NCBI GenBank assembly: GCA_021789935.1
Contig: JAJYIR010000004.1
Location: 62,001 to 126,000 of the forward strand
Reading direction: 5' to 3'
DNA from: Nitrospirota bacterium
GTDB lineage: Bacteria > Nitrospirota > Thermodesulfovibrionia > Thermodesulfovibrionales > JdFR-88
Length of the DNA stretch: 64,000 nucleotides
The notes under the pieces were generated by a model. The model did not search any database. It was not told the DNA's origin and saw only the letters and a list, made by a program, of their open reading frames with translations. Positions 1 through 64,000 of this stretch are shown piece after piece; within the stretch, counting starts at the first letter, position 1, and each line of letters opens with the position of its first letter. The translations under genes and the position numbers were made by a program.

Positions 1-360
1 TCTGAGCTTTTCCGCCCTGTCCCTTATCCTTCTTTCCCTCTGGGAGACCAGGCCCACAAAAACCGCAAACACCCCCTGCAGTATGAGGTTGTACAGCCTG
101 ACCACCTCTGGAATGAATCTGCCTGACCATCCAAAGATGATGAAGGGGCTGTCGAAAATAAGGACCATTAGGTAAACAAAAAGGGACCCCCGCAGCCCCC
201 ACATCATCGCGCCAAAGAAAAGCGGGATGTAATACAGCCCCGAGTAGAAGCTGTGCAGCGGATACAGCGTAGGGATGGTCGTGTAATGCAGAAATGTTAT
301 GCACAAAGTAACGGCCATAATGATTAGCGTCCTGTATTTTTTTAAAAATCCGGATATCAT
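1..360 (-). CDS. Membrane sensor protein, N-terminal part (probable histidine kinase), cut by window edge
   Basis: An open frame runs from an ATG at 360 to the window edge, giving 120 codons with no stop. The translation has a short basic start and then about four hydrophobic segments. It includes the stretch YYIPLFFGAMMWGLRG, a pattern I associate with the membrane input region of many histidine kinases, and a charged exit (QRERRIRDRAEKLR) that looks like the start of a signalling helix. The kinase core would lie outside the window, so a histidine kinase or diguanylate cyclase is inferred and not shown. The gene diverges from the flavoprotein gene at 540. An inverted repeat lies just upstream at 374-390. 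Confidence 0.6.
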   Translation of the reverse strand, partial: MISGFLKKYRTLIIMAVTLCITFLHYTTIPTLYPLHSFYSGLYYIPLFFGAMMWGLRGSLFVYLMVLIFDSPFIIFGWSGRFIPEVVRLYNLILQGVFAVFVGLVSQRERRIRDRAEKLR

Positions 361-373
361 CTTGTCTTTTCTT

Positions 374-390
374 TTCACGAAGAACGTGAA
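374..390. promoter_or_regulatory. Inverted repeat upstream of the sensor gene
   Basis: TTCACG at 374-379 and CGTGAA at 385-390 form a perfect 6-bp inverted repeat around a 5-base centre, 14 bases upstream of the sensor start codon. It could be an operator half-site pair or a leader hairpin. Nothing in the sequence decides between these. Confidence 0.25.
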
Positions 391-539
391 GCAACCTGAT
401 TTTATTTATCTTAGCACTATAATCGCCGCTTTTAACGGCATTGATAATGCTTCTGCCTGAAAACGGAAATGCTGGGTAAGGAAAACAAAAAATGCTAATA
501 TTATAAAAACAGATCAAATCAAATCAAAAAGGGGGGAAA

Positions 540-1757
540 ATGAATTCTGTCTCTCTGAACCAGGACGTTTACTGGGTAGGTGTCATAGACTGGGCGATAA
601 GGGATTTCCACGGCTACATCACCCCAAAGGGCTCCACATACAATAACTATCTCATCCTGGATGAAGAGCCCACCCTTATAGACGGCGTGAAACTGGAGTT
701 CGTGGACCAGTCGATACAAAATATCCAGGCCCATATAGAACCGGCAAAGATAAAGCACCTTGTTGTAAACCATATAGAACCGGACCATGGTGGAGGGCTT
801 TCGAGGCTCATGGAGCTGATGCCCGGGGTCCCCGTATATTGCACCCAGAAAGGCAGGGAAGGGCTTGCCCGTTACCACGATACAAGCAGATGGAATTTCA
901 AGGTGGTCAAGTCCGGCGACAAGCTAGGGATCGGCAGGCGCACCCTGCTTTTCATAGAGACGCCCATGATCCACTGGCCGGACTCCATGATGACCCTTTG
1001 CATCGAGGACGGCATCCTTTTTTCCCAGGACGGCTTCGGCCAGCACCTGGCAAGCTCCCAGCGGTTCGATGACGAGTTTGTGGCCTGCGCCTCCGAGGCG
1101 GACCTTGAGGATTCTGTCTGGGACTATTACGCCAACATCCTCATGCCCTTCGGGGGACTTATAAAAAACAAGATAGAGGAGATAGCGAGGCTTGGGGTCC
1201 CCATAAGCATGATAGCCCCGGATCACGGCGTGATCTGGAGGAAAAGGCCCGGCAGGGTCCTGGATATGTACCGGGACATGGCAAACGGCAAGACGGATGA
1301 GAGGGTTGTCATCATCTATGACACGATGTGGGGCGGCACGGGGCAGATGGCCCAGCCCATAATGCAGGGGCTTAAGGAGGAGGGGATGGACTGCAAGGTA
1401 ATAAAGCTCAGGGCCACCCCGCTTTCTGTGGCGATAAAGGAGTTTTGGAGGGCCAGGGGGTGCCTGCTGGGCTCCCCGACTCTTAATAATAACCTTTTCC
1501 CTTACGTGGCCGAGTTCCTCGCGTATCTCAAAGGTTTAAGGCCTAAAGACCGGATCGTGAGCGCCTTTGGCAGCTATGGCTGGGCGGGAGGGGCGGTAAA
1601 GCTGGCACTGGAGGAGTTCACCGCCATGAAGCTTGAGGTCTACGGGGAGATGCTTTCCACCAATTACAAGCCTTCTTCCCAGGAGCAAAAGAACGGGTTC
1701 GAATTTGGCAGGAAGTTTGCCGTCGCGACCCGTGAGTTCCACAAGAGGTACGTGTGA
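540..1757 (+). CDS. FprA-family A-type flavoprotein (flavodiiron protein)
   Basis: This is a 405-residue cytoplasmic flavodiiron protein, a family that reduces O2 or NO to detoxify them in anaerobes. Residues 1 to about 245 form a metallo-beta-lactamase domain with the diiron motif HIEPDH at 78-83, followed by further ligand blocks MIHWPDSM, FSQDGFGQH and APDHGV. Residues from about 255 on form a flavodoxin domain (IYDTMWGGTGQMAQ) that binds FMN. No rubredoxin or reductase domain is fused. The start is supported by an AAGGGGGG ribosome site just upstream. The next gene overlaps its stop (GTGA), and that protein is a plausible electron donor. Whether O2 or NO is the main substrate cannot be told. 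Confidence 0.93.
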   Translation: MNSVSLNQDVYWVGVIDWAIRDFHGYITPKGSTYNNYLILDEEPTLIDGVKLEFVDQSIQNIQAHIEPAKIKHLVVNHIEPDHGGGLSRLMELMPGVPVYCTQKGREGLARYHDTSRWNFKVVKSGDKLGIGRRTLLFIETPMIHWPDSMMTLCIEDGILFSQDGFGQHLASSQRFDDEFVACASEADLEDSVWDYYANILMPFGGLIKNKIEEIARLGVPISMIAPDHGVIWRKRPGRVLDMYRDMANGKTDERVVIIYDTMWGGTGQMAQPIMQGLKEEGMDCKVIKLRATPLSVAIKEFWRARGCLLGSPTLNNNLFPYVAEFLAYLKGLRPKDRIVSAFGSYGWAGGAVKLALEEFTAMKLEVYGEMLSTNYKPSSQEQKNGFEFGRKFAVATREFHKRYV

Positions 1758-2344
1758 AGACCGCGGTATTTATGGGCAGCCCCAGGAGCAAGGGTAACAC
1801 GCAGCTTCTCCTTGAGGAGGCGATGCGCGGGGCCGGGCAGAAAGGTGCCCAGATCACCCTCTTTGAATTAAACGCCATGAAAATAAGGGGCTGCCAGGAC
1901 TGCGGGGGGTGCGTCGAATCCGGCATCTGCGCAATGGAAGACGATATGGAAAAGATATATCTCGCCATAAGAGAGTACAGCAGGTTCATCCTTGCCTCGC
2001 CCATTTTTTTTGTAGGGGTAAGCGCCCAGGCGAAGGCGATGATAGACAGGTGCCAGTGCTTCTGGTATGAAAAATACATCCTTAAAAAACCCCTGCCGCA
2101 GGGGCCTGACGGGCGGGCGGGCCTTTTCCTGTCAGTGGGCGGCATGGGCAGGGTTGAAGGGAAAGACTGTTCCGGGGCCACCGCAAAGGCCTTTTTCAGA
2201 ACCATAAGCGTTCCGGACCACCAGGCCCTTTGCTATCTGGGTGTGGACGCAAGGGGCGATATTCTGAAGCAGCCCCAGGCACTGAAAGAAGCTTTTGAGG
2301 CCGGCCGGAAGCTCATGGAAATCCCCAAAAAAACAAAACCATAA
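1754..2344 (+). CDS. Flavodoxin-like NAD(P)H-dependent FMN reductase / iron-sulfur flavoprotein (Isf type)
   Basis: This 196-residue protein starts with the FMN-reductase signature GSPRSKGNT and carries the compact cysteine motif C-x2-C-x2-C-x5-C (C47, C50, C53, C59), typical of the iron-sulfur flavoprotein family that binds one [4Fe-4S] cluster and FMN. The GTG start at 1754 overlaps the stop of the flavodiiron gene, so translation is coupled. The pairing suggests this protein feeds electrons to the flavodiiron protein. That is inference from gene order. A simple NADPH-dependent FMN reductase is the alternative. Confidence 0.85.
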   Translation: MKTAVFMGSPRSKGNTQLLLEEAMRGAGQKGAQITLFELNAMKIRGCQDCGGCVESGICAMEDDMEKIYLAIREYSRFILASPIFFVGVSAQAKAMIDRCQCFWYEKYILKKPLPQGPDGRAGLFLSVGGMGRVEGKDCSGATAKAFFRTISVPDHQALCYLGVDARGDILKQPQALKEAFEAGRKLMEIPKKTKP

Positions 2345-2358
2345 GGAGGGCTTTGAAG

Positions 2359-2679
2359 ATGGAGATAAAGGACCTGCCGGGACACTACAAGGAACTGAGA
2401 AACGAGTTTCCGGATTTTTTCTCCGCTTTGGAGGGGCTTGGCCGGAAAGCCAGAAGCGCCGGCCCTCTTGATGCAAAGACGGTGGAGCTCCTTCAGCTTG
2501 CGGCAGCGGCCGCCGTGCGCTCGGAAGGTGCCGTCCACTCCCATGCAAGAAGAGCGCTTGCGGCGGGGGCCTCCAGGGAGGAGCTCTGCCACGCGCTTTT
2601 GGCGCTCACCAGCACCATCGGGTTTCCGGCCGTTGCCGCCGCCCTCTCCTGGGTACGGGACGTGGCCGCAAACAAATAA
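2359..2679 (+). CDS. Carboxymuconolactone decarboxylase / AhpD-like family protein lacking the redox cysteines
   Basis: This small all-helical protein of 106 residues matches the CMD/AhpD core (ELLQLAAAAAVRSEGAVHSHA followed by ALAAGASREEL). In AhpD-type members the region before the histidine reads C-x2-C-x3-H. Here both cysteine positions are Ser and Ala, so disulfide chemistry is unlikely. An AGGAGGG ribosome site at 2344-2350 sits 8 bases from the ATG at 2359 but only 2 from an in-frame TTG at 2353, so the ATG is preferred. It closes the flavoprotein cluster, and its exact role is unknown. Confidence 0.8.
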   Translation: MEIKDLPGHYKELRNEFPDFFSALEGLGRKARSAGPLDAKTVELLQLAAAAAVRSEGAVHSHARRALAAGASREELCHALLALTSTIGFPAVAAALSWVRDVAANK

Positions 2680-2894
2680 AAAAAATAAAAAACCGCTTTC
2701 ATTTTCCCGGAAGACAAAACCCCTATTTTGTGAGACACTATTGCAAGGGAAAGTTTTTTCCCCTTTTCCTGCCGTTGGATCGCTGAATTAATTGCGTTGG
2801 ATTACTTACATATTCGAGCGGCAAGGCGATTTTACCCGGATTTTTAAACGACTGCCTTTAATGGTTTAAATGGTTTTTAACAGGGGGGCGTCCG

Positions 2895-3149
2895 ATGAAC
2901 GTTAGTGCCCTGGCAGAAGCCGTTATTCTTCAGTCGTTTGCAGACCTCTGGGACAAGGCGCACTGGCAGGAAAGCCTGGAATTTTTTGCAGGCGGAGGGT
3001 TCGACTACTACGCGGGCATCGCGGGACTGGGGCCCGCCGGAAAAACGAAGCTGCTTTTGATGTTCGAAAGGCAGATGGAGGCCGCCGGACATAGAGGCCC
3101 ACAAAAAAAGAAACATTCCGAGGAGGCCTCAGATAGATGCTTTTTTTAA
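2895..3149 (+). CDS. Small protein of unknown function (84 aa)
   Basis: The 84-residue frame begins with ATG at 2895, 6 bases after AGGGGGG. The first 60 residues look like a normal folded protein (aromatic-rich, LWDKAHWQESLEFFAGGGFDYY), while the tail is basic and rather random (GPQKKKHSEEAS). No family is recognised. It overlaps the next small frame by 13 bases, which suggests a coupled pair. A 215-base gap separates it from the CMD gene, and I saw no convincing promoter or terminator there. Confidence 0.5.
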   Translation: MNVSALAEAVILQSFADLWDKAHWQESLEFFAGGGFDYYAGIAGLGPAGKTKLLLMFERQMEAAGHRGPQKKKHSEEASDRCFF

Positions 3150-3337
3150 GGAAGGGACTGGTTTTAAAGCACAGTGAAAAAAAGGCTAAAGGCATTGTAA
3201 TAGACTGGGGCGTCACCGGGGCCAAATACAGTAAGTATGTACTGTCAAAAAAGGAACGCGCGGATTCAGTAAGAGTATGGACAGGGGAACAGATAGAGGT
3301 TTGGCCGCTGGCCCGGGTTTTCCTGGAAGAAGCCTGA
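3137..3337 (+). CDS. Small protein of unknown function (66 aa)
   Basis: The 66-residue product starts at ATG 3137 with a textbook AGGAGG ribosome site at 3121-3126. It is basic in its first third (MLFLRKGLVLKHSEKKAKG), then has a beta-rich stretch (IVIDWGVTGAKYSKYVLSKK). No family is recognised. It ends 20 bases before the convergent end of fabD. Confidence 0.5.
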   Translation: MLFLRKGLVLKHSEKKAKGIVIDWGVTGAKYSKYVLSKKERADSVRVWTGEQIEVWPLARVFLEEA

Positions 3338-3356
3338 TCTTTGTATCGGGCTCCGC

Positions 3357-4298
3357 TCAGGCCCCAAGCGCCTTCAGCCCATCGAGCGTTTTTTGAAGCG
3401 AAACGCTGTCTTCCACATTGAACGAGGCCGCATCGGGCAGGGTCCTCTTGAGAAGCCCTGAGAGCACTTTCCCCGGACCCACTTCTACAAAGACCTCCGC
3501 TCCTTCCGCCTGCATGACCTTCTGGGATTCCTCCCACCTCACCGGGTTTGAAAGCTGCCTCACAAGCGCGGCGCGCAGCCCGTCAGGCGTGCTGAGGACT
3601 ATGGCGTCGGCGTTCCCTATGACCGGCACCGAAGGCGGTTTTATCGAGGCCTCAAGAAACAGATATTCCCCAAGTTTTTTTGCCGGCCCCTCCATGAGCC
3701 TGGAATGCGACGGCACGCTTACCTGGAGCGCGATCGCACGCTTCGCCCCGCGCTGCTTGGCAATCTCCATGCATTCCCTTACGGCGGCCGTCTCCCCGGA
3801 GATGACTATCTGCCCGGGGCAGTTATAGTTTGCGGCCTGCGCATAGCCGTTTTTAAAGCCGGCGCATATATCGTCCACCACATCCGGCGAAAGTCCAAGG
3901 ATGGCCGCCATCATCCCCATTCCCTCGGGCACAGCCTCCTGCATCAGTTTTGCCCTCAGCCGTGTAATGCGGAGGGCCGAGGAAAAAGAGAGCGCCCCGG
4001 AGGCCACCGCGGCGGTGTACTCACCAAGACTGTGGCCGGCAAGAAGCGCCGGTTTGACGCCCTCGCTGGCTAATACCATGAATGCCGCATACTCCGCAGC
4101 AAGAAGGCAGGGCTGGGTGTTTATGGTGCTGTCCAGCTCCTCTTTGGGCCCCTCGAAAGAGAGCTTGGCCACATCGAACCCGAGTACGGAGGATGCCTCC
4201 GCATATACCTCCCTGGCCTGGGAAAAGCTGCGGAAGAGGTCCGCCCCCATGCCTACCGATTGCGAGCCCTGGCCCGGAAAGATAAAGGCTGTCTTCAT
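3357..4298 (-). CDS. fabD: Malonyl-CoA:ACP transacylase
   Basis: FabD moves the malonyl group from CoA to acyl carrier protein for fatty-acid elongation in the cytoplasm. The 313-residue protein has the N-terminal FPGQGSQ loop, the nucleophile motif GHSLGEY (Ser near residue 90) and VSVPSHS, which holds the catalytic His. The start at 4298 is chosen because MKTAFIFPGQ is the family N-terminus and because it overlaps the stop of etfA (ATGA), indicating translational coupling. Its neighbours are an acyl-CoA dehydrogenase and ETF genes, and no other fab gene is present, which is an unusual setting. Length is normal for the family. Confidence 0.93.
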   Translation of the reverse strand: MKTAFIFPGQGSQSVGMGADLFRSFSQAREVYAEASSVLGFDVAKLSFEGPKEELDSTINTQPCLLAAEYAAFMVLASEGVKPALLAGHSLGEYTAAVASGALSFSSALRITRLRAKLMQEAVPEGMGMMAAILGLSPDVVDDICAGFKNGYAQAANYNCPGQIVISGETAAVRECMEIAKQRGAKRAIALQVSVPSHSRLMEGPAKKLGEYLFLEASIKPPSVPVIGNADAIVLSTPDGLRAALVRQLSNPVRWEESQKVMQAEGAEVFVEVGPGKVLSGLLKRTLPDAASFNVEDSVSLQKTLDGLKALGA

Positions 4299-5497
4299 TG
4301 GCCGCCCTTGCGCTCCCTGAGCTTTTTTATAAGAAGCGGAACGACCTCGTTTAAATCCCCCACCAGGCCGTAAGTGGCGGCGGAGAATATGGGCGCCTCC
4401 GGGTTTTTGTTTATGGCCACTATAACATCGGAAGACTGCATGCCGACCAGATGCTGGACCGCCCCCGATATGCCGCACGCGATATAAAGCTTGGGACAGA
4501 CCGTCTTGCCTGTCTGTCCCACCTGATGGCAATACGGTATCCAGCCCTCATCCACGGCGGCCCTCGAGGCCCCGACGGTGCCGTTTAAAAGCCGGGCCAG
4601 CTCCTTAAGCATTTCGAAACCCTCTTTGCCCTTGAGGCCCCTGCCGCCGGATATTATGACATCCGCCTCCTGCAGGTTTACATTGACCCCGCTCTCCGTG
4701 GCCTTTATGGTCTCAAGCACCCTGGTCCGGGCCTTTATACCTGCGGCATCGATGTCTATTATCTCTCCATGCCTGCCGGTCTCATATCGGCCCGTCTTCA
4801 TCACCTTCGGCCTTACGGTGGCCATCTGCGGACGGGTCCTGGGAGAAAGTATGCTGGCCATTATGTTGCCGCCGTAAGCGGGGCGTGTCTGAATAAGATT
4901 GCCCGTATCCGTTTCTATGTCAAGCGACGTGCAGTCGGCCGTAAGCCCCGTTTTAAGCCTGGCCGCCACCCTGGGCAAAAAAGACCTCCCTATGGCTGTG
5001 GCCCCGGCCAGCACGACCTCCGGCTTGTGTTTGCTTATGAGTCTGGAAAGGAGCTCCGCATTCGGCTCGTCTGCAAATCCCCGGAAGATATCGTCCCCGC
5101 AGTAATAGACCTTGTCCGCCCCCCATTTTACAAGCTCCGCGGCATCGTTTCTGGAGGCCCCAAAGAGAACGGCGGAAAGCTCCGTGCCCCTTGCAGAGGC
5201 GAGTTTTCTTCCCTCTCCCAAAAGCTCGAAGGCCACCGGGGCGACCCTGCCCTCCCTCTGCTCTGCAAACACCCATACGCCCCTCCAGGAGGCGAGGTCT
5301 TCACTGGGGACCGCCGCCTGATCTTCCTTGCGCTCCATGATGGCGCCCTCAGGGCAGCTTGAAAGGCATGCCTGGCAAAGCTGGCAGTACTCCCCGATAC
5401 GGGCCACCCCTTCTTCGATAACTATCGCGTCATAAGGGCAGACGGTAATGCAGGCCCCGCAGCCCATGCATTTGGTCTTGTCTATCTTTAAAGACAT
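4295..5497 (-). CDS. etfA: Electron transfer flavoprotein alpha subunit with N-terminal two-cluster ferredoxin domain
   Basis: This 400-residue protein carries two [4Fe-4S] motifs at its N-terminus (C10, C13, C16, C20 and C38, C41, C44, C48), joined to an ETF-alpha body. The C-terminal FAD-binding region is clear (VDEGWIPYCHQVGQTG, then LYIACGISGAVQH). ETF accepts electrons from acyl-CoA dehydrogenases. The ferredoxin fusion is known in anaerobes and gives a route to other Fe-S carriers or a membrane quinone reductase. It overlaps etfB by 10 bases and fabD by 4. No ETF:quinone oxidoreductase or bifurcation partner is visible here. Confidence 0.95.
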   Translation of the reverse strand: MSLKIDKTKCMGCGACITVCPYDAIVIEEGVARIGEYCQLCQACLSSCPEGAIMERKEDQAAVPSEDLASWRGVWVFAEQREGRVAPVAFELLGEGRKLASARGTELSAVLFGASRNDAAELVKWGADKVYYCGDDIFRGFADEPNAELLSRLISKHKPEVVLAGATAIGRSFLPRVAARLKTGLTADCTSLDIETDTGNLIQTRPAYGGNIMASILSPRTRPQMATVRPKVMKTGRYETGRHGEIIDIDAAGIKARTRVLETIKATESGVNVNLQEADVIISGGRGLKGKEGFEMLKELARLLNGTVGASRAAVDEGWIPYCHQVGQTGKTVCPKLYIACGISGAVQHLVGMQSSDVIVAINKNPEAPIFSAATYGLVGDLNEVVPLLIKKLRERKGGQ

Positions 5498-6270
5498 TTT
5501 TTCTCCAGAAGTTCGTTTATGAGGGCGTCTATCTGCTCTTCCAGAGGGCCCTCGAGTTGTTTCCTTCCTCCCCTCGGCCCCGGCGTGAATATCTTTTTCA
5601 CCTGCGTGGGGGAGCCGTTAAAACCCACTACTTCAGGCGGCAACCCAAGCTCCGCCGCCCCCATTTTCTTTATCTCGGCCTTCTTTGCGTTCATTTTGCC
5701 CTTGAGCGAAGGGAGCCTGGGAGTGTTAAGCTCCCGCACCACGGTAATAAGGGCGGGAAGCCCGGCCTCCACTATGTCCGACCCATCGTCCATCATCCGC
5801 TCGACCTTTATGGACTCGGCGTTTACCTCTATTATCTTTTTCACATAGGAGACGTGAGGGATGTCCAGAAACTCGGCCACCTCCGGCCCCACCTGTGCGG
5901 TGTCCCCGTCTATGGCCTGCTTGCCGCAGATTATAAGGTCCGCCCCTATCTTTTTTATCACTCCTGAAAGGGCGCAGGCCGTGGCCAGCGTGTCGGCCCC
6001 CGCAAACTCCCTTCCTGTCACAAGGAACGCCTCATCGACACCAAGCGAGATGGCCTCCCGCAGGGACGCCTCCGCCTGGGGCGGCCCCATCGTGACGGCG
6101 CATACGGTGCCGCCGAGCATCTCCCTTATGGAAAGCGCGGCCTCGATGGCATGGGTATCATAAGGGTTTATGATGGATGGCACACCTTCTCTTATCAGGG
6201 TGCCCGTTTCGCGGTTTATCCTGACCTCCGCGGTGTCCGGTACCTGTTTTATGCAGACGGCTATCTTCAT
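5488..6270 (-). CDS. etfB: Electron transfer flavoprotein beta subunit
   Basis: This 260-residue partner of EtfA has the characteristic KQVPDTAEVRIN start, NPYDTHAIEAAL, and the ETF-beta signature region GKQAIDGDTAQVGPEVAEFL that binds AMP or FAD. The ribosome site GGGAGGG lies upstream of ATG 6270. Genes run acyl-CoA dehydrogenase, etfB, etfA, fabD in the direction of transcription, so the dehydrogenase is the probable electron donor. About 85 bases separate it from the dehydrogenase, and a dispersed repeat occupies part of this gap. Confidence 0.95.
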   Translation of the reverse strand: MKIAVCIKQVPDTAEVRINRETGTLIREGVPSIINPYDTHAIEAALSIREMLGGTVCAVTMGPPQAEASLREAISLGVDEAFLVTGREFAGADTLATACALSGVIKKIGADLIICGKQAIDGDTAQVGPEVAEFLDIPHVSYVKKIIEVNAESIKVERMMDDGSDIVEAGLPALITVVRELNTPRLPSLKGKMNAKKAEIKKMGAAELGLPPEVVGFNGSPTQVKKIFTPGPRGGRKQLEGPLEEQIDALINELLEKKCL

Positions 6271-6321
6271 TGAGCTTCCCTCCCGGAAAGCTTATGCAGG
6301 GACTTTCCAAAATTAACCGTA

Positions 6322-6361
6322 TTGGCTCGCTTGCCCTTCGGGATACGCTCGCTGTTCATTT
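6322..6361. repeat. Dispersed 40-bp repeat, copy 1
   Basis: This segment matches 36 of 40 positions of two nearly identical copies at 29857-29896 and 29943-29982. It overlaps the 3' end of the acyl-CoA dehydrogenase gene, and the AAATGA at the repeat edge supplies that gene's TGA stop. The hairpin arm TGCCC-TTCG-GGGCA of the other copies is degenerate here (GGATA on the right arm). Confidence 0.75.
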
Positions 6362-7513
6362 CGCCTTCGCCGCTTCCTTTATGATATTTTGCGCTATGAC
6401 ATTTCTTTGTATCTGGTTTGTGCCTTCGTATATCTGGAGTATCTTTGCGTCCCTCATCATTTTCTCAACCGGGTACTCCCTCATATAGCCGGAGCCGCCC
6501 ATCACCTGCACGGAGTTGGTGGTAACGCGCATAGCCACATCGGTGGCGAAGAGTTTTGCCATCGAGGACACCTTTGTGACGTCTTTGGCGCCGCTGTCGG
6601 CGTACCTCGCGGCGGCATAGACAAGCGCCCTGGCAGCCTCTATTTCCGTGGCCATATCCGCGATCATGTGCTGGATGGCCTGAAACCCTATCACCGGATG
6701 GCCGAACTGCACCCTCTGCCTTGCGAATTTCACGGCCTCATCGAACGCGCCCTGGGCGACCCCGACCCCCTGGGCCCCTACCCCGACACGGGAGCTGTCC
6801 AGGGTCTTCATGGCCACCAGAAAGCCCATGCCCTCCTTGCTGATGAGGTTTTCCTTCGGCACTCGGCAGTCTTCAAAGACAAGCTCCCTCGTGGCCGAGG
6901 CCCTTATACCCATCTTCTTTTCCTTCTTGCCAAAACTGAAGCCGGGGGTCCCTTTTTCCACGATAAAAGCAGAGGCACCCCTGGGCCCCTTTGATCTGTC
7001 CGTGATGGCTATCACGGTATATATCTCGGCCTCGCCGCCGTTTGTTATCCACTGCTTGGTGCCGTTGATGACGTAGTGGTCCCCTTCGAGCCTGGCGGTG
7101 GTCCGGGTGCCGCCCGCGTCACTGCCGGCGTTTGCCTCCGTAAGACCGAAGGCCACAAGCCTTTTGCCGGCCGCTATGTCCGGCAGATATTTTTTCTTCT
7201 GCTCCCCGGTGCCGAACAGCAATATCGGATAAGTGCCCAGCGCGTTTGCGGCATATGTGGTCGACACACCCAGGCAGGCCTTTGAAAGCTCCTCAACCGC
7301 AATGGTCAGCTCAAAACTCCCCTTACCAAGCCCGCCGTACTCCTCCGGAATGAACAGGCCGAAAAGGTCCGAACTTGCCATTACCTTCATTATCTCCCAG
7401 GGGAACTCCTCTTTTTCGTCGAGTTCCGCCCTCACAGGGATGACCTTTTCCTGCGCTATCTGCGCGCAGAGCTCTTTTATCATCAATTGTTCTTCGGAAA
7501 GGAAATAATCCAT
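6356..7513 (-). CDS. Acyl-CoA dehydrogenase (short/branched-chain type)
   Basis: This 385-residue FAD enzyme introduces a trans-2,3 double bond into an acyl-CoA and passes electrons to ETF. It has the family blocks LTEANAGSDAGGTRTTA, QWITNGGEAEIY, GHPVIGFQAIQHMIADM and QVMGGSGYMREYP. The C-terminal QIYEGTNQIQRN contains the expected catalytic Glu. A GGGGGAGGAGC ribosome site precedes ATG 7513. Substrate chain length cannot be told. It leads the etfB-etfA-fabD cluster. Confidence 0.94.
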   Translation of the reverse strand: MDYFLSEEQLMIKELCAQIAQEKVIPVRAELDEKEEFPWEIMKVMASSDLFGLFIPEEYGGLGKGSFELTIAVEELSKACLGVSTTYAANALGTYPILLFGTGEQKKKYLPDIAAGKRLVAFGLTEANAGSDAGGTRTTARLEGDHYVINGTKQWITNGGEAEIYTVIAITDRSKGPRGASAFIVEKGTPGFSFGKKEKKMGIRASATRELVFEDCRVPKENLISKEGMGFLVAMKTLDSSRVGVGAQGVGVAQGAFDEAVKFARQRVQFGHPVIGFQAIQHMIADMATEIEAARALVYAAARYADSGAKDVTKVSSMAKLFATDVAMRVTTNSVQVMGGSGYMREYPVEKMMRDAKILQIYEGTNQIQRNVIAQNIIKEAAKAK

Positions 7514-7612
7514 TTTTTAAAGCTCCTCCCCCGTTGTCTCGATTTTTTACTTTTATTCTAAATCACGGGCGAATTGTTTCGCCTGCACCAGGACATTTTT
7601 TGTTTTTTGCCC

Positions 7613-8029
7613 TTAGTGCATCTCTATTTCAGGGAAAAAAAACGGTATCTCGTAGCTTGCGGACTTCTCGCTGTCCGAACCGTGGACCGCATTTCTTTCA
7701 ATGTTTTCCGCGTATGCGGCCCTTATGGTCCCTGCGGCCGCGTCTTTGGGGTTCGTGGCCCCCATGATCTGCCTTACGCGGGCAATGGAGTCCTCCCCTT
7801 CGAGCACGAGCACAACCACCGGCCCTTCGGACATGAAGGCGGCCAGGTCGTTATAAAACGGCCTTTCCTTATGGACCAGATAAAAGCTTTTTGCCTCCTC
7901 CATGGAAAGATGTATCATCTTCAGGGCAGCGATCCTGAGCCCCGCGTCCTCAAAATATTTAAGCACCCCGCCTACCGCGTTCTTCCTGACCGCATCGGGC
8001 TTGATTATAGAAAGAGTCCTCTGAGCCAT
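7613..8029 (-). CDS. ndk: Nucleoside diphosphate kinase
   Basis: Ndk transfers the gamma phosphate of ATP to NDPs through a phospho-histidine. The 138-residue protein has all the core blocks: the [16 protein letters not shown] start, [19 protein letters not shown], and the active-site NAVHGSDS holding the catalytic His. AGGAGGATAAGCGGT precedes ATG 8029. It lies 55 bases after mdh on the same strand and probably shares its transcript. Confidence 0.97.
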
Positions 8030-8084
8030 ACCGCTTATCCTCCTTGCCGAGCCTGTTTGAATTTTTTTGATTTATTTTAATTTC

Positions 8085-9014
8085 TTAGACGCCTAGCGTT
8101 CCCACCAGCCTGCCCACCGCCTCGACGGAGCGGTCAAAAGCCGCCTTCTCCTCGCTGGTGAGCGGAACTTCCAGTATCTTTTCCACCCCGCCTTTGCCAA
8201 GGACAACAGGCACGCCGGCATAGACGCCCTTTGCGCCGTATTGCCCGTCCAGATAGGCCGCGCAGGGCATGAGCCTTTTTTCATCGAACAATACAGCCTT
8301 CACCATCTCGCATATCGAGGCCGCCGGAGCGTAATATGCGCTGCCGGTCTTCAAGAGAGAGACTATCTCCGCGCCGCCGTTTCTTGTCCTTTCGATGATG
8401 GCCTCTATCTTTGCGGCGGGAAGCATGGAGTCTATGCCCACCCCTTTCACCGAGATGAGGCTCCTTACCGGCACCATCTGGTCTCCATGCCCTCCGAGAA
8501 CCATGGCGTCCACGTCCTTGGGAGAGACATTCAGCTGCCAGGCGATAAATGAGCGGAGCCTGGCGGAATCGAGCACCCCCCCCATCCCCAAAACCCGTTC
8601 AGGCGGAAACTTGGAAGACTTCCAGGCCAAATGGGCCATCACATCCATGGGGTTTGTTACCATTATGGTGACGGCCATGGGCGAATGCGCCGCCGCCTCC
8701 TCCGCAACCACCCCGATAATCGATGCGTTTGCCTGAAGGAGGTCGTCCCTGGACATGCCGGGTTTTCTCGCAAGTCCCGCGGTTATGACGATGATGTCCG
8801 AACCGGCCGTCTCCTCAATTACGTTGGTCCCCCTGATATAAACGGAAGAACCCCAAAGCGGGCAGCCCTCTCCAATGTCAAGCGCCTTGCCCTGCGGCAC
8901 GCCGGGGGCCACATCGTACAGTACCACGTCTGATATTCCGTCCATTACGAGCAACTGGGCAAGCGATGCCCCAACGTTCCCGGCACCTATTATCGAAACC
9001 TTTTTCCTTTTCAT
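8085..9014 (-). CDS. mdh: Malate dehydrogenase (LDH-like)
   Basis: This 309-residue NAD enzyme interconverts malate and oxaloacetate. It shows the dinucleotide-binding GAGNVGASLAQ, the substrate-specificity segment RKPGMSRDDLL (Arg favours a dicarboxylic acid), VTNPMDVM, and the catalytic loop VLGGHGDQMVP. ATG 9014 is preferred to an in-frame TTG at 9029 because a GGAAAGG ribosome site fits the ATG and the family begins with KVSIIGAG. A sigma-70-like promoter is present at 9070-9099. Confidence 0.95.
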   Translation of the reverse strand: MKRKKVSIIGAGNVGASLAQLLVMDGISDVVLYDVAPGVPQGKALDIGEGCPLWGSSVYIRGTNVIEETAGSDIIVITAGLARKPGMSRDDLLQANASIIGVVAEEAAAHSPMAVTIMVTNPMDVMAHLAWKSSKFPPERVLGMGGVLDSARLRSFIAWQLNVSPKDVDAMVLGGHGDQMVPVRSLISVKGVGIDSMLPAAKIEAIIERTRNGGAEIVSLLKTGSAYYAPAASICEMVKAVLFDEKRLMPCAAYLDGQYGAKGVYAGVPVVLGKGGVEKILEVPLTSEEKAAFDRSVEAVGRLVGTLGV

Positions 9015-9069
9015 CCCTGGCCTTTCCAATTAAAAAGCGATGGATCGATATACGTAAAAATGAAGGTTA

Positions 9070-9099
9070 ATTATAAAGAACCCCGGCATATAATCTCAA
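9070..9099 (-). promoter_or_regulatory. Predicted sigma-70 promoter of mdh
   Basis: On the minus strand TTGAGA (9094-9099) is followed after 18 bases by TATAAT (9070-9075), about 55 bases before the mdh start. The match is 5/6 and 6/6 to the consensus hexamers. Confidence 0.6.
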
Positions 9100-9115
9100 G
9101 TTTAAGGGCTGAACG

Positions 9116-10357
9116 TCAGGGTCTTCGTGAAGCGGCTGAAACGAGTTTTTTTGCCGCCAGGAGGGCCTGCTGCCTGTTATTTATCTCTCCCTTAAGCCAT
9201 TTGATCTCCACAGCGTCCAGAACCTGTCTGAACATGGGCGAAGGCGTCAGCCCCAGTTCTTTTTTAAGGTCTTCCCCGCTGATGGGCCGCCTTCCAAGCC
9301 TCGGCCTTACCTTGCCGATATAGCCGGAGAGGACCGCCTTTGAAAATTCCAGAAACCGCTCCCCTTCGCTCTCATCCTCCGCCTTTAAAAGGGCATAGGA
9401 GAAAAGCAGGTGCGCATATATCTCGTCTCCCAAATCCCTGAATACCCCGGTAAAGGCGGCGTCCCCGGAGCCCCTTGAGAAAAACCTTTTGAGCTTTCCC
9501 CTGTAGGCAAAGGCCCTCTCCAGAAACGCCTTCTCTTTATTTGAAAGCACAAGCCTTTCCGCGGCCCTCCCCCCGGTTCCAGCCACAAGCACGGCCAGTC
9601 CAAGCGGAAAGCCAAGTGCCTGTGCGGCATACCCCAGTTTTTCATGGAAGGGAAAAAACCTTGCCCTCTGCCCTTCAAGCGCCCTGAAGGCGTTAAGGTT
9701 TGCGCTTCTGAAACCGGGGAGTATCACCCGGAGCGCGCCGTCCCTGAACATGCGGTCCAGCACCCTCCCAGCGCCCTGGCCGGCCAGTATCTTTTTAAGC
9801 TCGGCCGTTGTCCTTTCCGGGGCAGGCACTGCAAGCAGCCTGGCCAGTTTCCTGAGGACCGCCGCCGAGTTCCTGTCTATCCTGAAGCCGTGAGTTGCCG
9901 AAAAGCGGTAGCATCTCAAAATCCTCAGAGGGTCCTGGACCAGGTTTTCCTCGGACACTATACGAAGCAGACCCTTCATCAGGTCTTCGGAGCCGCCAAA
10001 CGGGTCTATCAGCCTCCTTGACGAAAGAGGAAAGGCCATGGCGTTTATGGTCAGGTCCCGGCTTGCCAGGTCCTCCCCGATAGTTGCCCCCCTCATCCTC
10101 GATATGTCCATATGCTCATCCCCACGGACAACCCTTGCCGTCCCGAACCGGGCATCAAGAAGCACAAAGGTGCCTCCCGCCCGCCCGGCAAAGCTCTGTG
10201 CCGCCCTCACCGCCCTGCCCTTCATGACTATGTCTATGTCCTTTGGCTTTCTGATTCCCGCAAGGATGTCCCGTACGGTGCCTCCCACTATGAAGCAGGA
10301 GCCGTTCATCCCCCTTTCCCGCACGAACCTCCTGAAATCGGTTAAAAGCCCGTTCAT
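9116..10357 (-). CDS. CCA tRNA nucleotidyltransferase / poly(A) polymerase family protein
   Basis: This class II nucleotidyltransferase of 413 residues has motif A (VGGTVRD with DIDIV), motif B (RDLTINAMAFPL), motif C (DPFGG), motif D (DPLRILRCYRFSA) and motif E (ERTTAELKKIL). It either adds CCA to tRNA 3' ends or polyadenylates RNA, and the two activities are hard to separate by motif. No HD domain is seen. The ATG at 10357 is chosen because homology begins soon after. A TTG at 10417 would add 20 hydrophobic residues of low plausibility. It diverges from ilvC. Confidence 0.88.
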   Translation of the reverse strand: MNGLLTDFRRFVRERGMNGSCFIVGGTVRDILAGIRKPKDIDIVMKGRAVRAAQSFAGRAGGTFVLLDARFGTARVVRGDEHMDISRMRGATIGEDLASRDLTINAMAFPLSSRRLIDPFGGSEDLMKGLLRIVSEENLVQDPLRILRCYRFSATHGFRIDRNSAAVLRKLARLLAVPAPERTTAELKKILAGQGAGRVLDRMFRDGALRVILPGFRSANLNAFRALEGQRARFFPFHEKLGYAAQALGFPLGLAVLVAGTGGRAAERLVLSNKEKAFLERAFAYRGKLKRFFSRGSGDAAFTGVFRDLGDEIYAHLLFSYALLKAEDESEGERFLEFSKAVLSGYIGKVRPRLGRRPISGEDLKKELGLTPSPMFRQVLDAVEIKWLKGEINNRQQALLAAKKLVSAASRRP

Positions 10358-10384
10358 CCTTTTATGAGAGTCCAAATTAAATGA

Positions 10385-11460
<1,076 letters not shown>

Positions 11461-11461
<1 letters not shown>

Positions 11462-12087
11462 TGCGTTTCGCTCCAGAGGGATATCCATATTTCGCTTTTT
11501 TCGGGGTACTTACCGCTCTGGTGTGGGCGGCTTGGGGCTGGCCTGCGGTCCTCCCCGGGCTTCTTCTTGCGTTCATGTTCTATTTTTTCAGGGACCCGGA
11601 AAGGCACACTCCCGGGGAGGAAGGCTACATCTGCCCTGCCGACGGCCGGATCATTGTGGCTGAAAACCTGTTGGAGGACAAATTCCTGAACAAGGACTCG
11701 ATGCTCATAAGCATATTCATGTCGCCCTTTAACGTTCATGTAAACAGGGCGCCATGCGACTGCACGGTAAAGCAGGTAAAATATACCAAGGGCTCGTTCA
11801 AGAAGGCATGGACCGATCATGCCTTCCATAAAAACGAGCACATTTCCATAGTCATGGAAGAGACCGGAGGCGGAAACCTCCTGGTTAGGCAGGTGGCCGG
11901 GTCCATAGCGCAGAAGGCCGTATGCCGGAAAAAGCCCGGCGACCGGCTGAAAAAGGGCGAGCGCTTCGGGATGATAAAGTTCAGCTCAAGGGTAGATGTC
12001 TATCTGCCTCCGGACGTGGACCTGCTTGTATCAATCGGAGACCGCGTGAGGGCGGGGGAGACAATACTGGCTAAAAAAGCACAATGA
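11461..12087 (+). CDS. psd: Phosphatidylserine decarboxylase proenzyme, short form
   Basis: Psd decarboxylates phosphatidylserine to phosphatidylethanolamine at the inner membrane. The 208-residue protein has an N-terminal hydrophobic hairpin, FFRDPERHTP, the SIFMSPFNVHVNRAP block, and the VAGS motif where self-cleavage yields a pyruvoyl-Ser group (QVAGSIAQKAVC). This short type is usual in bacteria that pair psd with pssA. The ATG at 11461 overlaps the ilvC stop by one base, and pssA starts 4 bases before its end. Confidence 0.95.
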
Positions 12088-12809
12088 AAAAGGGTATCTA
12101 CATACTGCCGAACGCCCTGACGCTGGCCGGCATGTTCGGCGGTTTCTATGCAATATTGGTTGCGTTCAAGGGGGATTTCACCCTGGCCTCCTGGGCGGTC
12201 CTTGCCGCGATGATATTCGATGGTCTGGACGGTTTTGTGGCAAGGCTGACTGGCAGCGCCTCGCGCTTCGGCATTGAGCTTGATTCCCTTTCGGACCTGG
12301 TGGCTTTCGGGGTGGCCCCGGGGGTCATAATCTATCTGGCCTCCATACACCCCTTCGGCAGGGTCGGATTGCTGGTGGCCTTCCTTTATGTGGCCTGCGG
12401 GGCCATGCGCCTTGCCAGATACAACGTCCAGATGGTCACGGCAGAGCGCAAGTCCTTCACCGGCGTGCCGATACCGGCCGGGGCCGTTATAATTACAACC
12501 CTTGTCATCTTCGCAAAGAAGATGAACATGGACCTTACCGGCAGCCCGCTTGTGCTGCTGCTGACTTTCGTGCTCTCTTTACTGATGGTGAGCACACTAA
12601 GGTTCCACGGGATGAAGGAGATAAATTTCAGCAAGAGAAAACCGTTCTGGTTCCTGGTGCTGGCGGTGACCGTGGTCGTGGTGGTCGCGATGCACCCGGA
12701 GATCGCGCTTTTCATATGCGCCATGCTCTACCTGACGGTGGGTCTGGTGGAAAACGCGTATCTTTTTGCCACAAAAAGAAAGAGGTATAAGTCAAATGAG
12801 GCCCATTAG
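12084..12809 (+). CDS. pssA: CDP-diacylglycerol-serine O-phosphatidyltransferase
   Basis: PssA makes phosphatidylserine from CDP-diacylglycerol and serine, the substrate of the preceding Psd. The CDP-alcohol phosphotransferase motif is complete: DGLDGFVARLTG followed by SRFGIELDSLSD, with the spaced Asp residues. The 241-residue protein has about seven hydrophobic segments. It starts within the psd stop (ATGA) and overlaps leuA by 14 bases. Confidence 0.95.
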   Translation: MKKGIYILPNALTLAGMFGGFYAILVAFKGDFTLASWAVLAAMIFDGLDGFVARLTGSASRFGIELDSLSDLVAFGVAPGVIIYLASIHPFGRVGLLVAFLYVACGAMRLARYNVQMVTAERKSFTGVPIPAGAVIITTLVIFAKKMNMDLTGSPLVLLLTFVLSLLMVSTLRFHGMKEINFSKRKPFWFLVLAVTVVVVVAMHPEIALFICAMLYLTVGLVENAYLFATKRKRYKSNEAH

Positions 12810-14346
12810 GATTTTTGACACCACACTGAGAGACGGGGAGCAGTCCCCCGGCGCAAGTATGAACGTTGAAGAGAAGGTGCAGGTCGCGCGCCAGCTTGCG
12901 CGGCTTGGTGTGGATGTCATAGAGGCCGGCTTTGCCATAAGCAGCGAGGGGGATTTCGAGTCCATAAAAAGGATCGGCGGAGAGGTCGAGGGCCCGGTGA
13001 TAGCAAGCCTGGCCAGGGCGAAGGAAGCCGACATAAAAAGGGCGTGGGAGGCCCTGCGCGATATACCTAAAAGAAGGATACACACCTTCCACTCAACCTC
13101 GGACATCCATCTGAAGCACCAGTTCAGGATAAGCCGGGAGGAGGCGCTGAAGAGGTCTGTGGAGATGGTGAAACTGGCCAGAAGCCTCGTGGACGACGTA
13201 GAGTTTTCCCCAATGGACGCAACGCGCACTGAACTGCCATATCTGGCGGAGGTCGTGGGTGCGGTTATCGCGGCCGGGGCCTCCACCGTCAATATCCCGG
13301 ACACCGTCGGCTATACGGTGCCGGCGGAATTTTTCGAGATCATAAAATACCTGCTTGGCAATGTCCCCAACATTGCCGATGCCGTAATATCCGTCCACTG
13401 CCACAACGACCTGGGGCTTGCGGTTGCAAACAGCCTTGCGGCTGTCTCCGCGGGGGCCGGGCAGGTGGAATGCACGATAAACGGGATAGGCGAAAGGGCC
13501 GGCAACTGCTCCATGGAGGAGATAGTGATGGCACTGAGGACCCGCAAGGATTTTTTCCAGGCAGACACCAATGTGCACTCCGAGGAGATCATGCGCTCCA
13601 GCAGGCTTATCACGAAGATAACCGGCATCTCCGTGCAGCCCAACAAGGCCATTGTGGGGGCAAACGCCTTTGCCCACGAGTCCGGCATACACCAGGACGG
13701 GCTCCTCAAGGAAAAGGCCACTTACGAGATAATGCGCCCCGAAAGCGTCGGGCTTGGAAGCACCAGGCTTGTCATGGGCAAACACTCGGGAAGGCACGCC
13801 TTCAAGACCAGGCTGCAGGAACTGGGGTACAACCTTCCGGAAGATGAGATGGAGGGGGCCTTCCAGAGATTCAAGCGCCTGGCTGACCAGAAAAAGGACA
13901 TCTATGATGAGGACCTTGAGGTGCTTGTCTCTGAAACGGAGCTGTCCAGGACCCCGGAGGTATATTCGGTCATGGGACTGCACATATCAAGCGGGACCTC
14001 CGAGGTACCGACGGCCAGGCTTAAGCTGAAGATGGGCGAAACGGAGGCCGAGTACACCTGCGGCGGCGACGGCCCCGTGGACGCCACCTACAAGGCCATA
14101 GCCGCCCTTACGAAAACGAAGAGCACACTTCAGAAATTCGAGGTGAAAAGCATCACCGGCGGCATGGACGCAATAGGAGAGGTCTTCGTGACGTTGCAGG
14201 ATGAGGGGGAAGAAGACGGAAAGACCGTGCGCGGCCAGGGCGCGGACACGGACATTATAGTGGCCGCGGCAAAAGCATACGTAAACGCCCTCAATAAACT
14301 TGCCGCAAAAAAGACCCGCAGCGGCGGGATAAAGCCGGAATTATAA
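12796..14346 (+). CDS. leuA: 2-isopropylmalate synthase
   Basis: LeuA condenses acetyl-CoA with 2-ketoisovalerate, the first committed step of leucine synthesis. The 516-residue protein starts RPIRIFDTTLRDGEQSPG, has the metal and substrate blocks HCHNDLGLAVANS and HESGIHQDG, and a C-terminal allosteric domain from about residue 390, where leucine usually binds. ATG 12796 is chosen over an earlier in-frame TTG because it has AGAGGT upstream and the family N-terminus. It ends the ilvC-psd-pssA-leuA operon. Confidence 0.95.
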   Translation: MRPIRIFDTTLRDGEQSPGASMNVEEKVQVARQLARLGVDVIEAGFAISSEGDFESIKRIGGEVEGPVIASLARAKEADIKRAWEALRDIPKRRIHTFHSTSDIHLKHQFRISREEALKRSVEMVKLARSLVDDVEFSPMDATRTELPYLAEVVGAVIAAGASTVNIPDTVGYTVPAEFFEIIKYLLGNVPNIADAVISVHCHNDLGLAVANSLAAVSAGAGQVECTINGIGERAGNCSMEEIVMALRTRKDFFQADTNVHSEEIMRSSRLITKITGISVQPNKAIVGANAFAHESGIHQDGLLKEKATYEIMRPESVGLGSTRLVMGKHSGRHAFKTRLQELGYNLPEDEMEGAFQRFKRLADQKKDIYDEDLEVLVSETELSRTPEVYSVMGLHISSGTSEVPTARLKLKMGETEAEYTCGGDGPVDATYKAIAALTKTKSTLQKFEVKSITGGMDAIGEVFVTLQDEGEEDGKTVRGQGADTDIIVAAAKAYVNALNKLAAKKTRSGGIKPEL

Positions 14347-14352
14347 AAACTT

Positions 14353-14370
14353 GGGGGAGGACTTCCCCCC
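14353..14370 (+). terminator. Possible terminator after leuA
   Basis: GGGGGA (14353-14358) can pair with TCCCCC (14364-14369) around a 5-base loop, 7 bases after the leuA stop. The following bases (CTCTTCACC) are only weakly T-rich, so termination is uncertain. Confidence 0.35.
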
Positions 14371-14473
14371 TCTTCACCTGCCACCCACATCGTTATCAGA
14401 AAACGAAGTCCAGGAAGCCGCACAACGCAAAACCGGTCCGCCAGCGAGGACCGCAATTTGCGTATTGGAGTTT

Positions 14474-14503
14474 TTAAGAGCGCCCCATTAATATGGTTAT
14501 AAT
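14474..14503 (+). promoter_or_regulatory. Predicted promoter of a structured non-coding transcript
   Basis: TTAAGA (14474-14479) and a perfect TATAAT (14498-14503) are spaced by 18 bases within the 399-base gap between leuA and the ACT gene. No start codon with a ribosome site follows closely. The ACT gene appears to have its own promoter at 14695-14723. Confidence 0.5.
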
Positions 14504-14508
14504 CTGCG

Positions 14509-14656
14509 TTCTGCCGGGATCAGGCGCACGCCTGGTTATAGGAGGTAATCTGAGCCTGGAAGGGACACCCCGATTTTGAAGGTTTCAGGGGGACTTTTCA
14601 GACCCTTCCTGTATAACGTCTGTTTCGCCTGAAAAAACCTTTCCTGTCCGGAATGC
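14509..14656 (+). ncRNA. Candidate structured non-coding RNA or long leader
   Basis: This stretch follows a good promoter and can fold into a rod. A hairpin CAGGC-GCAC-GCCTG lies near its 5' end. GGAAGGG and CCCTTCC can pair around an inner CCCC/GGGG stem. The ends (GTTC and GAAT) are complementary. Such a 150-base rod with its own promoter resembles small regulators such as 6S RNA in outline, but I do not recognise a family sequence. It could instead be a 5' leader of the ACT-domain gene. No terminator-like T-run is seen at its end. Confidence 0.3.
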
Positions 14657-14694
14657 ACTCATCCAATCGTTGGCCCCTCTGGTTGCCAGCCTGT

Positions 14695-14723
14695 TTGCAT
14701 CCTCACAGAATCCCGCATAGAAT
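14695..14723 (+). promoter_or_regulatory. Predicted promoter of the ACT-domain gene
   Basis: TTGCAT (14695-14700) and TAGAAT (14718-14723) are separated by 17 bases. A strong AAAGGAGGT ribosome site follows at 14731-14739, 6 bases from ATG 14746. Confidence 0.45.
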
Positions 14724-14745
14724 TTAGGAAAAAGGAGGTCCCAAG

Positions 14746-15159
14746 ATGGCAAATGCAACCAAGACAAGGCTACTTAGCTTCAGCACGGAAGACAAACCCG
14801 GTCTCCTGGCCCAGGTCACCCAATCGATGGCGAATGCCAAGGTGAACATCACCGCCCTATGCGCGTACAGATGGGATAGCACCGCCTATGTGGACATGAC
14901 CGTGGACGATCCTCCAAGGGCCAGGAGGGAGTTGGCCAAGATGGGCTTCAAGGTGGAAGCTGAGGACGTCCTGACTGTGGAGGTGGCAAACAAGGCAGGG
15001 GAATTAGACAAGGTCACAAGCGCCCTCGCCGCCGCTGGCATCAATATCTCCTATATGTATGGCAGCGCGTCCTCCGGCCGCACCTCTACGGCGATATTCA
15101 GCACATCGGACAATAAGGCGGCCCTAAAGGCGCTTTCGGCAGCCGCCGGCAAAAAATAG
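14746..15159 (+). CDS. Tandem ACT-domain protein
   Basis: The 137-residue protein consists of two ACT domains and nothing else: residues about 5-70 (LLSFSTEDKPGLLAQVTQSMANAKVNI) and about 78-135 (VEVANKAGELDKVTSALAAAGINI). Such stand-alone ACT pairs bind amino acids and act as regulators. It follows the branched-chain amino-acid operon, so sensing of a branched-chain amino acid is a reasonable guess but not shown. Ribosome site and start are unambiguous. Confidence 0.85.
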   Translation: MANATKTRLLSFSTEDKPGLLAQVTQSMANAKVNITALCAYRWDSTAYVDMTVDDPPRARRELAKMGFKVEAEDVLTVEVANKAGELDKVTSALAAAGINISYMYGSASSGRTSTAIFSTSDNKAALKALSAAAGKK

Positions 15160-15279
15160 CCGCCTTCCAGGCGCACCCCTACTTTCCGGCGCCTCCCTCC
15201 TGCTATGCCTTAAAGCCTCTTCCCGGGCCGCCAAAAACGGCCTTCAAGGAAGAACTTTTATTTTTTCACGAAGAGACTT

Positions 15280-15285
15280 TATAAT
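15280..15285 (+). promoter_or_regulatory. -10 box directly before the P-loop protein gene (leaderless start)
   Basis: A perfect TATAAT ends 7 bases before ATG 15293, so transcription should begin at or next to the start codon. A poor -35 (TTTATT) lies 17 bases upstream. Several other genes in the window have the same layout. Confidence 0.5.
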
Positions 15286-15292
15286 AGGCAAG

Positions 15293-17068
15293 ATGATTAC
15301 CATTAAGAAGCCGTACGTCATTACCCGCAACAAAGTCATCATGGATTACGCCCGGGTTTACTGCGACACGCCGGAGAAGCTTTTGAAAAGCGCCCTGTTT
15401 GCAGACCTCATGGAACGCTTTATTGAAAAGACGGCGTCCAGGGGCAGCTCTATCTTTGCCTTTCTTCTGGAAACCCTGCCAAAGATAAAGAGGGACGACC
15501 TTCCCGGCCAGATCGTGAACCTGCTCAGGCTGCTTGCAAGCTACTGTTCCGAAGAGATAATCGCCATGAACCGCGATTTCGAGCCGGTGCTTTCCCGTAG
15601 GGAGGAACTGCACGAGCTTGTGGAGGAGCTATATAACTTCTGGCGCCGCTTCGAGCGTTTCTTATACCTGGAGGCCCCAAAAAGACAGGAGGCCACCAAC
15701 AGCGAAATCCACGGGGTGCAGTTCATAAAGTCCAATGAGGAATTCAAAAACCTGGTGCTTTATGTTTACAGACGAATAGCGGAGAACATTTCAGGGCACA
15801 ATCCCAGGGTCTACAGGCAGCTGCCTTCGGGGGCCAATATGGGAATGCTCATAGAGCAAGTGGACTGGATGTGTCCAGGGCTTTACGGCAGCCTGTCGCA
15901 AGTGCCCTTTATCAGGCTTTCGCTTGTGAACCCGCCCGTTATCCTTTACCCCCGTTCCAACAAGAGAAAAGGGGCTTTTGAGGAGACCGGCATCCTTACG
16001 CCGGACATGCTCCGCATTGACCCCTCAGAATGGTTCTGCTATCCCGTAAAGGTAGGGGCGCTGACGGCTTTTATCTTCTTCCACCAGGATTTCATATCGC
16101 TTGCCCTTTCTCTGTCAAATCTTTTCGAGACGGCAAGATATGAGGATATCCGGGGGCAGAAGCCGGATTTGATCATGGTGTTCGGGCTTCCCGGGCAAGG
16201 CCTGAGGTCCGAAACCATGTTTTATGATGACGTGGACAATAACATTATGACGGGCCTTGTAACATATTCAGAGGAAGTGGACTATTTTGGCTACTTCAAG
16301 AAAATGGCGCTTACTCTTCACAACATCTCCATGCTGAAGAAGGGGCGGCTGCCGCTGCATGGCGCGATGGTCCACATAAAGCTCAAAGACGGCTGCGAGG
16401 CCAACATAGTTATAGTGGGCGACAGCGGAGCGGGGAAATCGGAGACCATAGAGGCCTTCCGCACATTAAACACAGAGGACATTTGCGACCTTAAGATAAT
16501 ATTCGACGATATGGGCTCCCTGGGCGTAGACGCAGGCGGAAGGGTGGCCGGATACGGTACGGAAACGGGGGCCTTCGTGAGGCTCGACGATTTGGAGCCC
16601 GGTTATGCTTACGAGGAAATAGACAGGTCTATCTTCATGAACCCGGACAAGACAAATGCGCGGCTCATAATCCCGGTGACCAGGTATAACCATATCGTTA
16701 AAGGCTATCCGGTGGACCTCCTGCTTTACGCGAACAATTACGAACAGATAGACGAAGATCATTCGGTAGTGGAGTTCTTCAACTCTTCCGAAGAAGCGCT
16801 TGACGTCTTCAGAAGCGGAGCGCGGCTTGCCAAGGGCACAACAGATGAAAACGGTCTGGTGCATACCTATTTCGCCAATCCGTTCGGCGGGCCCCAGAGA
16901 AGGGAAATCCACGAAAAACAGGCGGAATTTTATTTCGATTACATGTTCAAGGCAGGTGTCAGGATCGGGCAGGTCCGCACAAGACTGGGCATAAGGGGTT
17001 TTGAGCACACAGGGCCAAGGACCGCATCTGCGGGACTGTTGCAGATCCTTCGCAGCAAGAAAAACTGA
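15293..17068 (+). CDS. P-loop protein with HprK/PEPCK-like nucleotide-binding domain, function unknown
   Basis: This 591-residue soluble protein has a Walker A GDSGAGKSE at residues 376-384, preceded by LHGAMVHIKL and followed by LKIIFDDMGSLG. That layout resembles the HPr kinase / phosphoenolpyruvate carboxykinase fold class, where GxSGxGKSE is typical of HprK. The 350-residue N-terminal part is helical, without a recognised domain. No HPr or phosphotransferase gene is nearby. It could be a PEPCK-like enzyme or a protein kinase, and the motif alone does not decide. It is convergent with the outer-membrane barrel gene. Confidence 0.7.
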   Translation: MITIKKPYVITRNKVIMDYARVYCDTPEKLLKSALFADLMERFIEKTASRGSSIFAFLLETLPKIKRDDLPGQIVNLLRLLASYCSEEIIAMNRDFEPVLSRREELHELVEELYNFWRRFERFLYLEAPKRQEATNSEIHGVQFIKSNEEFKNLVLYVYRRIAENISGHNPRVYRQLPSGANMGMLIEQVDWMCPGLYGSLSQVPFIRLSLVNPPVILYPRSNKRKGAFEETGILTPDMLRIDPSEWFCYPVKVGALTAFIFFHQDFISLALSLSNLFETARYEDIRGQKPDLIMVFGLPGQGLRSETMFYDDVDNNIMTGLVTYSEEVDYFGYFKKMALTLHNISMLKKGRLPLHGAMVHIKLKDGCEANIVIVGDSGAGKSETIEAFRTLNTEDICDLKIIFDDMGSLGVDAGGRVAGYGTETGAFVRLDDLEPGYAYEEIDRSIFMNPDKTNARLIIPVTRYNHIVKGYPVDLLLYANNYEQIDEDHSVVEFFNSSEEALDVFRSGARLAKGTTDENGLVHTYFANPFGGPQRREIHEKQAEFYFDYMFKAGVRIGQVRTRLGIRGFEHTGPRTASAGLLQILRSKKN

Positions 17069-17084
17069 TTTTTTTACCGGCAGC

Positions 17085-18455
17085 TTAAAAAATACCGGCT
17101 ATGGGCAGCCCAAAGGTCCTCGTTATCCCTATGGTGCACGTCTTCCCCATGAGCATTCTCCCCGGTGCCGGCTCTTCGTCCATGGTTGCCCCCAAGGCGG
17201 CGCTGAGAAAGTACTTGCCCCATTTCCATGCATATGCCAGGCTTAAGCGCTCGTGAATGAAATGGTACAAGTCCTGGTTGAAATCCGAATTGAAGGAAAG
17301 GCTTTCGGCGGGCGCAAGCTTCCTCTGGTACATGGCGAATATATCGTAACTTTGGCTGGCCCCGGAGTCCGTCAGCTTTACGCTGCCGGCGATGGCATCC
17401 GCAACCGAAGGCCGCCAGTTGAGCCCTCCCTGGTACATCTGCCCATCGCTTGGGGCAAAATCGCTTAATATGCAAGTGGCTTCCCCGTTTACATCCACCT
17501 TCGGGCTGAGCCGGTAGTTAAGGTTTCCGCCGAACTGATGGACAAACGGGGACATGCTGTCAAAATCCATGGAATCGGCATTTACCCCATAGCTTCCCGA
17601 AACGGTGGCTTTTTTTATGCTGGCGCGCGCCCCGAGCTGGAAGCCAAGAGGCATTATGTTGCCGGGAAGATAGCCGTCAGTGGCCTGTGCGTCCATGATT
17701 ACCGGGGCCAGCCTGGTGGTCTCATACCTCCAGGTTGTGTTGAAGCTGTATTGCTCCATGCCTCCGCCAAACTTTCTTCCGCATGGGAAATTATAGTCGC
17801 CGTCCAGACTGTAGAAAACTGTGTCCTCCCCTGACGGTTTCCATGTTTTTTGGCTCACCCCTGTGCCGCTGTCCGGTGCTGTCGTCCAGGGGCCATTGGC
17901 GCTTGCTTCATGATCATAATCGGGAGGAGGCCCATAATAAGACGTGCCTGGCGGTAAATTCGGGTCCTTCTCCAGCCACATAGACGTCCTGTCAGGCAGC
18001 ATCTGCCAACCTTCCCACTTAATGCTCCGGCCCTGCCCTCCCGGGCCTGTGGAGCTGGAAATTATGGCGGAAACAGTGCCCCCGTATGTATTTTCACCAG
18101 AAACCGCAGCGCCGGCCTCCACAGCCGATGCCGTTTTCAAACGGCCTATTACTTTCAGGGCGTCACCGGGGACCTTACCGTACAAATCAAGATGCGGGCT
18201 CCTCAGGGGATGTTCGGGCCCCGGATCTGTCAGTTGCGCCGGGGCCTGCAATATCCAGTCGTCCGGCACGGCATAATCGTAAGAGGAAGGAATAAAAACT
18301 CCCGGCGACGGAGGGCCCTCGGCAAAGCTGTTTTTTAAAGTCAGGGACTTCCCGGGAGAAAAAAAGAGCATGAGGGGCAAAACGGCTAAAAATGCCGCCA
18401 ACATACGCCCTCCTTTTTTTATATGCCTTTTTTTCTTATGGTCTTCGTTCGTCAT
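17085..18455 (-). CDS. Putative outer-membrane beta-barrel protein
   Basis: The 456-residue product has a basic N-terminus followed by a hydrophobic signal segment (MLAAFLAVLPLMLFF). From residue about 200 on it shows alternating polar/aromatic strands, such as YSFNTTWRYETTRLAPVI and LSLAYAWKWGKYFLSAAL. It ends in Phe, as outer-membrane barrels often do. Residues 45-190 are low in structure and rich in Pro, Gly and Ser. No family is recognised. A porin-like or structural role is inference only. Confidence 0.7.
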   Translation of the reverse strand: MTNEDHKKKRHIKKGGRMLAAFLAVLPLMLFFSPGKSLTLKNSFAEGPPSPGVFIPSSYDYAVPDDWILQAPAQLTDPGPEHPLRSPHLDLYGKVPGDALKVIGRLKTASAVEAGAAVSGENTYGGTVSAIISSSTGPGGQGRSIKWEGWQMLPDRTSMWLEKDPNLPPGTSYYGPPPDYDHEASANGPWTTAPDSGTGVSQKTWKPSGEDTVFYSLDGDYNFPCGRKFGGGMEQYSFNTTWRYETTRLAPVIMDAQATDGYLPGNIMPLGFQLGARASIKKATVSGSYGVNADSMDFDSMSPFVHQFGGNLNYRLSPKVDVNGEATCILSDFAPSDGQMYQGGLNWRPSVADAIAGSVKLTDSGASQSYDIFAMYQRKLAPAESLSFNSDFNQDLYHFIHERLSLAYAWKWGKYFLSAALGATMDEEPAPGRMLMGKTCTIGITRTFGLPIAGIF

Positions 18456-18530
18456 AGAGTTTCACAATGGGAATTTTTCGGGTTTTTATTTTATTTGGTT
18501 GCTACTGGTTTTGAGCTCATGCCCGGGGAA

Positions 18531-18570
18531 CAGAAATCAGAAATCAGAAATCAGAAAACTGAAAACTGAA
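18531..18570. repeat. Short tandem repeat of CAGAAAT
   Basis: Three perfect 7-base units CAGAAAT run from 18531 to 18551 and pass into CAGAAAACTGAAAACTGAAAC. The tract lies in the 239-base gap between the divergent barrel gene and thiD. It looks like a slippage-prone simple repeat. Confidence 0.6.
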
Positions 18571-18683
18571 ACGTCTTTCCGGTTATTATTTTCCCACATG
18601 GCGACCCTCCTTTCCGTGACCTGAATCACAAAAAACAAAACAAAAACAAAAACCATTTTGTTGTACTGTCCGTGTCTTCTTTG

Positions 18684-18689
18684 TATAAT
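18684..18689 (+). promoter_or_regulatory. -10 box directly before thiD (leaderless start)
   Basis: A perfect TATAAT ends 5 bases before ATG 18695. TTGTAC at 18661-18666 is 17 bases upstream and matches three of six -35 bases. With no room for a leader, a TPP riboswitch can be excluded at this promoter. Confidence 0.55.
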
Positions 18690-18694
18690 GGGCC

Positions 18695-19462
18695 ATGGGT
18701 ACATCTCTTGCCTTGACCATAGCGGGCTCCGACCCCAGCGGGGGAGCCGGACTCCAGGCGGACCTTAAGGTCTTCAAGTTGCTGGGGGTCCATGGGCTTT
18801 CCGTTGCCTCGGCGCTGACCGCCCAGAATACAAAGGCGGTGGCGGGCATCTTAGCGGTCGGCGGTGATTTTCTTGGGCGGCAGATCGAGTTTCTTCTTTC
18901 GGACATGACGCCCGATGCCCTCAAAACAGGAATGCTGTTAAGCGCGGAAAATATAAAAATCGTTGCGGAAAACGTTAAGGCATACTCCCTTAAAAATCTT
19001 GTTGTGGATCCCGTGTCGATATCTTCTTCGGGCACGTCCCTGCTGGAGGAAGGCGGGCTTGACCTGCTTAAAGACCTGCTTTTTCCCCTGGCCTCGGTGA
19101 TCACGCCAAACATCTATGAGGCCTCTGTCCTGTCCGGATTACCGGTGGAGAACCTGGAACAGATGGAAGAGGCGGCGAAAAAGCTGCGGCAGATGGGCCC
19201 AAAGGCCGTGATAGTGACCGGGGGGCATCTTGAGGATGAGGCCGTCGATATTTTTCATGATGGAAAGGTTACAATAAGGCTTGAAGGCAAGAAACTTCCG
19301 GGGACTTTTCACGGGACCGGCTGTGTTTTTTCCTCGGCGCTCACCGCATACCTTGCCAGGGGCGAAACGGCGGAGCGTGCCGGCGTGGAGGCAAAAAGGT
19401 TCGTGGAGGAGGCCATAGCGGCAGCGTTTTACCCCGGAGGGGGAATGGGCATTCTTGTCTGA
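18695..19462 (+). CDS. thiD: Hydroxymethylpyrimidine / phosphomethylpyrimidine kinase
   Basis: ThiD phosphorylates HMP and HMP-P for thiamine synthesis. The 255-residue ribokinase-fold protein has the GSDPSGGAGLQADLK start, the TAQNT segment, DPVSISSSG and the anion-hole motif GTGCVFSSAL near the C-terminus. No other thiamine gene is adjacent. Transcription is predicted to be leaderless. Confidence 0.95.
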   Translation: MGTSLALTIAGSDPSGGAGLQADLKVFKLLGVHGLSVASALTAQNTKAVAGILAVGGDFLGRQIEFLLSDMTPDALKTGMLLSAENIKIVAENVKAYSLKNLVVDPVSISSSGTSLLEEGGLDLLKDLLFPLASVITPNIYEASVLSGLPVENLEQMEEAAKKLRQMGPKAVIVTGGHLEDEAVDIFHDGKVTIRLEGKKLPGTFHGTGCVFSSALTAYLARGETAERAGVEAKRFVEEAIAAAFYPGGGMGILV

Positions 19463-19531
19463 GTCCCTTTAAGTGCCCGATTTTTTCAAGATAAAGATAC
19501 TGGATTTTTTAAAAAAATAGCCTGATCCATT

Positions 19532-19537
19532 TAAAAT
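19532..19537 (+). promoter_or_regulatory. -10 box directly before radA (leaderless start)
   Basis: TAAAAT ends 6 bases before ATG 19544, and TTAAAA lies 17 bases upstream of it. No ribosome site is present before the ATG, which supports leaderless translation. Confidence 0.45.
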
Positions 19538-19543
19538 AACTGT

Positions 19544-20899
19544 ATGGCAAAATCTGAAAAAAGCATTTACCGCTGCCAGGCCTGCGGCTTTGGGAGCCCC
19601 AAGTGGCTTGGCAGGTGTCCCGATTGTGGCAAATGGAACACGCTCGTCGAGGAACGCGCGGCGCCTAAAACGGCTTTTTCAAAATCCTCTAATGCCTTCT
19701 CAGTCCCCGAACCCCTTTCCCAGGTGAAGGGGGTCGACGGCGGGCGCACCTCCACCAAAATCCCCGAGTTTGACAGAGTGCTTGGCGGTGGGCTGGTGGC
19801 CGGCTCGGTCGTCCTCGTGGGCGGGGACCCCGGCATCGGCAAATCCACCATCCTGCTACAGGCAGCCTCCAGGATGCCCGGCGTGACGCTTTACGTCTCA
19901 GCTGAAGAGTCCGCCTACCAGATAAAGGACCGGGCGGACCGCCTCGGCATATACCAGGACTCCATAATGGTGCTGCCGGAGATATCCCTTGAGCATGTTC
20001 TCGCCGAAGCAAAAAAATCAAACCCGCTCGCCCTTGTTATAGATTCAATACAGACCGTCTACACGGAGGAGCTCGGCAGCGCGCCCGGTTCCGTGGGCCA
20101 GGTAAGGGAAAGTGCGGCCAAGCTCATGCGGTTTGCAAAGAGCACCGGCACGCCCGTATTCATTGTAGGCCACGTAACAAAAGAAGGGACGATAGCCGGG
20201 CCGCGGGTGCTGGAGCATATAGTGGACACGGTGCTCTATTTCGAGGGGCAGAGGGGCCATTCCTTCCGGATTTTGAGGGCTGTCAAAAACCGCTTTGGCT
20301 CCACCAATGAGATTGGGGTGTTCGAGATGACGGATTCCGGGCTTCACGAGATAGAAAACCCCTCGGAACTTTTTTTGGCAGAGAGGCCGCTGAACGTTTC
20401 GGGCTCTGTGGTGGCCGCCTGCATGGAGGGGACCAGGCCCCTTCTGGTGGAGTTGCAGGCACTCGTAACTCCCGTCACTTTTTCGGTTTCCAGGAGGTCC
20501 TCCCTGGGGCTGGACTCCCAGCGGGTGAACCTTATACTCGCTGTATTGGAGAAAGTGGCCGGTGTCCATCTTGCCGCGAACGATGTTTTTTTGAATGTCG
20601 TGGGCGGGCTGAAACTGGAAGAGCCCGCGGCTGACCTGGCCATTGCGGCGTCCGTGGTTTCCTCCCTGCGCGAGAAGCCGGTGCCTTCAGATACCTTCAT
20701 ATTCGGAGAAATAGGCCTTTCAGGAGAAGTAAGGTCGGTAAACCATGCGGAAGCCAGGGTGAAAGAGGCCGCCAAGATAGGGCTTAAAAACGCCGTAATC
20801 CCATGGGGGAACTGCGGCAAACTGAAAGACAAGGCGTGCGGCCTGAAGATAACGGGAGTACGTAACATAGATGAAGCCATCGAAGCTCTTTTTACTTAG
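19544..20899 (+). CDS. radA: DNA repair protein RadA
   Basis: RadA is a RecA-like, DnaB-type branch-migration ATPase used in recombination. The 451-residue protein has the N-terminal zinc finger (CQACGF, then CPDCGKWN), Walker A GGDPGIGKST, the RadA-specific VKNRFGSTNEIG block, and a C-terminal Lon-protease-like domain from about residue 290 without protease function. Length is standard. Its last 29 bases overlap the start of the lipoprotein gene. Confidence 0.97.
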   Translation: MAKSEKSIYRCQACGFGSPKWLGRCPDCGKWNTLVEERAAPKTAFSKSSNAFSVPEPLSQVKGVDGGRTSTKIPEFDRVLGGGLVAGSVVLVGGDPGIGKSTILLQAASRMPGVTLYVSAEESAYQIKDRADRLGIYQDSIMVLPEISLEHVLAEAKKSNPLALVIDSIQTVYTEELGSAPGSVGQVRESAAKLMRFAKSTGTPVFIVGHVTKEGTIAGPRVLEHIVDTVLYFEGQRGHSFRILRAVKNRFGSTNEIGVFEMTDSGLHEIENPSELFLAERPLNVSGSVVAACMEGTRPLLVELQALVTPVTFSVSRRSSLGLDSQRVNLILAVLEKVAGVHLAANDVFLNVVGGLKLEEPAADLAIAASVVSSLREKPVPSDTFIFGEIGLSGEVRSVNHAEARVKEAAKIGLKNAVIPWGNCGKLKDKACGLKITGVRNIDEAIEALFT

Positions 20900-21476
20900 C
20901 CTTCTGCTGCTCATGGCTTACTCGTGCGCGCCTGTGACCAGACGGATACCGGAATACCACGGGAGCGTGAGGTCTTTTATCAAAGAGGCCTCAACCAGGT
21001 TCGATTCCATGAACTCCGAGCTCTCCATCCATTACATAAAAAAGACCGGCCGGAAGATGTCGGCGGACGCCGTTGCGGTCATCAGCCCGGAGGGAATCAG
21101 CGTCAGGTTCTACCAGATGGGCATGCTTGTGGGCGACCTTGATACGCTGGAAGGAAGGAGCACCGGCTATGAGGTCTATGAGGAAGTGCTTAAAAAGGCA
21201 CTTATGTGGTGGCGGATCTCCGGGTATGAGACTGCGGAGCTGCCGGGCCAGATCATGCTATCGGCCGGAAACCGGAGGCTCGTACTGGCCGCGCGCACGT
21301 ACGTCCCGTTAAGGCAGACCATCGCACTGCCGGACTCTGACGCCATCATCACGTATTCCGATTACAGGAACGTGGATGGGTCTTTTTCTTTCTGGTATCC
21401 TTTCAAGATAAGCGTGGCGTACAGGGGGAATTCACTTGAGATCGAGATGAGCAAGGTCTCGCTTACGCACAGTTAA
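20871..21476 (+). CDS. Putative lipoprotein of unknown function
   Basis: The 201-residue product starts with a lipoprotein-type signal (MKPSKLFLLSLLLLMAYSC), where Cys19 would be lipidated. The rest is beta-rich (AVAVISPEGISVRFYQMGMLVGDL and FKISVAYRGNSLEIEMS), recalling LolB-like folds, but no family is certain. ATG 20871 lies inside radA, implying coupled translation. Its end overlaps the convergent ATPase gene by 14 bases. Confidence 0.7.
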   Translation: MKPSKLFLLSLLLLMAYSCAPVTRRIPEYHGSVRSFIKEASTRFDSMNSELSIHYIKKTGRKMSADAVAVISPEGISVRFYQMGMLVGDLDTLEGRSTGYEVYEEVLKKALMWWRISGYETAELPGQIMLSAGNRRLVLAARTYVPLRQTIALPDSDAIITYSDYRNVDGSFSFWYPFKISVAYRGNSLEIEMSKVSLTHS

Positions 21477-22281
21477 GGCCGAGGTCTGAGGCCACGGCCC
21501 GTATGACCTGGTCGTCTATGATATCCGATTTAAAGAGAAAACCGTCCAGAAGAGCATTGTCGCATATCGTGTTTATGAGCCTTGGAAGGCCTTTCGAGCA
21601 GCTATAGACTGCGTGAAACGCATCCGGGGTGAAAAGCCCGCTTTTGGCCCCGGCCACTTCCAGCCTGTGGAGCATGTAGTTCTTTGCCTCCTCCTCGGAC
21701 AGCGCCGAGAGCCTTATGCGCATCGAGACCCTCTGTTTGAGCGGCTCATCAAGGCTCAGGATGTCCTCCATATCGGTGAGGCCGAAAAGGACCAAATTCA
21801 CCATCTTGCCTTCAGCAAACTCCATATTCAAAAGGCCCCGGAACTCTTCCATTATCTCCCTGGACTTTAGCATTTGCACCTCGTCCATCAGAATGACCGC
21901 GATCCTGCCCTGCTCGTATATCTCCGCCAGCCTCACGTATATCTGGCCCAGGACCTCCACCTTGGCCTCTTTCACTTCCTTTACTCCAAGCTGCAAGGCC
22001 AGCTTCTTAAGCAGCCACTCCGAGCTTACGGAAGAATGTATTATTACGAGAAGGGCGGCCTCGTAACTGTTTTCGTCCAGTTCCTCCAGCAGTTTTCTGG
22101 CAAGAGTGGTCTTTCCTGCCCCTATGTCCCCGACGACAACCGACAGCCCCCTTCTGGCGTCGATGGCATGCTTCAGCTTCACTACGGCCTGAGAATGCTG
22201 GCGGCTGTTGTAGTAAAACCGGCTGTCCACTATATTTGAGAATGGGTGCTCATTAAGCTTATAAAATTCGAGATAGTCCAT
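21463..22281 (-). CDS. ExeA/GspA-type AAA ATPase
   Basis: This 272-residue AAA protein starts MDYLEFYKLNEHPFSN, typical of the ExeA family, and has Walker A GDIGAGKTT and Walker B VILMDEVQML, with a sensor region near GLTDMEDIL. In Aeromonas the relative ExeA helps assemble the type II secretin with ExeB, so a link with the gsp operon at 58 kb is reasonable. No peptidoglycan-binding domain or TM helix is fused. The start at 22281 shares a base with the stop of the TPR gene (TGATG), so the two are coupled. Confidence 0.85.
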   Translation of the reverse strand: MDYLEFYKLNEHPFSNIVDSRFYYNSRQHSQAVVKLKHAIDARRGLSVVVGDIGAGKTTLARKLLEELDENSYEAALLVIIHSSVSSEWLLKKLALQLGVKEVKEAKVEVLGQIYVRLAEIYEQGRIAVILMDEVQMLKSREIMEEFRGLLNMEFAEGKMVNLVLFGLTDMEDILSLDEPLKQRVSMRIRLSALSEEEAKNYMLHRLEVAGAKSGLFTPDAFHAVYSCSKGLPRLINTICDNALLDGFLFKSDIIDDQVIRAVASDLGLNCA

Positions 22282-24665
22282 CAGATATATGATATCCTGT
22301 CTTTTCTGGAGGGCGCCTTCCCGCCGTTTCCTCCGGGTACGGCGCCGCCAAGCGCCATTATGCGCGCAGCAACCTCCCTGAACCCGCTGTTCCGCCTGCA
22401 CACTTCCATGTACAGCTCCAGGGCCTCTTTTGGCTTGGCGTTTTTCTCCAGGGCCTGGGCAAGGTCGTACTTGAGGCCCCAATACGCATCGTGGGCCGGA
22501 TCAACCTTCTCAATAGCGGCCTTCAGCACTTCCGCCGCTTGCGGATAAAGGCCTTTTTCCATATGGCAGACCGCCAGGACTGAAGCCGCCTTTACTCCGA
22601 AAGCCGGAGCGGTGAGGATGGTCTGGAATTCCCTTATCGCGTCGTCCAGGAGGCCCATCTCCTTATATGCGATGCCAAGGTTATAACGCGTTTCCGCGTC
22701 TCCGGGGTCTATCTGCTTTTCAACGCCCTTTTTGAACTCGTCAAATATCCTCCCCACATCGTCATCCATTCCGTTTTCAGAGGCATCTCCGGCATCGGGA
22801 TCCTGCCCGCCGGTTTTTACTGGCAGGACGGAAGGGCAGGCGTCCGGCTGGGCCTTAAGCGCCTCAATTTCCTCCAGCCTGTCCCTTATGGCTTCATCAT
22901 CCGGGAAATGCACAATTAATTCCCTGTATATCTTTTCCGCCTCTTCATAAAGCCCCTGGTGCAGGTAAAAAGCGGCCTCGGAAAGCTTTTCGGAAAGTTC
23001 CATGCGGCCGGCAGGCTGCACTGGCGCATCAGTGCCCTGGGAGAGAGGCCCGGGGCCCAAAAAACCCTCCGCGGCGGAAAGTGTGTTTTCTTTTCCTATT
23101 TCTTTTTCTTTTTCCGCTTCCGGCCGCCGGAGGTTTGCTTCTTCACTTCTGCCGAAGCGCTCCGGCAGGCGCTCGTCCGCGGGGTCTATGGCAAATGCCT
23201 CGTCTATAACTTCGGCCCTTTTTGTCTCGTCTCCGGCCCTTCGGTAAAGTTCCGCCAGTATAATGCACTCCGTAACGGCCTGCTGCCTGTCGTTTGCCGC
23301 AAGATAAACGGATTTCAGTTTTCTATGGAGCTGGACATTCCCGGGGGCCTTAAGTTTAAAAGATTCAAGAAGTTCCCTTGCGCCGCCTGCAAGACCATCT
23401 GAAAGCATCCTGTCAGCCTGGGCGATTATCTCCTGAACGGATTTATCTTCTTCCGTTACTTCCTCATTGTCCGCTGTCTCTTCCGCCTTTTCTTCAGTCG
23501 CCCCGTCCCCCTCCTGCGCCAGATCGCGGAGCATTCCGGCAATCTGTTCGTCATCGGGAGAAACGGAGAGTGCCTCATTGAGGCATTCCGCCGCCCCGCG
23601 GAGGTCGCCTGACGCCCGCAACAGTTCCCCAAGCTCCTTAAGCTCTTTCAACACCCCCGCGCTGCCATTTTCCTGTTTCAGCAGGGATATGAGCATCCTT
23701 CTTGCCTGGATGGGCTCGGGTTCCATGAATAGCTCCACTATGCCCCTGGCCTCATCAAACCCGGCCCTTGAAACCAGCTCATCGATTACCGGCGCGTACT
23801 GGGCCCAGGCCTCTTTCATATCGCCTTCCCTAAAGCAAGCGTCCGCCAGTAAGCGTTTTGCCGCCGCGTTACCGGGGTCCATCCGCAGAAGCTCCCCGGC
23901 ATATTGCCTGGATTCCGCAGTCTTTCCGGCATGCAGGCAGAGACCTGCCAGCCGCAGGAGAAACACATCGCTCCTGCCGGCGCGAGAGACGGCCGCTTTA
24001 AGGGATTCAATCGCTTTTCCCGTATCGCCCAGCTTTTCATAAATGGAAGCAGTAGCCGCCAGTGCCTCATTGTTTGAAGGTTTTATCTCCACGGCCCTTT
24101 CCAGATAAGTTATGGCCTCCTGGTTTTCGCCTTTTTCCCCGAGAAGGCGCGCGATCTCCACATACTCGCATGATGCCTCCTCCACAAAACCTTCTTTCGA
24201 ATAGACATCGGCGATCTGCTTTCTCAGGGGCAGGTTGTCCGCGCTGAGCCGCACCATCCTGGAGTATGTCCGCACGGCGTCGGCCTTCCGGCCGCTCTTC
24301 ATATAAAGGCCGGCTGCGGCATGATAGTATTTAACGGCGTCCGCCGCGATGTTTTTCTCCTCGGACAGCTCGCCAAGGGCATCCAGGGATTTTGCGTCCG
24401 ACGGCTCAATGTTAAGTATTTTTTTGTACAGGGCAAGGGCTTTCAGCGAAAAGCCCTCTTTGCGGAATATTTCGGCCGCATGGTGAAATTTTGCAATCCC
24501 GGCCTGCTGGTTGTTTTTTTTCAGATAAAGATCGCCAAGAGCGTTAAAACAGTTTGCATCCGGGGAGGACTGCAGGAAGTTTTCCCATTCTGCAATGGCC
24601 TTGTCTATTTGCCCTTTTGCAAGATATCTCTGTGTTTCCTTGATAATCAGGGCCTTGTCAGCCAT
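22281..24665 (-). CDS. Large TPR-repeat protein
   Basis: The 794-residue soluble protein is built of degenerate tetratricopeptide repeats. Residues 1-390 hold about ten 34-residue units (for example AIAEWENFLQSSPDANCFNALGDLYLKKNN). A charged linker rich in Glu follows at about 390-420, then more repeats to about 770. No signal peptide or enzyme motif is present, so it is probably a cytoplasmic scaffold. Coupling to the ExeA-type ATPase suggests work on secretion or pilus machinery. Its promoter (24673-24702) is predicted to be leaderless. Confidence 0.85.
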   Translation of the reverse strand: MADKALIIKETQRYLAKGQIDKAIAEWENFLQSSPDANCFNALGDLYLKKNNQQAGIAKFHHAAEIFRKEGFSLKALALYKKILNIEPSDAKSLDALGELSEEKNIAADAVKYYHAAAGLYMKSGRKADAVRTYSRMVRLSADNLPLRKQIADVYSKEGFVEEASCEYVEIARLLGEKGENQEAITYLERAVEIKPSNNEALAATASIYEKLGDTGKAIESLKAAVSRAGRSDVFLLRLAGLCLHAGKTAESRQYAGELLRMDPGNAAAKRLLADACFREGDMKEAWAQYAPVIDELVSRAGFDEARGIVELFMEPEPIQARRMLISLLKQENGSAGVLKELKELGELLRASGDLRGAAECLNEALSVSPDDEQIAGMLRDLAQEGDGATEEKAEETADNEEVTEEDKSVQEIIAQADRMLSDGLAGGARELLESFKLKAPGNVQLHRKLKSVYLAANDRQQAVTECIILAELYRRAGDETKRAEVIDEAFAIDPADERLPERFGRSEEANLRRPEAEKEKEIGKENTLSAAEGFLGPGPLSQGTDAPVQPAGRMELSEKLSEAAFYLHQGLYEEAEKIYRELIVHFPDDEAIRDRLEEIEALKAQPDACPSVLPVKTGGQDPDAGDASENGMDDDVGRIFDEFKKGVEKQIDPGDAETRYNLGIAYKEMGLLDDAIREFQTILTAPAFGVKAASVLAVCHMEKGLYPQAAEVLKAAIEKVDPAHDAYWGLKYDLAQALEKNAKPKEALELYMEVCRRNSGFREVAARIMALGGAVPGGNGGKAPSRKDRISYI

Positions 24666-24672
24666 GGTGTTT

Positions 24673-24702
24673 ATGGTATCAAAGTGGTCAAAAGGCTGTC
24701 AA
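24673..24702 (-). promoter_or_regulatory. Predicted leaderless promoter of the TPR/ATPase operon
   Basis: On the minus strand a perfect TTGACA (24697-24702) is followed after 18 bases by TACCAT (24673-24678), which ends 7 bases before ATG 24665. No ribosome site is visible. Confidence 0.55.
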
Positions 24703-24735
24703 ATTACCGCGCAACGGGCAGAGAAAAATGAGGTA

Positions 24736-24764
24736 GGGGCGGCCTGTTTTGCCGCCCCTTTTTT
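24736..24764 (+). terminator. Strong hairpin between iscU and the TPR gene
   Basis: GGGGCGGC (24736-24743) and GCCGCCCC (24751-24758) form a perfect 8-bp stem with a 7-base loop, followed on the plus strand by six T. Both flanking genes are on the minus strand. There the hairpin is preceded by an A-run and followed after a few bases by CATTTTTC, so it may serve the isc operon in that direction. Confidence 0.5.
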
Positions 24765-24806
24765 CTTGTAATCCTCTATCGCCAGCCGGGAGCATCGGCT
24801 CCCAGA
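24747..24806. repeat. Partial duplicate of the 3' end of iscU
   Basis: These 60 bases match 24866-24926, the end of iscU, with two substitutions and one indel, offset by about 119 bases. The copy corresponds to the last residues (RLAIEDYKKKG) but is out of frame because of the indel, so it is a dead fragment. Between the copies lies a 10-bp perfect hairpin (24809-24818 with 24824-24833). Confidence 0.8.
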
Positions 24807-24862
24807 CCCACGGGGTGCGGGCAGCACCCCGTGCCGATAAGACCGTCCATCTGCGTGGCAGA

Positions 24863-25237
24863 CTATTTTGCCGTCCCTTTTTTCTTGTAGTCCTCTATCG
24901 CCAGCCGGAGAGCATCGGCTCCCAGATTGGAGCAGTGCATCTTCTGCGGGGGAAGGCCGCCAAGGGCGTCCGCTACAGCCTCTTTCGTTATGGACATTGC
25001 CTCTTCCAGTGTCTTGCCTTTTACCATCTCTGTCACCATGCTTGAGACGGCTATCGCCGCCCCGCAGCCAAAGGTCCTGAACTTGGCGTCCGTAATGCGC
25101 CCGTTTTCCACCTTGATGGTTATCTTCATTACATCGCCGCAAGTGGGATTGCCTTCTTCCCCTACCCCATCGGCCTGCGGGATCTCCCCTACGTTGCGGG
25201 GATTGGTAAAATGGTCCATCAGTTTTTCGGAATACAT
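24863..25237 (-). CDS. iscU: Iron-sulfur cluster scaffold protein IscU/NifU-N
   Basis: IscU is the scaffold on which [2Fe-2S] and [4Fe-4S] clusters are built. The 124-residue protein starts YSEKLMDHFTNPRNVG and keeps the three cluster cysteines in PTCGD, FGCGAA and HCSNLG. The LPPQKMHCS segment corresponds to the LPPVK loop used by HscA, with Q in place of V. It overlaps the desulfurase homologue by 19 bases. No hscA, hscB or fdx follows. A decayed copy of its 3' end lies downstream. Confidence 0.95.
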   Translation of the reverse strand: MYSEKLMDHFTNPRNVGEIPQADGVGEEGNPTCGDVMKITIKVENGRITDAKFRTFGCGAAIAVSSMVTEMVKGKTLEEAMSITKEAVADALGGLPPQKMHCSNLGADALRLAIEDYKKKGTAK

Positions 25238-26421
25238 TGGTCTGTCTCCTTTACTTTGCCCCAGCCTCCGGCATAGGGGGATATTTCTCTCAACCTCTTG
25301 ACCGCCGCCGGGAATTCTCCCAGGGCGTATTCAATGTCCTCACCAGTGTTTTCCACGCCGAGGCTAAAGACTATCGAACCCTGGGCAAGCTGCGCGGATA
25401 CCCCCATGGACAACAGCACCGGGGAGGCCTTGAGGGCCTTGGATGAGCAGGCGGAGCCGCTTGCCGCATAAATGCCTTTGGCCGCAAGCATCAGGAGCAT
25501 CGCCTCTCCCTCTATAAATGCCACGCAAAAACTGGCAAGCCCAGGCAGCCTCTGCGCGGGATGCCCGGTAAGATAAACGTTCTCTATTTTTTCAAGCACT
25601 CCGCTAATGAGCCGGTCCCTCATCTGCGCAAGCCTCCTGGCCCTTTCAGGCAGTTCGGCTTTCGTGAGTTCAGCGGCCTTTCCCATTCCCACTATCGCGG
25701 GGATGTTCTCCGTGCCGGCCCTCCTGCCGCTTTCCTGTATGCCGCCGTATATAAGCGGAAGTATCCTTGTGCCTCCCTTAAGATAAAGGGCCGCGGCGCC
25801 TTTGGGTCCGTAAAATTCATGGGCCGAAATGCTCATGGCATCCACACCAAGGGCCTCAACATCAAGCGGCAGATAACCCGCGCTCGCCACGGCATCCGTA
25901 TGGAAGAGTGCCCCGTTTTTCCTGGCGATGGCGGCAAGCTCCTTTATAGGCTCAATGGTCCCCACCTCCGGGCTCGCGTGTATCACGGAAACAAGGGACG
26001 TCTCGTTTGTGATGGCCTTTTCGAGCACGGCAGGGTCCACCAGCCCGTTTTTGTCCACCGGCAGGAATGTCACGGCAAACCCCTCTTTTTCCAGCGCGCG
26101 GGCGGGGTTCAGGATTGAATGGTGCTCCATTTTGGAGACTATTATGTGCCTGCCCTTCTTGGCATGGGCGCCGGCAAGCCCTTTAATTGCAAAATTGTTG
26201 GCTTCGGCCCCGCTTGAGGTGAATATCATCTCCTGCGGCTTTGCGCCAACAAGTTGGGCCACTTTGGACCTGGCCTCTTCGAGCGCCCCTTTGGCGTTTT
26301 GTCCCAGCTCATAGAGGCTGAGGGGGTTGCCGTACCGTTCCCTGAAAAAAGGCATCATGGCCTCCAGGACTTCGGGCCTCATGGGATTGGTGGCCATGTA
26401 GTCAAAATACCTCGCGCCCAT
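25219..26421 (-). CDS. iscS: IscS/NifS-like protein lacking the PLP Schiff-base lysine
   Basis: The 400-residue protein is a class V aminotransferase fold of the IscS/NifS family, and keeps the mobile-loop cysteine (ASGSACSS, Cys325), Asp176 and the EHH at 99-101. The HK-[FIL]-YGPKG motif reads SAHEFYGPKG, so Glu202 sits where the PLP-binding lysine belongs (codon GAA). Other PLP contacts also differ: SSGAEA for SGATES, HASPE for xANNE, and DAVAS for DA(T/V)QS. It begins YFDYMATNP where normal members have YLDNAATTP. As a PLP desulfurase it should be inactive. A scaffold or persulfide-relay role with IscU is likely. I recall that the IscS of Archaeoglobus fulgidus also lacks this lysine. Confidence 0.88.
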   Translation of the reverse strand: MGARYFDYMATNPMRPEVLEAMMPFFRERYGNPLSLYELGQNAKGALEEARSKVAQLVGAKPQEMIFTSSGAEANNFAIKGLAGAHAKKGRHIIVSKMEHHSILNPARALEKEGFAVTFLPVDKNGLVDPAVLEKAITNETSLVSVIHASPEVGTIEPIKELAAIARKNGALFHTDAVASAGYLPLDVEALGVDAMSISAHEFYGPKGAAALYLKGGTRILPLIYGGIQESGRRAGTENIPAIVGMGKAAELTKAELPERARRLAQMRDRLISGVLEKIENVYLTGHPAQRLPGLASFCVAFIEGEAMLLMLAAKGIYAASGSACSSKALKASPVLLSMGVSAQLAQGSIVFSLGVENTGEDIEYALGEFPAAVKRLREISPYAGGWGKVKETDQCIPKN

Positions 26422-26425
26422 CCTG

Positions 26426-26683
26426 CTACCTTCCTTTCTTTCTCACAAAGAATTTATAAAAATCCGGCTCTTCCTCTATCCCAAGAAACTCGTTGCCGGT
26501 CTTTTCGCACCACTCCGGGATGTCAGTCAGCGCACCGTCGTAGTCCGTCATTATCTGAAGTACCTGCCCGCCCTCAAGCGTTTTCATCATTTCCTCCAGC
26601 TTCAGAAGGTGCATGGGGCACATCATATAGACGATATCGGCGGTGACATCAGCCTTTATCCCTTCCACAAACTTCAAATTCAT
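26426..26683 (-). CDS. TusA/SirA-like sulfur carrier protein
   Basis: The 85-residue protein matches the TusA fold: an initial strand (KADVTADIVYM), the cysteine at the start of helix 1 (CPMHLLKLEEMMKTL, Cys22), a strand (QVLQIMTDYDGALTDIPEWCEKTGNEFL) and a final strand (FYKFFVRK). The usual CPxP motif reads CPMH. TusA proteins carry persulfide sulfur to acceptors. Placement between IscR and the lysine-less IscS, five bases from the latter, suggests it delivers sulfur to this assembly system. It overlaps the regulator gene by 4 bases. Confidence 0.8.
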   Translation of the reverse strand: MNLKFVEGIKADVTADIVYMMCPMHLLKLEEMMKTLEGGQVLQIMTDYDGALTDIPEWCEKTGNEFLGIEEEPDFYKFFVRKKGR

Positions 26684-27180
26684 GCCCCGATTTTTCCCGT
26701 TTTTTCAAGAAACGCATGGTGCCCGGTTTTTTCAATTTCCAGGGACGGATACTTTTGCCCGGACAGCTGTTTGTTTTTCCCTGTAAGCAGGTCGCGGAGG
26801 GTCATCGCGTCCAGAAAACCCTCGATCTTTTCGCCCAGCGCCTTCCACAGCAGGGATGTCACGCAGCCGTCGGCCCGGACACATCCCTCCATAGGGTCCT
26901 GGCAAGCCGTCAGGGCAATCGGGCCATCAAGACTTCTCAGTATTTCCCCAATGCTTATTTTCTCCGGTTGGCGGGCAAGCAGATATCCGCCTCCGGGGCC
27001 CCTCACGCTCGTTATAAGACCGGATTTCCTGAGGGTGTTCAATATCTGCTCCAGGTAAGCCACGGAGACATCCTGCCTCGCGGCTATCTCCTTTATCGCA
27101 ACAGGTTCTCCAGCATGCCCGCTGGCTATCTCGAACATTGCCCTGACCCCGTATTGTCCCTTTGTGGATAATTTAAGCAT
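26680..27180 (-). CDS. iscR: Rrf2-family transcriptional regulator, IscR type
   Basis: The 166-residue protein has the Rrf2 winged helix (LSTKGQYGVRAMFEIA, then IAARQDVSVAYLEQILNTLRKSGL and VRGPGGGYLLAR). Three cysteines follow, in ACQDPMEGCVRADGC, which is the [2Fe-2S]-ligand pattern of IscR. IscR senses cluster supply. A 25-base site at 27194-27218 over its own promoter matches the type 1 IscR box at 23 positions, so autoregulation of the tusA-iscS-iscU operon is strongly suggested. The C-terminus is about 20 residues longer than minimal Rrf2 members. Confidence 0.93.
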   Translation of the reverse strand: MLKLSTKGQYGVRAMFEIASGHAGEPVAIKEIAARQDVSVAYLEQILNTLRKSGLITSVRGPGGGYLLARQPEKISIGEILRSLDGPIALTACQDPMEGCVRADGCVTSLLWKALGEKIEGFLDAMTLRDLLTGKNKQLSGQKYPSLEIEKTGHHAFLEKTGKIGA

Positions 27181-27187
27181 AATTATT

Positions 27188-27214
27188 TTTATAATACTCT
27201 ACTAATATTGTCAA
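27188..27214 (-). promoter_or_regulatory. Promoter of the isc operon (short leader)
   Basis: On the minus strand TTGACA (27209-27214) precedes TATAAA (27188-27193) by 15 bases. A 17-base spacing to TAAAAA is an alternative. The -10 box ends 7 bases before ATG 27180, again predicting a leaderless message. Confidence 0.5.
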
Positions 27215-27218
27215 GTAT
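27194..27218 (-). promoter_or_regulatory. Type 1 IscR-box-like operator
   Basis: Read on the minus strand, this 25-base palindromic site begins ATACTTGAC and ends AGTAGAGTAT. Compared with the known Escherichia coli type 1 IscR consensus (ATASYYGACT to AGTCRRSTAT), it agrees at 23 of 25 positions by my alignment. It covers the -35 box and the spacer, as expected for repression by holo-IscR. Confidence 0.75.
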
Positions 27219-27269
27219 TTTCAAGCAAAAACCCTTCAGGGGACGTAAAGCAATGACCAAGTGGGGAAA

Positions 27270-27812
27270 TCAGTGGGCCGGTTTCTGTTTCTGTTTTTTA
27301 CCGGGCAGGCAGACAAATCCCCTGTTCAGGGCGGTAAGGCAGGCCTGCAACCTGCCGGAACAGCCGAATTTTCTGTATATGCTGTCCAGATGGCAGTTAA
27401 CGGTGCCGGGGCTCATTTTCAGTCCTTTGGCGATCTGCTTGTTCGAAAGCCCTTCTGCAAGCATTATTAGCACCTGCCTTTCCTTTGGCGTAAGCGCGGA
27501 TTTTTGGCCCGCATCACTTGGGGCGTTTTTAAGGAGCACAAGAAGGCCCCCGCCGGGCAAACCAATAAGCTCCATGCGGATGTCCTGCAAGAGCATCTCC
27601 CTCAGGCGCCCTCCCCCTGCCTTGATCCTTTCGATCAGGTCCTCGCAGCTAAGCCCCTTTTCCGCAACAAAAAGGCTTGCCTGCTCGTTTACCCAATGTT
27701 TTCCGTCCTGCTCGATAAAAAGGGCCGGCTCCCTGTCCAACGCCATATCCAGCCCCTTTATGGCCATCCTGGCCCTCAACACCATGTCGCTGGCGGCCGT
27801 TCCAACCGTCAT
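27270..27812 (-). CDS. LuxR-type helix-turn-helix regulator
   Basis: The 180-residue protein ends in a LuxR/GerE DNA-binding domain (about 108-165: LTPKERQVLIMLAEGLSNKQIAKGLKMSPGTVNCHLDSIYRKF). The N-terminal 100 residues are not a receiver domain and have no recognised fold, with a glycine-rich turn (GLPGGGLLVLL). An AGGAGGGGTG ribosome site lies 12 bases before ATG 27812. It ends 90 bases before the isc promoter, and its target is unknown. Confidence 0.85.
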   Translation of the reverse strand: MTVGTAASDMVLRARMAIKGLDMALDREPALFIEQDGKHWVNEQASLFVAEKGLSCEDLIERIKAGGGRLREMLLQDIRMELIGLPGGGLLVLLKNAPSDAGQKSALTPKERQVLIMLAEGLSNKQIAKGLKMSPGTVNCHLDSIYRKFGCSGRLQACLTALNRGFVCLPGKKQKQKPAH

Positions 27813-27889
27813 GATCTATATGACACCCCTCCTGCCGGTTTTTTTTGCAAAAAAATAAAAACTTCTCTCATAAATGATAGCTAAGCTGG

Positions 27890-28066
27890 ATGAAAACGCA
27901 ACCGTATAAAAGGGCCGCCATAGCTGAAGAACCGGACCTTGCGGCGGAAAAGGCCATAAAGAGCGAAAACCCGGCAGGCCTCTTCTTTCAAAAGGCGGCA
28001 CAAAACCAGGAAATTCTAGGAGAAATAACCGGGTCTGTAGAGCTTGAAACCCATAAGCGCAGATAA
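27890..28066 (+). CDS. Possible small protein (58 aa)
   Basis: A 58-codon frame runs in the gap divergent from the LuxR gene and overlaps the convergent end of the symporter gene by 51 bases. Composition is protein-like (alanine- and glutamate-rich: RAAIAEEPDLAAEKAIKSENPAG). No good ribosome site precedes the ATG and no family is recognised. It may be spurious. Confidence 0.25.
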   Translation: MKTQPYKRAAIAEEPDLAAEKAIKSENPAGLFFQKAAQNQEILGEITGSVELETHKRR

Positions 28067-29692
28067 GGAAAGCCAAAAAAAGGCAGGCAGATAAAATCCA
28101 AGGATCGCCTCACCTATCCCAACGGTAAGCCCGACCAGGAAAACGCACCCCAATACCCACTGTGCGAAAGCCCCGGCAAAAACGCCGGGCCCGCTTGCCT
28201 CAAGCCCTTTCCTTACCGGGCCCCATCCGGGCCCTCCGGGCGTCGCCTTCATGTAGAAGTCCCGGAGCTTTTCCATCTCCACAGGCCTTGTCAGAAAGGT
28301 CACGGCCACCCATACGGCCGTGGAAAAACCGATTATCAGCGAAAGCCTGTCATAATAGGGTGTGCGGGCGAAGATACGGCCGGTGTAAACAATTGCAGTA
28401 GCAAGGCTGGAAGCGAGAACGGCGGATATCTCGCTCCATGCGTTGATCCTCCACCAGAACCATCGCATTATATATACAAGCCCGGTGCCCGAGCCGAAGG
28501 CTATCAGGAATTTGAAGACGCCTATTATGGAAGAGACATTATAGGTGATGACCGCCGTGGCTGCGGAGAGCACCAGCACTATGATACGGGCCACCTTTAT
28601 GTAATGCCTGTCGTCTTTTCCCGGCCTGATGAAGGGCCTGTAAAAATCGTTTACGAAATACGCCGACGAGAGATTCAAATAAGTGCTCAGGCAGGACATG
28701 AAGGCCGCAAAAAAAGAGGCGAGCATGAGCCCCCGGAGCCCCACGGGAAGGAGGTCCATCATCATCCTGGGATATACGGCTTCACTGTCTGCAAACTTGG
28801 GATAAAGGACCATGGAGGCCAGCGCGGCGATTACCCATGGCCAAGTCCTTAGGGCAAACGTCACGACATTGAAATACAGCGTAGCGAGGAAACTCTGCCG
28901 TTCGTCCTTCGAGGATGCCATGCGCTGCACGAGCACGCCCCCGCCGTCTGAGGAATACTTGGACCACCAGCTTAGGGATATATAGCCTAAAAAGGCCATA
29001 AAGGCCGCACTCCCGGGAGACGGGAAAAAACTCATCACATGCGCCGGCAAAACCGCCTCTATATGATGAATGCCCCCTGCCTTGGCGCTTGCGGCAAACG
29101 CCAGAACTACCGCTCCGGTCATGGCGATTATGAACTGGAAAAAATCGGTTGTCACAACGCCCCAGTAGCCTGACATCATCGTGTAAGCGATTGTGACCCC
29201 GCTTGAGATCATAATGCTCTCCCACTTGCCCCAGCCCAAGGCTATGTCCATTATCTTTGCCATCGCCAGTATCACCTGGGCCTTTATGATGGTATGGATG
29301 GCGAAGGAGAAATAAAGCGCCTTGAAGCCGCGCAGCACCGATGCCTCTTTCCCCGAGTACCGGAGGCTTATAAGCTCCACGTCCGTCACCACGCCAAGCC
29401 TTCTCCAAAGCCTGGCAAAGAAATAAACCGAGAGCATCCCGCTAAGTATGAAGCACCACCACTGCCAGTTCTCATATATGCCGTGCTCCCGGACAAGTCC
29501 GGTCACATAGAGAGGCGTGTCCGCGGAAAAGGAAGTGGCCGCCATCGATGTGCCGGCAATCCACCAGGGAAGGTTCCGTCCAGACAGGAAAAATTCGCTA
29601 AGCCCGGAGGAGGCCCTGCGGGTAAAATAGAGTCCCACCGCGAGTGAGACCGCCATGAAAAGCGCAACTATAAGCCAGTCCGCAGCCTGCAT
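28016..29692 (-). CDS. Sodium:solute symporter family protein
   Basis: The 558-residue integral membrane protein has about 13 hydrophobic segments. Its SSS-family blocks include FFLSGRNLPWWIAGTSMAATSFSADTP near residue 35-60 and FFAAFMSCLSTYLNLSSAYFVNDFY near 325-350, which bear the sodium-site residues. The substrate is unknown, and members carry sugars, amino acids, vitamins or acetate. It stands alone. Upstream lie a 22-bp direct repeat and two copies of the 40-bp dispersed repeat. Confidence 0.88.
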   Translation of the reverse strand: MQAADWLIVALFMAVSLAVGLYFTRRASSGLSEFFLSGRNLPWWIAGTSMAATSFSADTPLYVTGLVREHGIYENWQWWCFILSGMLSVYFFARLWRRLGVVTDVELISLRYSGKEASVLRGFKALYFSFAIHTIIKAQVILAMAKIMDIALGWGKWESIMISSGVTIAYTMMSGYWGVVTTDFFQFIIAMTGAVVLAFAASAKAGGIHHIEAVLPAHVMSFFPSPGSAAFMAFLGYISLSWWSKYSSDGGGVLVQRMASSKDERQSFLATLYFNVVTFALRTWPWVIAALASMVLYPKFADSEAVYPRMMMDLLPVGLRGLMLASFFAAFMSCLSTYLNLSSAYFVNDFYRPFIRPGKDDRHYIKVARIIVLVLSAATAVITYNVSSIIGVFKFLIAFGSGTGLVYIMRWFWWRINAWSEISAVLASSLATAIVYTGRIFARTPYYDRLSLIIGFSTAVWVAVTFLTRPVEMEKLRDFYMKATPGGPGWGPVRKGLEASGPGVFAGAFAQWVLGCVFLVGLTVGIGEAILGFYLPAFFWLSLSALMGFKLYRPGYFS

Positions 29693-29856
29693 CTCATCCG
29701 GTTTCCCCGCGGTCTTTTTTACCCGCAGAAAAAAACTTCACTTTTTTACCGCAGAAAAAAACAATACCAGGGATTCTCCTATATACAATTCATCGGCGTT
29801 ATTCAGCTTCCCTGCGGAAGGCTGGCGCAAGGAAGTTTCTCATTATTATATTTTTA

Positions 29857-29896
29857 TTCGCTCACTTGCCCTTCGGGGCACGCTCGCTGTTCATTT
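29857..29896. repeat. Dispersed 40-bp repeat, copy 2
   Basis: This copy is identical over 40 bases to 29943-29982 and 36/40 identical to 6322-6361. It includes the perfect hairpin TGCCC-TTCG-GGGCA with a stable TTCG tetraloop. Confidence 0.85.
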
Positions 29897-29942
29897 TATC
29901 CCCTGCGGGTATCGAATGTTGGGATTTCCTTCATTTCCGTAT

Positions 29943-29982
29943 TTCGCTCACTTGCCCTTCGGGGCACGCTCGCTGTTCATTT
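29943..29982. repeat. Dispersed 40-bp repeat, copy 3
   Basis: This is the second of two direct copies whose starts are 86 bases apart. It lies 31 bases upstream of the receiver-domain gene start, so it is probably within or next to that gene's promoter. Confidence 0.85.
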
Positions 29983-30012
29983 AATATACCCTTTCATGCT
30001 AAATTATTAACA

Positions 30013-30363
30013 GTGAACAGGAAGATCCTCGTAGTAGATGATGAGCCGCTTGTGCTTTCAGCGATTGACCGGGCCTTAAGCAAAGCCGGCTATGAAGTAA
30101 AGGCCGTGCAGGACGGCAATTCCTGCCTGGAGGCCCTCTCTTTAGGCAGCTTCGGCCTGATAATAATGGACCTTCATATCCCCGGCTCCTCCGCCACTGA
30201 GCTTGCGGAAAGCGTAAAGGCCAGATGCCCCGAAGCCAAATTTATCTTCATAAGCGGGGGGCATCCGCCGGAGAACGGCGTCCCATATATCCAGAAACCC
30301 TTCCGCATTAACGAGATAAGAAAACTCGTAGGATCGATCCTGGGTGATACCGCACAGAATTGA
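30013..30363 (+). CDS. Single-domain response regulator (receiver)
   Basis: The 116-residue protein is a bare CheY-like receiver: acidic pair VVDDEP near residue 8, phospho-acceptor Asp in IIMDLHIPG, Ser in FISGG and Lys in IQKPF. There is no output domain. The GTG at 30013 is chosen because the receiver begins at once (NRKILVVDDE) and the upstream sequence is repeat DNA. Its partner kinase is unknown. Confidence 0.85.
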   Translation: MNRKILVVDDEPLVLSAIDRALSKAGYEVKAVQDGNSCLEALSLGSFGLIIMDLHIPGSSATELAESVKARCPEAKFIFISGGHPPENGVPYIQKPFRINEIRKLVGSILGDTAQN

Positions 30364-30477
30364 CGCAGCACTTTTTCTCCTGGGCGACCTCCTTTCCGTG
30401 GAAAATATTTTTTTCACGGATGCCATTTGCCCGCCTCCGCCCTTCAAATACATTTACGCAGGCCCGGCATACTTCTG

Positions 30478-32052
30478 ATGGACGGAGATAAGGCAACGTC
30501 CAAAAACAGCGGCGTCCTGAAGGGCTGCCTCATGATATTCCTGGCCGCCATCACCCTCTTCCGGTTTTATTACATATGGCATGGTAACATCAACCTCAGC
30601 CCTGATGAGGCCCACTACTGGGAATGGTCGCGGCGGCTTGCGCTGGGATATTACTCCAAAGGTCCCATCATCGCATGGCTGATATGGGCGGGCACGGCCC
30701 TCTTTGGCAATACAGAACTCGGCGTGAGGTTTTTTGCCCCCGTCCTCTCCCTCCTGGGAAGCGTTATTCTGTACGCGCTTGGCAGGGAGCTTTACGACGA
30801 AGAAACAGGGATATGGGCTTCCGCCCTCTTCCAGGCGGTGCCGCTTTTTTCCGCTTTCGGCGTTATCATGACCATAGACGCCCCGTTTCTGTTTTCTTGG
30901 ATACTGGCGCTGTTTTTTTTCCATAAGGCCCTTAAGAGCAACGGGACCGCGCAGTGGGTGGCGCTTGGGCTTGCCGTTGGGGTGGGGATGCTTACGAAAC
31001 TCACCATGTCTTTTTTCATCCTCTCCGTTTTCCTGTATCTTGTCTCAGGCAGAGAAAGGGAAAAGCTGTTTTCCTTTCGCCCATACGCCGGGCTTCTGGC
31101 CTGCTTGGCCCTTTTCGCTCCGCTTCTGTACTGGAATTCGAGACATAACTGGGTAAACTTCCGGCATGAGATGGGCCATGCGGACATACAGGCCGGATTG
31201 AGGGTGTCCCCGGAGAGCTTTTTCCAGTTCGTGGGGTCACAGTTCGGAGTCGTCACTCCCATCCTGTTCGCCCTTATGATTTACGCCCTTGTGAAAGACA
31301 GGAAGAGGGTTTTTACCTTACCGGGGAAAGGCGCGGTTTCTTATGCGCAAGAAGGCATATATGGAGGACGCTTCTCCTTCTGGTTTGCGGCCCCCACGCT
31401 CGTCTTTTTCCTGCTTAAGAGCATCCAGGGGAAGGTCCAGGGCAACTGGGCAATGGCGGGCTATATAACCGGGCTGTTCGCGTTCAGCTCAGTCTTCCTC
31501 GGGAAAAATCCCGTCAAAGGTTTTCCCTGGAAAAAAGCACTCGCGGCTTCCGCTGTCGCAACCTGCCTTTTTGCCGCGGCGGTGACCTATTATCCGTCCG
31601 TTATAGGCCTGCCGCCAAAATTGGACCCGCAGTCCAGGCTGAAGGGCTGGAGGGAGCTCGCGGCCGAGGTGGAAAAAAAGGCCCCTCCCACCCCTTATTT
31701 CGTATTCTCGGATGCATACCAGGTCTCCTCCGAGCTTGCCTTTTATATGAAGGGGCATCCCGTTACCTACTGCGCCAGGACCGGGCGCAGGATGAACCAG
31801 TATGACCTCTGGCCGGGCTTCGAGGGATTACGCGGGGATAACGCCGTTTTTGTTACAATAGGTGCTGCGGATCTGCCCGAAGCCGTCAAAGATGCCTTTG
31901 CCGGCTTCACGAAAAAGACGTTCATGGAAACGGAAGATGACGGGAAGGTAGAGACCGGCAAGGACAAAAAAGGCAAAACGCTCTCCGTTTACACGATATA
32001 CACCTGTTACGGTTTCAAGGGAATGAAAGAAGAACCCATAAAGGAGTTTTAG
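30478..32052 (+). CDS. ArnT/PMT-like membrane glycosyltransferase (GT39/GT83 type)
   Basis: The 524-residue integral membrane protein belongs to the lipid-linked sugar transferases. The first external loop has the catalytic-type acidic motif SPDEAHYWEWSRRLALGYYSKGP, as in ArnT and RgtA relatives, followed by about ten TM segments and a C-terminal soluble domain. It transfers a sugar from a polyprenyl carrier to an unknown acceptor in the periplasm. The ATG at 30478 is preferred to an in-frame TTG at 30427, but this is uncertain. A GT2 gene and a putative flippase-like gene follow, forming a functional set. Confidence 0.85.
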   Translation: MDGDKATSKNSGVLKGCLMIFLAAITLFRFYYIWHGNINLSPDEAHYWEWSRRLALGYYSKGPIIAWLIWAGTALFGNTELGVRFFAPVLSLLGSVILYALGRELYDEETGIWASALFQAVPLFSAFGVIMTIDAPFLFSWILALFFFHKALKSNGTAQWVALGLAVGVGMLTKLTMSFFILSVFLYLVSGREREKLFSFRPYAGLLACLALFAPLLYWNSRHNWVNFRHEMGHADIQAGLRVSPESFFQFVGSQFGVVTPILFALMIYALVKDRKRVFTLPGKGAVSYAQEGIYGGRFSFWFAAPTLVFFLLKSIQGKVQGNWAMAGYITGLFAFSSVFLGKNPVKGFPWKKALAASAVATCLFAAAVTYYPSVIGLPPKLDPQSRLKGWRELAAEVEKKAPPTPYFVFSDAYQVSSELAFYMKGHPVTYCARTGRRMNQYDLWPGFEGLRGDNAVFVTIGAADLPEAVKDAFAGFTKKTFMETEDDGKVETGKDKKGKTLSVYTIYTCYGFKGMKEEPIKEF

Positions 32053-32071
32053 GCGCGCCTTAAAAAACGAC

Positions 32072-33040
32072 ATGCAAAAAAACAACAAAGCCCTCTCTGT
32101 CGTAATCCCACTCTACAATGAAGAGGAAAATATCCTCCCTCTTTATGCGGCGCTGAAACCGGTGCTTGAAGGCATGGGGATAAATTACGAGATCATATTC
32201 ATAGATGACGGAAGCACGGACGGGACGGCCGCCGCCCTTGAAGGGTTGATTGCGGACCCTGATGTCCTTGTGCTTGAGTTCAGACGCAACTTCGGACAGA
32301 CGGCGGCCTTTGCCGCCGGGTTTGACCACGCCATTGGCGAAGTAATCGTCACAATGGACGGGGATTTGCAAAACGACCCCTCTGACATACCAAAACTGTA
32401 TGAGATGGCGGGACGGTACGACCTGGTAAGCGGGTGGCGCAAAAACAGGAAAGACCCTTTTTTGAACCGCAGGCTCCCCTCCGCCATGGCCAACTGGCTG
32501 ATAGGGAAGGTCACCGGCGTAAAGCTCCATGATTATGGCTGCTCGCTCAAGGCATACAGGCGGGAGGTCGTAAACAACCTGAGGCTCTACGGGGAGATGC
32601 ACCGCTTCATTCCCGCCGTGGCGAACTGGTACGGGGTAAATGTGGCTGAGGTGGTGACCACTCATCATCCAAGGACAAGGGGCAAATCAAAATACGGCAT
32701 TACAAGAACGGTCAAGGTCTTCCTGGACCTTATAACCGTAAAGTTCCTGCAAAGCTTCTCTACAAAACCCATCCAGTTTTTTGGTCCCATGGGGCTCGCA
32801 AGCACAGCGGCGGGCTTTGCGGTTTCCGTTTATCTTGCTTTCCAGAAACTCTTCCTGGGCAAGGCCATCGGAGGCAGGCCGCTCCTGCTTTTGGGCGTGC
32901 TCCTCATAATCATAGGCATACAGCTGATAGGCATGGGCCTCCTGGGAGAGATGCTCGTCCGTGTTTATCATGAAAGCCAGAAAAAACCAATTTACACTTT
33001 AAGGAAAGTCCTTGGCCAGGGTATTGGCGACCGGGGATAA
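32072..33040 (+). CDS. Glycosyltransferase family 2 with two C-terminal TM helices (ArnC/GtrB-like)
   Basis: The 322-residue protein has a GT-A domain (SVVIPLYNEEENI, IDDGSTDGT, and MDGDLQNDP with the metal-binding DxD) and two TM helices near 230-300, as in polyprenyl-phosphate glycosyltransferases such as ArnC, GtrB and Dpm1. It probably charges undecaprenyl phosphate with a sugar used by the preceding ArnT-like enzyme. Confidence 0.92.
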   Translation: MQKNNKALSVVIPLYNEEENILPLYAALKPVLEGMGINYEIIFIDDGSTDGTAAALEGLIADPDVLVLEFRRNFGQTAAFAAGFDHAIGEVIVTMDGDLQNDPSDIPKLYEMAGRYDLVSGWRKNRKDPFLNRRLPSAMANWLIGKVTGVKLHDYGCSLKAYRREVVNNLRLYGEMHRFIPAVANWYGVNVAEVVTTHHPRTRGKSKYGITRTVKVFLDLITVKFLQSFSTKPIQFFGPMGLASTAAGFAVSVYLAFQKLFLGKAIGGRPLLLLGVLLIIIGIQLIGMGLLGEMLVRVYHESQKKPIYTLRKVLGQGIGDRG

Positions 33041-33950
33041 GGCCCCCGGCGGCATCAGAAAGGTCCTCAGGAAGGTCCTCATTCTGACGCTCAAGTTTGC
33101 TGTCAGCGGAGGTCTTTTATGGCTGGTTTTGCGCAGGGCCGGATTGCAGAGGGTCCTGAACACTGTAAAAAGCATGGATCCGTGGTTCTTTCTGGCTGCT
33201 ACGGCGCTCTATATTCTTGGCACATTCGTATCCATCTTCAGGTGGCGGCTTTTTTTAACGGCAAGGCTGGCTGCTAAAAAACTCTTTTCCCTTTATATGC
33301 TCGGGAGTTTTTTCAACACTTTTCTTCCCGGCATGATAGGGGGCGACGCGGTCAAGGGCTATTATCTTTATAAAGAAACCGGCGGGATGGCGGAGGCCAT
33401 GGCCTCCATATTCATGGACAGGTATCTCGGGTTTGCGGCCCTCATGCTTATAGCCTTTCTGGCTTACCCCGTGGGGTTTCCCTACCTTGAAGGCAAAGGC
33501 CTGGCCTGGCTCATTCCTGTCATTTTCGCTTCGTTCGTGGTGCTGAGCCTGCTTTTCTTCAAGCTCAGGCTGGGCAAGCGGATAAAACTTCTCGCGGATT
33601 TCTATGGATATTTCGGCGTCTATACCAAGCAGACCATCTTTAAAGGGATGCTTATTTCACTTGCGGTGCAATGCATAAGCAATATTCTGGTCTATGTACT
33701 TTCATTGGGCTTCGGGCTGAATGTAAGTCTTCCGCTTTTCTTCGTCTTCGTGCCCCTTATCACAACCTTTTCATCCATACCTCTTTCCATATCGGGCCTT
33801 GGCATCAGGGAGGCGGCCTTCGTGCTCCTCTTTGGCTCCGTTGGGGTCCCTCCGCAAACAGCCACCGCGCTTTCCTTTGCCCTCTTCCTGTCCACAGCGG
33901 CCGGCTCCCTGCCGGGACTCTACGCATATTTAAAGATAAAAAAGAGCTGA
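33012..33950 (+). CDS. UPF0104/AglD-like integral membrane protein
   Basis: The 312-residue protein has about eight TM segments and the family block MLGSFFNTFLPGMIGGDAVKGYYLYKE, plus PLSISGLGIREAAFV, both typical of the lysylphosphatidylglycerol-synthase TM region / UPF0104 family. Members often sit with ArnC/ArnT-like genes and are thought to act in lipid or glycan export. It overlaps the GT2 gene by 29 bases, and the TTG start at 33012 is uncertain. Confidence 0.85.
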   Translation: MARVLATGDKAPGGIRKVLRKVLILTLKFAVSGGLLWLVLRRAGLQRVLNTVKSMDPWFFLAATALYILGTFVSIFRWRLFLTARLAAKKLFSLYMLGSFFNTFLPGMIGGDAVKGYYLYKETGGMAEAMASIFMDRYLGFAALMLIAFLAYPVGFPYLEGKGLAWLIPVIFASFVVLSLLFFKLRLGKRIKLLADFYGYFGVYTKQTIFKGMLISLAVQCISNILVYVLSLGFGLNVSLPLFFVFVPLITTFSSIPLSISGLGIREAAFVLLFGSVGVPPQTATALSFALFLSTAAGSLPGLYAYLKIKKS

Positions 33951-33978
33951 CGGGCTTCCGAAAAAATCCAATATCCGG

Positions 33979-33998
33979 ATTCCCGCCCTCGCGGGAAT
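33979..33998. repeat. Perfect 8-bp inverted repeat
   Basis: ATTCCCGC and GCGGGAAT flank the loop CCTC, 29 bases after the membrane protein gene. There is no T-run, so it may be a REP-like palindrome and not a terminator. I saw no second copy in the window. The rest of the 165-base gap shows nothing else. Confidence 0.5.
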
Positions 33999-34115
33999 GG
34001 CGGCGTAACGTATTTTGCATTCAAAAAACATTTTCCCGGCAACGGATGAGGAAGTAATGCGGCAGGTCGAAGCGTTACGGCAGGGCGTCTCTTCAGCCTC
34101 GGGGAAACAGGCGCC

Positions 34116-35024
34116 TTACGGCGGACACTTGGCACAGACCGAGGCAAAAAGAGAAGTGGAAAGATAGCGGTCTCCCCTGTCCGGCAATATTACCACTATG
34201 ACGCCCTCAACAAGCTTCCGTGACAGCTCGATGGCAGCGAATGCAGCCGCCCCGCTGGACATTCCCACAAAAAGGCCCTCCCGCACGGCAAGGTCCCTGG
34301 CTGTGCGAAAGGCATCATCGTCGTTTACATTTATTTTTTTATCAAGGGCGCCGCTGTCATATATGCCGGGCACTATTGATTCCTGCATGTTCTTTAATCC
34401 CTGTATCTTGTGTCCCAGGTAAGGCTCCACCCCGATGATTGATATGTCCTTCCTGAACTCCCTTAGCCTCTTTCCGGTCCCCATAATGGTCCCGGTAGTG
34501 CCCATCCCGGCAACAAAGTGGGTCACGGTCCCATGCGTCTGCTCTATTATTTCCCCTCCGGTCGTTTCGTAATGGGCCAGTATGTTCGCGGGGTTATTAA
34601 ACTGGTCCGGCATGAAATAGGTACCGGGCGAGGAGGCCATTATCTTTGCCGCAAGCCTTATCGCCCCGTCAGTCCCCTCCCCGGCCGGGCTGAGTACCAG
34701 CTCGGCGCCAAGGGCTTCGAGCGTTCTCCTTCTCTCCAGACTTACGCAGGCCGGCATCACGAGTTTTACTTTCAGCCCCTTTGCCGCGCCAACCATCGCC
34801 AGCCCTATACCCGTGTTTCCGCTTGTTGCCTCAAGTATGACCTTGTCTTTCCGCAGGCTGCCTTCTTTCTCTGCGGCCTCGATCATATATAGCGCGATCC
34901 TGTCTTTCACGGAGCCGCCGGGGTTGGCCCCCTCCAGCTTGGCAAACAGCCGGACCTTCCTGTTGGAATTTAAATTTTCAATGAGGACAAGGGGTGTCCT
35001 CCCTATGCAGTCCAGAACGCTCAT
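34116..35024 (-). CDS. cysK: Cysteine synthase family protein (O-acetylserine sulfhydrylase)
   Basis: This PLP enzyme forms cysteine from O-acetylserine and sulfide. The 302-residue protein has GRTPLVLIENLN, the PLP-lysine block NPGGSVKDR, the substrate loop EATSGNTGIG, and GMGTTGTIMGTGK for the PLP phosphate. CysK and CysM cannot be told apart with certainty. The ATG at 35024 is the family N-terminus. An alternative ATG at 35060 has a G-rich element too close to be a good ribosome site. It diverges from mnmA. Confidence 0.9.
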   Translation of the reverse strand: MSVLDCIGRTPLVLIENLNSNRKVRLFAKLEGANPGGSVKDRIALYMIEAAEKEGSLRKDKVILEATSGNTGIGLAMVGAAKGLKVKLVMPACVSLERRRTLEALGAELVLSPAGEGTDGAIRLAAKIMASSPGTYFMPDQFNNPANILAHYETTGGEIIEQTHGTVTHFVAGMGTTGTIMGTGKRLREFRKDISIIGVEPYLGHKIQGLKNMQESIVPGIYDSGALDKKINVNDDDAFRTARDLAVREGLFVGMSSGAAAFAAIELSRKLVEGVIVVILPDRGDRYLSTSLFASVCAKCPP

Positions 35025-35103
35025 AATTGTGATATCAATAATAACATAAGCAAAGAGCATTTCCCCCCAAAGAGGCCCACCCAAAAAGGGATGCCGGGTG
35101 GGT

Positions 35104-35109
35104 TAAAAT
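35104..35109 (+). promoter_or_regulatory. -10 box directly before mnmA (leaderless start)
   Basis: TAAAAT ends 5 bases before ATG 35115. No good -35 box is present at the right distance and no ribosome site precedes the ATG. Confidence 0.4.
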
Positions 35110-35114
35110 AAATC

Positions 35115-36221
35115 ATGAAAGTTTTGGTAGGAATGAGCGGCGGAGTGGATTCTTCCGTGGCGGCCCTGCTGCTTAAAAAACAGGGCTTCCATGTTGAAGG
35201 CGCAAGCCTGCTTATGTTCGAGACGCGCCTTTCCCGCAAAGACCCCCGCTCCTGCTGCAGTCTCGAAAGCGTAAAGGACGCCGCCCGCACGGCCCGGGCC
35301 ATCGGGATACCCCATCGCGTTATCGATGCCAGGGACGGCTTTATAGAAAAAGTCATCGAGCCTTTTGCCCTTTCCTACTCAAGAGGCCGCACTCCAAACC
35401 CGTGTATCCTGTGCAACAGGCATGTCAAACTTCCCGTCCTGCTGGATGCCGCCATAAAGGAGGGTCCGGATTTTTTCATTGCGACCGGCCATTATGCCCG
35501 GATAAAAACAACCCCTAAGGGCCCTGTCCTTTCGGTGGCGGCCGATCCGAAGAAAGACCAGTCGTACGTGCTTTACGCCCAGGCCAAGGAGGACCTGGCC
35601 AGGCTTGTGCTGCCCTTGGGCGGACTAAGAAAAGAGGATGTCCGGCGCGTGGCAAGGGAAGCAGGCCTTCCTGTCTTTGACAGACCGGAAAGCCAGGAGA
35701 TATGCTTTATCGAAGGCAGGGACTATCCTGCAATGATAAGGGAGCTTTGCCCGGCCGCCATGGCCGGTGGCCCGATACTGGATGAGACAGGCAGGCAGAT
35801 CGGCACCCATGAGGGCATCTGCCGCTACACCATCGGGCAGAGGAAGGGGCTTGGCGGGTGCAGGGACTCGCACGACCCGAAGCCACTGTACGTCTATAGG
35901 ATCGATGCGGCGAAAAACACCGTTTACGCGGGGGGCAGGGAAAAGGCCTTCGCCGGCATGATTGAGGTCGGCGGGCTGAACTGGCTCATTGGCGGGTGGG
36001 TCCGCCTTGAAAAATTCAGGGCCGGGGTAAAGGTCCGCTCGACGATGCCACCCGCCCCGGCAACCGTGTTTGTTTCCGGTTTTACCGGCCCGGCGCGCAT
36101 TGTGTTTGATTCCCCCCAGTGGGCCGCGGCTCCTGGACAAAGCGCGGTCTTTTATGATGGGGGCGCCGTCATAGGGGGAGGCATAATTCTGGAGAAGGAA
36201 GGGGAAACGGCGGATGCCTGA
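35115..36221 (+). CDS. mnmA: tRNA 2-thiouridylase MnmA
   Basis: MnmA thiolates U34 of tRNA Lys, Glu and Gln, using ATP and a persulfide relay. The 368-residue protein has the PP-loop SGGVDSS, TPNPCILCNR (first active Cys), DQSYVLYA, and SQEICFIEG (second Cys), then the C-terminal beta-barrel. The N-terminal region carries an unusual CCSLES in place of the common CCS followed by Asp residues. The next gene overlaps it by 8 bases. Confidence 0.94.
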   Translation: MKVLVGMSGGVDSSVAALLLKKQGFHVEGASLLMFETRLSRKDPRSCCSLESVKDAARTARAIGIPHRVIDARDGFIEKVIEPFALSYSRGRTPNPCILCNRHVKLPVLLDAAIKEGPDFFIATGHYARIKTTPKGPVLSVAADPKKDQSYVLYAQAKEDLARLVLPLGGLRKEDVRRVAREAGLPVFDRPESQEICFIEGRDYPAMIRELCPAAMAGGPILDETGRQIGTHEGICRYTIGQRKGLGGCRDSHDPKPLYVYRIDAAKNTVYAGGREKAFAGMIEVGGLNWLIGGWVRLEKFRAGVKVRSTMPPAPATVFVSGFTGPARIVFDSPQWAAAPGQSAVFYDGGAVIGGGIILEKEGETADA

Positions 36222-37149
36222 AGGAAAAATCGTATCGATAAACGTAAGCCCTAAAAAGGGCACAAGAAAAATTCCTGTTCCGGAGGCCCTGCTCAGGGAA
36301 AACTTCGGCATCGAGGGGGACGCCCACGCGTCCTCGTCCTGGCATCGCCAGGTAAGCCTTCTTGCCATGGAAAGCATAGGGAAGGCGCAGTGTTCGCTGG
36401 CAAAAAAGGGAGCGGAAAGGGCGCTGGCCCCCGGGGATTTCGCGGAAAACATAACGACGGAGGGCCTGGCGCTGGCGGAACTCCCGGTGGGCACGAAACT
36501 CCTGATAGGCCAGTCCCTTGCCGAAGTTACGCAGATAGGGAAACGATGCCATGAAAAATGCGAGATATACAAGCTGGCCGGGGACTGCATAATGCCCAAG
36601 GAAGGCATATTCGTAAAGGTGCTGTCAGAAGGCATGATAAAGATCGGAGACCCCGTGGCTGTCCTTCAGATCACGGCGGCAGTCATAACCCTGAGCGACA
36701 AGGGCTCCAAGGGCGAGCGCGCCGACGAAAGCGGACCGCTCATCTCGAAACTCCTGGCCGGCGCCGGCGCCGGCGTCCTCCATTACGAGATGATCCCTGA
36801 TGATATGGAGCTGATCAAGGAGAGGCTTATCAGGTATTCCTCCATGGTGGACCTCATAATCACCACAGGCGGCACCGGGCTTTCGGCCAGGGACATAACC
36901 CCCGAGGCCACGGCCGCTGTCGTTGAAAGACAGTTGCCGGGGCTTGCCGAAGCGATAAGGGCCCACGGCATGCAAAAGACCAAAAGGGCCATGCTATCAA
37001 GGGGTATTGCGGGCACAAGGGGGGTTTGCCTTATAATAAACCTGCCTGGAAGCCCCAAGGCTGTGCGGGAAGGTCTTGAGTCAGTTATTGATGTCATACC
37101 GCACGCGATAAGTAAAATAAAGGGCCCAGGGGAGGACTGCGCGATATGA
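36214..37149 (+). CDS. MOSC-MogA/MoaB fusion protein
   Basis: The 311-residue protein joins a MOSC domain (about 1-150: FGIEGDAHAS, HRQVSLLAME, LAPGDFAENITTEGL) to a MogA/MoaB molybdopterin-binding domain (about 152-300: AAVITLSDKGSKGERADESGP and IITTGGTGLSARDITPEAT). MogA adenylates molybdopterin. MOSC domains carry sulfur to or act with molybdenum cofactor. Fusion suggests a single protein that finishes and delivers the cofactor. It lies between mnmA and ccdA with overlaps at both ends. Confidence 0.92.
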   Translation: MPEGKIVSINVSPKKGTRKIPVPEALLRENFGIEGDAHASSSWHRQVSLLAMESIGKAQCSLAKKGAERALAPGDFAENITTEGLALAELPVGTKLLIGQSLAEVTQIGKRCHEKCEIYKLAGDCIMPKEGIFVKVLSEGMIKIGDPVAVLQITAAVITLSDKGSKGERADESGPLISKLLAGAGAGVLHYEMIPDDMELIKERLIRYSSMVDLIITTGGTGLSARDITPEATAAVVERQLPGLAEAIRAHGMQKTKRAMLSRGIAGTRGVCLIINLPGSPKAVREGLESVIDVIPHAISKIKGPGEDCAI

Positions 37150-37892
37150 ATGACATCTCTTTCCCTCTGGCGTTTGCGGCTGGCCTGCTGTCTTTTCTTT
37201 CCCCTTGCGTTCTGCCCCTCGTCCCCTCGTATATTTCCTTCATAACAGGCCTTTCATTTGAAAGCCTGACGGCGGCCGGAGTGGAGCAGAAGAGGGCAAG
37301 GATAAAGCGCGCCACTATCGCCAATTCAGTCTCGTTCATATTTGGTTTTTCCGCCGTTTTCATTGGCCTTGGCGCTTCTTCTTCCGTTATAGGACAATGG
37401 CTTTTCCATTACCAGGACAAGATACGCATAGTGGGAGGATTGGTCACGATCATCTTTGGCCTTTTCATCTCGGGCATCCTCAAGCTTGATTTCCTGATGA
37501 AGGAGCGGAAGTTCCATCTGAGCGGCCGTCCGGCCGGCTATATCGGGGCCTTCCTCATAGGGATGACCTTCGCCGCCGGATGGACCCCGTGCATAGGCCC
37601 CATACTTGGCGGCATCCTTCTGGTTGCGGCCACCAAAGGCTCCACCTTCTACGGGCTGAAACTCCTGTCGGTCTATTCCCTCGGGCTGGCCTTCCCATTT
37701 TTCGCCTCCGCCCTCGCGATGAACACATTCCTGAGCTACTCAAAGAGGATCATGAAATACATGAGAACCGTCATGTTTGCCAGCGGCGTGATAATGATAC
37801 TTTTCGGCATCATGCTCCTTGAAAATAAAGTAAGGGGGCTTGCAGGACTGATGGGCGGCTTGGGAGTGGACGCGGGCAAATTCCTCAAGTAA
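37146..37892 (+). CDS. ccdA: CcdA-type cytochrome c biogenesis / thiol-transport membrane protein
   Basis: The 248-residue protein has six TM helices and the DsbD/CcdA core with the two conserved cysteines: SPCVLPLVPSYI in helix 1 and GWTPCIGPILGG in helix 4. It passes reductant from cytoplasmic thioredoxin to the periplasm for haem attachment. It directly precedes the multihaem cytochrome cluster, which fits this job. ATG overlaps the MOSC-MogA stop by 4 bases. Confidence 0.92.
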   Translation: MNDISFPLAFAAGLLSFLSPCVLPLVPSYISFITGLSFESLTAAGVEQKRARIKRATIANSVSFIFGFSAVFIGLGASSSVIGQWLFHYQDKIRIVGGLVTIIFGLFISGILKLDFLMKERKFHLSGRPAGYIGAFLIGMTFAAGWTPCIGPILGGILLVAATKGSTFYGLKLLSVYSLGLAFPFFASALAMNTFLSYSKRIMKYMRTVMFASGVIMILFGIMLLENKVRGLAGLMGGLGVDAGKFLK

Positions 37893-38047
37893 AAAAATCT
37901 GGCCTTGGGCCTTAAACAAAAATAAATAAGGATCGTTTCTTTCCGTCGACAGGTATTATTTTTGCGATCCCTGGCAATTCCACAGAGGTGTATTTTCCGT
38001 AATGACAATGCAGATAAGACGGTTGCAACGCGTATTAAGAAAAAACC

Positions 38048-38077
38048 TTGACACCCTTTTAAAACATATTTTATCAT
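38048..38077 (+). promoter_or_regulatory. Predicted sigma-70 promoter of the cytochrome/NrfD operon
   Basis: A perfect TTGACA (38048-38053) and TATCAT (38072-38077, 5/6) are spaced by 18 bases, 30 bases upstream of ATG 38107. AGAGGGA serves as ribosome site. Confidence 0.7.
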
Positions 38078-38106
38078 ACACAAGTTTTTGAAAAAAGAGG
38101 GAATAA

Positions 38107-38622
38107 ATGGGAAAAAAAATCATCGCAGTAATTTTATTCGTGCTTGTGCCTCTGTCGTTCGCCTTTGCTGCTCAACAGGATTATCCTCTGCCTAATCCTA
38201 AGGACATCATGGCTCGTCCTCCGTTCCCTAAACAGGATCAGGGGTTGTGGCCATGCTCCCAGTGCCATGCGGCAATGCCCGTCAATTACAAGATAAGAAA
38301 ACTTACCGAGATGCATCAGGATGTCGTGCTGAAACATATGCCTGGCGGGTGGTGTTTTGACTGCCACAATCCTACCAACAGGGACACATTAAAGCTGATT
38401 ACCGGACAAACGGTCAGTTTTGATCAGTCTTATCTCGTTTGCGCCCAGTGTCATGGCTTCATATTCAAGGAATGGAAGGCAGGGTTGCACGGCAAGAGGA
38501 CGGGTATGTGGAATGGAGAGAAAAAATATTTCCAGTGCATAAACTGCCATTGGCCGCATGACCCGAAGTTCAAATCCATCAAACCCTTCCCGGCTCCGCT
38601 AAGGCCGTCGGATATAAAATAG
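38107..38622 (+). CDS. Tetrahaem c-type cytochrome
   Basis: The 171-residue protein has a signal peptide (IIAVILFVLVPLSFAFA) and four CxxCH motifs (CSQCH, CFDCH, CAQCH, CINCH), so it is a periplasmic four-haem cytochrome. It heads an operon with a four-cluster Fe-S protein and an NrfD-type membrane subunit, an arrangement used by membrane complexes that exchange electrons between quinone and periplasm. The redox partner is unknown. Confidence 0.93.
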   Translation: MGKKIIAVILFVLVPLSFAFAAQQDYPLPNPKDIMARPPFPKQDQGLWPCSQCHAAMPVNYKIRKLTEMHQDVVLKHMPGGWCFDCHNPTNRDTLKLITGQTVSFDQSYLVCAQCHGFIFKEWKAGLHGKRTGMWNGEKKYFQCINCHWPHDPKFKSIKPFPAPLRPSDIK

Positions 38623-38642
38623 CAGGGGGATTTGCAGGCATT

Positions 38643-39602
38643 ATGAAAGACAAAGACGAAAAAAAGATCGAAAAAAGAGAACTGAAGATAAACCGCAGGG
38701 CCCTGCTGAAGGGCGCTTTGGCAGGTGCGGCTACTACCATGCTCCCCCTGAACAGGGCGGACGCCTCCTTTTCGGATTTCTGGGAGTCATTTTTCCAGAA
38801 GCACTTCAGGGAGATGTCTGACGCGGAAAAGAAAAAGGTCGTTGAGCGCCTGGAGCGGGAATATGAACAAAAATACAAAAAGGCCATCAAGATCGGCATC
38901 GAGCCGGCAATGCCCGGAGTCCTGTTCGGCTACGGGCTTGACCTTTCGCGCTGCATCGGCTGCAGGACCTGCGTTTATGCGTGCGTTAAAGAGAACAATC
39001 AGTCCAGGGACCCCCAGGTCCAGTGGATACAGGTGCTCAGGTTCAAACATGGTGAATTAATGCATTGGGAGAAAGCGGATAAATATTATGACCCGAAGCT
39101 GGTTCCTGAACCCGGGTACTTTTACATGCCCGTTGCGTGCCAGCAATGCGAGAATCCGCCCTGCGTCAGGGCATGCCCTACCCAGGCGACCTGGAAAGAG
39201 CCGGATGGCATTGTGGTGGTCGATTACAACTGGTGCATAGGCTGCAGGTATTGCATGGCCGCCTGCCCTTACGGGGCCAGACATTTCAACTGGGCGGAGC
39301 CCGGCATAAAGTCTGAGGACATAAATCCGAATACCCATTATCTCGGCAATCGCCCGCGGTATAAAGGGGTTGTGGAAAAATGCACCTTCTGTGTTCAGAG
39401 GACGAGAAAAGGCAGGTATACCGCCTGCGTCGAAGCCTGCCCGGTGGGCGCCCGGAAGTTCGGAAATCTCCTGGACCCTAAAAGCGAGATCAGGTATGCC
39501 ATGGAGCATAAAAGAACCTTCAGGCTCAAGGATGAACTGAATACGCACCCGAAATTTTTCTACTTCTTTGATTTCGAGGCGGGGGAAAGGTTTACAGGAT
39601 GA
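38643..39602 (+). CDS. Periplasmic four-cluster ferredoxin-like Fe-S subunit (NrfC/DmsB/HybA type)
   Basis: The 319-residue protein has a twin-arginine signal (NRRALLKGALAGAATTML) and four cysteine groups: CIGCRTCVYAC, CQQCENPPCVRAC, CIGCRYCMAAC, and CTFC with CVEAC. This gives ligands for four [4Fe-4S] clusters. Residues 45-85 form an extra charged helix. It passes electrons between the tetrahaem cytochrome and the NrfD subunit. There is no C-terminal anchor. The following gene overlaps by 4 bases. Confidence 0.93.
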   Translation: MKDKDEKKIEKRELKINRRALLKGALAGAATTMLPLNRADASFSDFWESFFQKHFREMSDAEKKKVVERLEREYEQKYKKAIKIGIEPAMPGVLFGYGLDLSRCIGCRTCVYACVKENNQSRDPQVQWIQVLRFKHGELMHWEKADKYYDPKLVPEPGYFYMPVACQQCENPPCVRACPTQATWKEPDGIVVVDYNWCIGCRYCMAACPYGARHFNWAEPGIKSEDINPNTHYLGNRPRYKGVVEKCTFCVQRTRKGRYTACVEACPVGARKFGNLLDPKSEIRYAMEHKRTFRLKDELNTHPKFFYFFDFEAGERFTG

Positions 39603-40885
39603 TACAAACAATAAAGAATTTTATTATCGCATGGGGATCGATATTCAAAGGCAGCGCTAAGTATTACCTGTGGCTTGCGTTCCTTGCATTCCTTATGGCT
39701 ATCGGAGTGCATGCGTATATCGGACAGGCGGAGCATGGCCTTATAATGACCGCCATGAGGGACCAGGTGTCATGGGGTTTTTATATCTCCAACTTCACCT
39801 TCCTTGTGGGCGTTGCCGCGGCGGCCGTTCTGCTGGTGATCCCCGCATATGTTCACCACGACAAATCCATCAAAGAAATAGTATTGTTCGGCGAACTGAT
39901 GGCAATCACAGCTATTGTGATGTGCATAATGTTTATCATGACGGACCTTGGCCAGCCCCTCAGGGTCTGGCATATCCTTCCGCCTCCGATAGGCTTGATG
40001 CACTGGCCGTCGTCGCTTCTTGCCTGGGACGTTCTGGTGCTGAACGGTTATCTTTTCCTCAATATCATTATTGCCTTTTACATACTGTACAAGCTTTCCC
40101 GCGGGGAACACTACAACATGAAGTCCTTCGTCGGCTTCCTGATCTACCTGTCAATACCCGCTGCGATCAGCATACACACCGTAACCGCGTTTCTTTACAA
40201 CGCCGCGTTTTCCAGACCCTTCTGGAGCGCCTCCATACTTGCGCCGCGGTTCATTGCATCCGCACTATGTTCCGGGCCAGCCCTGATGCTTTTAGTGTTT
40301 CAGGTGGTCAGGAAGGTCACCGATGTGAAGATAGAGGACAAGGCTATCTTCAAGGTCGCTACCCTGATCACATATGCCATGGCTGTAAACCTGTTTTTTT
40401 TAGGCGCGGAAGTGTTTCAGTCATTCTATTCCGGAACTGCGGAGACGGCTTCGATCCATTACCTGTTCTTTGGATATAATGGGCAGACGAACCTGGTCCC
40501 GTACATATGGACCGCGGTTATATCCAATATCACCGCGTTCCTGCTGATCCTCAATCCGAAGACGCGTGAGAACTTTGTAACGCTCAACGTCGCATGCGTG
40601 CTCATGATCGTCGGAATATATCTTGAAAAGGGGATGGGCCTTGTAATTCCCGGCTTTACCCCCGATGCCCTCGGCGAGATCTATCAATACACGCCCACCG
40701 CGACCGAGCTTTTGGTCTCACTCGGAGTATGGGCTATGGGGGCAATGATCTACACCTTTTTGCTCAAGTTTGCCATTCCCGTATATACGGGAAAACTGAG
40801 ATTCGCATCCTCGGGGAAAGAGGCCATTCACGAGGTAAAGGCTGTAAGGCCCCATGTGGAGGAAGTACCCGAAGAACAACTCTGA
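39599..40885 (+). CDS. NrfD/PsrC-type integral membrane quinone-interacting subunit
   Basis: The 428-residue protein has about ten TM helices and NrfD-family features (MRDQVSWGFYISNFTFLVGVAAAAVLL, then GELMAITAIVMCIMFIMTDLGQP and WHILPPPIGLMHWPSSLLAWD). Such subunits bind menaquinol and, in some complexes, may move protons. Together with the two preceding genes it forms a three-subunit complex resembling Nrf, Qrc or Act modules but without a catalytic molybdenum subunit. A strong terminator follows. Confidence 0.93.
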   Translation: MIQTIKNFIIAWGSIFKGSAKYYLWLAFLAFLMAIGVHAYIGQAEHGLIMTAMRDQVSWGFYISNFTFLVGVAAAAVLLVIPAYVHHDKSIKEIVLFGELMAITAIVMCIMFIMTDLGQPLRVWHILPPPIGLMHWPSSLLAWDVLVLNGYLFLNIIIAFYILYKLSRGEHYNMKSFVGFLIYLSIPAAISIHTVTAFLYNAAFSRPFWSASILAPRFIASALCSGPALMLLVFQVVRKVTDVKIEDKAIFKVATLITYAMAVNLFFLGAEVFQSFYSGTAETASIHYLFFGYNGQTNLVPYIWTAVISNITAFLLILNPKTRENFVTLNVACVLMIVGIYLEKGMGLVIPGFTPDALGEIYQYTPTATELLVSLGVWAMGAMIYTFLLKFAIPVYTGKLRFASSGKEAIHEVKAVRPHVEEVPEEQL

Positions 40886-40905
40886 TACTTAGACTGATAC
40901 TTCAT

Positions 40906-40950
40906 CAAGCCGGCGCGTGCAGCAGTGCTCTGTCAGCGCCGGCTTGTTAT
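40906..40950 (+). terminator. Terminator after the NrfD gene
   Basis: CAAGCCGGCGC (40906-40916) and GCGCCGGCTTG (40936-40946) form a perfect 11-bp stem with a 19-base loop, followed by TTATTTG. It separates the NrfD operon from the bc-complex operon. Confidence 0.75.
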
Positions 40951-40996
40951 TTGACCCCCAGCCTGCCGCGTCGAGAGCCTCCTGAATGTCGATATA

Positions 40997-41026
40997 TTGA
41001 CAAACAATGTATTAATTGCTAATTAT
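40997..41026 (+). promoter_or_regulatory. Possible promoter of the bc-complex operon
   Basis: A perfect TTGACA lies at 40997-41002 in an AT-rich stretch about 110 bases before ATG 41113. The -10 region (around 41019-41026, TAATTAT) is a poor match, so the assignment is tentative. Confidence 0.3.
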
Positions 41027-41112
41027 TTAATCATCCAATTTCAATTCAGATTCAAATTGACTGATTTCGGGATTTTTGTGATCTCAATCAAATAACGTCT
41101 GGGGCAGAGGAT

Positions 41113-41832
41113 ATGAGCGAAAAAAAATCTGGTCTTACGGTCTTCATCTGTGCAGTGGCTTTAATCTTTTCAGTAAGCGCCTTCGGGCAAAAAAACGTTT
41201 CACAGCAGAAAAGCAACGCAGCAAAGAGCATCTCCTGTGTCAACTGCCACAAGACCCTAGGCGGCGAGCTCACCAAGCCTGTCACCGAATGGACGGGCTC
41301 CATTCACTATCAAAACGGTATCACCTGCAATATGTGCCATGGCGGCGATCCCGCCGCGACAACGATGGAAAAAGCCATGTCAAAAGATCACGGGTTCATC
41401 GGGGCGCCACACGGGCAGGCCCAGTTCGATGCCTGCGCAAAATGCCATGCCACTGAGGTCTCCATGTACGCAAAAAGCCTTATGGGCAAGGCCTACCTGG
41501 AAGGCAAGGGCGGCCCTTCGTGCGCCAAGTGCCACGGGCCGCATCATAACGTAATACCGGAAGTCCCCCAGCTCTGCAAGAGCTGCCACAAGGACACCAC
41601 CGGTTTTGACCAGATCGACCCGATGAACGTGACCCCGTCCACCGTACAGATGCTTTCAAAGATGAAGATAAAGCTTGGCGAGCAGAAGGTGTCCGGGACG
41701 AGGCCTGCTGCGGCCCCCAAGATCAGCGAAGATCTGGACCCTTACAAGATAGGGCTTGTGGCCTTCGGCGGCTCCATTTTTGTCTTCATCCTGGGTTATA
41801 TCATATATCTGATACTGGAAAAGAGGGACTGA
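41113..41832 (+). CDS. Membrane-anchored pentahaem c-type cytochrome of a bc-type complex
   Basis: The 239-residue protein has an N-terminal signal or anchor, five CxxCH motifs (CVNCH, CNMCH, CAKCH twice, CKSCH) and a C-terminal TM helix (IGLVAFGGSIFVFILGYIIYLIL). Position ahead of Rieske and cytochrome b genes suggests it replaces cytochrome c1 as the exit subunit. A GCAGAGGAT ribosome site precedes ATG 41113. Two bases separate it from the next gene. Confidence 0.92.
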   Translation: MSEKKSGLTVFICAVALIFSVSAFGQKNVSQQKSNAAKSISCVNCHKTLGGELTKPVTEWTGSIHYQNGITCNMCHGGDPAATTMEKAMSKDHGFIGAPHGQAQFDACAKCHATEVSMYAKSLMGKAYLEGKGGPSCAKCHGPHHNVIPEVPQLCKSCHKDTTGFDQIDPMNVTPSTVQMLSKMKIKLGEQKVSGTRPAAAPKISEDLDPYKIGLVAFGGSIFVFILGYIIYLILEKRD

Positions 41833-41833
41833 G

Positions 41834-42097
41834 ATGAGCTTTGAGATAATTCACCAAAAGAAACCCTCGTATTCGGGGGGCGTGACAGCCGTCATCGTGC
41901 TGCTGTCACTGGCGTTGCTGGGGTTGGGAGCGGCATTCGCGTGCCTGCTTATATCGGGCAAAGGCGGCAACTACGTGCTGGGTACTTTATTGGCTTTCAT
42001 ATTCCTGATTGCGGGCGTAGAGATTGTCCTGTTTGCAAGGGCCTTCGTGCCGTTCAGGGAGGTTTCGGAGGACCGCGAGGAGGAGCTGCTATGGTAG
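41834..42097 (+). CDS. Small two-TM membrane protein of the bc-type complex
   Basis: The 87-residue protein has two hydrophobic helices (TAVIVLLSLALLGLGAAFAC and VLGTLLAFIFLIAGVEIVLFA) and charged ends. It lies one base after the pentahaem gene and overlaps the Rieske gene by 7 bases, so it is most likely an accessory subunit or assembly factor of this complex. No named family is recognised. Confidence 0.75.
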   Translation: MSFEIIHQKKPSYSGGVTAVIVLLSLALLGLGAAFACLLISGKGGNYVLGTLLAFIFLIAGVEIVLFARAFVPFREVSEDREEELLW

Positions 42098-42687
42098 AAA
42101 GCAATCAGACAGAAAAAGGCATCACCCGGAGAAAATTCACATTTGGCGTAATGATCGCATCCATGGCGGGAGCGTTCGTATCCCTTTTTTCGCTCCTTAA
42201 AGTTATCACGCCGCCGAAGAAGGCCGGCTATGTGTCTACCATCAAGATCGGGGACCAGCTGGTGTACGCAAAGGGCGCCAATGCGGGCAGCGCGGTAAAG
42301 GCATCATCCATGAACGTAGGAGACTGGGTGCTGGCCTATCCCAAGGGCAAAACGTCGAATCCGGCCAACATTGTGCAGCTCATCAAGTTGAAGGAATCAG
42401 ATTTTGTGGCCCCGACAAAGGTCAATCTTACCGACCAGGGATTTGTGTCTTACAGCGCCATCTGCACTCACCTGGGCTGCACCGTCTCCTGGGTGAAGAA
42501 CACATCCAATCCGGACGCCTCCGTTACGGAGTGCTTCTGCCATAACAGTATTTTCGACCCCTCGAAAGGGGCCAAAGTCATAGGAGGCCCGGCACCGATA
42601 CCGCTTGCTCAGATCGGCATTAAGGTGCAGGGTGATTCAGTTTTCTTTACAAGCGGTTTCACCGGCCCCATAGGACCGCAGGTATAA
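42091..42687 (+). CDS. Rieske [2Fe-2S] protein
   Basis: The 198-residue protein has an N-terminal twin-arginine-like anchor (TRRKFTFGVMIASMAGAFVSLFSLL) and a Rieske domain with ligand boxes CTHLGC and CFCHNSIFD. The second box differs from the usual CPCHGS. It moves electrons from quinol at cytochrome b to the cytochrome c subunit. ATG 42091 is chosen as the start of the anchor and overlaps the preceding gene. Confidence 0.93.
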   Translation: MVESNQTEKGITRRKFTFGVMIASMAGAFVSLFSLLKVITPPKKAGYVSTIKIGDQLVYAKGANAGSAVKASSMNVGDWVLAYPKGKTSNPANIVQLIKLKESDFVAPTKVNLTDQGFVSYSAICTHLGCTVSWVKNTSNPDASVTECFCHNSIFDPSKGAKVIGGPAPIPLAQIGIKVQGDSVFFTSGFTGPIGPQV

Positions 42688-42708
42688 TAAGGCGAGGTAT
42701 AGAACATA

Positions 42709-43950
42709 ATGATCTCTAAATGGTTTGAAGAAAGGCTTGAACTAAAAAAGTTCAAGCAAAAGTACCTGACCAAGACGTTCCCCAGCCATCCTACTTACCT
42801 TCTCGGGGAAATAGCACTGTTTTCATTCATCACGCTGGTCCTGACGGGCATCTTCCTGGGCTTCCTCTATGAGCCTTCGGTAAGGCTGGTGCCGCTTTTC
42901 CACGCGATGGTGCCGGCGGCATACGCCAGCGTCGTAAAGATGGATTTAATACCGATGGGTATGCTCATAAGGCGCATCCATCACTGGTCTGCGATGCTCA
43001 TGATATCTTCCCTGATCCTTCATTTCATGAGGGTCTACTTTACCGGGGCATACAGAAAACCCAGGGAGCTCAACTGGCTGGTTGGCCTGGCGCTGATGGG
43101 CATATCGCTTGGTGCGGCCTTTACCGGTTACCTGCTGCCTTACAGCCAGTTCTCCGTGACTGCCACATCCATCGCCTATTACATGGTAAAGTCTATCCCG
43201 TGGCTGGGCGATTGGCTGTCCAGGCTTATCTTCGCCGGGGCGTTCCCATCCAATGCCATGGTTCCCCGGTTCTTCTTCTTCCACGTGATGCTGATCCCGG
43301 CCATCATCATCGGGCTTATTGGCGCGCACATGGTGATACTGGTAAAGCAGAAACATACGGAGCCGGGCTCCAACAGCGGCAGACCCGAGGCGCAGGGCGG
43401 CAAGAGGCTCATCGGCATACCGATTTGGCCCGAGCAGGCCGTCATCAGCATACCTTTCTTCCTGTTCCTGCTGTTCACGCTTACGATGCTGGCTACGTAT
43501 GTTCCGATCAACGCCATAGAAATTTACGGCGCCCCTCGGCCCGGCACGCCCGTTATGCGCCCGGACTGGTATTTCCTGTGGGTATATGGTTTCCTGAAAC
43601 TGATTCCGGGCGACCTGTCCGTAACCATATTGGGCGGCAAGATCACGCCTGAGACAATAGGCGGGGTCATCTTCCCCGGGACGGTGTTCCTCATCCTTGC
43701 TCTGATACCCTTTCTGGACCGTTTCAAAACGGCCCAGAATTATAACTCCAACCCGCTTGCCAGGCCTTTCATGACGTCCTTCGGACTTGGCGGGGGAGTA
43801 TTCATCCTTATGACAGCGGTCGCGGGCTATATAGACGTCCTTCATATCAGCCCCACGTCCATGATCGTTTACACGGTAGCAGCCACAGTCGCGGTCTGGG
43901 CAGTTGTCTTCGGTGTGCTGTCGGCCCGCAAGAAAAAGAGCGGCTCCTGA
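42709..43950 (+). CDS. Cytochrome b of a bc-type complex (PDWY type)
   Basis: The 413-residue membrane protein carries both the N-terminal four-helix haem domain (RRIHHWSAMLMISSLILHFMR and FFFHVMLIP with IGAHMV) and the C-terminal quinol-oxidation part, with PDWYFLWVYGFLK in place of PEWY. PDWY is known from menaquinone-using organisms and fits a low-potential quinone pool. It completes the pentahaem c / small TM / Rieske / cyt b set. A strong terminator follows 24 bases after the stop. Confidence 0.94.
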   Translation: MISKWFEERLELKKFKQKYLTKTFPSHPTYLLGEIALFSFITLVLTGIFLGFLYEPSVRLVPLFHAMVPAAYASVVKMDLIPMGMLIRRIHHWSAMLMISSLILHFMRVYFTGAYRKPRELNWLVGLALMGISLGAAFTGYLLPYSQFSVTATSIAYYMVKSIPWLGDWLSRLIFAGAFPSNAMVPRFFFFHVMLIPAIIIGLIGAHMVILVKQKHTEPGSNSGRPEAQGGKRLIGIPIWPEQAVISIPFFLFLLFTLTMLATYVPINAIEIYGAPRPGTPVMRPDWYFLWVYGFLKLIPGDLSVTILGGKITPETIGGVIFPGTVFLILALIPFLDRFKTAQNYNSNPLARPFMTSFGLGGGVFILMTAVAGYIDVLHISPTSMIVYTVAATVAVWAVVFGVLSARKKKSGS

Positions 43951-43973
43951 TCCAGCACACATCCTGAAAAAGA

Positions 43974-44006
43974 GGGGCTCCGGAATTCCGGAGCCCCTTT
44001 TCTTTT
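43974..44006. terminator. Strong terminator between convergent genes
   Basis: A perfect 24-base palindrome (43974-43997, GGGGCTCCGG around AATT) is followed by TTTTCTTTT on the plus strand and by an A/T-poor A-rich run on the other side. It ends the bc-complex operon and may also serve the convergent cytochrome gene. Confidence 0.85.
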
Positions 44007-44029
44007 GGCCTTTATTTGAGATGGCCCGT

Positions 44030-44224
44030 TTATTTTTTCTGCCCCGCAGCGGGGAGTTTTTCCAGCGAGTCATACGCGTTCTGCATGTGCCTCGTAATGG
44101 TTTCAAGGTCAAACCTGTGCCAGTCAAGCTTGGCTGAATGAAGCGCTATCCTGGCGTCATTCAAGGCGGCTGCCGCCCCGGAACCCTTCGCCGGAAGGGT
44201 ACAGTTTTTCATCCGCGCTGACAA
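44030..44224 (-). pseudogene. Detached C-terminal part of the frameshifted pentahaem cytochrome
   Basis: In the frame one base off from the cytochrome gene, an open stretch encodes ALNDARIALHSAKLDW followed by a helical tail ending AAGQKK. This is the helical end I expect in such cytochromes. It has no start of its own. A one-base excess or two-base loss between 44157 and 44251 would join the two parts. Confidence 0.6.
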
Positions 44225-44792
44225 GCGCGCTACCCTCTCTCAGGGAAAGCACTACCGCCTTCGCATACCGGGGGATATACGCCAATGCGCTTAAAGCGCC
44301 TGTTGAATTATGGCACCTCGCACATACCGCCGCCATATCATCAGGAGTCAGCAATATTGTTTTCATTGAACCATGGCAGGTGACACAATCGGGGCCGTTG
44401 CCTATTGCCTCCAGCCTCCGGTAATGAACACTCTGCTTGAATTTGAATTCTTCCGCACCATGGCATTTACCGCATGTCGAAGGGATGTTCCTGTAATAGA
44501 CCTTGCTATTGGGATTGCTCGAACCAAGCACCCCCTTGTGGGCATCTGCTTTATTTGCGGCGTTCGGGTTCCCGCCGTGGCATTTGTCACACGTCACCCC
44601 GCGCATCTCGTGCACAGAGCCTTTCCATCCATGGGATTTCGCCCCCACGAAACTGCCTTGCGGGAGCTTTGAATGGCAGGCGGCACAGGAATTCACGGAG
44701 ACCTCCGGAACGGCACTTGCTGAAAGAGCAAAAAATATTAAAACTCCGCACATTATAAAAGTGCAGGCAAGTAAACGACCGGGCTTAAGCAT
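44157..44792 (-). CDS. Pentahaem c-type cytochrome, probably frameshifted near its C-terminus
   Basis: The 211-residue product has a signal peptide and five CxxCH motifs (CAACH, CDKCH, CGKCH, CVTCH, CARCH), so it is an exported multihaem cytochrome of the NapC/NrfH-neighbour or cytochrome c3-like type. The end (LYPSGEGFRGGSRLE) looks like a wrong-frame tail, and the expected helix continues in another frame to 44030. ATG 44792 has AGAGG upstream at a good distance, and a GTG at 44801 is the alternative. It is convergent with the bc operon. Confidence 0.8.
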   Translation of the reverse strand: MLKPGRLLACTFIMCGVLIFFALSASAVPEVSVNSCAACHSKLPQGSFVGAKSHGWKGSVHEMRGVTCDKCHGGNPNAANKADAHKGVLGSSNPNSKVYYRNIPSTCGKCHGAEEFKFKQSVHYRRLEAIGNGPDCVTCHGSMKTILLTPDDMAAVCARCHNSTGALSALAYIPRYAKAVVLSLREGSALVSADEKLYPSGEGFRGGSRLE

Positions 44793-44880
44793 TTTTTTCA
44801 CCTCTTCAGGCTGGGAATGAATACGATTGGCCGTCTCATTTTCAGGTTTTTAAATGCTTGCTCTACCTCCTGGTAAAATT

Positions 44881-45765
44881 CTAGTCCAAATCCTCCGTTG
44901 GGGGAAGAGGGGGGAAAGGCACAAGGAGCACGGGGAACTCGGATATTTCGCAAAGCTTGCGGGCCACACTTCCAAAGGGGGCGTCTTCCTGCCCTTCCCT
45001 GTCTGAACTGGCGGCAATTATCATGCTGCAGGCGGAGGCCCTTGCCTCATTGATCAGCTCCTCGGCCGGATTTCCGGCCAAAAGGTGGGGTTCCGCCGCG
45101 ATACCCGGCTTTTGAAGGACGTCACAATATCCCTCAAGACGCAACGTCTCATCTTTCTTTATTTTTTCGATTTCAGGGCTGGAAAGCGCTTTTTTATCTA
45201 TGACATGGGCCACGGCAGCCTTCTCTACCGCCCCGGCCAACGATTCAAGCAGCAACAAGGCCCTGCGGGAGGCCTGCGGGGAACCGGCGGCCAGCAGAGG
45301 TTTATCGAAGATGAGCCTGTTTTCCCTTACGGCCCTTTCGCCTCCAGCCTGGAACGGGGCCATGTAAGCCTGAATGAGCACGGGCATCCTGCACCTTGTG
45401 GCAATATCAAGAGAAAGGGGGCCCTTGCCTATTGCAAGCATATCCGCCTTTTCCTTATGAGCGGTGCGGGCCACCCCGTGTGCCGGATCGCCCACCTCTA
45501 TGACAATTCTGCTCTCGATTCCGGCCCTGTTAATCGCCTTCTGCCAGTCCTCGAATTTAATCAAGGCCTCTTCTTTCAGCTCATCCGCCTCTTTTTTCAG
45601 ATAGCCGCCAAAAGGGACAAAACCGACTTCTTCCCTCGGTATGATATGGCAAAGCACGATCAGATTTAAACCAGTCTTTTTCAGGACAAACAGGGCCTCA
45701 AGAGAGTTGTATGCCATCTCCCGGAAATGCGAGGCGAAGAGGATTTTCTGGATTTTCTCCTGCAT
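44881..45765 (-). CDS. Tandem universal-stress-protein domains
   Basis: The 294-residue protein holds two USP folds: about 1-140 (KILFASHFREMAYNSLEA, then ADMLAIGKG) and about 155-285 (PLLAAGSPQASRRALLLLESLAG, then CSMIIAASSDREG). The ATP-binding GxxGxxxS motif is incomplete in both, so nucleotide binding is doubtful. ATG 45765 is chosen because the USP fold starts there. It lies downstream of the antiporter gene on the same strand. Confidence 0.85.
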   Translation of the reverse strand: MQEKIQKILFASHFREMAYNSLEALFVLKKTGLNLIVLCHIIPREEVGFVPFGGYLKKEADELKEEALIKFEDWQKAINRAGIESRIVIEVGDPAHGVARTAHKEKADMLAIGKGPLSLDIATRCRMPVLIQAYMAPFQAGGERAVRENRLIFDKPLLAAGSPQASRRALLLLESLAGAVEKAAVAHVIDKKALSSPEIEKIKKDETLRLEGYCDVLQKPGIAAEPHLLAGNPAEELINEARASACSMIIAASSDREGQEDAPFGSVARKLCEISEFPVLLVPFPPLPPTEDLD

Positions 45766-45796
45766 GGTATAAATTAAAAAACCCCCTCTTGTCCTT

Positions 45797-47182
45797 TTAC
45801 CTGAAAAAGATAAAAGTTTCAAGCACGAACAGGGGCAAAAGCACCGGCAATGAATATTTCATCATGAAACCGGTAAAGCCGGGCATCTCCACCCCGGATT
45901 CCTCTGATATGGAACGCACCATGAAGTTGGGCGCGTTTCCGATATAAGTGAATGCGCCAAAGAAAACCGACCCGGCCGATATGGCCTCCAGGTATGCCGG
46001 ATGCTGCCTTACCAGAAGCATCGCGGCGCTCCGGGTCTCCATGCCGGGATAAAAATTCCCGAGGGCCGTCTTAAAAAAAGCGAGATATGCCGGCGCGTTG
46101 TCCAGAAAACTGGAAAGGGCCCCAGTGGCCCAAAAATAACGGGCAGGACTCCTGACCGCGTGAACCAGGCACCCGAGATGCCCCCTGGTGCCCGCCTGGA
46201 GGATGGCCAGGCAGGGCATCATCGCGATGAAGAGACCCGCGAAGATAATCGCCACCTCCTTTATCGGAAACCATGTAAACCCGTTTTCATCGCGGATGTC
46301 CCGCGGCGTTAGCAGCATCGAAAAAAGGCTCATCAGAAACACGATGAGATCGCGCAGCACCTCTGAAATTTCTTTTTGCCCCCCGGGAAAATAGATCCTG
46401 CCCAGATGCGCCTTCGCACCCGCGATCATTGCACCTATCGCCACGGCGAGAAAAATAAGGTTTTGCGCGCCCCTAACCCTGAAAGGCCGTCCATTCGCCA
46501 CGCCAGTCCGCATGGCCTTTTCCCCCTCCGGATTTGAACTCTCCACCTTATAAATATGCCTGTCTGCCAGGTAATAGACCATCAGCAAAAACGATGTGGC
46601 CAGTAACATATGCGGGTATAGCCTCAAAGTCCCGAAAAAAGGCACCCCAACAAGAAAACCCAGCAAAAGCGGCGGGTCTCCAAGGGGCGTAAGCGCTCCG
46701 CCTATATTGGCCACCAGGAAGATGAAGAAAATCATTACGATGGTCCTGTTTTTCCGGTGCGCGTTTGCCCTTATCAGGGGGCGCACAAGGAGCATGGCAG
46801 CGCCCGTTGTTCCCATGATATTTGCAAGCAGGGCGCCGGCCAGGAGCAGGGCCGTATTCGAACCCGGGGTGCCGGATAAGCTGCCGGTAATCAGTATTCC
46901 CCCGGATATCACGTAGAGCGTACCCATCAGGATAATGAACGGCAGATACTCGTTCACGAGCACACTCAAAAAACCTGCAGCTGCCTGCTGCCCAAAAATA
47001 ATGGAGAGAGAGACGACCGATGCGGCCGCCCAGAACGCGGATATCTTCCCGAAGTGGCCGTGCCAGAAGCGGGGCGCAAACAGGGGTCCAAGGGCTATCG
47101 AAAGGAGCATCCCCGCAAAAGGGACCGTGCTCCAAAGCGGAAGCGCCTCTCCAAATGCCTGGACTGCTTTGGGGCCATCCAT
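45797..47182 (-). CDS. Na+/H+ antiporter-like membrane transporter (NhaD / ion-transporter superfamily)
   Basis: The 461-residue integral membrane protein has about 12 TM helices and paired family motifs: GSNTALLLAGALLANIMGTTGAAMLLVRP in the first half, NIGGALTPLGDPPLLLGF, and ALSSFLDNAPAYLAFF with FFGAFTYIGNAPNFMV in the second. This matches sodium:proton antiporters of the ArsB/NhaD superfamily. The ATG at 47182 is chosen as the first Met before the helical core, and longer in-frame starts exist. Substrate is inferred. Confidence 0.85.
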   Translation of the reverse strand: MDGPKAVQAFGEALPLWSTVPFAGMLLSIALGPLFAPRFWHGHFGKISAFWAAASVVSLSIIFGQQAAAGFLSVLVNEYLPFIILMGTLYVISGGILITGSLSGTPGSNTALLLAGALLANIMGTTGAAMLLVRPLIRANAHRKNRTIVMIFFIFLVANIGGALTPLGDPPLLLGFLVGVPFFGTLRLYPHMLLATSFLLMVYYLADRHIYKVESSNPEGEKAMRTGVANGRPFRVRGAQNLIFLAVAIGAMIAGAKAHLGRIYFPGGQKEISEVLRDLIVFLMSLFSMLLTPRDIRDENGFTWFPIKEVAIIFAGLFIAMMPCLAILQAGTRGHLGCLVHAVRSPARYFWATGALSSFLDNAPAYLAFFKTALGNFYPGMETRSAAMLLVRQHPAYLEAISAGSVFFGAFTYIGNAPNFMVRSISEESGVEMPGFTGFMMKYSLPVLLPLFVLETFIFFR

Positions 47183-47345
47183 ATGGAAAAAAACTTTTTC
47201 CTTTCCGGTTTTGAGAAATATTATAGCACGCGGCCCGGGCATGGTAATGTTGGCCCCGGGCAATATTTGTTTTCGTCGAATTGTCAAATTATTTTTACGC
47301 ATGTCAAATTGACAGGACGCATTTGTTTTTATAAAGTATAGAACC

Positions 47346-47756
47346 ATGGAAGACAAATTCGAGGTCAGGGACAAAAGGACGATGGATCTGCAAGGGAACC
47401 CCAAGCCGGAGGGCGCTCACGGCAATCAGGCACAGGAGGCCGCCGCACCACCCCGCAAGGAGAAACATGTCCACGAGGGAAAACATGGGGACGGGCATGA
47501 AGAGCACAGGCATCATGAAGCTGATTTTCTCTCTTTCCTGGTGAACCTGTCGGGGCTGGCTTATATGGCACTGGGTCTCGGGGATATCCCCACAGAGCCC
47601 AACCTCCCCGAGGCCAAATACATCATAGACGCTATAGGCATGCTGAAGGAAAAAACCGCGGGCAACCTCTCCGCTGAAGAGGAAAAAGGAGTGACCGGGC
47701 TGCTCTATGAATTGAAGATGAATTTCTCCAAGGTCGCCTCGGGCAAAAAAACTTAA
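47346..47756 (+). CDS. DUF1844 family protein
   Basis: The 136-residue protein has a disordered, His- and Glu-rich first half (KHVHEGKHGDGHEEHRHHEAD) followed by the DUF1844 core (FLSFLVNLSGLAYMALG, then NLPEAKYIIDAIGMLKEKT). The function of the family is unknown. The histidine-rich tract could bind metal. A TTGACA at 47309-47314 and TATAAA at 47330-47335 lie just upstream, giving a very short leader. Confidence 0.85.
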   Translation: MEDKFEVRDKRTMDLQGNPKPEGAHGNQAQEAAAPPRKEKHVHEGKHGDGHEEHRHHEADFLSFLVNLSGLAYMALGLGDIPTEPNLPEAKYIIDAIGMLKEKTAGNLSAEEEKGVTGLLYELKMNFSKVASGKKT

Positions 47757-47838
47757 AATGACTTATGCTGCCGTTTGACTGGGTGATGCCCGTTTTGTTA
47801 TTCTTTAAAATTGAGAACCTACTGGAGGTTTTTTGAAA

Positions 47839-48282
47839 ATGTCATCGCAGAAAAACAAGCCTGTCTCTCATAATGGAAACGGCGGGTCCGCCCCATCCTC
47901 AAATGAGAAGAAGAATCTTTCCGCAAGGGAAGAAAAGCTTCAGGAAATAAAATGCGAGCTCGTCAAGCAGAGGGAGATAATACTGTGCGAGGCAGAAACC
48001 GCAATTAACGCTCTGCCGGAGCCGACCGTATTCCCCGACCTGGGGGACCAGGCATCGGCCGAAACCGACCGCAGCTTCATGCTGCAATTGAGGGGCAGGG
48101 AACAGCGGCTCCTGAAGAAGATCGATGAGGCCATCGACAGGATAGACTGCGGGACCTTCGGCATCTGCGAAGTCTGCGGAGAGCCCATAGCAATCAACCG
48201 GCTGATAGCCAGGCCCGTAACCACGATGTGCATCGCCTGCAAGACCGAACAGGAAGAGGACGAAAAGCAAACAGGCCTCTAG
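47839..48282 (+). CDS. DksA/TraR-family zinc-finger protein
   Basis: The 147-residue protein has a coiled-coil segment (about 30-110) and a C-terminal C4 zinc finger (CGTFGICEVCGEPI, then CIACKTEQE), as in DksA and its relatives, which bind RNA polymerase through the secondary channel. ATG 47839 lies 10 bases after GGAGG and is preferred to a TTG at 47833. The acidic coiled-coil tip of true DksA is not evident, so function may differ. Confidence 0.9.
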   Translation: MSSQKNKPVSHNGNGGSAPSSNEKKNLSAREEKLQEIKCELVKQREIILCEAETAINALPEPTVFPDLGDQASAETDRSFMLQLRGREQRLLKKIDEAIDRIDCGTFGICEVCGEPIAINRLIARPVTTMCIACKTEQEEDEKQTGL

Positions 48283-48332
48283 CCTTACGGTTTTTTACCT
48301 GATTGCCTTTGCAAAATTTAATTTGATTTAAT

Positions 48333-49163
48333 TTAAAATTTCCCGGCTTTCAAGTCGTATCCCGAATCGGCAAGCGCCTCGCCGAGCATATTGAAACAGA
48401 AAGCAGTCACCGCTATGGCCAGCCCCGGCAGCACCGCTATCCAGGGAGCGGCATAGATGTAGTCTATGCCCTGGCTGATCATCGCCCCCCAGGTGGCGGC
48501 GGGCGGCTGTGCCCCAAGCCCCAGGAAGCTGAGCGAAGCCTCGGTGATGATATACCCCCCCAGCTTGACAGCCATAAGCGTAAGGACGAGGGGGACGCAC
48601 TGGGGAAGTATGTGGGCCCAGATTATCCTTGGCCCGGAAGCCCCGATGGCCCTGGCCGCGTCAACGAACTGCGCCTCCCTTATCGAAAGCACATGCCCGC
48701 GGACAAGCCGGGCAAAGGACGCCCAGCCGACGGACGCTATCGCCAGCATGACAGTGAGCGTGCCGGGGGGCAGCACTACGGATACGCCAATCGCAAGCAG
48801 GAGCGACGGAAATGCCAGTATAAGATCAACAACGGCCATAAGCGCGGCATCCACTTTCCCGCCGAAGTAACCGGCGGCAAGCCCCACGGCAAGCCCCACT
48901 GTCATTGCGAAAAAAGCCGCCAAAAAGGAAACGCTTATAGAGACCTTCCCGCCCGCCAGCAGCCTGGCAAGTATGTCCCTGCCTTCCTGGTCCGTGCCAA
49001 ATATGTGCCCGCTCAGGAATGAAGGCGGCTGACTGAGGCTGTTCAGGTCCACACTCACCGGGCTGTATGGATAGACAAGAGGCGCAAAGACCGACAACGC
49101 CATTATGCATATGAGGACAAGGGCCGCGATCTTGCCTTTAAGCGGTATATTTTCCAGCTTCAT
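48333..49163 (-). CDS. Peptide/nickel-type ABC transporter permease (DppC-like)
   Basis: The 276-residue membrane protein has an N-terminal anchor, the region FGTDQEGRDILARLLAGGKVSIS typical of DppC, and the EAA loop ARAIGASGPRIIWAHILP that contacts the ATPase. It overlaps the DppB-like gene by 4 bases. No binding protein or ATPase gene is adjacent, so the rest of the importer must be elsewhere. Confidence 0.92.
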   Translation of the reverse strand: MKLENIPLKGKIAALVLICIMALSVFAPLVYPYSPVSVDLNSLSQPPSFLSGHIFGTDQEGRDILARLLAGGKVSISVSFLAAFFAMTVGLAVGLAAGYFGGKVDAALMAVVDLILAFPSLLLAIGVSVVLPPGTLTVMLAIASVGWASFARLVRGHVLSIREAQFVDAARAIGASGPRIIWAHILPQCVPLVLTLMAVKLGGYIITEASLSFLGLGAQPPAATWGAMISQGIDYIYAAPWIAVLPGLAIAVTAFCFNMLGEALADSGYDLKAGKF

Positions 49164-50098
49164 CTCTTGCGATTAAAGACCCTCACACGCGGGTCAAGCA
49201 CATGGTATGCGATATCCACCATCATGTTCACAACAATAAAAACGGCGGTGCCTACCAGAATAGTGCCAAGCACAACCGGGTAGTCCCTCCTCAGAATGCC
49301 GTCCACCGCATATCTGCCGATGCCGTCCCAGCCGAAAATGGTCTCTGTAAGGACCGCGCCGTTCAGATAGCTGCCGAAATCAAGCCCCATCACGGTCACT
49401 ATCGGGATCAGAGCGTTTCTCAGTATATGGATGAAGTGCACCCTCCACTCGCCAATGCCTTTTGCCCTGGCGGTTTTCACGAAAGGCATATCCATGACAT
49501 CGAGGACCATGGTCCTGGTAACCCTGGCCAGCGTGGCCGCCGACGGAAGGGCAAGCGTGGCCGCCGGCAGCAGCAAAAAACGCAGGCCCCCGGTACCGGA
49601 GGGCGGCACCAGTTTAAGGCCCAGACTCACAAGGAGCATGAGCAAAAGCCCGCTGAAAAAAACGGGCACACTTATACCCGCGATGCTTATGGAGCTTAAA
49701 AAAATATCGGTCCTGGTGCCCCGCCTGATGGCCCCCCAGAAACCCAGGCCGGCCCCAAGCGGCACCGCCATTAGCATTGCAGCCAGGGCAAGCTTCAGGG
49801 TGTTCGGAAATTTCACCTCAATTTCCTTAAGCACTTCCTTCCTTGTCGAATAGGAACGGCCCATCTGCCCCCTGGAAAGCATCCTCACGTAATCAAGATA
49901 CTGGACGATAAAAGGCCTGCCGGCCCCTATCTGCTTTCTTATGGCAGCGATGACCTCCGGGCTGGCCCTCTGCCCTACCAGCGCAAGGGCTGGATCGCCG
50001 GGAAGCGCCCTGGTCAGGGAGAATGTTATGAATGTGACACCAAGCAGGAGCAGTACAGTGATGATGCTTTTTTTTATTAGATAAATCCCAAACCGCAT
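49160..50098 (-). CDS. Peptide/nickel-type ABC transporter permease (DppB-like)
   Basis: The 312-residue protein has six TM helices and DppB features (TFSLTRALPGDPALALVG, the EAA loop KTARAKGIGEWRVHFIHILRN, then GSYLNGAVLTETIFGW). It pairs with the following DppC-like subunit. A TATAAT on the minus strand (50107-50112) ends 8 bases before ATG 50098. Confidence 0.93.
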   Translation of the reverse strand: MRFGIYLIKKSIITVLLLLGVTFITFSLTRALPGDPALALVGQRASPEVIAAIRKQIGAGRPFIVQYLDYVRMLSRGQMGRSYSTRKEVLKEIEVKFPNTLKLALAAMLMAVPLGAGLGFWGAIRRGTRTDIFLSSISIAGISVPVFFSGLLLMLLVSLGLKLVPPSGTGGLRFLLLPAATLALPSAATLARVTRTMVLDVMDMPFVKTARAKGIGEWRVHFIHILRNALIPIVTVMGLDFGSYLNGAVLTETIFGWDGIGRYAVDGILRRDYPVVLGTILVGTAVFIVVNMMVDIAYHVLDPRVRVFNRKR

Positions 50099-50106
50099 AC
50101 CGTTTT

Positions 50107-50112
50107 ATTATA
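50107..50112 (-). promoter_or_regulatory. -10 box directly before the DppB-like gene
   Basis: A perfect TATAAT on the minus strand ends 8 bases before the start codon, with no ribosome site between, again suggesting a leaderless message. No clear -35 box is seen. Confidence 0.4.
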
Positions 50113-50302
50113 CCCGCGCAGCCCCCCTTAATGTATGTGGACCCCGCTCCCCTGCCCCGCAACGTAAAAAAAGGGGAGCGGAAAGATTGCATTTGCCCGC
50201 CCGGGCGGCCGCTTTTTACCATCGCATTACCGTCGCAAGGAAGCGGAAAGGGATTTTTTCATTTTTCAATTATCAAATTGGATTTTATGCCCTTGTCTGT
50301 CC

Positions 50303-50308
50303 TATAAT
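50303..50308 (+). promoter_or_regulatory. -10 box directly before ubiD (leaderless start)
   Basis: A perfect TATAAT ends 6 bases before ATG 50315. TTGGAT lies 19 bases upstream of it as a weak -35. No ribosome site is present. Confidence 0.5.
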
Positions 50309-50314
50309 CTCTGG

Positions 50315-51760
50315 ATGGCATACAAGGACCTGAGAGAGTTCATAGGAGTGCTTGAGAAGCGCTCCCTGTTAAAAAGGATCTCCGCATCTGTCGATCCCGA
50401 ACTGGAGATAGCGGAAATAAACGACCGGGTAATCAAGGCGGGCGGCCCTGCGCTCATCTTCGAAAACCCGAAAGGCTCACGCATCCCCTGCGCGGTCAAC
50501 CTCTTTGGTTCCAGTGAGCGAATGGGGCTGGCCCTACAGGTGGGAAAAAACCTGGATGAGATAGGCGGCCGTATGCTGGAGTTCCTGGAGCCCGAAATAC
50601 CGGTAAACATAATAGAAAAACTGAAGGCCCTGCCCAAGCTTAAAAAGCTTGCCGACTTCATTCCGAAATACGTCAAAGGCGGCCCGTGCAAAGAGGTGGT
50701 CGTAAAGGAAAACCCCTCCCTGGATATTTTCCCCGTGCTAAAAACCTGGCCGCTCGACGGAGGCAGGTTCATAACCCTGCCGATGGTATTCACAAAGGAC
50801 CCGGAAACGGGAGAGAGGAACTGCGGCATGTACCGGATGCAGGTCTTCGACAGCAATACCACCGGCATGCACTGGCACCTGCATAAAGACGGGGCCAGGC
50901 ATTACAGGAAGGCCGCGGCCATGGGAGTGAGGCTGCCCGTTGCCGTTGCGATCGGCAGCGACCCGGCAACCCTTTATTCCTCAACGGCCCCGCTTCCGGA
51001 AGGGGTTGACGAGATGCTGCTGGCCGGATTTTTGCGCGGCTCCCCGGTGGATCTGACAAAGTGCGAAACCTCGGACCTGGAGGTCCCGGCGAACGCGGAG
51101 ATCGTGCTGGAGGGTTACTGCGACCCCGGAGAACAAAGGCTGGAAGGCCCCTTCGGCGACCATACCGGCTATTACAGCCTTGCCGATATGTACCCGGTGT
51201 TCCATGTTACCTGCATAACCATGCGCCGCGATCCCATATACACGGCGACCATAGTTGGCAAGCCCCCGATGGAAGACTGCTACATCGCCAAGGCCACAGA
51301 ACGCATATTCCTGCCGCTTATCAAAAAACAGCTCCCGGAAATAGTTGATATGAACCTGCCCATAGAGGGAGTGTTCCACAATATGGTCATCGTCTCGATA
51401 GACAAGCGATATCCAGGCCATGCCCGCAAGGTGATGTACGCCCTTTGGGGCCTGGGGCAACTGGGTTTCGTAAAGACGATTATTGTTATGGACAAATGGG
51501 TGAACGTGCAGGACCTGTCCGAGGTGCTATGGAGATTGGGTAACAATATGGACCCCAAGCGCGACGTGGTCATTGTGGAAGGCCCCCTTGATGTGCTGGA
51601 GCATGCCTCGCCACTGCCGGCTTACGGAGGCAAGATGGGGATTGACGCGACGAAAAAAACCCCCCAGGAAGGTTTTACCCGCCAGTGGCCGCCGGACATA
51701 GAGATGTCGCCGGAGGTGAAAAAGCTGGTGGACGGCAAATGGAAGGAATTAGGGCTCTGA
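50315..51760 (+). CDS. ubiD: UbiD family decarboxylase
   Basis: UbiD uses prenylated FMN to decarboxylate an aromatic acid. In menaquinone users it acts in ubiquinone-like or futalosine routes or on aromatic compounds. The 481-residue protein has VNLFGSSERMGLALQV, MYRMQVFDSNTTGMHWHLHKDGARH and the conserved GPFGDHTGYYS, with the acidic catalytic residues around the prFMN site. No ubiX is adjacent. Whether it serves quinone synthesis is inference. Confidence 0.92.
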   Translation: MAYKDLREFIGVLEKRSLLKRISASVDPELEIAEINDRVIKAGGPALIFENPKGSRIPCAVNLFGSSERMGLALQVGKNLDEIGGRMLEFLEPEIPVNIIEKLKALPKLKKLADFIPKYVKGGPCKEVVVKENPSLDIFPVLKTWPLDGGRFITLPMVFTKDPETGERNCGMYRMQVFDSNTTGMHWHLHKDGARHYRKAAAMGVRLPVAVAIGSDPATLYSSTAPLPEGVDEMLLAGFLRGSPVDLTKCETSDLEVPANAEIVLEGYCDPGEQRLEGPFGDHTGYYSLADMYPVFHVTCITMRRDPIYTATIVGKPPMEDCYIAKATERIFLPLIKKQLPEIVDMNLPIEGVFHNMVIVSIDKRYPGHARKVMYALWGLGQLGFVKTIIVMDKWVNVQDLSEVLWRLGNNMDPKRDVVIVEGPLDVLEHASPLPAYGGKMGIDATKKTPQEGFTRQWPPDIEMSPEVKKLVDGKWKELGL

Positions 51761-51862
51761 CCCGTCTCTTGATTTCGTCTCTCAAAATATAAATATACCA
51801 AAAAGCAAAAAAGACTGTCCGCTTGCAGTAACCCCGCGTCCCGACGGGACGCCATGCTACTT

Positions 51863-52624
51863 TCAACAGCTTCCGCCGTTGGTGGCCGGCTTACTCACGG
51901 AAAGGCTTTCATGGTCGAAATACGGGCATTTTCCGCGCCTGCATCCATGAGGATGCCTTGCGCTCCATAGGCATTTCGGCACCCTGTCCTGTACCGGCAG
52001 GGAAATGCCTGCGGCCTCTTTAAGGAAATCCGCAGCCACGCCAAGGCCGGCCAGCGTATATGCCTTGCAGCAGCTTGGTCCGGTCAGGCCAAGTATCTCC
52101 GAGGCGACCTTCGTTACGGCCTCCATTGTAAGCCTCTGTTCCATATCCTTGCCGCACTTTGAGCCATAGAGTATGGATATGCAGGCGCCTATGGCCGGCA
52201 CTACGCCGCAGACCCCGGTAAGACCGCAGTAGCCCCCGGCGGCCTGCCTTCCAAGCCGCCCAAAGGCCTCATCCAGGTCCTCATTGGTTATCCGTACCCG
52301 CCCCTGGTTTTTCAGGGCGGACATAAAAGCACCCGCAGCTATATAGGCATGCTCACAGCCAAGCATCGGCAGCACAGGTTGGCTGAACATGGCCATGGCT
52401 ATCCGCAGCGGGTCTGTTTCCAGAGTAAGGAGCGCCATCTCCCTGATCATTTTTTTTGCGTCCGCACCATGGCAGGAATCACATATGTAATGCCCGTCCG
52501 GGCAGACAATATTGGCGCTTTCCTTCCGGCCGCATACACCGCAGGCAAGCTCCCGGGAGGTGCTCACATATTGAAGCGGAACGCCGCAGATGGCACAGTT
52601 TTCGGTTTTTGCTTTCCCGGTCAT
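51863..52624 (-). CDS. Cysteine-rich DUF5714-family protein
   Basis: The 253-residue protein has an N-terminal zinc-ribbon-like region (CAICGVPLQY, CGVCGRKES, CPDGHYICDSCHG) and a cysteine-rich core (YCGLTGVCGVVPAIG, GPSCCKAYTLA) ending in HGCRRGKCPYF. It looks like a DUF5714 protein, a family without known function in anaerobes and archaea. ATG 52624 is chosen over the adjacent ATG 52627 because TATACT ends 6 bases before it. The many cysteines suggest metal or Fe-S binding. Confidence 0.8.
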   Translation of the reverse strand: MTGKAKTENCAICGVPLQYVSTSRELACGVCGRKESANIVCPDGHYICDSCHGADAKKMIREMALLTLETDPLRIAMAMFSQPVLPMLGCEHAYIAAGAFMSALKNQGRVRITNEDLDEAFGRLGRQAAGGYCGLTGVCGVVPAIGACISILYGSKCGKDMEQRLTMEAVTKVASEILGLTGPSCCKAYTLAGLGVAADFLKEAAGISLPVQDRVPKCLWSARHPHGCRRGKCPYFDHESLSVSKPATNGGSC

Positions 52625-52630
52625 CATTAA

Positions 52631-52636
52631 AGTATA
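52631..52636 (-). promoter_or_regulatory. Extended -10 box before the DUF5714 gene
   Basis: On the minus strand TGGTATACT is an extended -10 element (TGn plus TATACT) that ends 6 bases before ATG 52624, predicting a leaderless transcript. Confidence 0.45.
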
Positions 52637-52751
52637 CCAGATACCGCCTTGAAGACCGTTGCCCTTATCCCGGCTGAGTTTGTGCCCTTGCCTATTGCAA
52701 AAATGGGCAAAAGCGATGTATTTTATACGCGTGAGTGCCATGGGGGGGGAC

Positions 52752-53210
52752 ATGAAGAAAGTGCTTATAGTTGATGATGAGCCTACTATCCTGCTTAGCC
52801 TTTCCCACCTTTTGAGCAGCCCTGCAGTGTCGGTCATTACAACCGGCAAGATCGAGGAAGCCGAGGAGGCCCTCCTGGTGCACAAGATCGACCTCGTGAT
52901 AGCTGACATACGTCTTAGCGGCGTTTACGGGTTCGAGGGGCTGCATCTGCTGGAACATATAAAAAAGACCAGCCCTTCCCCTGAAGTGATAGTCATGACA
53001 GCCTACGGAACGCCGGAGATGAAAGAGGCGGCCTATGCCAAGGGCGCCTATCATTATTATGAAAAACCGCTTGATATAAACGACCTTTTGAAAAAGGCCG
53101 AGGCTTGCGGTATACCCATAGCCGATCCCCGGAAAAAAGGGAAGACCATCCACGCAGCGCATAACGAACTGAAGGAGACTGGCGGCATACAGGGCAGCTT
53201 CCCGTTTTAG
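52752..53210 (+). CDS. Response regulator, receiver domain with short C-terminal tail
   Basis: The 152-residue protein is a receiver (LIVDDEP, phospho-acceptor LVIADIRLSG, Thr in VMTAYG, Lys in YEKPL) with a 30-residue tail and no DNA-binding output. A G-rich ribosome site (GGGGGGG) precedes ATG 52752. It is convergent with the histidine kinase gene, its likely partner. Confidence 0.88.
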   Translation: MKKVLIVDDEPTILLSLSHLLSSPAVSVITTGKIEEAEEALLVHKIDLVIADIRLSGVYGFEGLHLLEHIKKTSPSPEVIVMTAYGTPEMKEAAYAKGAYHYYEKPLDINDLLKKAEACGIPIADPRKKGKTIHAAHNELKETGGIQGSFPF

Positions 53211-53266
53211 AGAGAATATTCCTTCTTTGTTTTAATTTGAGGTTTTTGGTTTTTTACCCAGGGATT

Positions 53267-53285
53267 CCGGCAGGTAGTCTGCCGG
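53267..53285. terminator. Hairpin between convergent regulator and kinase genes
   Basis: CCGGCAG (53267-53273) and CTGCCGG (53279-53285) form a perfect 7-bp stem with a GTAGT loop. A second weaker hairpin (AGGATT with AATCCT) lies about 12 bases further on. T-runs are poor, so termination is plausible but not sure. Confidence 0.35.
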
Positions 53286-53349
53286 GATTACCTGTAAAAG
53301 GATTGCGCTTAAATCCTGGAGAGCCTGATTTGAAGGCCGGGAAGCTTTT

Positions 53350-54774
53350 TTATTGATTTGAAGGCAGAGAGACGGTCACGGTCGTGCCCTCACCTGCGGC
53401 GCTTTTAATCTCCATTCGCCCCCCGTGGTCCTCCACGATTTTCCTGCATATAGGCAGCCCGAGCCCCGTACCCTCTTTTTTTGTGGTAAAAAAAGGATCG
53501 AATATCTTCTCCATGTCGGCCTCCGCTATCCCGTCCCCATCGTCCCGGAGCGTTATGACGGCCGTACCGTTTTTCCGCTCCGCCCTTATTTCCACCTGCC
53601 GGCAGGAGGCCCCTGCCGCGTTGTCAATGAGGTTTAAAAAAACCTGCCTCAACTTGTTGCCGTCCGCGTTTATCCTCATCGGGGCGGGACAGCTGAATGA
53701 GACTTTGGGCTGATAGCCATTCAGCCTGAGGCAATTTACAATGTCTTCGAAAAAAAAGTCCACGTCTATCGCGGCCAGCTCCAGCCTGGAGGGGCGGCTG
53801 TAGAAAAGCAGGTCCTCTATGAGGGCCTTCATCCTGGCTGTCTCCTTAAGCATGGCGCTTATAAGGCCCCTATGGCGCGGGGACGGCATCTCCCTTTCAA
53901 GTATCTGCCCTATGGCCTGTATGGCGAAAAGAGGGTTTCTTATCTCATGCGCCACTCCGGCCATGACCTTCCCCATGGACTCGAAATGCTGTTTTTTATT
54001 TATCTCCGCCCTGAGCCTCTTTATCTCGGTAAGGTCCCTGAAAACAACGATGGTCCCCTTCGCCCTGCCGTCATGGTCCCGGAGCTGGGAATTTGTGAAA
54101 CCGATGGGTTTTATCCTGCCGCTTTCCATTTTCACGCTTATCTCGCGGTTCAGGTTGGGAATGATCCTCTTCATATCTTCCATTCCCTCGTTTATGGCAT
54201 CTATTTGCCTGCCCCCGGCATCCCCGGGGGGCAGCTCGAGCATATCCAGCCCCGACTGGTTCATCCGCAGTACCTTCCCGTCCTCATCGAGCACGGCAAC
54301 ACCGCTGGCGGTGGAGTTGAATATGGCCTCGGAAAATTCCTTTTCGGCTGCGAGCGTGCGGTAATTAAGCTCAGACTCCGCAAGCATGTCGTTTTTCATT
54401 GAGAGCTCAGCCATCGGAACAAGCAGCATCCTTCTCACAATGAGCACAACCCCTCCGCAGGCCGCAAAGGCCGCATAAAAGGCAAGAAACAGCGTCGCCT
54501 CAGGCTGGTCGCCCGGTTTTACAACCGCGAGGAAGGAAAATGCAAGCACCCCGAAAGAAACAAAAATCCACGCAAGAAGCAGAATGACAAGCTTCATTTT
54601 CATTCCGGATGGCAGACTCACCCCTTTCTTTCCCGGGAAGAGGCCCGCACCCCTGCCCTCCAGGCAGTGCATTTGCGGAAGAGTATCAGCGCGGTGCGCA
54701 TATCCGGCCGGGGACGTCTCCAAATGCCGCCCCTGCCCAGCCTGCCGGATCTTATCGTTCTTGTTTTTTGGCAT
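53350..54774 (-). CDS. PAS-containing membrane histidine kinase
   Basis: The 474-residue protein has two TM helices near residues 60-110, a PAS domain (about 140-250: FSEAIFNSTASGVAVLDEDGKVLRMN), the H-box VMAGVAHEIRNPLFAI with phospho-His, and the ATPase boxes N (LRQVFLNLIDNAAGA), G1 (LRDDGDGIAE) and G2 (GTGLGLPICRKIVEDHGG). The N-terminal 57 residues are low in structure, so ATG 54603 is a possible start. It is convergent with the receiver gene. Confidence 0.9.
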   Translation of the reverse strand: MPKNKNDKIRQAGQGRHLETSPAGYAHRADTLPQMHCLEGRGAGLFPGKKGVSLPSGMKMKLVILLLAWIFVSFGVLAFSFLAVVKPGDQPEATLFLAFYAAFAACGGVVLIVRRMLLVPMAELSMKNDMLAESELNYRTLAAEKEFSEAIFNSTASGVAVLDEDGKVLRMNQSGLDMLELPPGDAGGRQIDAINEGMEDMKRIIPNLNREISVKMESGRIKPIGFTNSQLRDHDGRAKGTIVVFRDLTEIKRLRAEINKKQHFESMGKVMAGVAHEIRNPLFAIQAIGQILEREMPSPRHRGLISAMLKETARMKALIEDLLFYSRPSRLELAAIDVDFFFEDIVNCLRLNGYQPKVSFSCPAPMRINADGNKLRQVFLNLIDNAAGASCRQVEIRAERKNGTAVITLRDDGDGIAEADMEKIFDPFFTTKKEGTGLGLPICRKIVEDHGGRMEIKSAAGEGTTVTVSLPSNQ

Positions 54775-54851
54775 AAATTTTTTTGCTTTTTGCCCGGCGT
54801 ATTATATCAAAAAGGACAATAAAAATCGGTGAGGTCAGCTTACGGTTTTTT

Positions 54852-55928
54852 TTATGGAAAAATCTTCATCCCGCCTTTCCCCGGCTTCACTCCCGCAAAC
54901 CCCATTTTCCCGGCCGCTTCCCTCACCGAATAGGCCTTTTTGCTCATGCCTTCCCAGGGGTCGCCAAACCGCCTCAGACGCCCGAAGATATTTTTTATCG
55001 TATACCTGGAGGGGGAGAGCCTGAGCCTTAGGTCTTCCACTTCATGCCAGCCCACCGGCGCGGCAACCGGAGCGCCCGGTCTTGCGCGCACCGCATAAGG
55101 GGCCACCGCGGTCTGCGCGTATGCGTTGCGGTACGTATCTATAAATAGCCTTTCTCCCCTCTTCCGCTTCATGAACTCGGCCGTAAAATGCTCCGGGGAC
55201 ATCTCCGCGCAAAGCTCCGCGATACGGGCAGCGAAATCCCTCGTCTCCGCGAAATCGGCCCGCCCGTCCAGCGGGACCACCACATGCATCCCCCTGGAGC
55301 CGGTCGTCATGATAAAAGGCTCGATTCCTGCCTGCCGGAGCAGCTCCCTCAGTATCAGCGCCGCATACCGGACCGGCTCGAACCCGCCCCCGCCGCCCTC
55401 TACCCCGCTGCCCGGATCCAGGTCGAAAACCATCCTGTCCGGGTAACGGATTTTTTGTTTTTCTTTTTCTTCATCTTTTTCTTTATCGCCAGCGAGGCTC
55501 AGCCAAACGTGCGGTATGCATACCAGGTTCGCCAGATATATAAGGGTGGCCTTGTTGTCTATGGTTATCATGGCACCCGTTTTTTTTTGCTCTTCCGGTC
55601 TTTTTTGTTTTTTGTACCCGTCCGTTCCAGTTTCTTTGCCTGCTCTCCCCCCTTCTAGGTCCACTTCCACCCGGTTTATCCATTCGGGGAAGTAGGAGGG
55701 CGCTTCCTTCTGATAAAATTTATCCTCCTCCGACCCCTCGGGAAACCTGTGCAAGGTGATGGCCCTGCCCTTTATAAGGGGCAGCATAACGGGCGCGATC
55801 CGGTTGTAGTACTCAATGAACTGCCCTTTTGTTATACCCGATTCAGGGAAAAGGACTTTTCCCAGGTTGGTAAGCTCAACCTCATGCCCCTCGATATTTA
55901 CTGTTTGCGCACGGCGCCCGCCGCCCAT
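54852..55928 (-). CDS. ligD: LigD-type polymerase (primase-polymerase) domain protein
   Basis: The 358-residue protein matches the polymerase domain of LigD, which fills gaps in non-homologous end joining. It has ITKGQFIEYYNRIAPVMLP, the catalytic VFDLDPGSG (two Asp), GSRGMHVVVPL, and LFIDTYRN with the third acidic residue and TAVAPYAVRARPGAPV. Two Lys/Glu-rich insertions (near residues 100-125 and 150-165) are unusual. ATG 55928 is chosen from the start of homology, and it overlaps the ligase gene by 31 bases. Confidence 0.92.
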   Translation of the reverse strand: MGGGRRAQTVNIEGHEVELTNLGKVLFPESGITKGQFIEYYNRIAPVMLPLIKGRAITLHRFPEGSEEDKFYQKEAPSYFPEWINRVEVDLEGGRAGKETGTDGYKKQKRPEEQKKTGAMITIDNKATLIYLANLVCIPHVWLSLAGDKEKDEEKEKQKIRYPDRMVFDLDPGSGVEGGGGGFEPVRYAALILRELLRQAGIEPFIMTTGSRGMHVVVPLDGRADFAETRDFAARIAELCAEMSPEHFTAEFMKRKRGERLFIDTYRNAYAQTAVAPYAVRARPGAPVAAPVGWHEVEDLRLRLSPSRYTIKNIFGRLRRFGDPWEGMSKKAYSVREAAGKMGFAGVKPGKGGMKIFP

Positions 55929-56983
55929 GGCGTCTCCTTCCGGACTTCCTCCGGCCTCTTGTCGTATCTTAGCCCCTTGAAACTGGGATGCCTCAGCAGA
56001 CCGTCCCTCGTCCATTCGCTAAAGGCAATCTCGCACACCAGGCGAGGCCGGACCCAATGGACGCCTTTTTGGAGGGCCATGACGCTTGCGGCCGTAAGCG
56101 GCGAGGTGTCCGTTGCCAGAGTGCTCAGTTTTCCGTAAAGGTCTTTCTTTGTGCGCTCATCAAACCCCGTGCCCACCTTGCCGCAATATGCAAGACTGCC
56201 ACCCTCGTAATAACCTAAAAGGAGCGCGCCAAAGAGCGCCCATGACCTGCCCTTTCCGCAAGGGCGCTTCCCTGAAGAATCCGTATAGCCGCAGATAATG
56301 AACTCCTGAGATGCCGCGCACTTGAACTTTTGCCAGTCGGAGGATCGCCTCTGGACATAAGGCGATTGGGCACGCTTCGCCATTATCCCCTCCATGCCCT
56401 TGCGGCACTGCCTCCTGAAAAGGGCCTGTCCGTCCATGGAGTGCCCGGTGTAGAGGAGGAGCCCGCCCCAGGAAAACGTGTTTTTGAGCATTCCCTTTCT
56501 GATCCACAAGGGGAGCGCCATCAGGTCCCGGCCTTCCATATACAGCAGATCGAAGATGTAATAAAACACCTTTATGCCGCTGTGGAGAGATTTTTGGGGA
56601 TCGGATATCTGCATCCGGGGCTGGAGCTGCTCAAAACTTGGCCGGCCTTTTTTGAAAGAGACGACCTCCCCGTCGACTATGAAATCTTTTGCCGGCTGTT
56701 CAAGCAGCACGGGAAGGAGTTCAGGATAATTGCCGTTTAGGTTTTTGCCGTTTCTTGAGAGAAGCCTTACAACCCCTCCCTTCCTCAATGAGATGCAGCG
56801 CTGCCCGTCGAGTTTGGGCTCAAATAGCCATCCTTCAAGTTTTTCAGCCGGCGGGGCCTTGGTTCCCGCAAGCACGGAAAGCATGGGGGAAAGATTTGCG
56901 GGCTGCGGCCTTTGGACCATCTTTCGAACGGCATCTTCGAATGCGGGCATCTTCCCGGCAGCCTTCTCAAATGCGGATTTCAT
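55898..56983 (-). CDS. ligD: ATP-dependent DNA ligase (LigD ligase domain)
   Basis: The 361-residue ligase has motif I EPKLDGQR with the adenylated Lys, motif IV-like EGIMAKRA and a C-terminal OB domain (WVRPRLVCEIAFSEWTRDG, LRHPSFKGLR), as in LigD. It is separate from the polymerase but overlaps it. No phosphoesterase domain is fused, and no Ku gene lies in the window. Together with the polymerase it should give a split NHEJ system. Confidence 0.93.
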   Translation of the reverse strand: MKSAFEKAAGKMPAFEDAVRKMVQRPQPANLSPMLSVLAGTKAPPAEKLEGWLFEPKLDGQRCISLRKGGVVRLLSRNGKNLNGNYPELLPVLLEQPAKDFIVDGEVVSFKKGRPSFEQLQPRMQISDPQKSLHSGIKVFYYIFDLLYMEGRDLMALPLWIRKGMLKNTFSWGGLLLYTGHSMDGQALFRRQCRKGMEGIMAKRAQSPYVQRRSSDWQKFKCAASQEFIICGYTDSSGKRPCGKGRSWALFGALLLGYYEGGSLAYCGKVGTGFDERTKKDLYGKLSTLATDTSPLTAASVMALQKGVHWVRPRLVCEIAFSEWTRDGLLRHPSFKGLRYDKRPEEVRKETPWAAGAVRKQ

Positions 56984-56998
56984 TATTGTTTTTTCTGA

Positions 56999-58177
56999 TT
57001 AACCTGAATGTCCCTTGTTCTCTTCCTTCTCTTCGAGCGCCTTTTTTAATTCAAGGAACCTCAAGAGGCCGGTCTTTGTTATGAGTCCCACGAAACGCCC
57101 CCCTTCCATCACCAGGAGCCTTCCGTCTTGTCTCATCCGCCCGAACGCTTCGGTAAGCGGGGTATCGGGCGAAATGATAAACTTGCCGCTGAAGGGGGTC
57201 ATGACCTCCCGCACCGTCCTTGTGGGAAGACCGCTTTCCGGCACCCCCAGGACATCGGATATCGAGACGATTCCCACCGGGGCTTCTCCCTCGAACACCG
57301 GGAACCCCTTGTAACCGTAATGGAGGAAATAATTCGTTATCAGCTTGTCCAGGGGCTCATCAGGCCGCACCTTCACTACGTCATGGACCATTATGTCGCC
57401 TACCCGGGCAGTCTCCAGCATATGCCTGAGAATAAGATCTTTGTAACCGCTTTGGGCGACGCTCCTGAGGAATATGCCTATGAATACAAGCCACATCCCC
57501 CCTATGAGCGCACCTGCAAGCACCTGCAAGCCGCCCCAGATTATCAGGAACACGGCAAATATCTTCCCTATGTCCGAGACAAGCTTGGTGGCCTTATAGA
57601 TAGACCCCTTTTTGGCCCAGTAGACGGCCCTCAACACCCTGCCTCCGTCAAGCGGGAAACCCGGTATCAGGTTGAAGACACCCAGGGCAGCATTTACGAG
57701 CGCAAGATACGCAAAGACAGCCGTGACGATCGGCCGCGCGAACTGCCCGGCCAGCAGACTTATCACATAAAAAAGACCCGCCAGCACAAAACTGCTCGCG
57801 GGGCCTGCGGCGGCTATCCTGAGCTCGCTGGCCGGGTCCTTTGCCTCATCGCCCAGCTGTGAAACGCCGCCGAATATAAAAAGGGTTATGGAAGGCACTG
57901 ATAGCCCGTGGTGAATGGCCACCAGGGAGTGCGCGATCTCATGCGCCAGCACGGAGGCGAAAAAAAGGAGTGTGGCCGCAAGCCCGGCAACCCAGTAGGC
58001 TGTAACGCTTTCCCTGGGGAAGGCATGCGGGAAATAGCCTGCCGAAAGACTCCACATTATGAGAAAAAAAATTATGAACCAGGAAAAATCTATCGCTATC
58101 TGGATGCCTGCGATACGGAAGAGCTTTATTCCGCCGGGTTGGCTCTTCCCTTTTCCTGGAGGCGAGTTTTCAGCCAT
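56999..58177 (-). CDS. Site-2 protease-type M50 metallopeptidase with CBS domains
   Basis: The 392-residue membrane protein has HEIAHSLVA (HExxH zinc motif) near residue 80, NLIPGFPLDGGRV with the third zinc ligand, about six TM helices, and two CBS domains (from about 255 to 370: VGDIMVHDVVKVRPDEPLD and VREVMTPFSGKF). It is the SpoIVFB/RIP-like family, acting in intramembrane cleavage. CBS domains may sense adenosyl ligands. TATAAT on the minus strand at 58206-58211 and an AGGAAGGGGG ribosome site precede it. Confidence 0.92.
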   Translation of the reverse strand: MAENSPPGKGKSQPGGIKLFRIAGIQIAIDFSWFIIFFLIMWSLSAGYFPHAFPRESVTAYWVAGLAATLLFFASVLAHEIAHSLVAIHHGLSVPSITLFIFGGVSQLGDEAKDPASELRIAAAGPASSFVLAGLFYVISLLAGQFARPIVTAVFAYLALVNAALGVFNLIPGFPLDGGRVLRAVYWAKKGSIYKATKLVSDIGKIFAVFLIIWGGLQVLAGALIGGMWLVFIGIFLRSVAQSGYKDLILRHMLETARVGDIMVHDVVKVRPDEPLDKLITNYFLHYGYKGFPVFEGEAPVGIVSISDVLGVPESGLPTRTVREVMTPFSGKFIISPDTPLTEAFGRMRQDGRLLVMEGGRFVGLITKTGLLRFLELKKALEEKEENKGHSG

Positions 58178-58344
58178 AAGGTCTATTACCCCCTTCCTTA
58201 ATTAGATTATAGGGCAGATGAGAGGGCGTGCATATCCGTAATGAGCACCCGCCGGCAGGGCGCTTCGATATTGGCAACCCTGCCCCGGGCTTTGAATAAC
58301 CAGGCCCAGACTTTGAAAAACCGGGTTTTGATAGGCCGGTTTTT

Positions 58345-58373
58345 TTGACAACACCTGCTTATTCTGTTATTTT
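58345..58373 (+). promoter_or_regulatory. Predicted leaderless promoter of the gsp operon
   Basis: A perfect TTGACA (58345-58350) and TATTTT (58368-58373) are spaced by 17 bases. The -10 box ends 5 bases before ATG 58379. Confidence 0.65.
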
Positions 58374-58378
58374 AAGGG

Positions 58379-59254
58379 ATGACCGCAAGCGTAATCGGCA
58401 ATAAAAAGCTTGTTACGGCAGCCAATTTCCTCCTTGCGGGCCTGCTTGCCATAACCTGTATTTTCCTTATCAGGGATTTCATATCGTTTAAACTGGCCGG
58501 CAAGGCCCTTCAGGCAACCGTAACAGCCGTCTCCAGAGCGCCCCTGGCGGGACCAAGGCCTGGCCTGCTCTATTATTCGGCTGTTACGAAGGACAATATA
58601 TTTGGTTTTCCCCCGATGGACCTGAGGCCCCTTACCGCCTCCTCCGCGCAAACGCCGCCCGCCTCGATAAACCTTATAGGCACCGTTTCGGGGGCGGAGG
58701 GTTTTGCTGTGGTGCTCAGGGACTCAAAAGAAGAGCTTTACAAGGCAGGCCAGATGATACCGGGGGTCGGATACCTGAAGTCCATCAGGAAGGATTCTGT
58801 TGATATCAAGGCCGCCCAGGGGGGCGGCGACCTCAACCTCCAGATCAGAAACTTTGCCAGCATCGAGAACGCCCCCGGCCCGTCCGGGCGGATGGCCCAG
58901 CCCCCGCAGGGCGGGTTCGTAAGAAGTGCCGGGCAGGACTCCTACGTCCTCAATAAAAGCGCGGTGGCCGACGCCATACGGAACCCTACAAAAATACTGG
59001 CGGACGCACGCATGCTGCCCAATATGGTGAACGGCAGGCAGAAAGGGTTCGTCATGAGAGAGATAAAACCGGGCGGGCTGTTCAACTCCCTCGGATTGCA
59101 GAATGGGGACGTCCTTCTTCGGGTGAACAACAATGAAATCAATGGCCCGGACATGGCCCTGAGGGCCTTTACCGCACTCAGGGGACTGGACAGGGTGGAC
59201 CTGGACATAATCCGTGGCGGCCAGAAACTAACGCTTACATACCAGATAAAGTAG
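58379..59254 (+). CDS. gspC: Type II secretion protein C (PDZ-containing)
   Basis: GspC is the inner-membrane clamp that links the secretin to the cytoplasmic platform. The 291-residue protein has one N-terminal TM helix, a homology region (about 45-150: NIFGFPPMDLRPL, INLIGTVSGAEGFAVV) and a C-terminal PDZ-like domain (about 215-290: VMREIKPGGLFNSLGLQNGDVLLRVNNNEING). It heads the gsp operon. Confidence 0.92.
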   Translation: MTASVIGNKKLVTAANFLLAGLLAITCIFLIRDFISFKLAGKALQATVTAVSRAPLAGPRPGLLYYSAVTKDNIFGFPPMDLRPLTASSAQTPPASINLIGTVSGAEGFAVVLRDSKEELYKAGQMIPGVGYLKSIRKDSVDIKAAQGGGDLNLQIRNFASIENAPGPSGRMAQPPQGGFVRSAGQDSYVLNKSAVADAIRNPTKILADARMLPNMVNGRQKGFVMREIKPGGLFNSLGLQNGDVLLRVNNNEINGPDMALRAFTALRGLDRVDLDIIRGGQKLTLTYQIK

Positions 59255-59270
59255 AATAACAAAGGACCAA

Positions 59271-61364
59271 TTGATAAGAAAAACAGCGCTCATAACATTG
59301 TTCGTGCTTCTGCTTTATGCCCAGGCCTGGGCGGCCAGGAAGATCACCCTGGATTTCGTGAACGTGGATCTTTCCACGTTCGCCAAGTTCGTAAGCGACA
59401 CCACCGGCAAGAACTTCATTTTTGACGACAGGCTGAAAGGCAAGGTAACGGTCATAACTCCGGCCGGGATGAGCAAGGATGCCACCTTCAAGCTCTTCAC
59501 CTCGGTCCTCAACCTTAAGGGCTTTACCCTTCAGCCCACCGGCGCAAACGTTTACAAGATCATCCCAGTCTCGGAGGCCAGGCAAAACGGTCTTCCGGCC
59601 ATGACAACGCAGGCAAATGAGAATTACATGGTCAGGCTTATAGCGCTCAAGTATATCGCCCCCTCGGATGCCGTCCGGCTCTTGAGCCCGGTTGTCTCCA
59701 GGGATGGATATATAGCCGCCTTTAACCAGGGCAATTATCTGCTGGTAATAGACACGGGCCTTAACATAAACAAGATATTGGGGATACTGGATGTAATAGA
59801 CAAGGCGCCCATCGCCGAGCAAAGCGAGGTCGTTTTCCTTAAAAGCGCAAGCGCCGTGGACGTGGCCCGCATACTGAACGAGGGCATCCCCAAAAAAGGA
59901 CCCTCCGGGCCCGCCCACGCCATTGCGGACCCAAGGCTCAATGCGGTTATCCTCATAGGCGACCAGGTTGAAAAAGAGACGATGAAGCGGCTCATCAGCC
60001 TTCTGGATGTGCAATCGAAGCTGGTTTTAAGCGGCATCCATGTCTATTTCCTGGAACACGCAGACGCAACGGAGCTTGCAAAGACCCTCCAGGGACTGGT
60101 AGGCGTCAAGGCTGCCCCAGGCACCCGGCAACAGGCGGCACAGCAGAAGATAAGCATTACTCCCGATAAGGGTACGAACTCCCTGGTAATCTCCGCCTCG
60201 CAAGCGGACTACCAAAGCCTCCTGCCTGTTATAACGAAACTGGACAGGGCAAGAAGCCAGGTATACGTACAGGCAATGATAGTGGAGGCCTCCCTGACCG
60301 ATTTGCTGACTGTTGGCTCCCAATGGCGGGCCACGGCAACGGAAGGGGGCCAGTCGATCGTTATAGGAGGCGTGGGCACGATCGATTCCACCGCGGTCCA
60401 GAACATAGTAAGCGGCCTTTCGGGAGTCAGCCTGGGGGGCCTTGGAAACATACTCAATGTTCCTGTCACCACAACCGTAAACGGGGTTACACAGACATCA
60501 ACGCTCAGCATACCCGGTTTCGCGGCGCTCTTTAATCTAAGCCAGTTCAGGGACGCTGTGCATGTATTGAGCACCCCACAGATATACACCTCCGATAACC
60601 AGGAGGCCGAGATACTGGTCGGCCAGAACGTGCCTTTCCCGATCGCAAGCCAGACGGCCGTAGGCACCACTTCCACTGCGGGAGTTTTAACCAGCGTGGA
60701 AAGGCAGGACGTGGGCATAAAATTGAAGATAACGCCGCATATCACGGAGGGCGACGTCGTCAAGCTGGACATCTACCAGGAGATATCCAGCGAGGTGCAG
60801 CCTACCGTTTCTGGAACCAACCTTGTGAGCCTGCTTTCAACGGTGGGGCCGACCCTGGATAAGCGATCCACCAAAACGTCCGTATTCGTAAATGACGGGC
60901 AGACGATAGTCATCGGCGGGCTCATGTCGGAAAACGACGAGGACACCGTAACAAAGGTGCCGCTGCTTGGCGATATTCCCATACTCGGGAATCTTTTCAA
61001 GTACAGGACCGTCAATAAGCAGAAGACCAACCTGCTTGTGTTCATCTGCCCCACCGTAATACGTACGCCGGATGACATCGGGAAGGTCACGGGAGAAAAA
61101 GAGGAGCAGTTCGGAAAGAAGACCCACACTTTCATCAAGGGGCAGCTTTTTGTTAAATTCAGGGATGGAGTATCTGATGAGGAAGCCAGGCGCATCCTTG
61201 GCAGAAAGAGCATCGAAGTTGTGGTGGTGAGCGGCAATCTTTACCTCGTAAAATTCGATGCGGACCGGGACGTAATGAAGCTGGCCTCGGAGTTGCGCAA
61301 TATGCCGGAAGTGCTGAGCGTCAAACCAAACTATAACATAGGCGCCCAGGGGCAGAATGAATAA
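59271..61364 (+). CDS. gspD: Type II secretin GspD with an added C-terminal propeptide-like domain
   Basis: GspD forms the outer-membrane pore. The 697-residue protein has a signal peptide, N0 to N3 domains (residues about 25-330, with repeated AVIL/NAVILIGD blocks) and the secretin core (LSTPQIYTSDNQEAEILVGQNVPF, then DGQTIVIGGLMSENDEDTVTKVPLLGDIPILGNLFKYRTVNKQKTNLLVFICPTVIR). TTG 59271 is the start, with AAAGGA upstream. About 75 residues after the core form a separate domain resembling the subtilase/fervidolysin propeptide. The next gene overlaps by 8 bases. Confidence 0.93.
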   Translation: MIRKTALITLFVLLLYAQAWAARKITLDFVNVDLSTFAKFVSDTTGKNFIFDDRLKGKVTVITPAGMSKDATFKLFTSVLNLKGFTLQPTGANVYKIIPVSEARQNGLPAMTTQANENYMVRLIALKYIAPSDAVRLLSPVVSRDGYIAAFNQGNYLLVIDTGLNINKILGILDVIDKAPIAEQSEVVFLKSASAVDVARILNEGIPKKGPSGPAHAIADPRLNAVILIGDQVEKETMKRLISLLDVQSKLVLSGIHVYFLEHADATELAKTLQGLVGVKAAPGTRQQAAQQKISITPDKGTNSLVISASQADYQSLLPVITKLDRARSQVYVQAMIVEASLTDLLTVGSQWRATATEGGQSIVIGGVGTIDSTAVQNIVSGLSGVSLGGLGNILNVPVTTTVNGVTQTSTLSIPGFAALFNLSQFRDAVHVLSTPQIYTSDNQEAEILVGQNVPFPIASQTAVGTTSTAGVLTSVERQDVGIKLKITPHITEGDVVKLDIYQEISSEVQPTVSGTNLVSLLSTVGPTLDKRSTKTSVFVNDGQTIVIGGLMSENDEDTVTKVPLLGDIPILGNLFKYRTVNKQKTNLLVFICPTVIRTPDDIGKVTGEKEEQFGKKTHTFIKGQLFVKFRDGVSDEEARRILGRKSIEVVVVSGNLYLVKFDADRDVMKLASELRNMPEVLSVKPNYNIGAQGQNE
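61137..61361 (+). other. C-terminal S8-propeptide-like domain of GspD
   Basis: Residues about 623-697 of GspD read as GQLFVKFRDGVSDEEARRILG, then VVVSGNLYLVKF and ELRNMPEVLSVKPNYNI. This is the strand-helix-strand pattern seen in the N-terminal propeptide of fervidolysin and other subtilases (IVKFKDGVSxEEA...LYLVKV...PxVxYAEPNY). It lies after the last secretin strand, where most GspD proteins end or have an S-domain for pilotin binding. Confidence 0.65.
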
Positions 61365-62916
61365 AGCCGTGAAGATAGACAGGATTTCAGAAGAAGACGT
61401 GGAACTGCCTCTTCTGGCCTCGGTGCCGCTTTCCTATGCCAGGGGCAATATGCTCATGCCGTTAAGGAGGGAAAACGGGGACCTGCTGGGGGCGGTTTAC
61501 GGCCAGGAAGGGGTCTTTGCCCTTTTTGACCTGGCAAGGGAGATGTCGCTTAAGCCAAAGGCGCTTTGGGGGGACAAGGCTGTAGTCCAGGATGCCATAA
61601 ACCGTTACTACGGGCAGCTAGGCAGCGCGAAGGACGTAATGGCGGACATACGGGAGGACGACCTGTCCTCTGTTGCCACCGAGTTTGAAAAGCCCAAGGA
61701 CATCCTCGAACTTACAGAGGAGGCCCCTATAATAAGACTCCTGAACGCGCTTTTGAAGCAGGCCATGAAGGACAGGGCAAGCGACATACACATAGAGCCA
61801 TTCGAGAAGGAACTGGAAGTAAGGATACGCGTTGACGGGGTGCTTAAAAAGATCCTGGCGCCGCCCAAGATAATACAGGATGCACTCGTAAGCAGGGTAA
61901 AGATAATGGCAAGTCTGGACATAGCGGAAAGACGGCTGCCCCAGGACGGCAGGATACGGCTCCTGGTTGGAGGGAAGGACATAGACATAAGGGTGTCCCT
62001 CATACCCACCATCCACGGAGAGCGCGTGGTAATGAGGCTTCTGGACAGGAGAGGAGGCTCGATAGGGCTGGCAGAGCTGGGGATGGACGGCCTCATGAAA
62101 GAACAGTTCGAGAGCCTTCTTTCAAGGCAAAATGGCATTATCCTGGTCACCGGCCCCACAGGAAGCGGAAAAACAACTACCCTCTACGCGGCGCTGCGGA
62201 AGATATTCTCTGAAGAGAAAAATATCGTAACCATAGAGGACCCGGTTGAATACGAGCTTTCAGGTATAGGCCAGATACAGATAAACCCGAAAGTAGGGCT
62301 GACGTTCGCCTCCGGGCTGCGCTCAATACTCCGGCAGGACCCGGACATCATAATGGTGGGCGAAATCAGGGACCTGGAGACCGCGCAGATAGCCATACAG
62401 GCATCCCTCACCGGCCACCTGGTGCTGAGCACTTTACATACCAATGACGCCTCCTCGGCGATAACCAGGCTCATTGATATCGGCGTGGAGCCCTTTTTGG
62501 TGGCCTCCTCCCTGGCCGGCGTGCTTGCGCAAAGGCTGGTGCGCAGGAACTGCTCCTATTGCAGCGCACCCTATGAGACAGCCCCCTCCGAAGTCCTTCT
62601 GCCGCAGGACGCCCTCCTGCTTCAGGGCAACGGGCTGGCCGAAAAAAAAGGCGCCCTGAAGGGAAAGGGCTGTGAGCGATGCGGAGGTTCCGGCTATCTG
62701 GGCAGGGCGGGGATATTCGAGTTCCTGGAAATAGGACCGTCCATAAGAAAGCTCATCACGGAGAGGGCCGACGCAAAGAGCATTGCCGAAAAAGCGGTCT
62801 CCGAAGGTATGAGGACCTTAAGGAAAGACGGCCTGTTAAGAGTCTCAACAGGCCTTACGACCCTGGAGGAAGTCCTCAGGGTCACACAAAAAGACGATGC
62901 CGGCGTTCAGGTATAA
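61357..62916 (+). CDS. gspE: Type II secretion ATPase GspE
   Basis: The 519-residue cytoplasmic ATPase drives pseudopilus growth. It has an N-terminal GspE domain, Walker A GPTGSGKTT, Walker B LRQDPDIIMVGEIRDLET, the His box and a C4 zinc site (CSYCSAPYE and CERCGGSG). ATG 61357 overlaps the gspD stop by 8 bases. Confidence 0.95.
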   Translation: MNKAVKIDRISEEDVELPLLASVPLSYARGNMLMPLRRENGDLLGAVYGQEGVFALFDLAREMSLKPKALWGDKAVVQDAINRYYGQLGSAKDVMADIREDDLSSVATEFEKPKDILELTEEAPIIRLLNALLKQAMKDRASDIHIEPFEKELEVRIRVDGVLKKILAPPKIIQDALVSRVKIMASLDIAERRLPQDGRIRLLVGGKDIDIRVSLIPTIHGERVVMRLLDRRGGSIGLAELGMDGLMKEQFESLLSRQNGIILVTGPTGSGKTTTLYAALRKIFSEEKNIVTIEDPVEYELSGIGQIQINPKVGLTFASGLRSILRQDPDIIMVGEIRDLETAQIAIQASLTGHLVLSTLHTNDASSAITRLIDIGVEPFLVASSLAGVLAQRLVRRNCSYCSAPYETAPSEVLLPQDALLLQGNGLAEKKGALKGKGCERCGGSGYLGRAGIFEFLEIGPSIRKLITERADAKSIAEKAVSEGMRTLRKDGLLRVSTGLTTLEEVLRVTQKDDAGVQV

Positions 62917-64000
62917 GGCATACGCCGCCTCTGGCAACGAAACCGCTGGGACCATAACAGCCGAGACCGAAAGGCAAGCGGTTTTAAAACTCAGGGAGCA
63001 AGGCGTTTTCCCCCACCAGATCAGCATCAGGAAGACGGCGGCCTCCAAGGCGCAAGCTGATCTCCTGCCGTTTATGACCAGACAGCTCGCCCTGCTTACA
63101 GCATCCGGCGTAACGATGCTCGATGCCGTGAGGGGCCTGTCCGCCGAGACTAAAGGCCACTGGGGAGACCTTCTTGGCAACATAGCCGATGACGTCTCCT
63201 CCGGGATGAGCCTTTCCCGTGCGCTGGGGCAATATTCCGTCTTCCCGGATTTTTATGTAAAGATGGTGGCCTCCGGCGAGGCAAGCGGCGCGATGGACGC
63301 CGTTCTTAAGAGCCTGGCCGATTTCCTGGACGAGGAGGCCAGGACAAAAGCAAGGGTGAAGGCCGCGCTTATCTACCCCGCCTTCATGATGATTGTGGGC
63401 GCTGTGATACTGTCATTCATCTTCGCCTTCGTGATGCCGAAGATAACAAAAATATTCAGCGACTCCGGAAAGGCCCTGCCCCTTGCCACAAGGCTGCTCA
63501 TGTTCATAAGCGGGATATTCATAAATTACTGGTGGCTCATCTTTCTGCTGTTGATAATCGGGGGCTACGGCTTCAGGTCCTACTACAGGAAAAACAGGCT
63601 GAAGATAGACGCCTTGCTCATGAACTCCAAACTCCTGAAGAGCCTCTACCTGAGCAGGTTCACGCGGGCCTTGGGCTTCCTGCTGGAGGGAGGACTGCCT
63701 GTCCTTAAGGCTCTGGAGCTCTCCGGCCCATCGAGCGGCAACCTGCATATTGAAAAAGAGGTGATGGAGGCCAGGCAGAGGCTCTCTGAAGGCTCCGAGC
63801 TTTCACAGGCCCTGCACGGGTTTCCCCATGTCTTCACCCAATTGCTAGCGACCGGCCAGAAGAGCGGCCATCTGGGCGAGGCCGTAAAAAAGGCTTCCAC
63901 CTCCTATGATGAAGATTTCAAGAGGCGGCTCGACAGGTCTCTGGCCCTGCTTGAGCCATCGATGATCCTCATCATGGGCGGGGTTGTGGGCTTCATAGTT
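62897..64000 (+). CDS. gspF: Type II secretion inner-membrane platform protein GspF, partial
   Basis: The start ATG at 62897 overlaps gspE by 20 bases. The 368 codons visible contain the first GspF domain (FMTRQLALLTASGVTMLDAV, then MVASGEASGAMDAVLKSLADFL) with a TM helix, and the second (LGFLLEGGLPVLKALELSG) up to a final TM segment at the window edge. Only a few residues are missing. Confidence 0.94.
   Translation, partial: MPAFRYKAYAASGNETAGTITAETERQAVLKLREQGVFPHQISIRKTAASKAQADLLPFMTRQLALLTASGVTMLDAVRGLSAETKGHWGDLLGNIADDVSSGMSLSRALGQYSVFPDFYVKMVASGEASGAMDAVLKSLADFLDEEARTKARVKAALIYPAFMMIVGAVILSFIFAFVMPKITKIFSDSGKALPLATRLLMFISGIFINYWWLIFLLLIIGGYGFRSYYRKNRLKIDALLMNSKLLKSLYLSRFTRALGFLLEGGLPVLKALELSGPSSGNLHIEKEVMEARQRLSEGSELSQALHGFPHVFTQLLATGQKSGHLGEAVKKASTSYDEDFKRRLDRSLALLEPSMILIMGGVVGFIV

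What the first reader, a model, noticed from the sequence alone, without database searches (positions are those of the whole stretch)
41113..43950. bc-type complex with a pentahaem cytochrome and an extra two-TM subunit in place of cytochrome c1
Gene order pentahaem c (C-terminal anchor), 87-residue two-TM protein, Rieske, cytochrome b. No cytochrome c1 or diheme c subunit is present. The small protein is unnamed and coupled to Rieske by a 7-base overlap, so it is a candidate new subunit.
Basis: partly seen in the sequence, partly recalled or inferred. Interest (0 to 1): 0.5.

Follow-up and report, generated by a model that had tools for sequence, protein, structure and literature searches.

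The report
Split Rieske anchor in bacterial bc complex
A small unnamed membrane protein next to a respiratory enzyme of an uncultured Nitrospirota bacterium looks like a piece that actinobacteria build into their Rieske subunit, here made as a separate protein beside a five-haem cytochrome in place of the usual two-haem one; it is a new variant of a known respiratory complex, not a new kind of machine.

Summary
Gene order and coordinates are correct: pentahaem c (C-terminal anchor), 87-aa two-TM protein, Rieske, fused cytochrome b. The small protein is real and conserved: the same 16 of 395 genomes of the phylum carry it and this cytochrome b. It is not "in place of cytochrome c1" and not a new kind of subunit. 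By profile matches, register and gene order it is likely the free-standing counterpart of the first two helices of actinobacterial QcrA, a three-TM Rieske protein: joining it to Rieske raises the QcrA-model score from 85.8 to 101.4 bits in one in-register stretch. Three haloarchaeal clusters carry a weakly related domain (DUF7318) just before Rieske. The cluster is colinear with qcrC-qcrA-qcrB; the pentahaem protein sits where dihaem QcrC sits. Per-sequence similarity is weak and lies mostly in TM2 plus a cytoplasmic E-V-x-E-x-R box, and some tests failed. Best reading: a menaquinol-oxidising QcrCAB-like complex with split QcrA and pentahaem cytochrome.

The parts
41113..41832 (+). Pentahaem c-type cytochrome with N-terminal signal/TM and C-terminal TM anchor; occupies the QcrC position
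   Evidence: Five CXXCH; TM stretches 7-25 and 213-231; all 15 haem-motif residues invariant in 18 aligned rows (18 of 26 loci aligned); Nonomuraea and Microbacterium QcrC show the same two-TM layout with two CXXCH
41834..42097 (+). 87-aa two-TM protein, likely counterpart of the QcrA N-terminal hairpin / DUF7318
   Evidence: 14 of 14 family members match NF050121 and 14 of 14 match PF24002 at E<=0.1, no other family more than 3; reverse profile test 26 of 26 above the best decoy; forward test failed
42078..42083 (+). AGGAGG, likely ribosome-binding site for Rieske, inside the Glu codons of the small gene
   Evidence: Read; AGGAGG is in all 26 junction strings printed
42091..42687 (+). Rieske [2Fe-2S] protein, one TM, twin-arginine motif TRRKF at residue 12
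   Evidence: PF00355 E=3.5e-6; NF050121 positions 113-316, 85.8 bits, cut-off 275; ligands
42709..43950 (+). Cytochrome b, fused b6+IV type, Qo motif PDWY at 285, no Cys
   Evidence: NF050120 291.3 bits, cut-off 500; best solved relative chain 7q21_B, E=3.1e-68
43973..43998 (.). GC-rich palindrome flanked by T runs, terminator-like, between cytochrome b and the convergent second pentahaem gene
   Evidence: 11-pair stem listed on the minus strand (a consensus match); plus-strand tail TTTTCTTTT read
44157..44801 (-). Second pentahaem c-type cytochrome, possible electron acceptor of the complex; inverted here
   Evidence: Five CXXCH; downstream of cytochrome b on the same strand in 18 of 25 loci

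Best explanation
This is a menaquinol-oxidising Rieske/cytochrome b complex of the same branch as actinobacterial QcrCAB and haloarchaeal Rieske/cytb complexes. In actinobacteria QcrA is one chain: a Sec-inserted two-helix hairpin, a cytoplasmic loop, then a Tat-inserted third helix carrying the Rieske domain. Here that chain is two genes: the 87-aa hairpin (both ends presumably in the cytoplasm) and a one-TM Tat-type Rieske protein, divided in the loop where Sec hands over to Tat. The hairpin presumably packs beside cytochrome b, and its cytoplasmic box (FREVSEDRE) presumably docks the Rieske stub and cytochrome b, replacing the covalent link of U-shaped QcrA. Electrons should go from menaquinol through the Rieske cluster to the C-anchored pentahaem cytochrome (QcrC position) and then perhaps to the second pentahaem cytochrome; the other electron returns through haems bL/bH to the Qi site. 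Overlapping genes and an embedded ribosome-binding site should make hairpin and Rieske in fixed ratio. Shown: gene order, motifs, profile matches, co-occurrence, the junction, presence of TatC and of MqnA/MqnD-type menaquinone genes. Inferred: topology, assembly, docking, electron path.
For: Model matches: NF050121 (actinobacterial QcrA) matches 14 of 14 family members, no other NCBIfam model more than 3; matched model positions lie within 22-99, the hairpin, while Rieske takes 113-316 of the same model; joined query 85.8 to 101.4 bits, one stretch 45-284 to 59-316. PF24002 (DUF7318) matches 14 of 14 small proteins, 3 of 3 haloarchaeal proteins directly upstream of Rieske (E 5e-4 to 6e-3) and the Nonomuraea QcrA hairpin (E=0.0062), all under its cut-off. 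Specificity: NF050121 finds 3 places at E<=10 in the own genome, two Rieske genes and the small gene (E=0.094); PF24002 at E<=0.01 matches 5 of 148 genomes, each time this gene. Reverse test: a profile of 2 QcrA and 3 haloarchaeal hairpins ranks 26 of 26 small proteins above the best of 211 membrane decoys; four column-shuffled and one reversed profile put at most 2 of 26 there. hhalign with the QcrA hairpins P=4.5e-4, in register. Gene order equals qcrC-qcrA-qcrB in Nonomuraea and Microbacterium. Cytochrome b tree: this clade, Haloarchaea and Actinobacteria together at 100/99. Co-occurrence 16 and 16 of 395, the same genomes. Twin-arginine motif in 26 of 26 Rieske starts; TatC and two MqnA/D-type genes in the genome. 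Loop residues E128 V129 D131 E132 R133 of S. coelicolor Rieske (named in passages of PMC5449189) line up with E76 V77 E79 D80 R81; this alignment is mine, by eye.
Against: Per-sequence scores are weak: the window protein is at E=0.0093 for QcrA and 1.1e-4 (22.7 bits, cut-off 27) for DUF7318; it does not match Pfam QcrA_N directly. hhalign probabilities are low: 33% with QcrA, 19% with the haloarchaeal hairpins, 3% between those two. The narrow profile of the small family does not separate QcrA or haloarchaeal proteins from membrane decoys (Halarchaeum rank 2, QcrA ranks 5 and 7, Halomicrobium 30, Haloferax 184), finds no QcrA among PDB sequences at E<=10, and the haloarchaeal profile found nothing in the own genome at E<=10. 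The joined query aligned to PDB QcrA chains over Rieske only. The signal needs TM2 plus the box: part before the box alone AUC 0.56, box alone 0.93. In 61 relatives NF050121 also gives 10 other non-Rieske, mostly N-terminal matches at E<=1 and, at such loose limits, rings in 11 of 14 control genomes, E. coli among them. The Microbacterium QcrA hairpin does not match DUF7318. The invariant tail EEELLW is confounded by the Rieske ribosome-binding site and start codon. The 26 small proteins are related, so not independent.
Confidence: 0.74

Rival explanations
1. An unrelated supernumerary two-TM subunit, specific to this lineage, that resembles the QcrA hairpin only because hydrophobic hairpins look alike.
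For: Weak pairwise scores and low hhalign probabilities; the forward profile test fails; C. glutamicum bcc-aa3 has several supernumerary subunits (passages of PMC8795186).
Against: 14 of 14 matches to two independent models, at the model position expected from the neighbouring Rieske match; reverse test 26 of 26 above decoys with shuffled controls failing; a DUF7318-like protein in the same slot in three haloarchaeal clusters.
Confidence: 0.14
2. A biogenesis factor (for Rieske or haem c insertion) made with the complex but not staying in it.
For: Overlap and embedded ribosome-binding site couple it to Rieske, a Tat-type protein; no haem or iron-sulfur motif in the protein.
Against: Found only in genomes with this cytochrome b, although Rieske-domain matches occur in 45 of 61 relatives by my reading; the corresponding hairpin is a built-in part of QcrA in a solved structure (PMC8616580 passages).
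Confidence: 0.12
3. A Thermus FbcD-type subunit: the four-gene order equals fbcCDFB, whose small membrane protein FbcD is recalled as copurifying with T. thermophilus bc1. Not exclusive with the best explanation, since FbcD may be the same element.
For: Same order c - small membrane protein - Rieske - b (content of fbcCDFB recalled; the operon name was seen in passages of PMC3764938); best solved relatives of the Rieske protein are 3fou and 1nyk, Thermus proteins by recall; a Deinococcus plasmid has a small two-TM-like ORF before Rieske and cytochrome b.
Against: No FbcD sequence could be reached; the Deinococcus ORF does not match the small family (rank 91) nor DUF7318; Deinococcus cytochrome b falls outside the clade, on a long branch.
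Confidence: 0.3

Closest known systems
Actinobacterial menaquinol:cytochrome c reductase QcrCAB (bcc complex)
   Same: Gene order, cytochrome b nearest to QcrB among solved proteins, C-anchored c-type cytochrome, Rieske with twin-arginine motif, hairpin matching QcrA helices 1-2
   Different: QcrA as two genes; pentahaem instead of dihaem QcrC; a second pentahaem cytochrome nearby; NCBIfam scores below the curated cut-offs
Haloarchaeal Rieske/cytb clusters with a DUF7318-like protein
   Same: Separate membrane protein directly upstream of Rieske, then cytochrome b; C-terminal box E-V-A-E-x-R; best cytochrome b hits among plasmid records (40-42%)
   Different: The haloarchaeal protein is 191-214 aa with extra N-terminal TM segments; in the three clusters read no c-type cytochrome is annotated and a molybdopterin oxidoreductase follows cytochrome b (directly in one, after a small ORF in two)
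Thermus FbcCDFB bc1 complex (Mooser 2005: title seen in a reference list; content recalled, paper not held)
   Same: Order c1 - small membrane protein - Rieske - b
   Different: Monohaem c1 (recalled); FbcD sequence not compared
Methanoperedens Rieske/cytb cluster (PMC4683180, passages)
   Same: Two pentahaem c-type cytochromes and two hypothetical proteins with Rieske and cytochrome b
   Different: A further c-type subunit is reported; sequences not compared here
Anammox Rieske/cytb complexes (PMC12954380, passages)
   Same: Multihaem c in place of c1/f
   Different: Hexa- or octahaem c, b6/subunit IV split, NAD(P) oxidoreductase subunit

Membership tests
Rieske/cytochrome b (bc) complexes | Rieske cluster ligands CxHxGC and CxCH | tested here: met
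   CTHLGC at 125, CFCHNS at 148
Rieske/cytochrome b (bc) complexes | Cytochrome b with two His pairs and a Qo P-x-W-Y motif | tested here: met
   His at 91/105 and 192/207, PDWY at 285; PF13631, PF00033 and PF00032 over cut-off
Rieske/cytochrome b (bc) complexes | Physical complex with quinol oxidation activity | not testable with these tools
   Needs purification
QcrCAB (actinobacterial bcc) | QcrA with three TM helices before the Rieske domain in one chain | tested here: not met
   Two genes: 2 TM + 1 TM
QcrCAB (actinobacterial bcc) | Dihaem, C-terminally anchored QcrC | tested here: not met
   Five CXXCH, though C-anchored
QcrCAB (actinobacterial bcc) | QcrB-type cytochrome b | tested here: inconclusive
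   291.3 bits, cut-off 500; sister to Haloarchaea+Actinobacteria in the tree
QcrCAB (actinobacterial bcc) | Gene order C-A-B | tested here: met
DUF7318 (PF24002) | Score above Pfam gathering cut-off 27 | tested here: not met
   22.7 bits, E=1.1e-4, though 14 of 14 members match at E<=0.1; the three haloarchaeal proteins are also under the cut-off
QcrA_N (PF19297) | Direct match to the Pfam QcrA_N model | tested here: not met
   Not among the 14 families listed at E<=0.1 for the 14 members
Thermus FbcD | Sequence similarity to FbcD | not testable with these tools
   No Thermus chromosome reachable; gene order only
Solved QcrA fold | Structural match of the hairpin to QcrA helices 1-2 | tested here: inconclusive
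   Model mean pLDDT 78; searches give no match at E<=0.001, see Tried and rejected

The most novel reading that the evidence does not exclude
The free-standing hairpin is the ancestral state of this bc branch: Nitrospirota and Haloarchaea keep hairpin and Rieske as separate genes, and the dual Sec/Tat-targeted three-TM QcrA of actinobacteria arose by fusing them. The conserved cytoplasmic box kept in the separate hairpins then cannot serve the Sec-to-Tat hand-over; it must be an assembly or docking element. That would answer, by comparison, why the actinobacterial loop is conserved although changing it had little effect on either translocase (PMC5449189, passages).
Probability: 0.35. Interest if true: 0.6.

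Novelty: new variant of a known kind. Interest (0 to 1): 0.42.

Why it matters
It gives a likely identity to an unnamed protein and to DUF7318, links three distant bc complexes, and offers a natural split version of a dual Sec/Tat membrane protein. That makes the role of the conserved QcrA cytoplasmic loop testable. The pentahaem c in the QcrC slot suggests how a Q-cycle enzyme could feed multihaem electron chains in uncultured Nitrospirota.

Tried and rejected
Small protein as a cytochrome c1 substitute: rejected; it has no haem motif and the pentahaem gene holds that position. Structure comparison of the hairpin: Foldseek has no match at E<=0.001 and VIA-align lists generic helical hairpins; no QcrA chain is among the rows shown; uninformative. 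PDB sequence search with the small-family profile: only an LH1 chain at E=0.44. Joined small+Rieske query by phmmer against PDB: alignments covered Rieske parts only. Forward profile test failed to separate. tblastn of the small protein in plasmids: no match at E<=10. Haloarchaeal profile over the own genome: nothing at E<=10. Pentahaem AlphaFold model too poor to use (pLDDT 67); no PDB relative by profile at E<=0.01. First tree read four outgroup rows on the wrong strand; redone. Papers: ten searches; in the listings shown (10 to 25 papers where more were found) no title or abstract opening describes this cluster or a QcrA-hairpin identity for DUF7318; most subscription papers are not held.
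Full report
WHAT IS THERE. The window is part of a 2.47 Mb genome. Close relatives in a named collection are Nitrospirae MAGs (contig JAKAEG010000211.1, for instance, has the length and match position of the same-genus contig G001:C133). Searches confirm the four genes and the 7-base overlap. The pentahaem gene starts 227 bases after a DsrP-like gene, the small gene one base after the pentahaem gene, cytochrome b 21 bases after Rieske. A terminator-like palindrome follows at 43973-43998, then a convergent second pentahaem gene (44157-44801).

CONSERVATION. A search with the small protein matched 16 of 61 relatives at E<=0.01: 11 strong (E<=5e-31) and 5 weak ones (E 0.003-0.007) that I do not count. 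The same 11 of 61 have the close cytochrome b (69-100% identity; next best 40%). In a wider draw, 16 of 395 genomes of the phylum, in 10 of 170 genera, have the small gene at E<=1e-6 and exactly those 16 have this cytochrome b at E<=1e-80. Among 25 named loci (several being the same contigs as G genomes), 24 show pentahaem - small - Rieske - cytochrome b. The other (L079) was lost by my ORF filter; its genome has the genes. In L085 the pentahaem reading is incomplete (three haems), in L076 cytochrome b runs off the contig, and in L082 the Rieske frame ends in an unlike tail. Members include MAGs labelled Deltaproteobacteria (L084, L088, L091).

JUNCTION. In 26 of 26 rows the Rieske start (23 ATG, 3 GTG) is formed by the last Leu and Trp codons of the small gene, and every printed junction carries AGGAGG inside the preceding Glu/Lys codons. 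So the invariant tail EEELLW is at least partly a nucleotide constraint: L073 and L078 have Lys at position 82 yet keep AGGAGG. The stretch before it (F-x-x-F-R-E-V-S-E-D-R) is not explained that way.

WHAT THE SMALL PROTEIN IS. Pfam: DUF7318, E=1.1e-4, below the cut-off, 14 of 14 members. NCBIfam: N-terminal part of actinobacterial QcrA, E=0.0093, 14 of 14 members, best 2.9e-4. Rieske itself takes positions 113-316 of that model; joined, 45-284 aligns to 59-316 in one stretch with 101.4 instead of 85.8 bits. In 61 genomes that model matches the small gene in 11 of 11 genomes that have it (E 0.0024 to 0.30), against 10 other matches outside the Rieske region at E<=1; at that limit it also rings in 11 of 14 control genomes. 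DUF7318 at E<=0.01 matched 5 of 148 genomes, each time this gene; other carriers may fall under that limit. Haloarchaeal plasmids carry a 191-214 aa protein directly before Rieske and cytochrome b whose C-terminal half matches DUF7318 (3 of 3), as does the Nonomuraea QcrA hairpin (E=0.0062) but not the Microbacterium one. A five-row profile from these puts 26 of 26 small proteins above 211 membrane decoys; QcrA alone 22 of 26 above the best decoy (AUC 0.995), haloarchaea alone 18 of 26 (0.996); four shuffled profiles AUC 0.44-0.86, reversed 0.70. Against: the opposite direction fails, the part before the box carries no signal alone (AUC 0.56), hhalign probabilities are 33% and 19%, and searches found nothing for the hairpin. 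I therefore call homology likely, not proven.

THE COMPLEX. Cytochrome b is closest to a bcc cytochrome b among solved proteins (7q21_B, C. glutamicum by recall). In a 27-row tree it forms one clade with Haloarchaea and Actinobacteria (100/99), apart from proteobacterial, Sulfurovum, Deinococcus and b6-type rows (Deinococcus and Sulfurovum are long branches). It has PDWY and no Cys, so no b6-type Cys-linked haem is expected (established knowledge). Rieske has a twin-arginine motif; the genome has TatC and two MqnA/MqnD-type genes of menaquinone synthesis. The pentahaem protein has the signal-plus-C-anchor layout and the place of QcrC.

MECHANISM. Published work (passages seen) says actinobacterial Rieske helices 1-2 enter by Sec and helix 3 by Tat, with a twin-arginine motif between (PMC5449189), and that M. 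tuberculosis QcrA is U-shaped with helices 1/2 and helix 3 as arms joined on the cytoplasmic side (PMC8616580). The division here lies in that joining loop. The authors of PMC5449189 found conserved loop residues dispensable for Sec and Tat and suggested a role in cofactor insertion or in contacts with the complex. A similar box in proteins that carry no third helix favours the contact role. Assembly, docking and the electron path through two pentahaem cytochromes are inference.

NOVELTY. The Thermus fbcCDFB order (operon name seen in PMC3764938; FbcD as copurifying subunit recalled) and the Methanoperedens cluster (PMC4683180, passages) are precedents for a small membrane protein and for pentahaem partners. 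The combination, and the link of DUF7318 to QcrA's hairpin, did not appear in the listings of the searches named under Tried and rejected, which cover open-licence papers only.

Noticed in passing
window 38107-40885: DsrJ/DsrO/DsrP-like trio directly upstream; the DsrJ-like protein has four CXXCH, DsrP is over its NCBIfam cut-off and DsrO just under. In the stretches read it accompanies the bc cluster only in genomes of the window's own family.
   Followed up: partly
window 44157-44801: Second pentahaem gene is inverted and convergent here and in same-genus loci L054/L068 and L055, but follows cytochrome b on the same strand in 18 of 25 loci.
   Followed up: yes
G000:C14:92836-93720: A second Rieske plus b6-like short cytochrome b in the same genome, so two Rieske/cytb sets.
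   Followed up: no
L069:3886-8825: Pentahaem and small genes appear twice in tandem with identical phmmer scores (267.0 and 127.5), the second copy after the second pentahaem gene: duplication or assembly artefact.
   Followed up: no
L087:816-2682: A second, distant Rieske/cytochrome b pair lies upstream of the cluster on the other strand.
   Followed up: no
L092, L093, L100: Haloarchaeal plasmid clusters join a DUF7318-like protein, Rieske and cytochrome b to a molybdopterin oxidoreductase, with an ethylbenzene dehydrogenase-related protein in L092 and L093; L093 and L100 also have a 70-72 aa ORF after cytochrome b with no Pfam match over cut-off.
   Followed up: no
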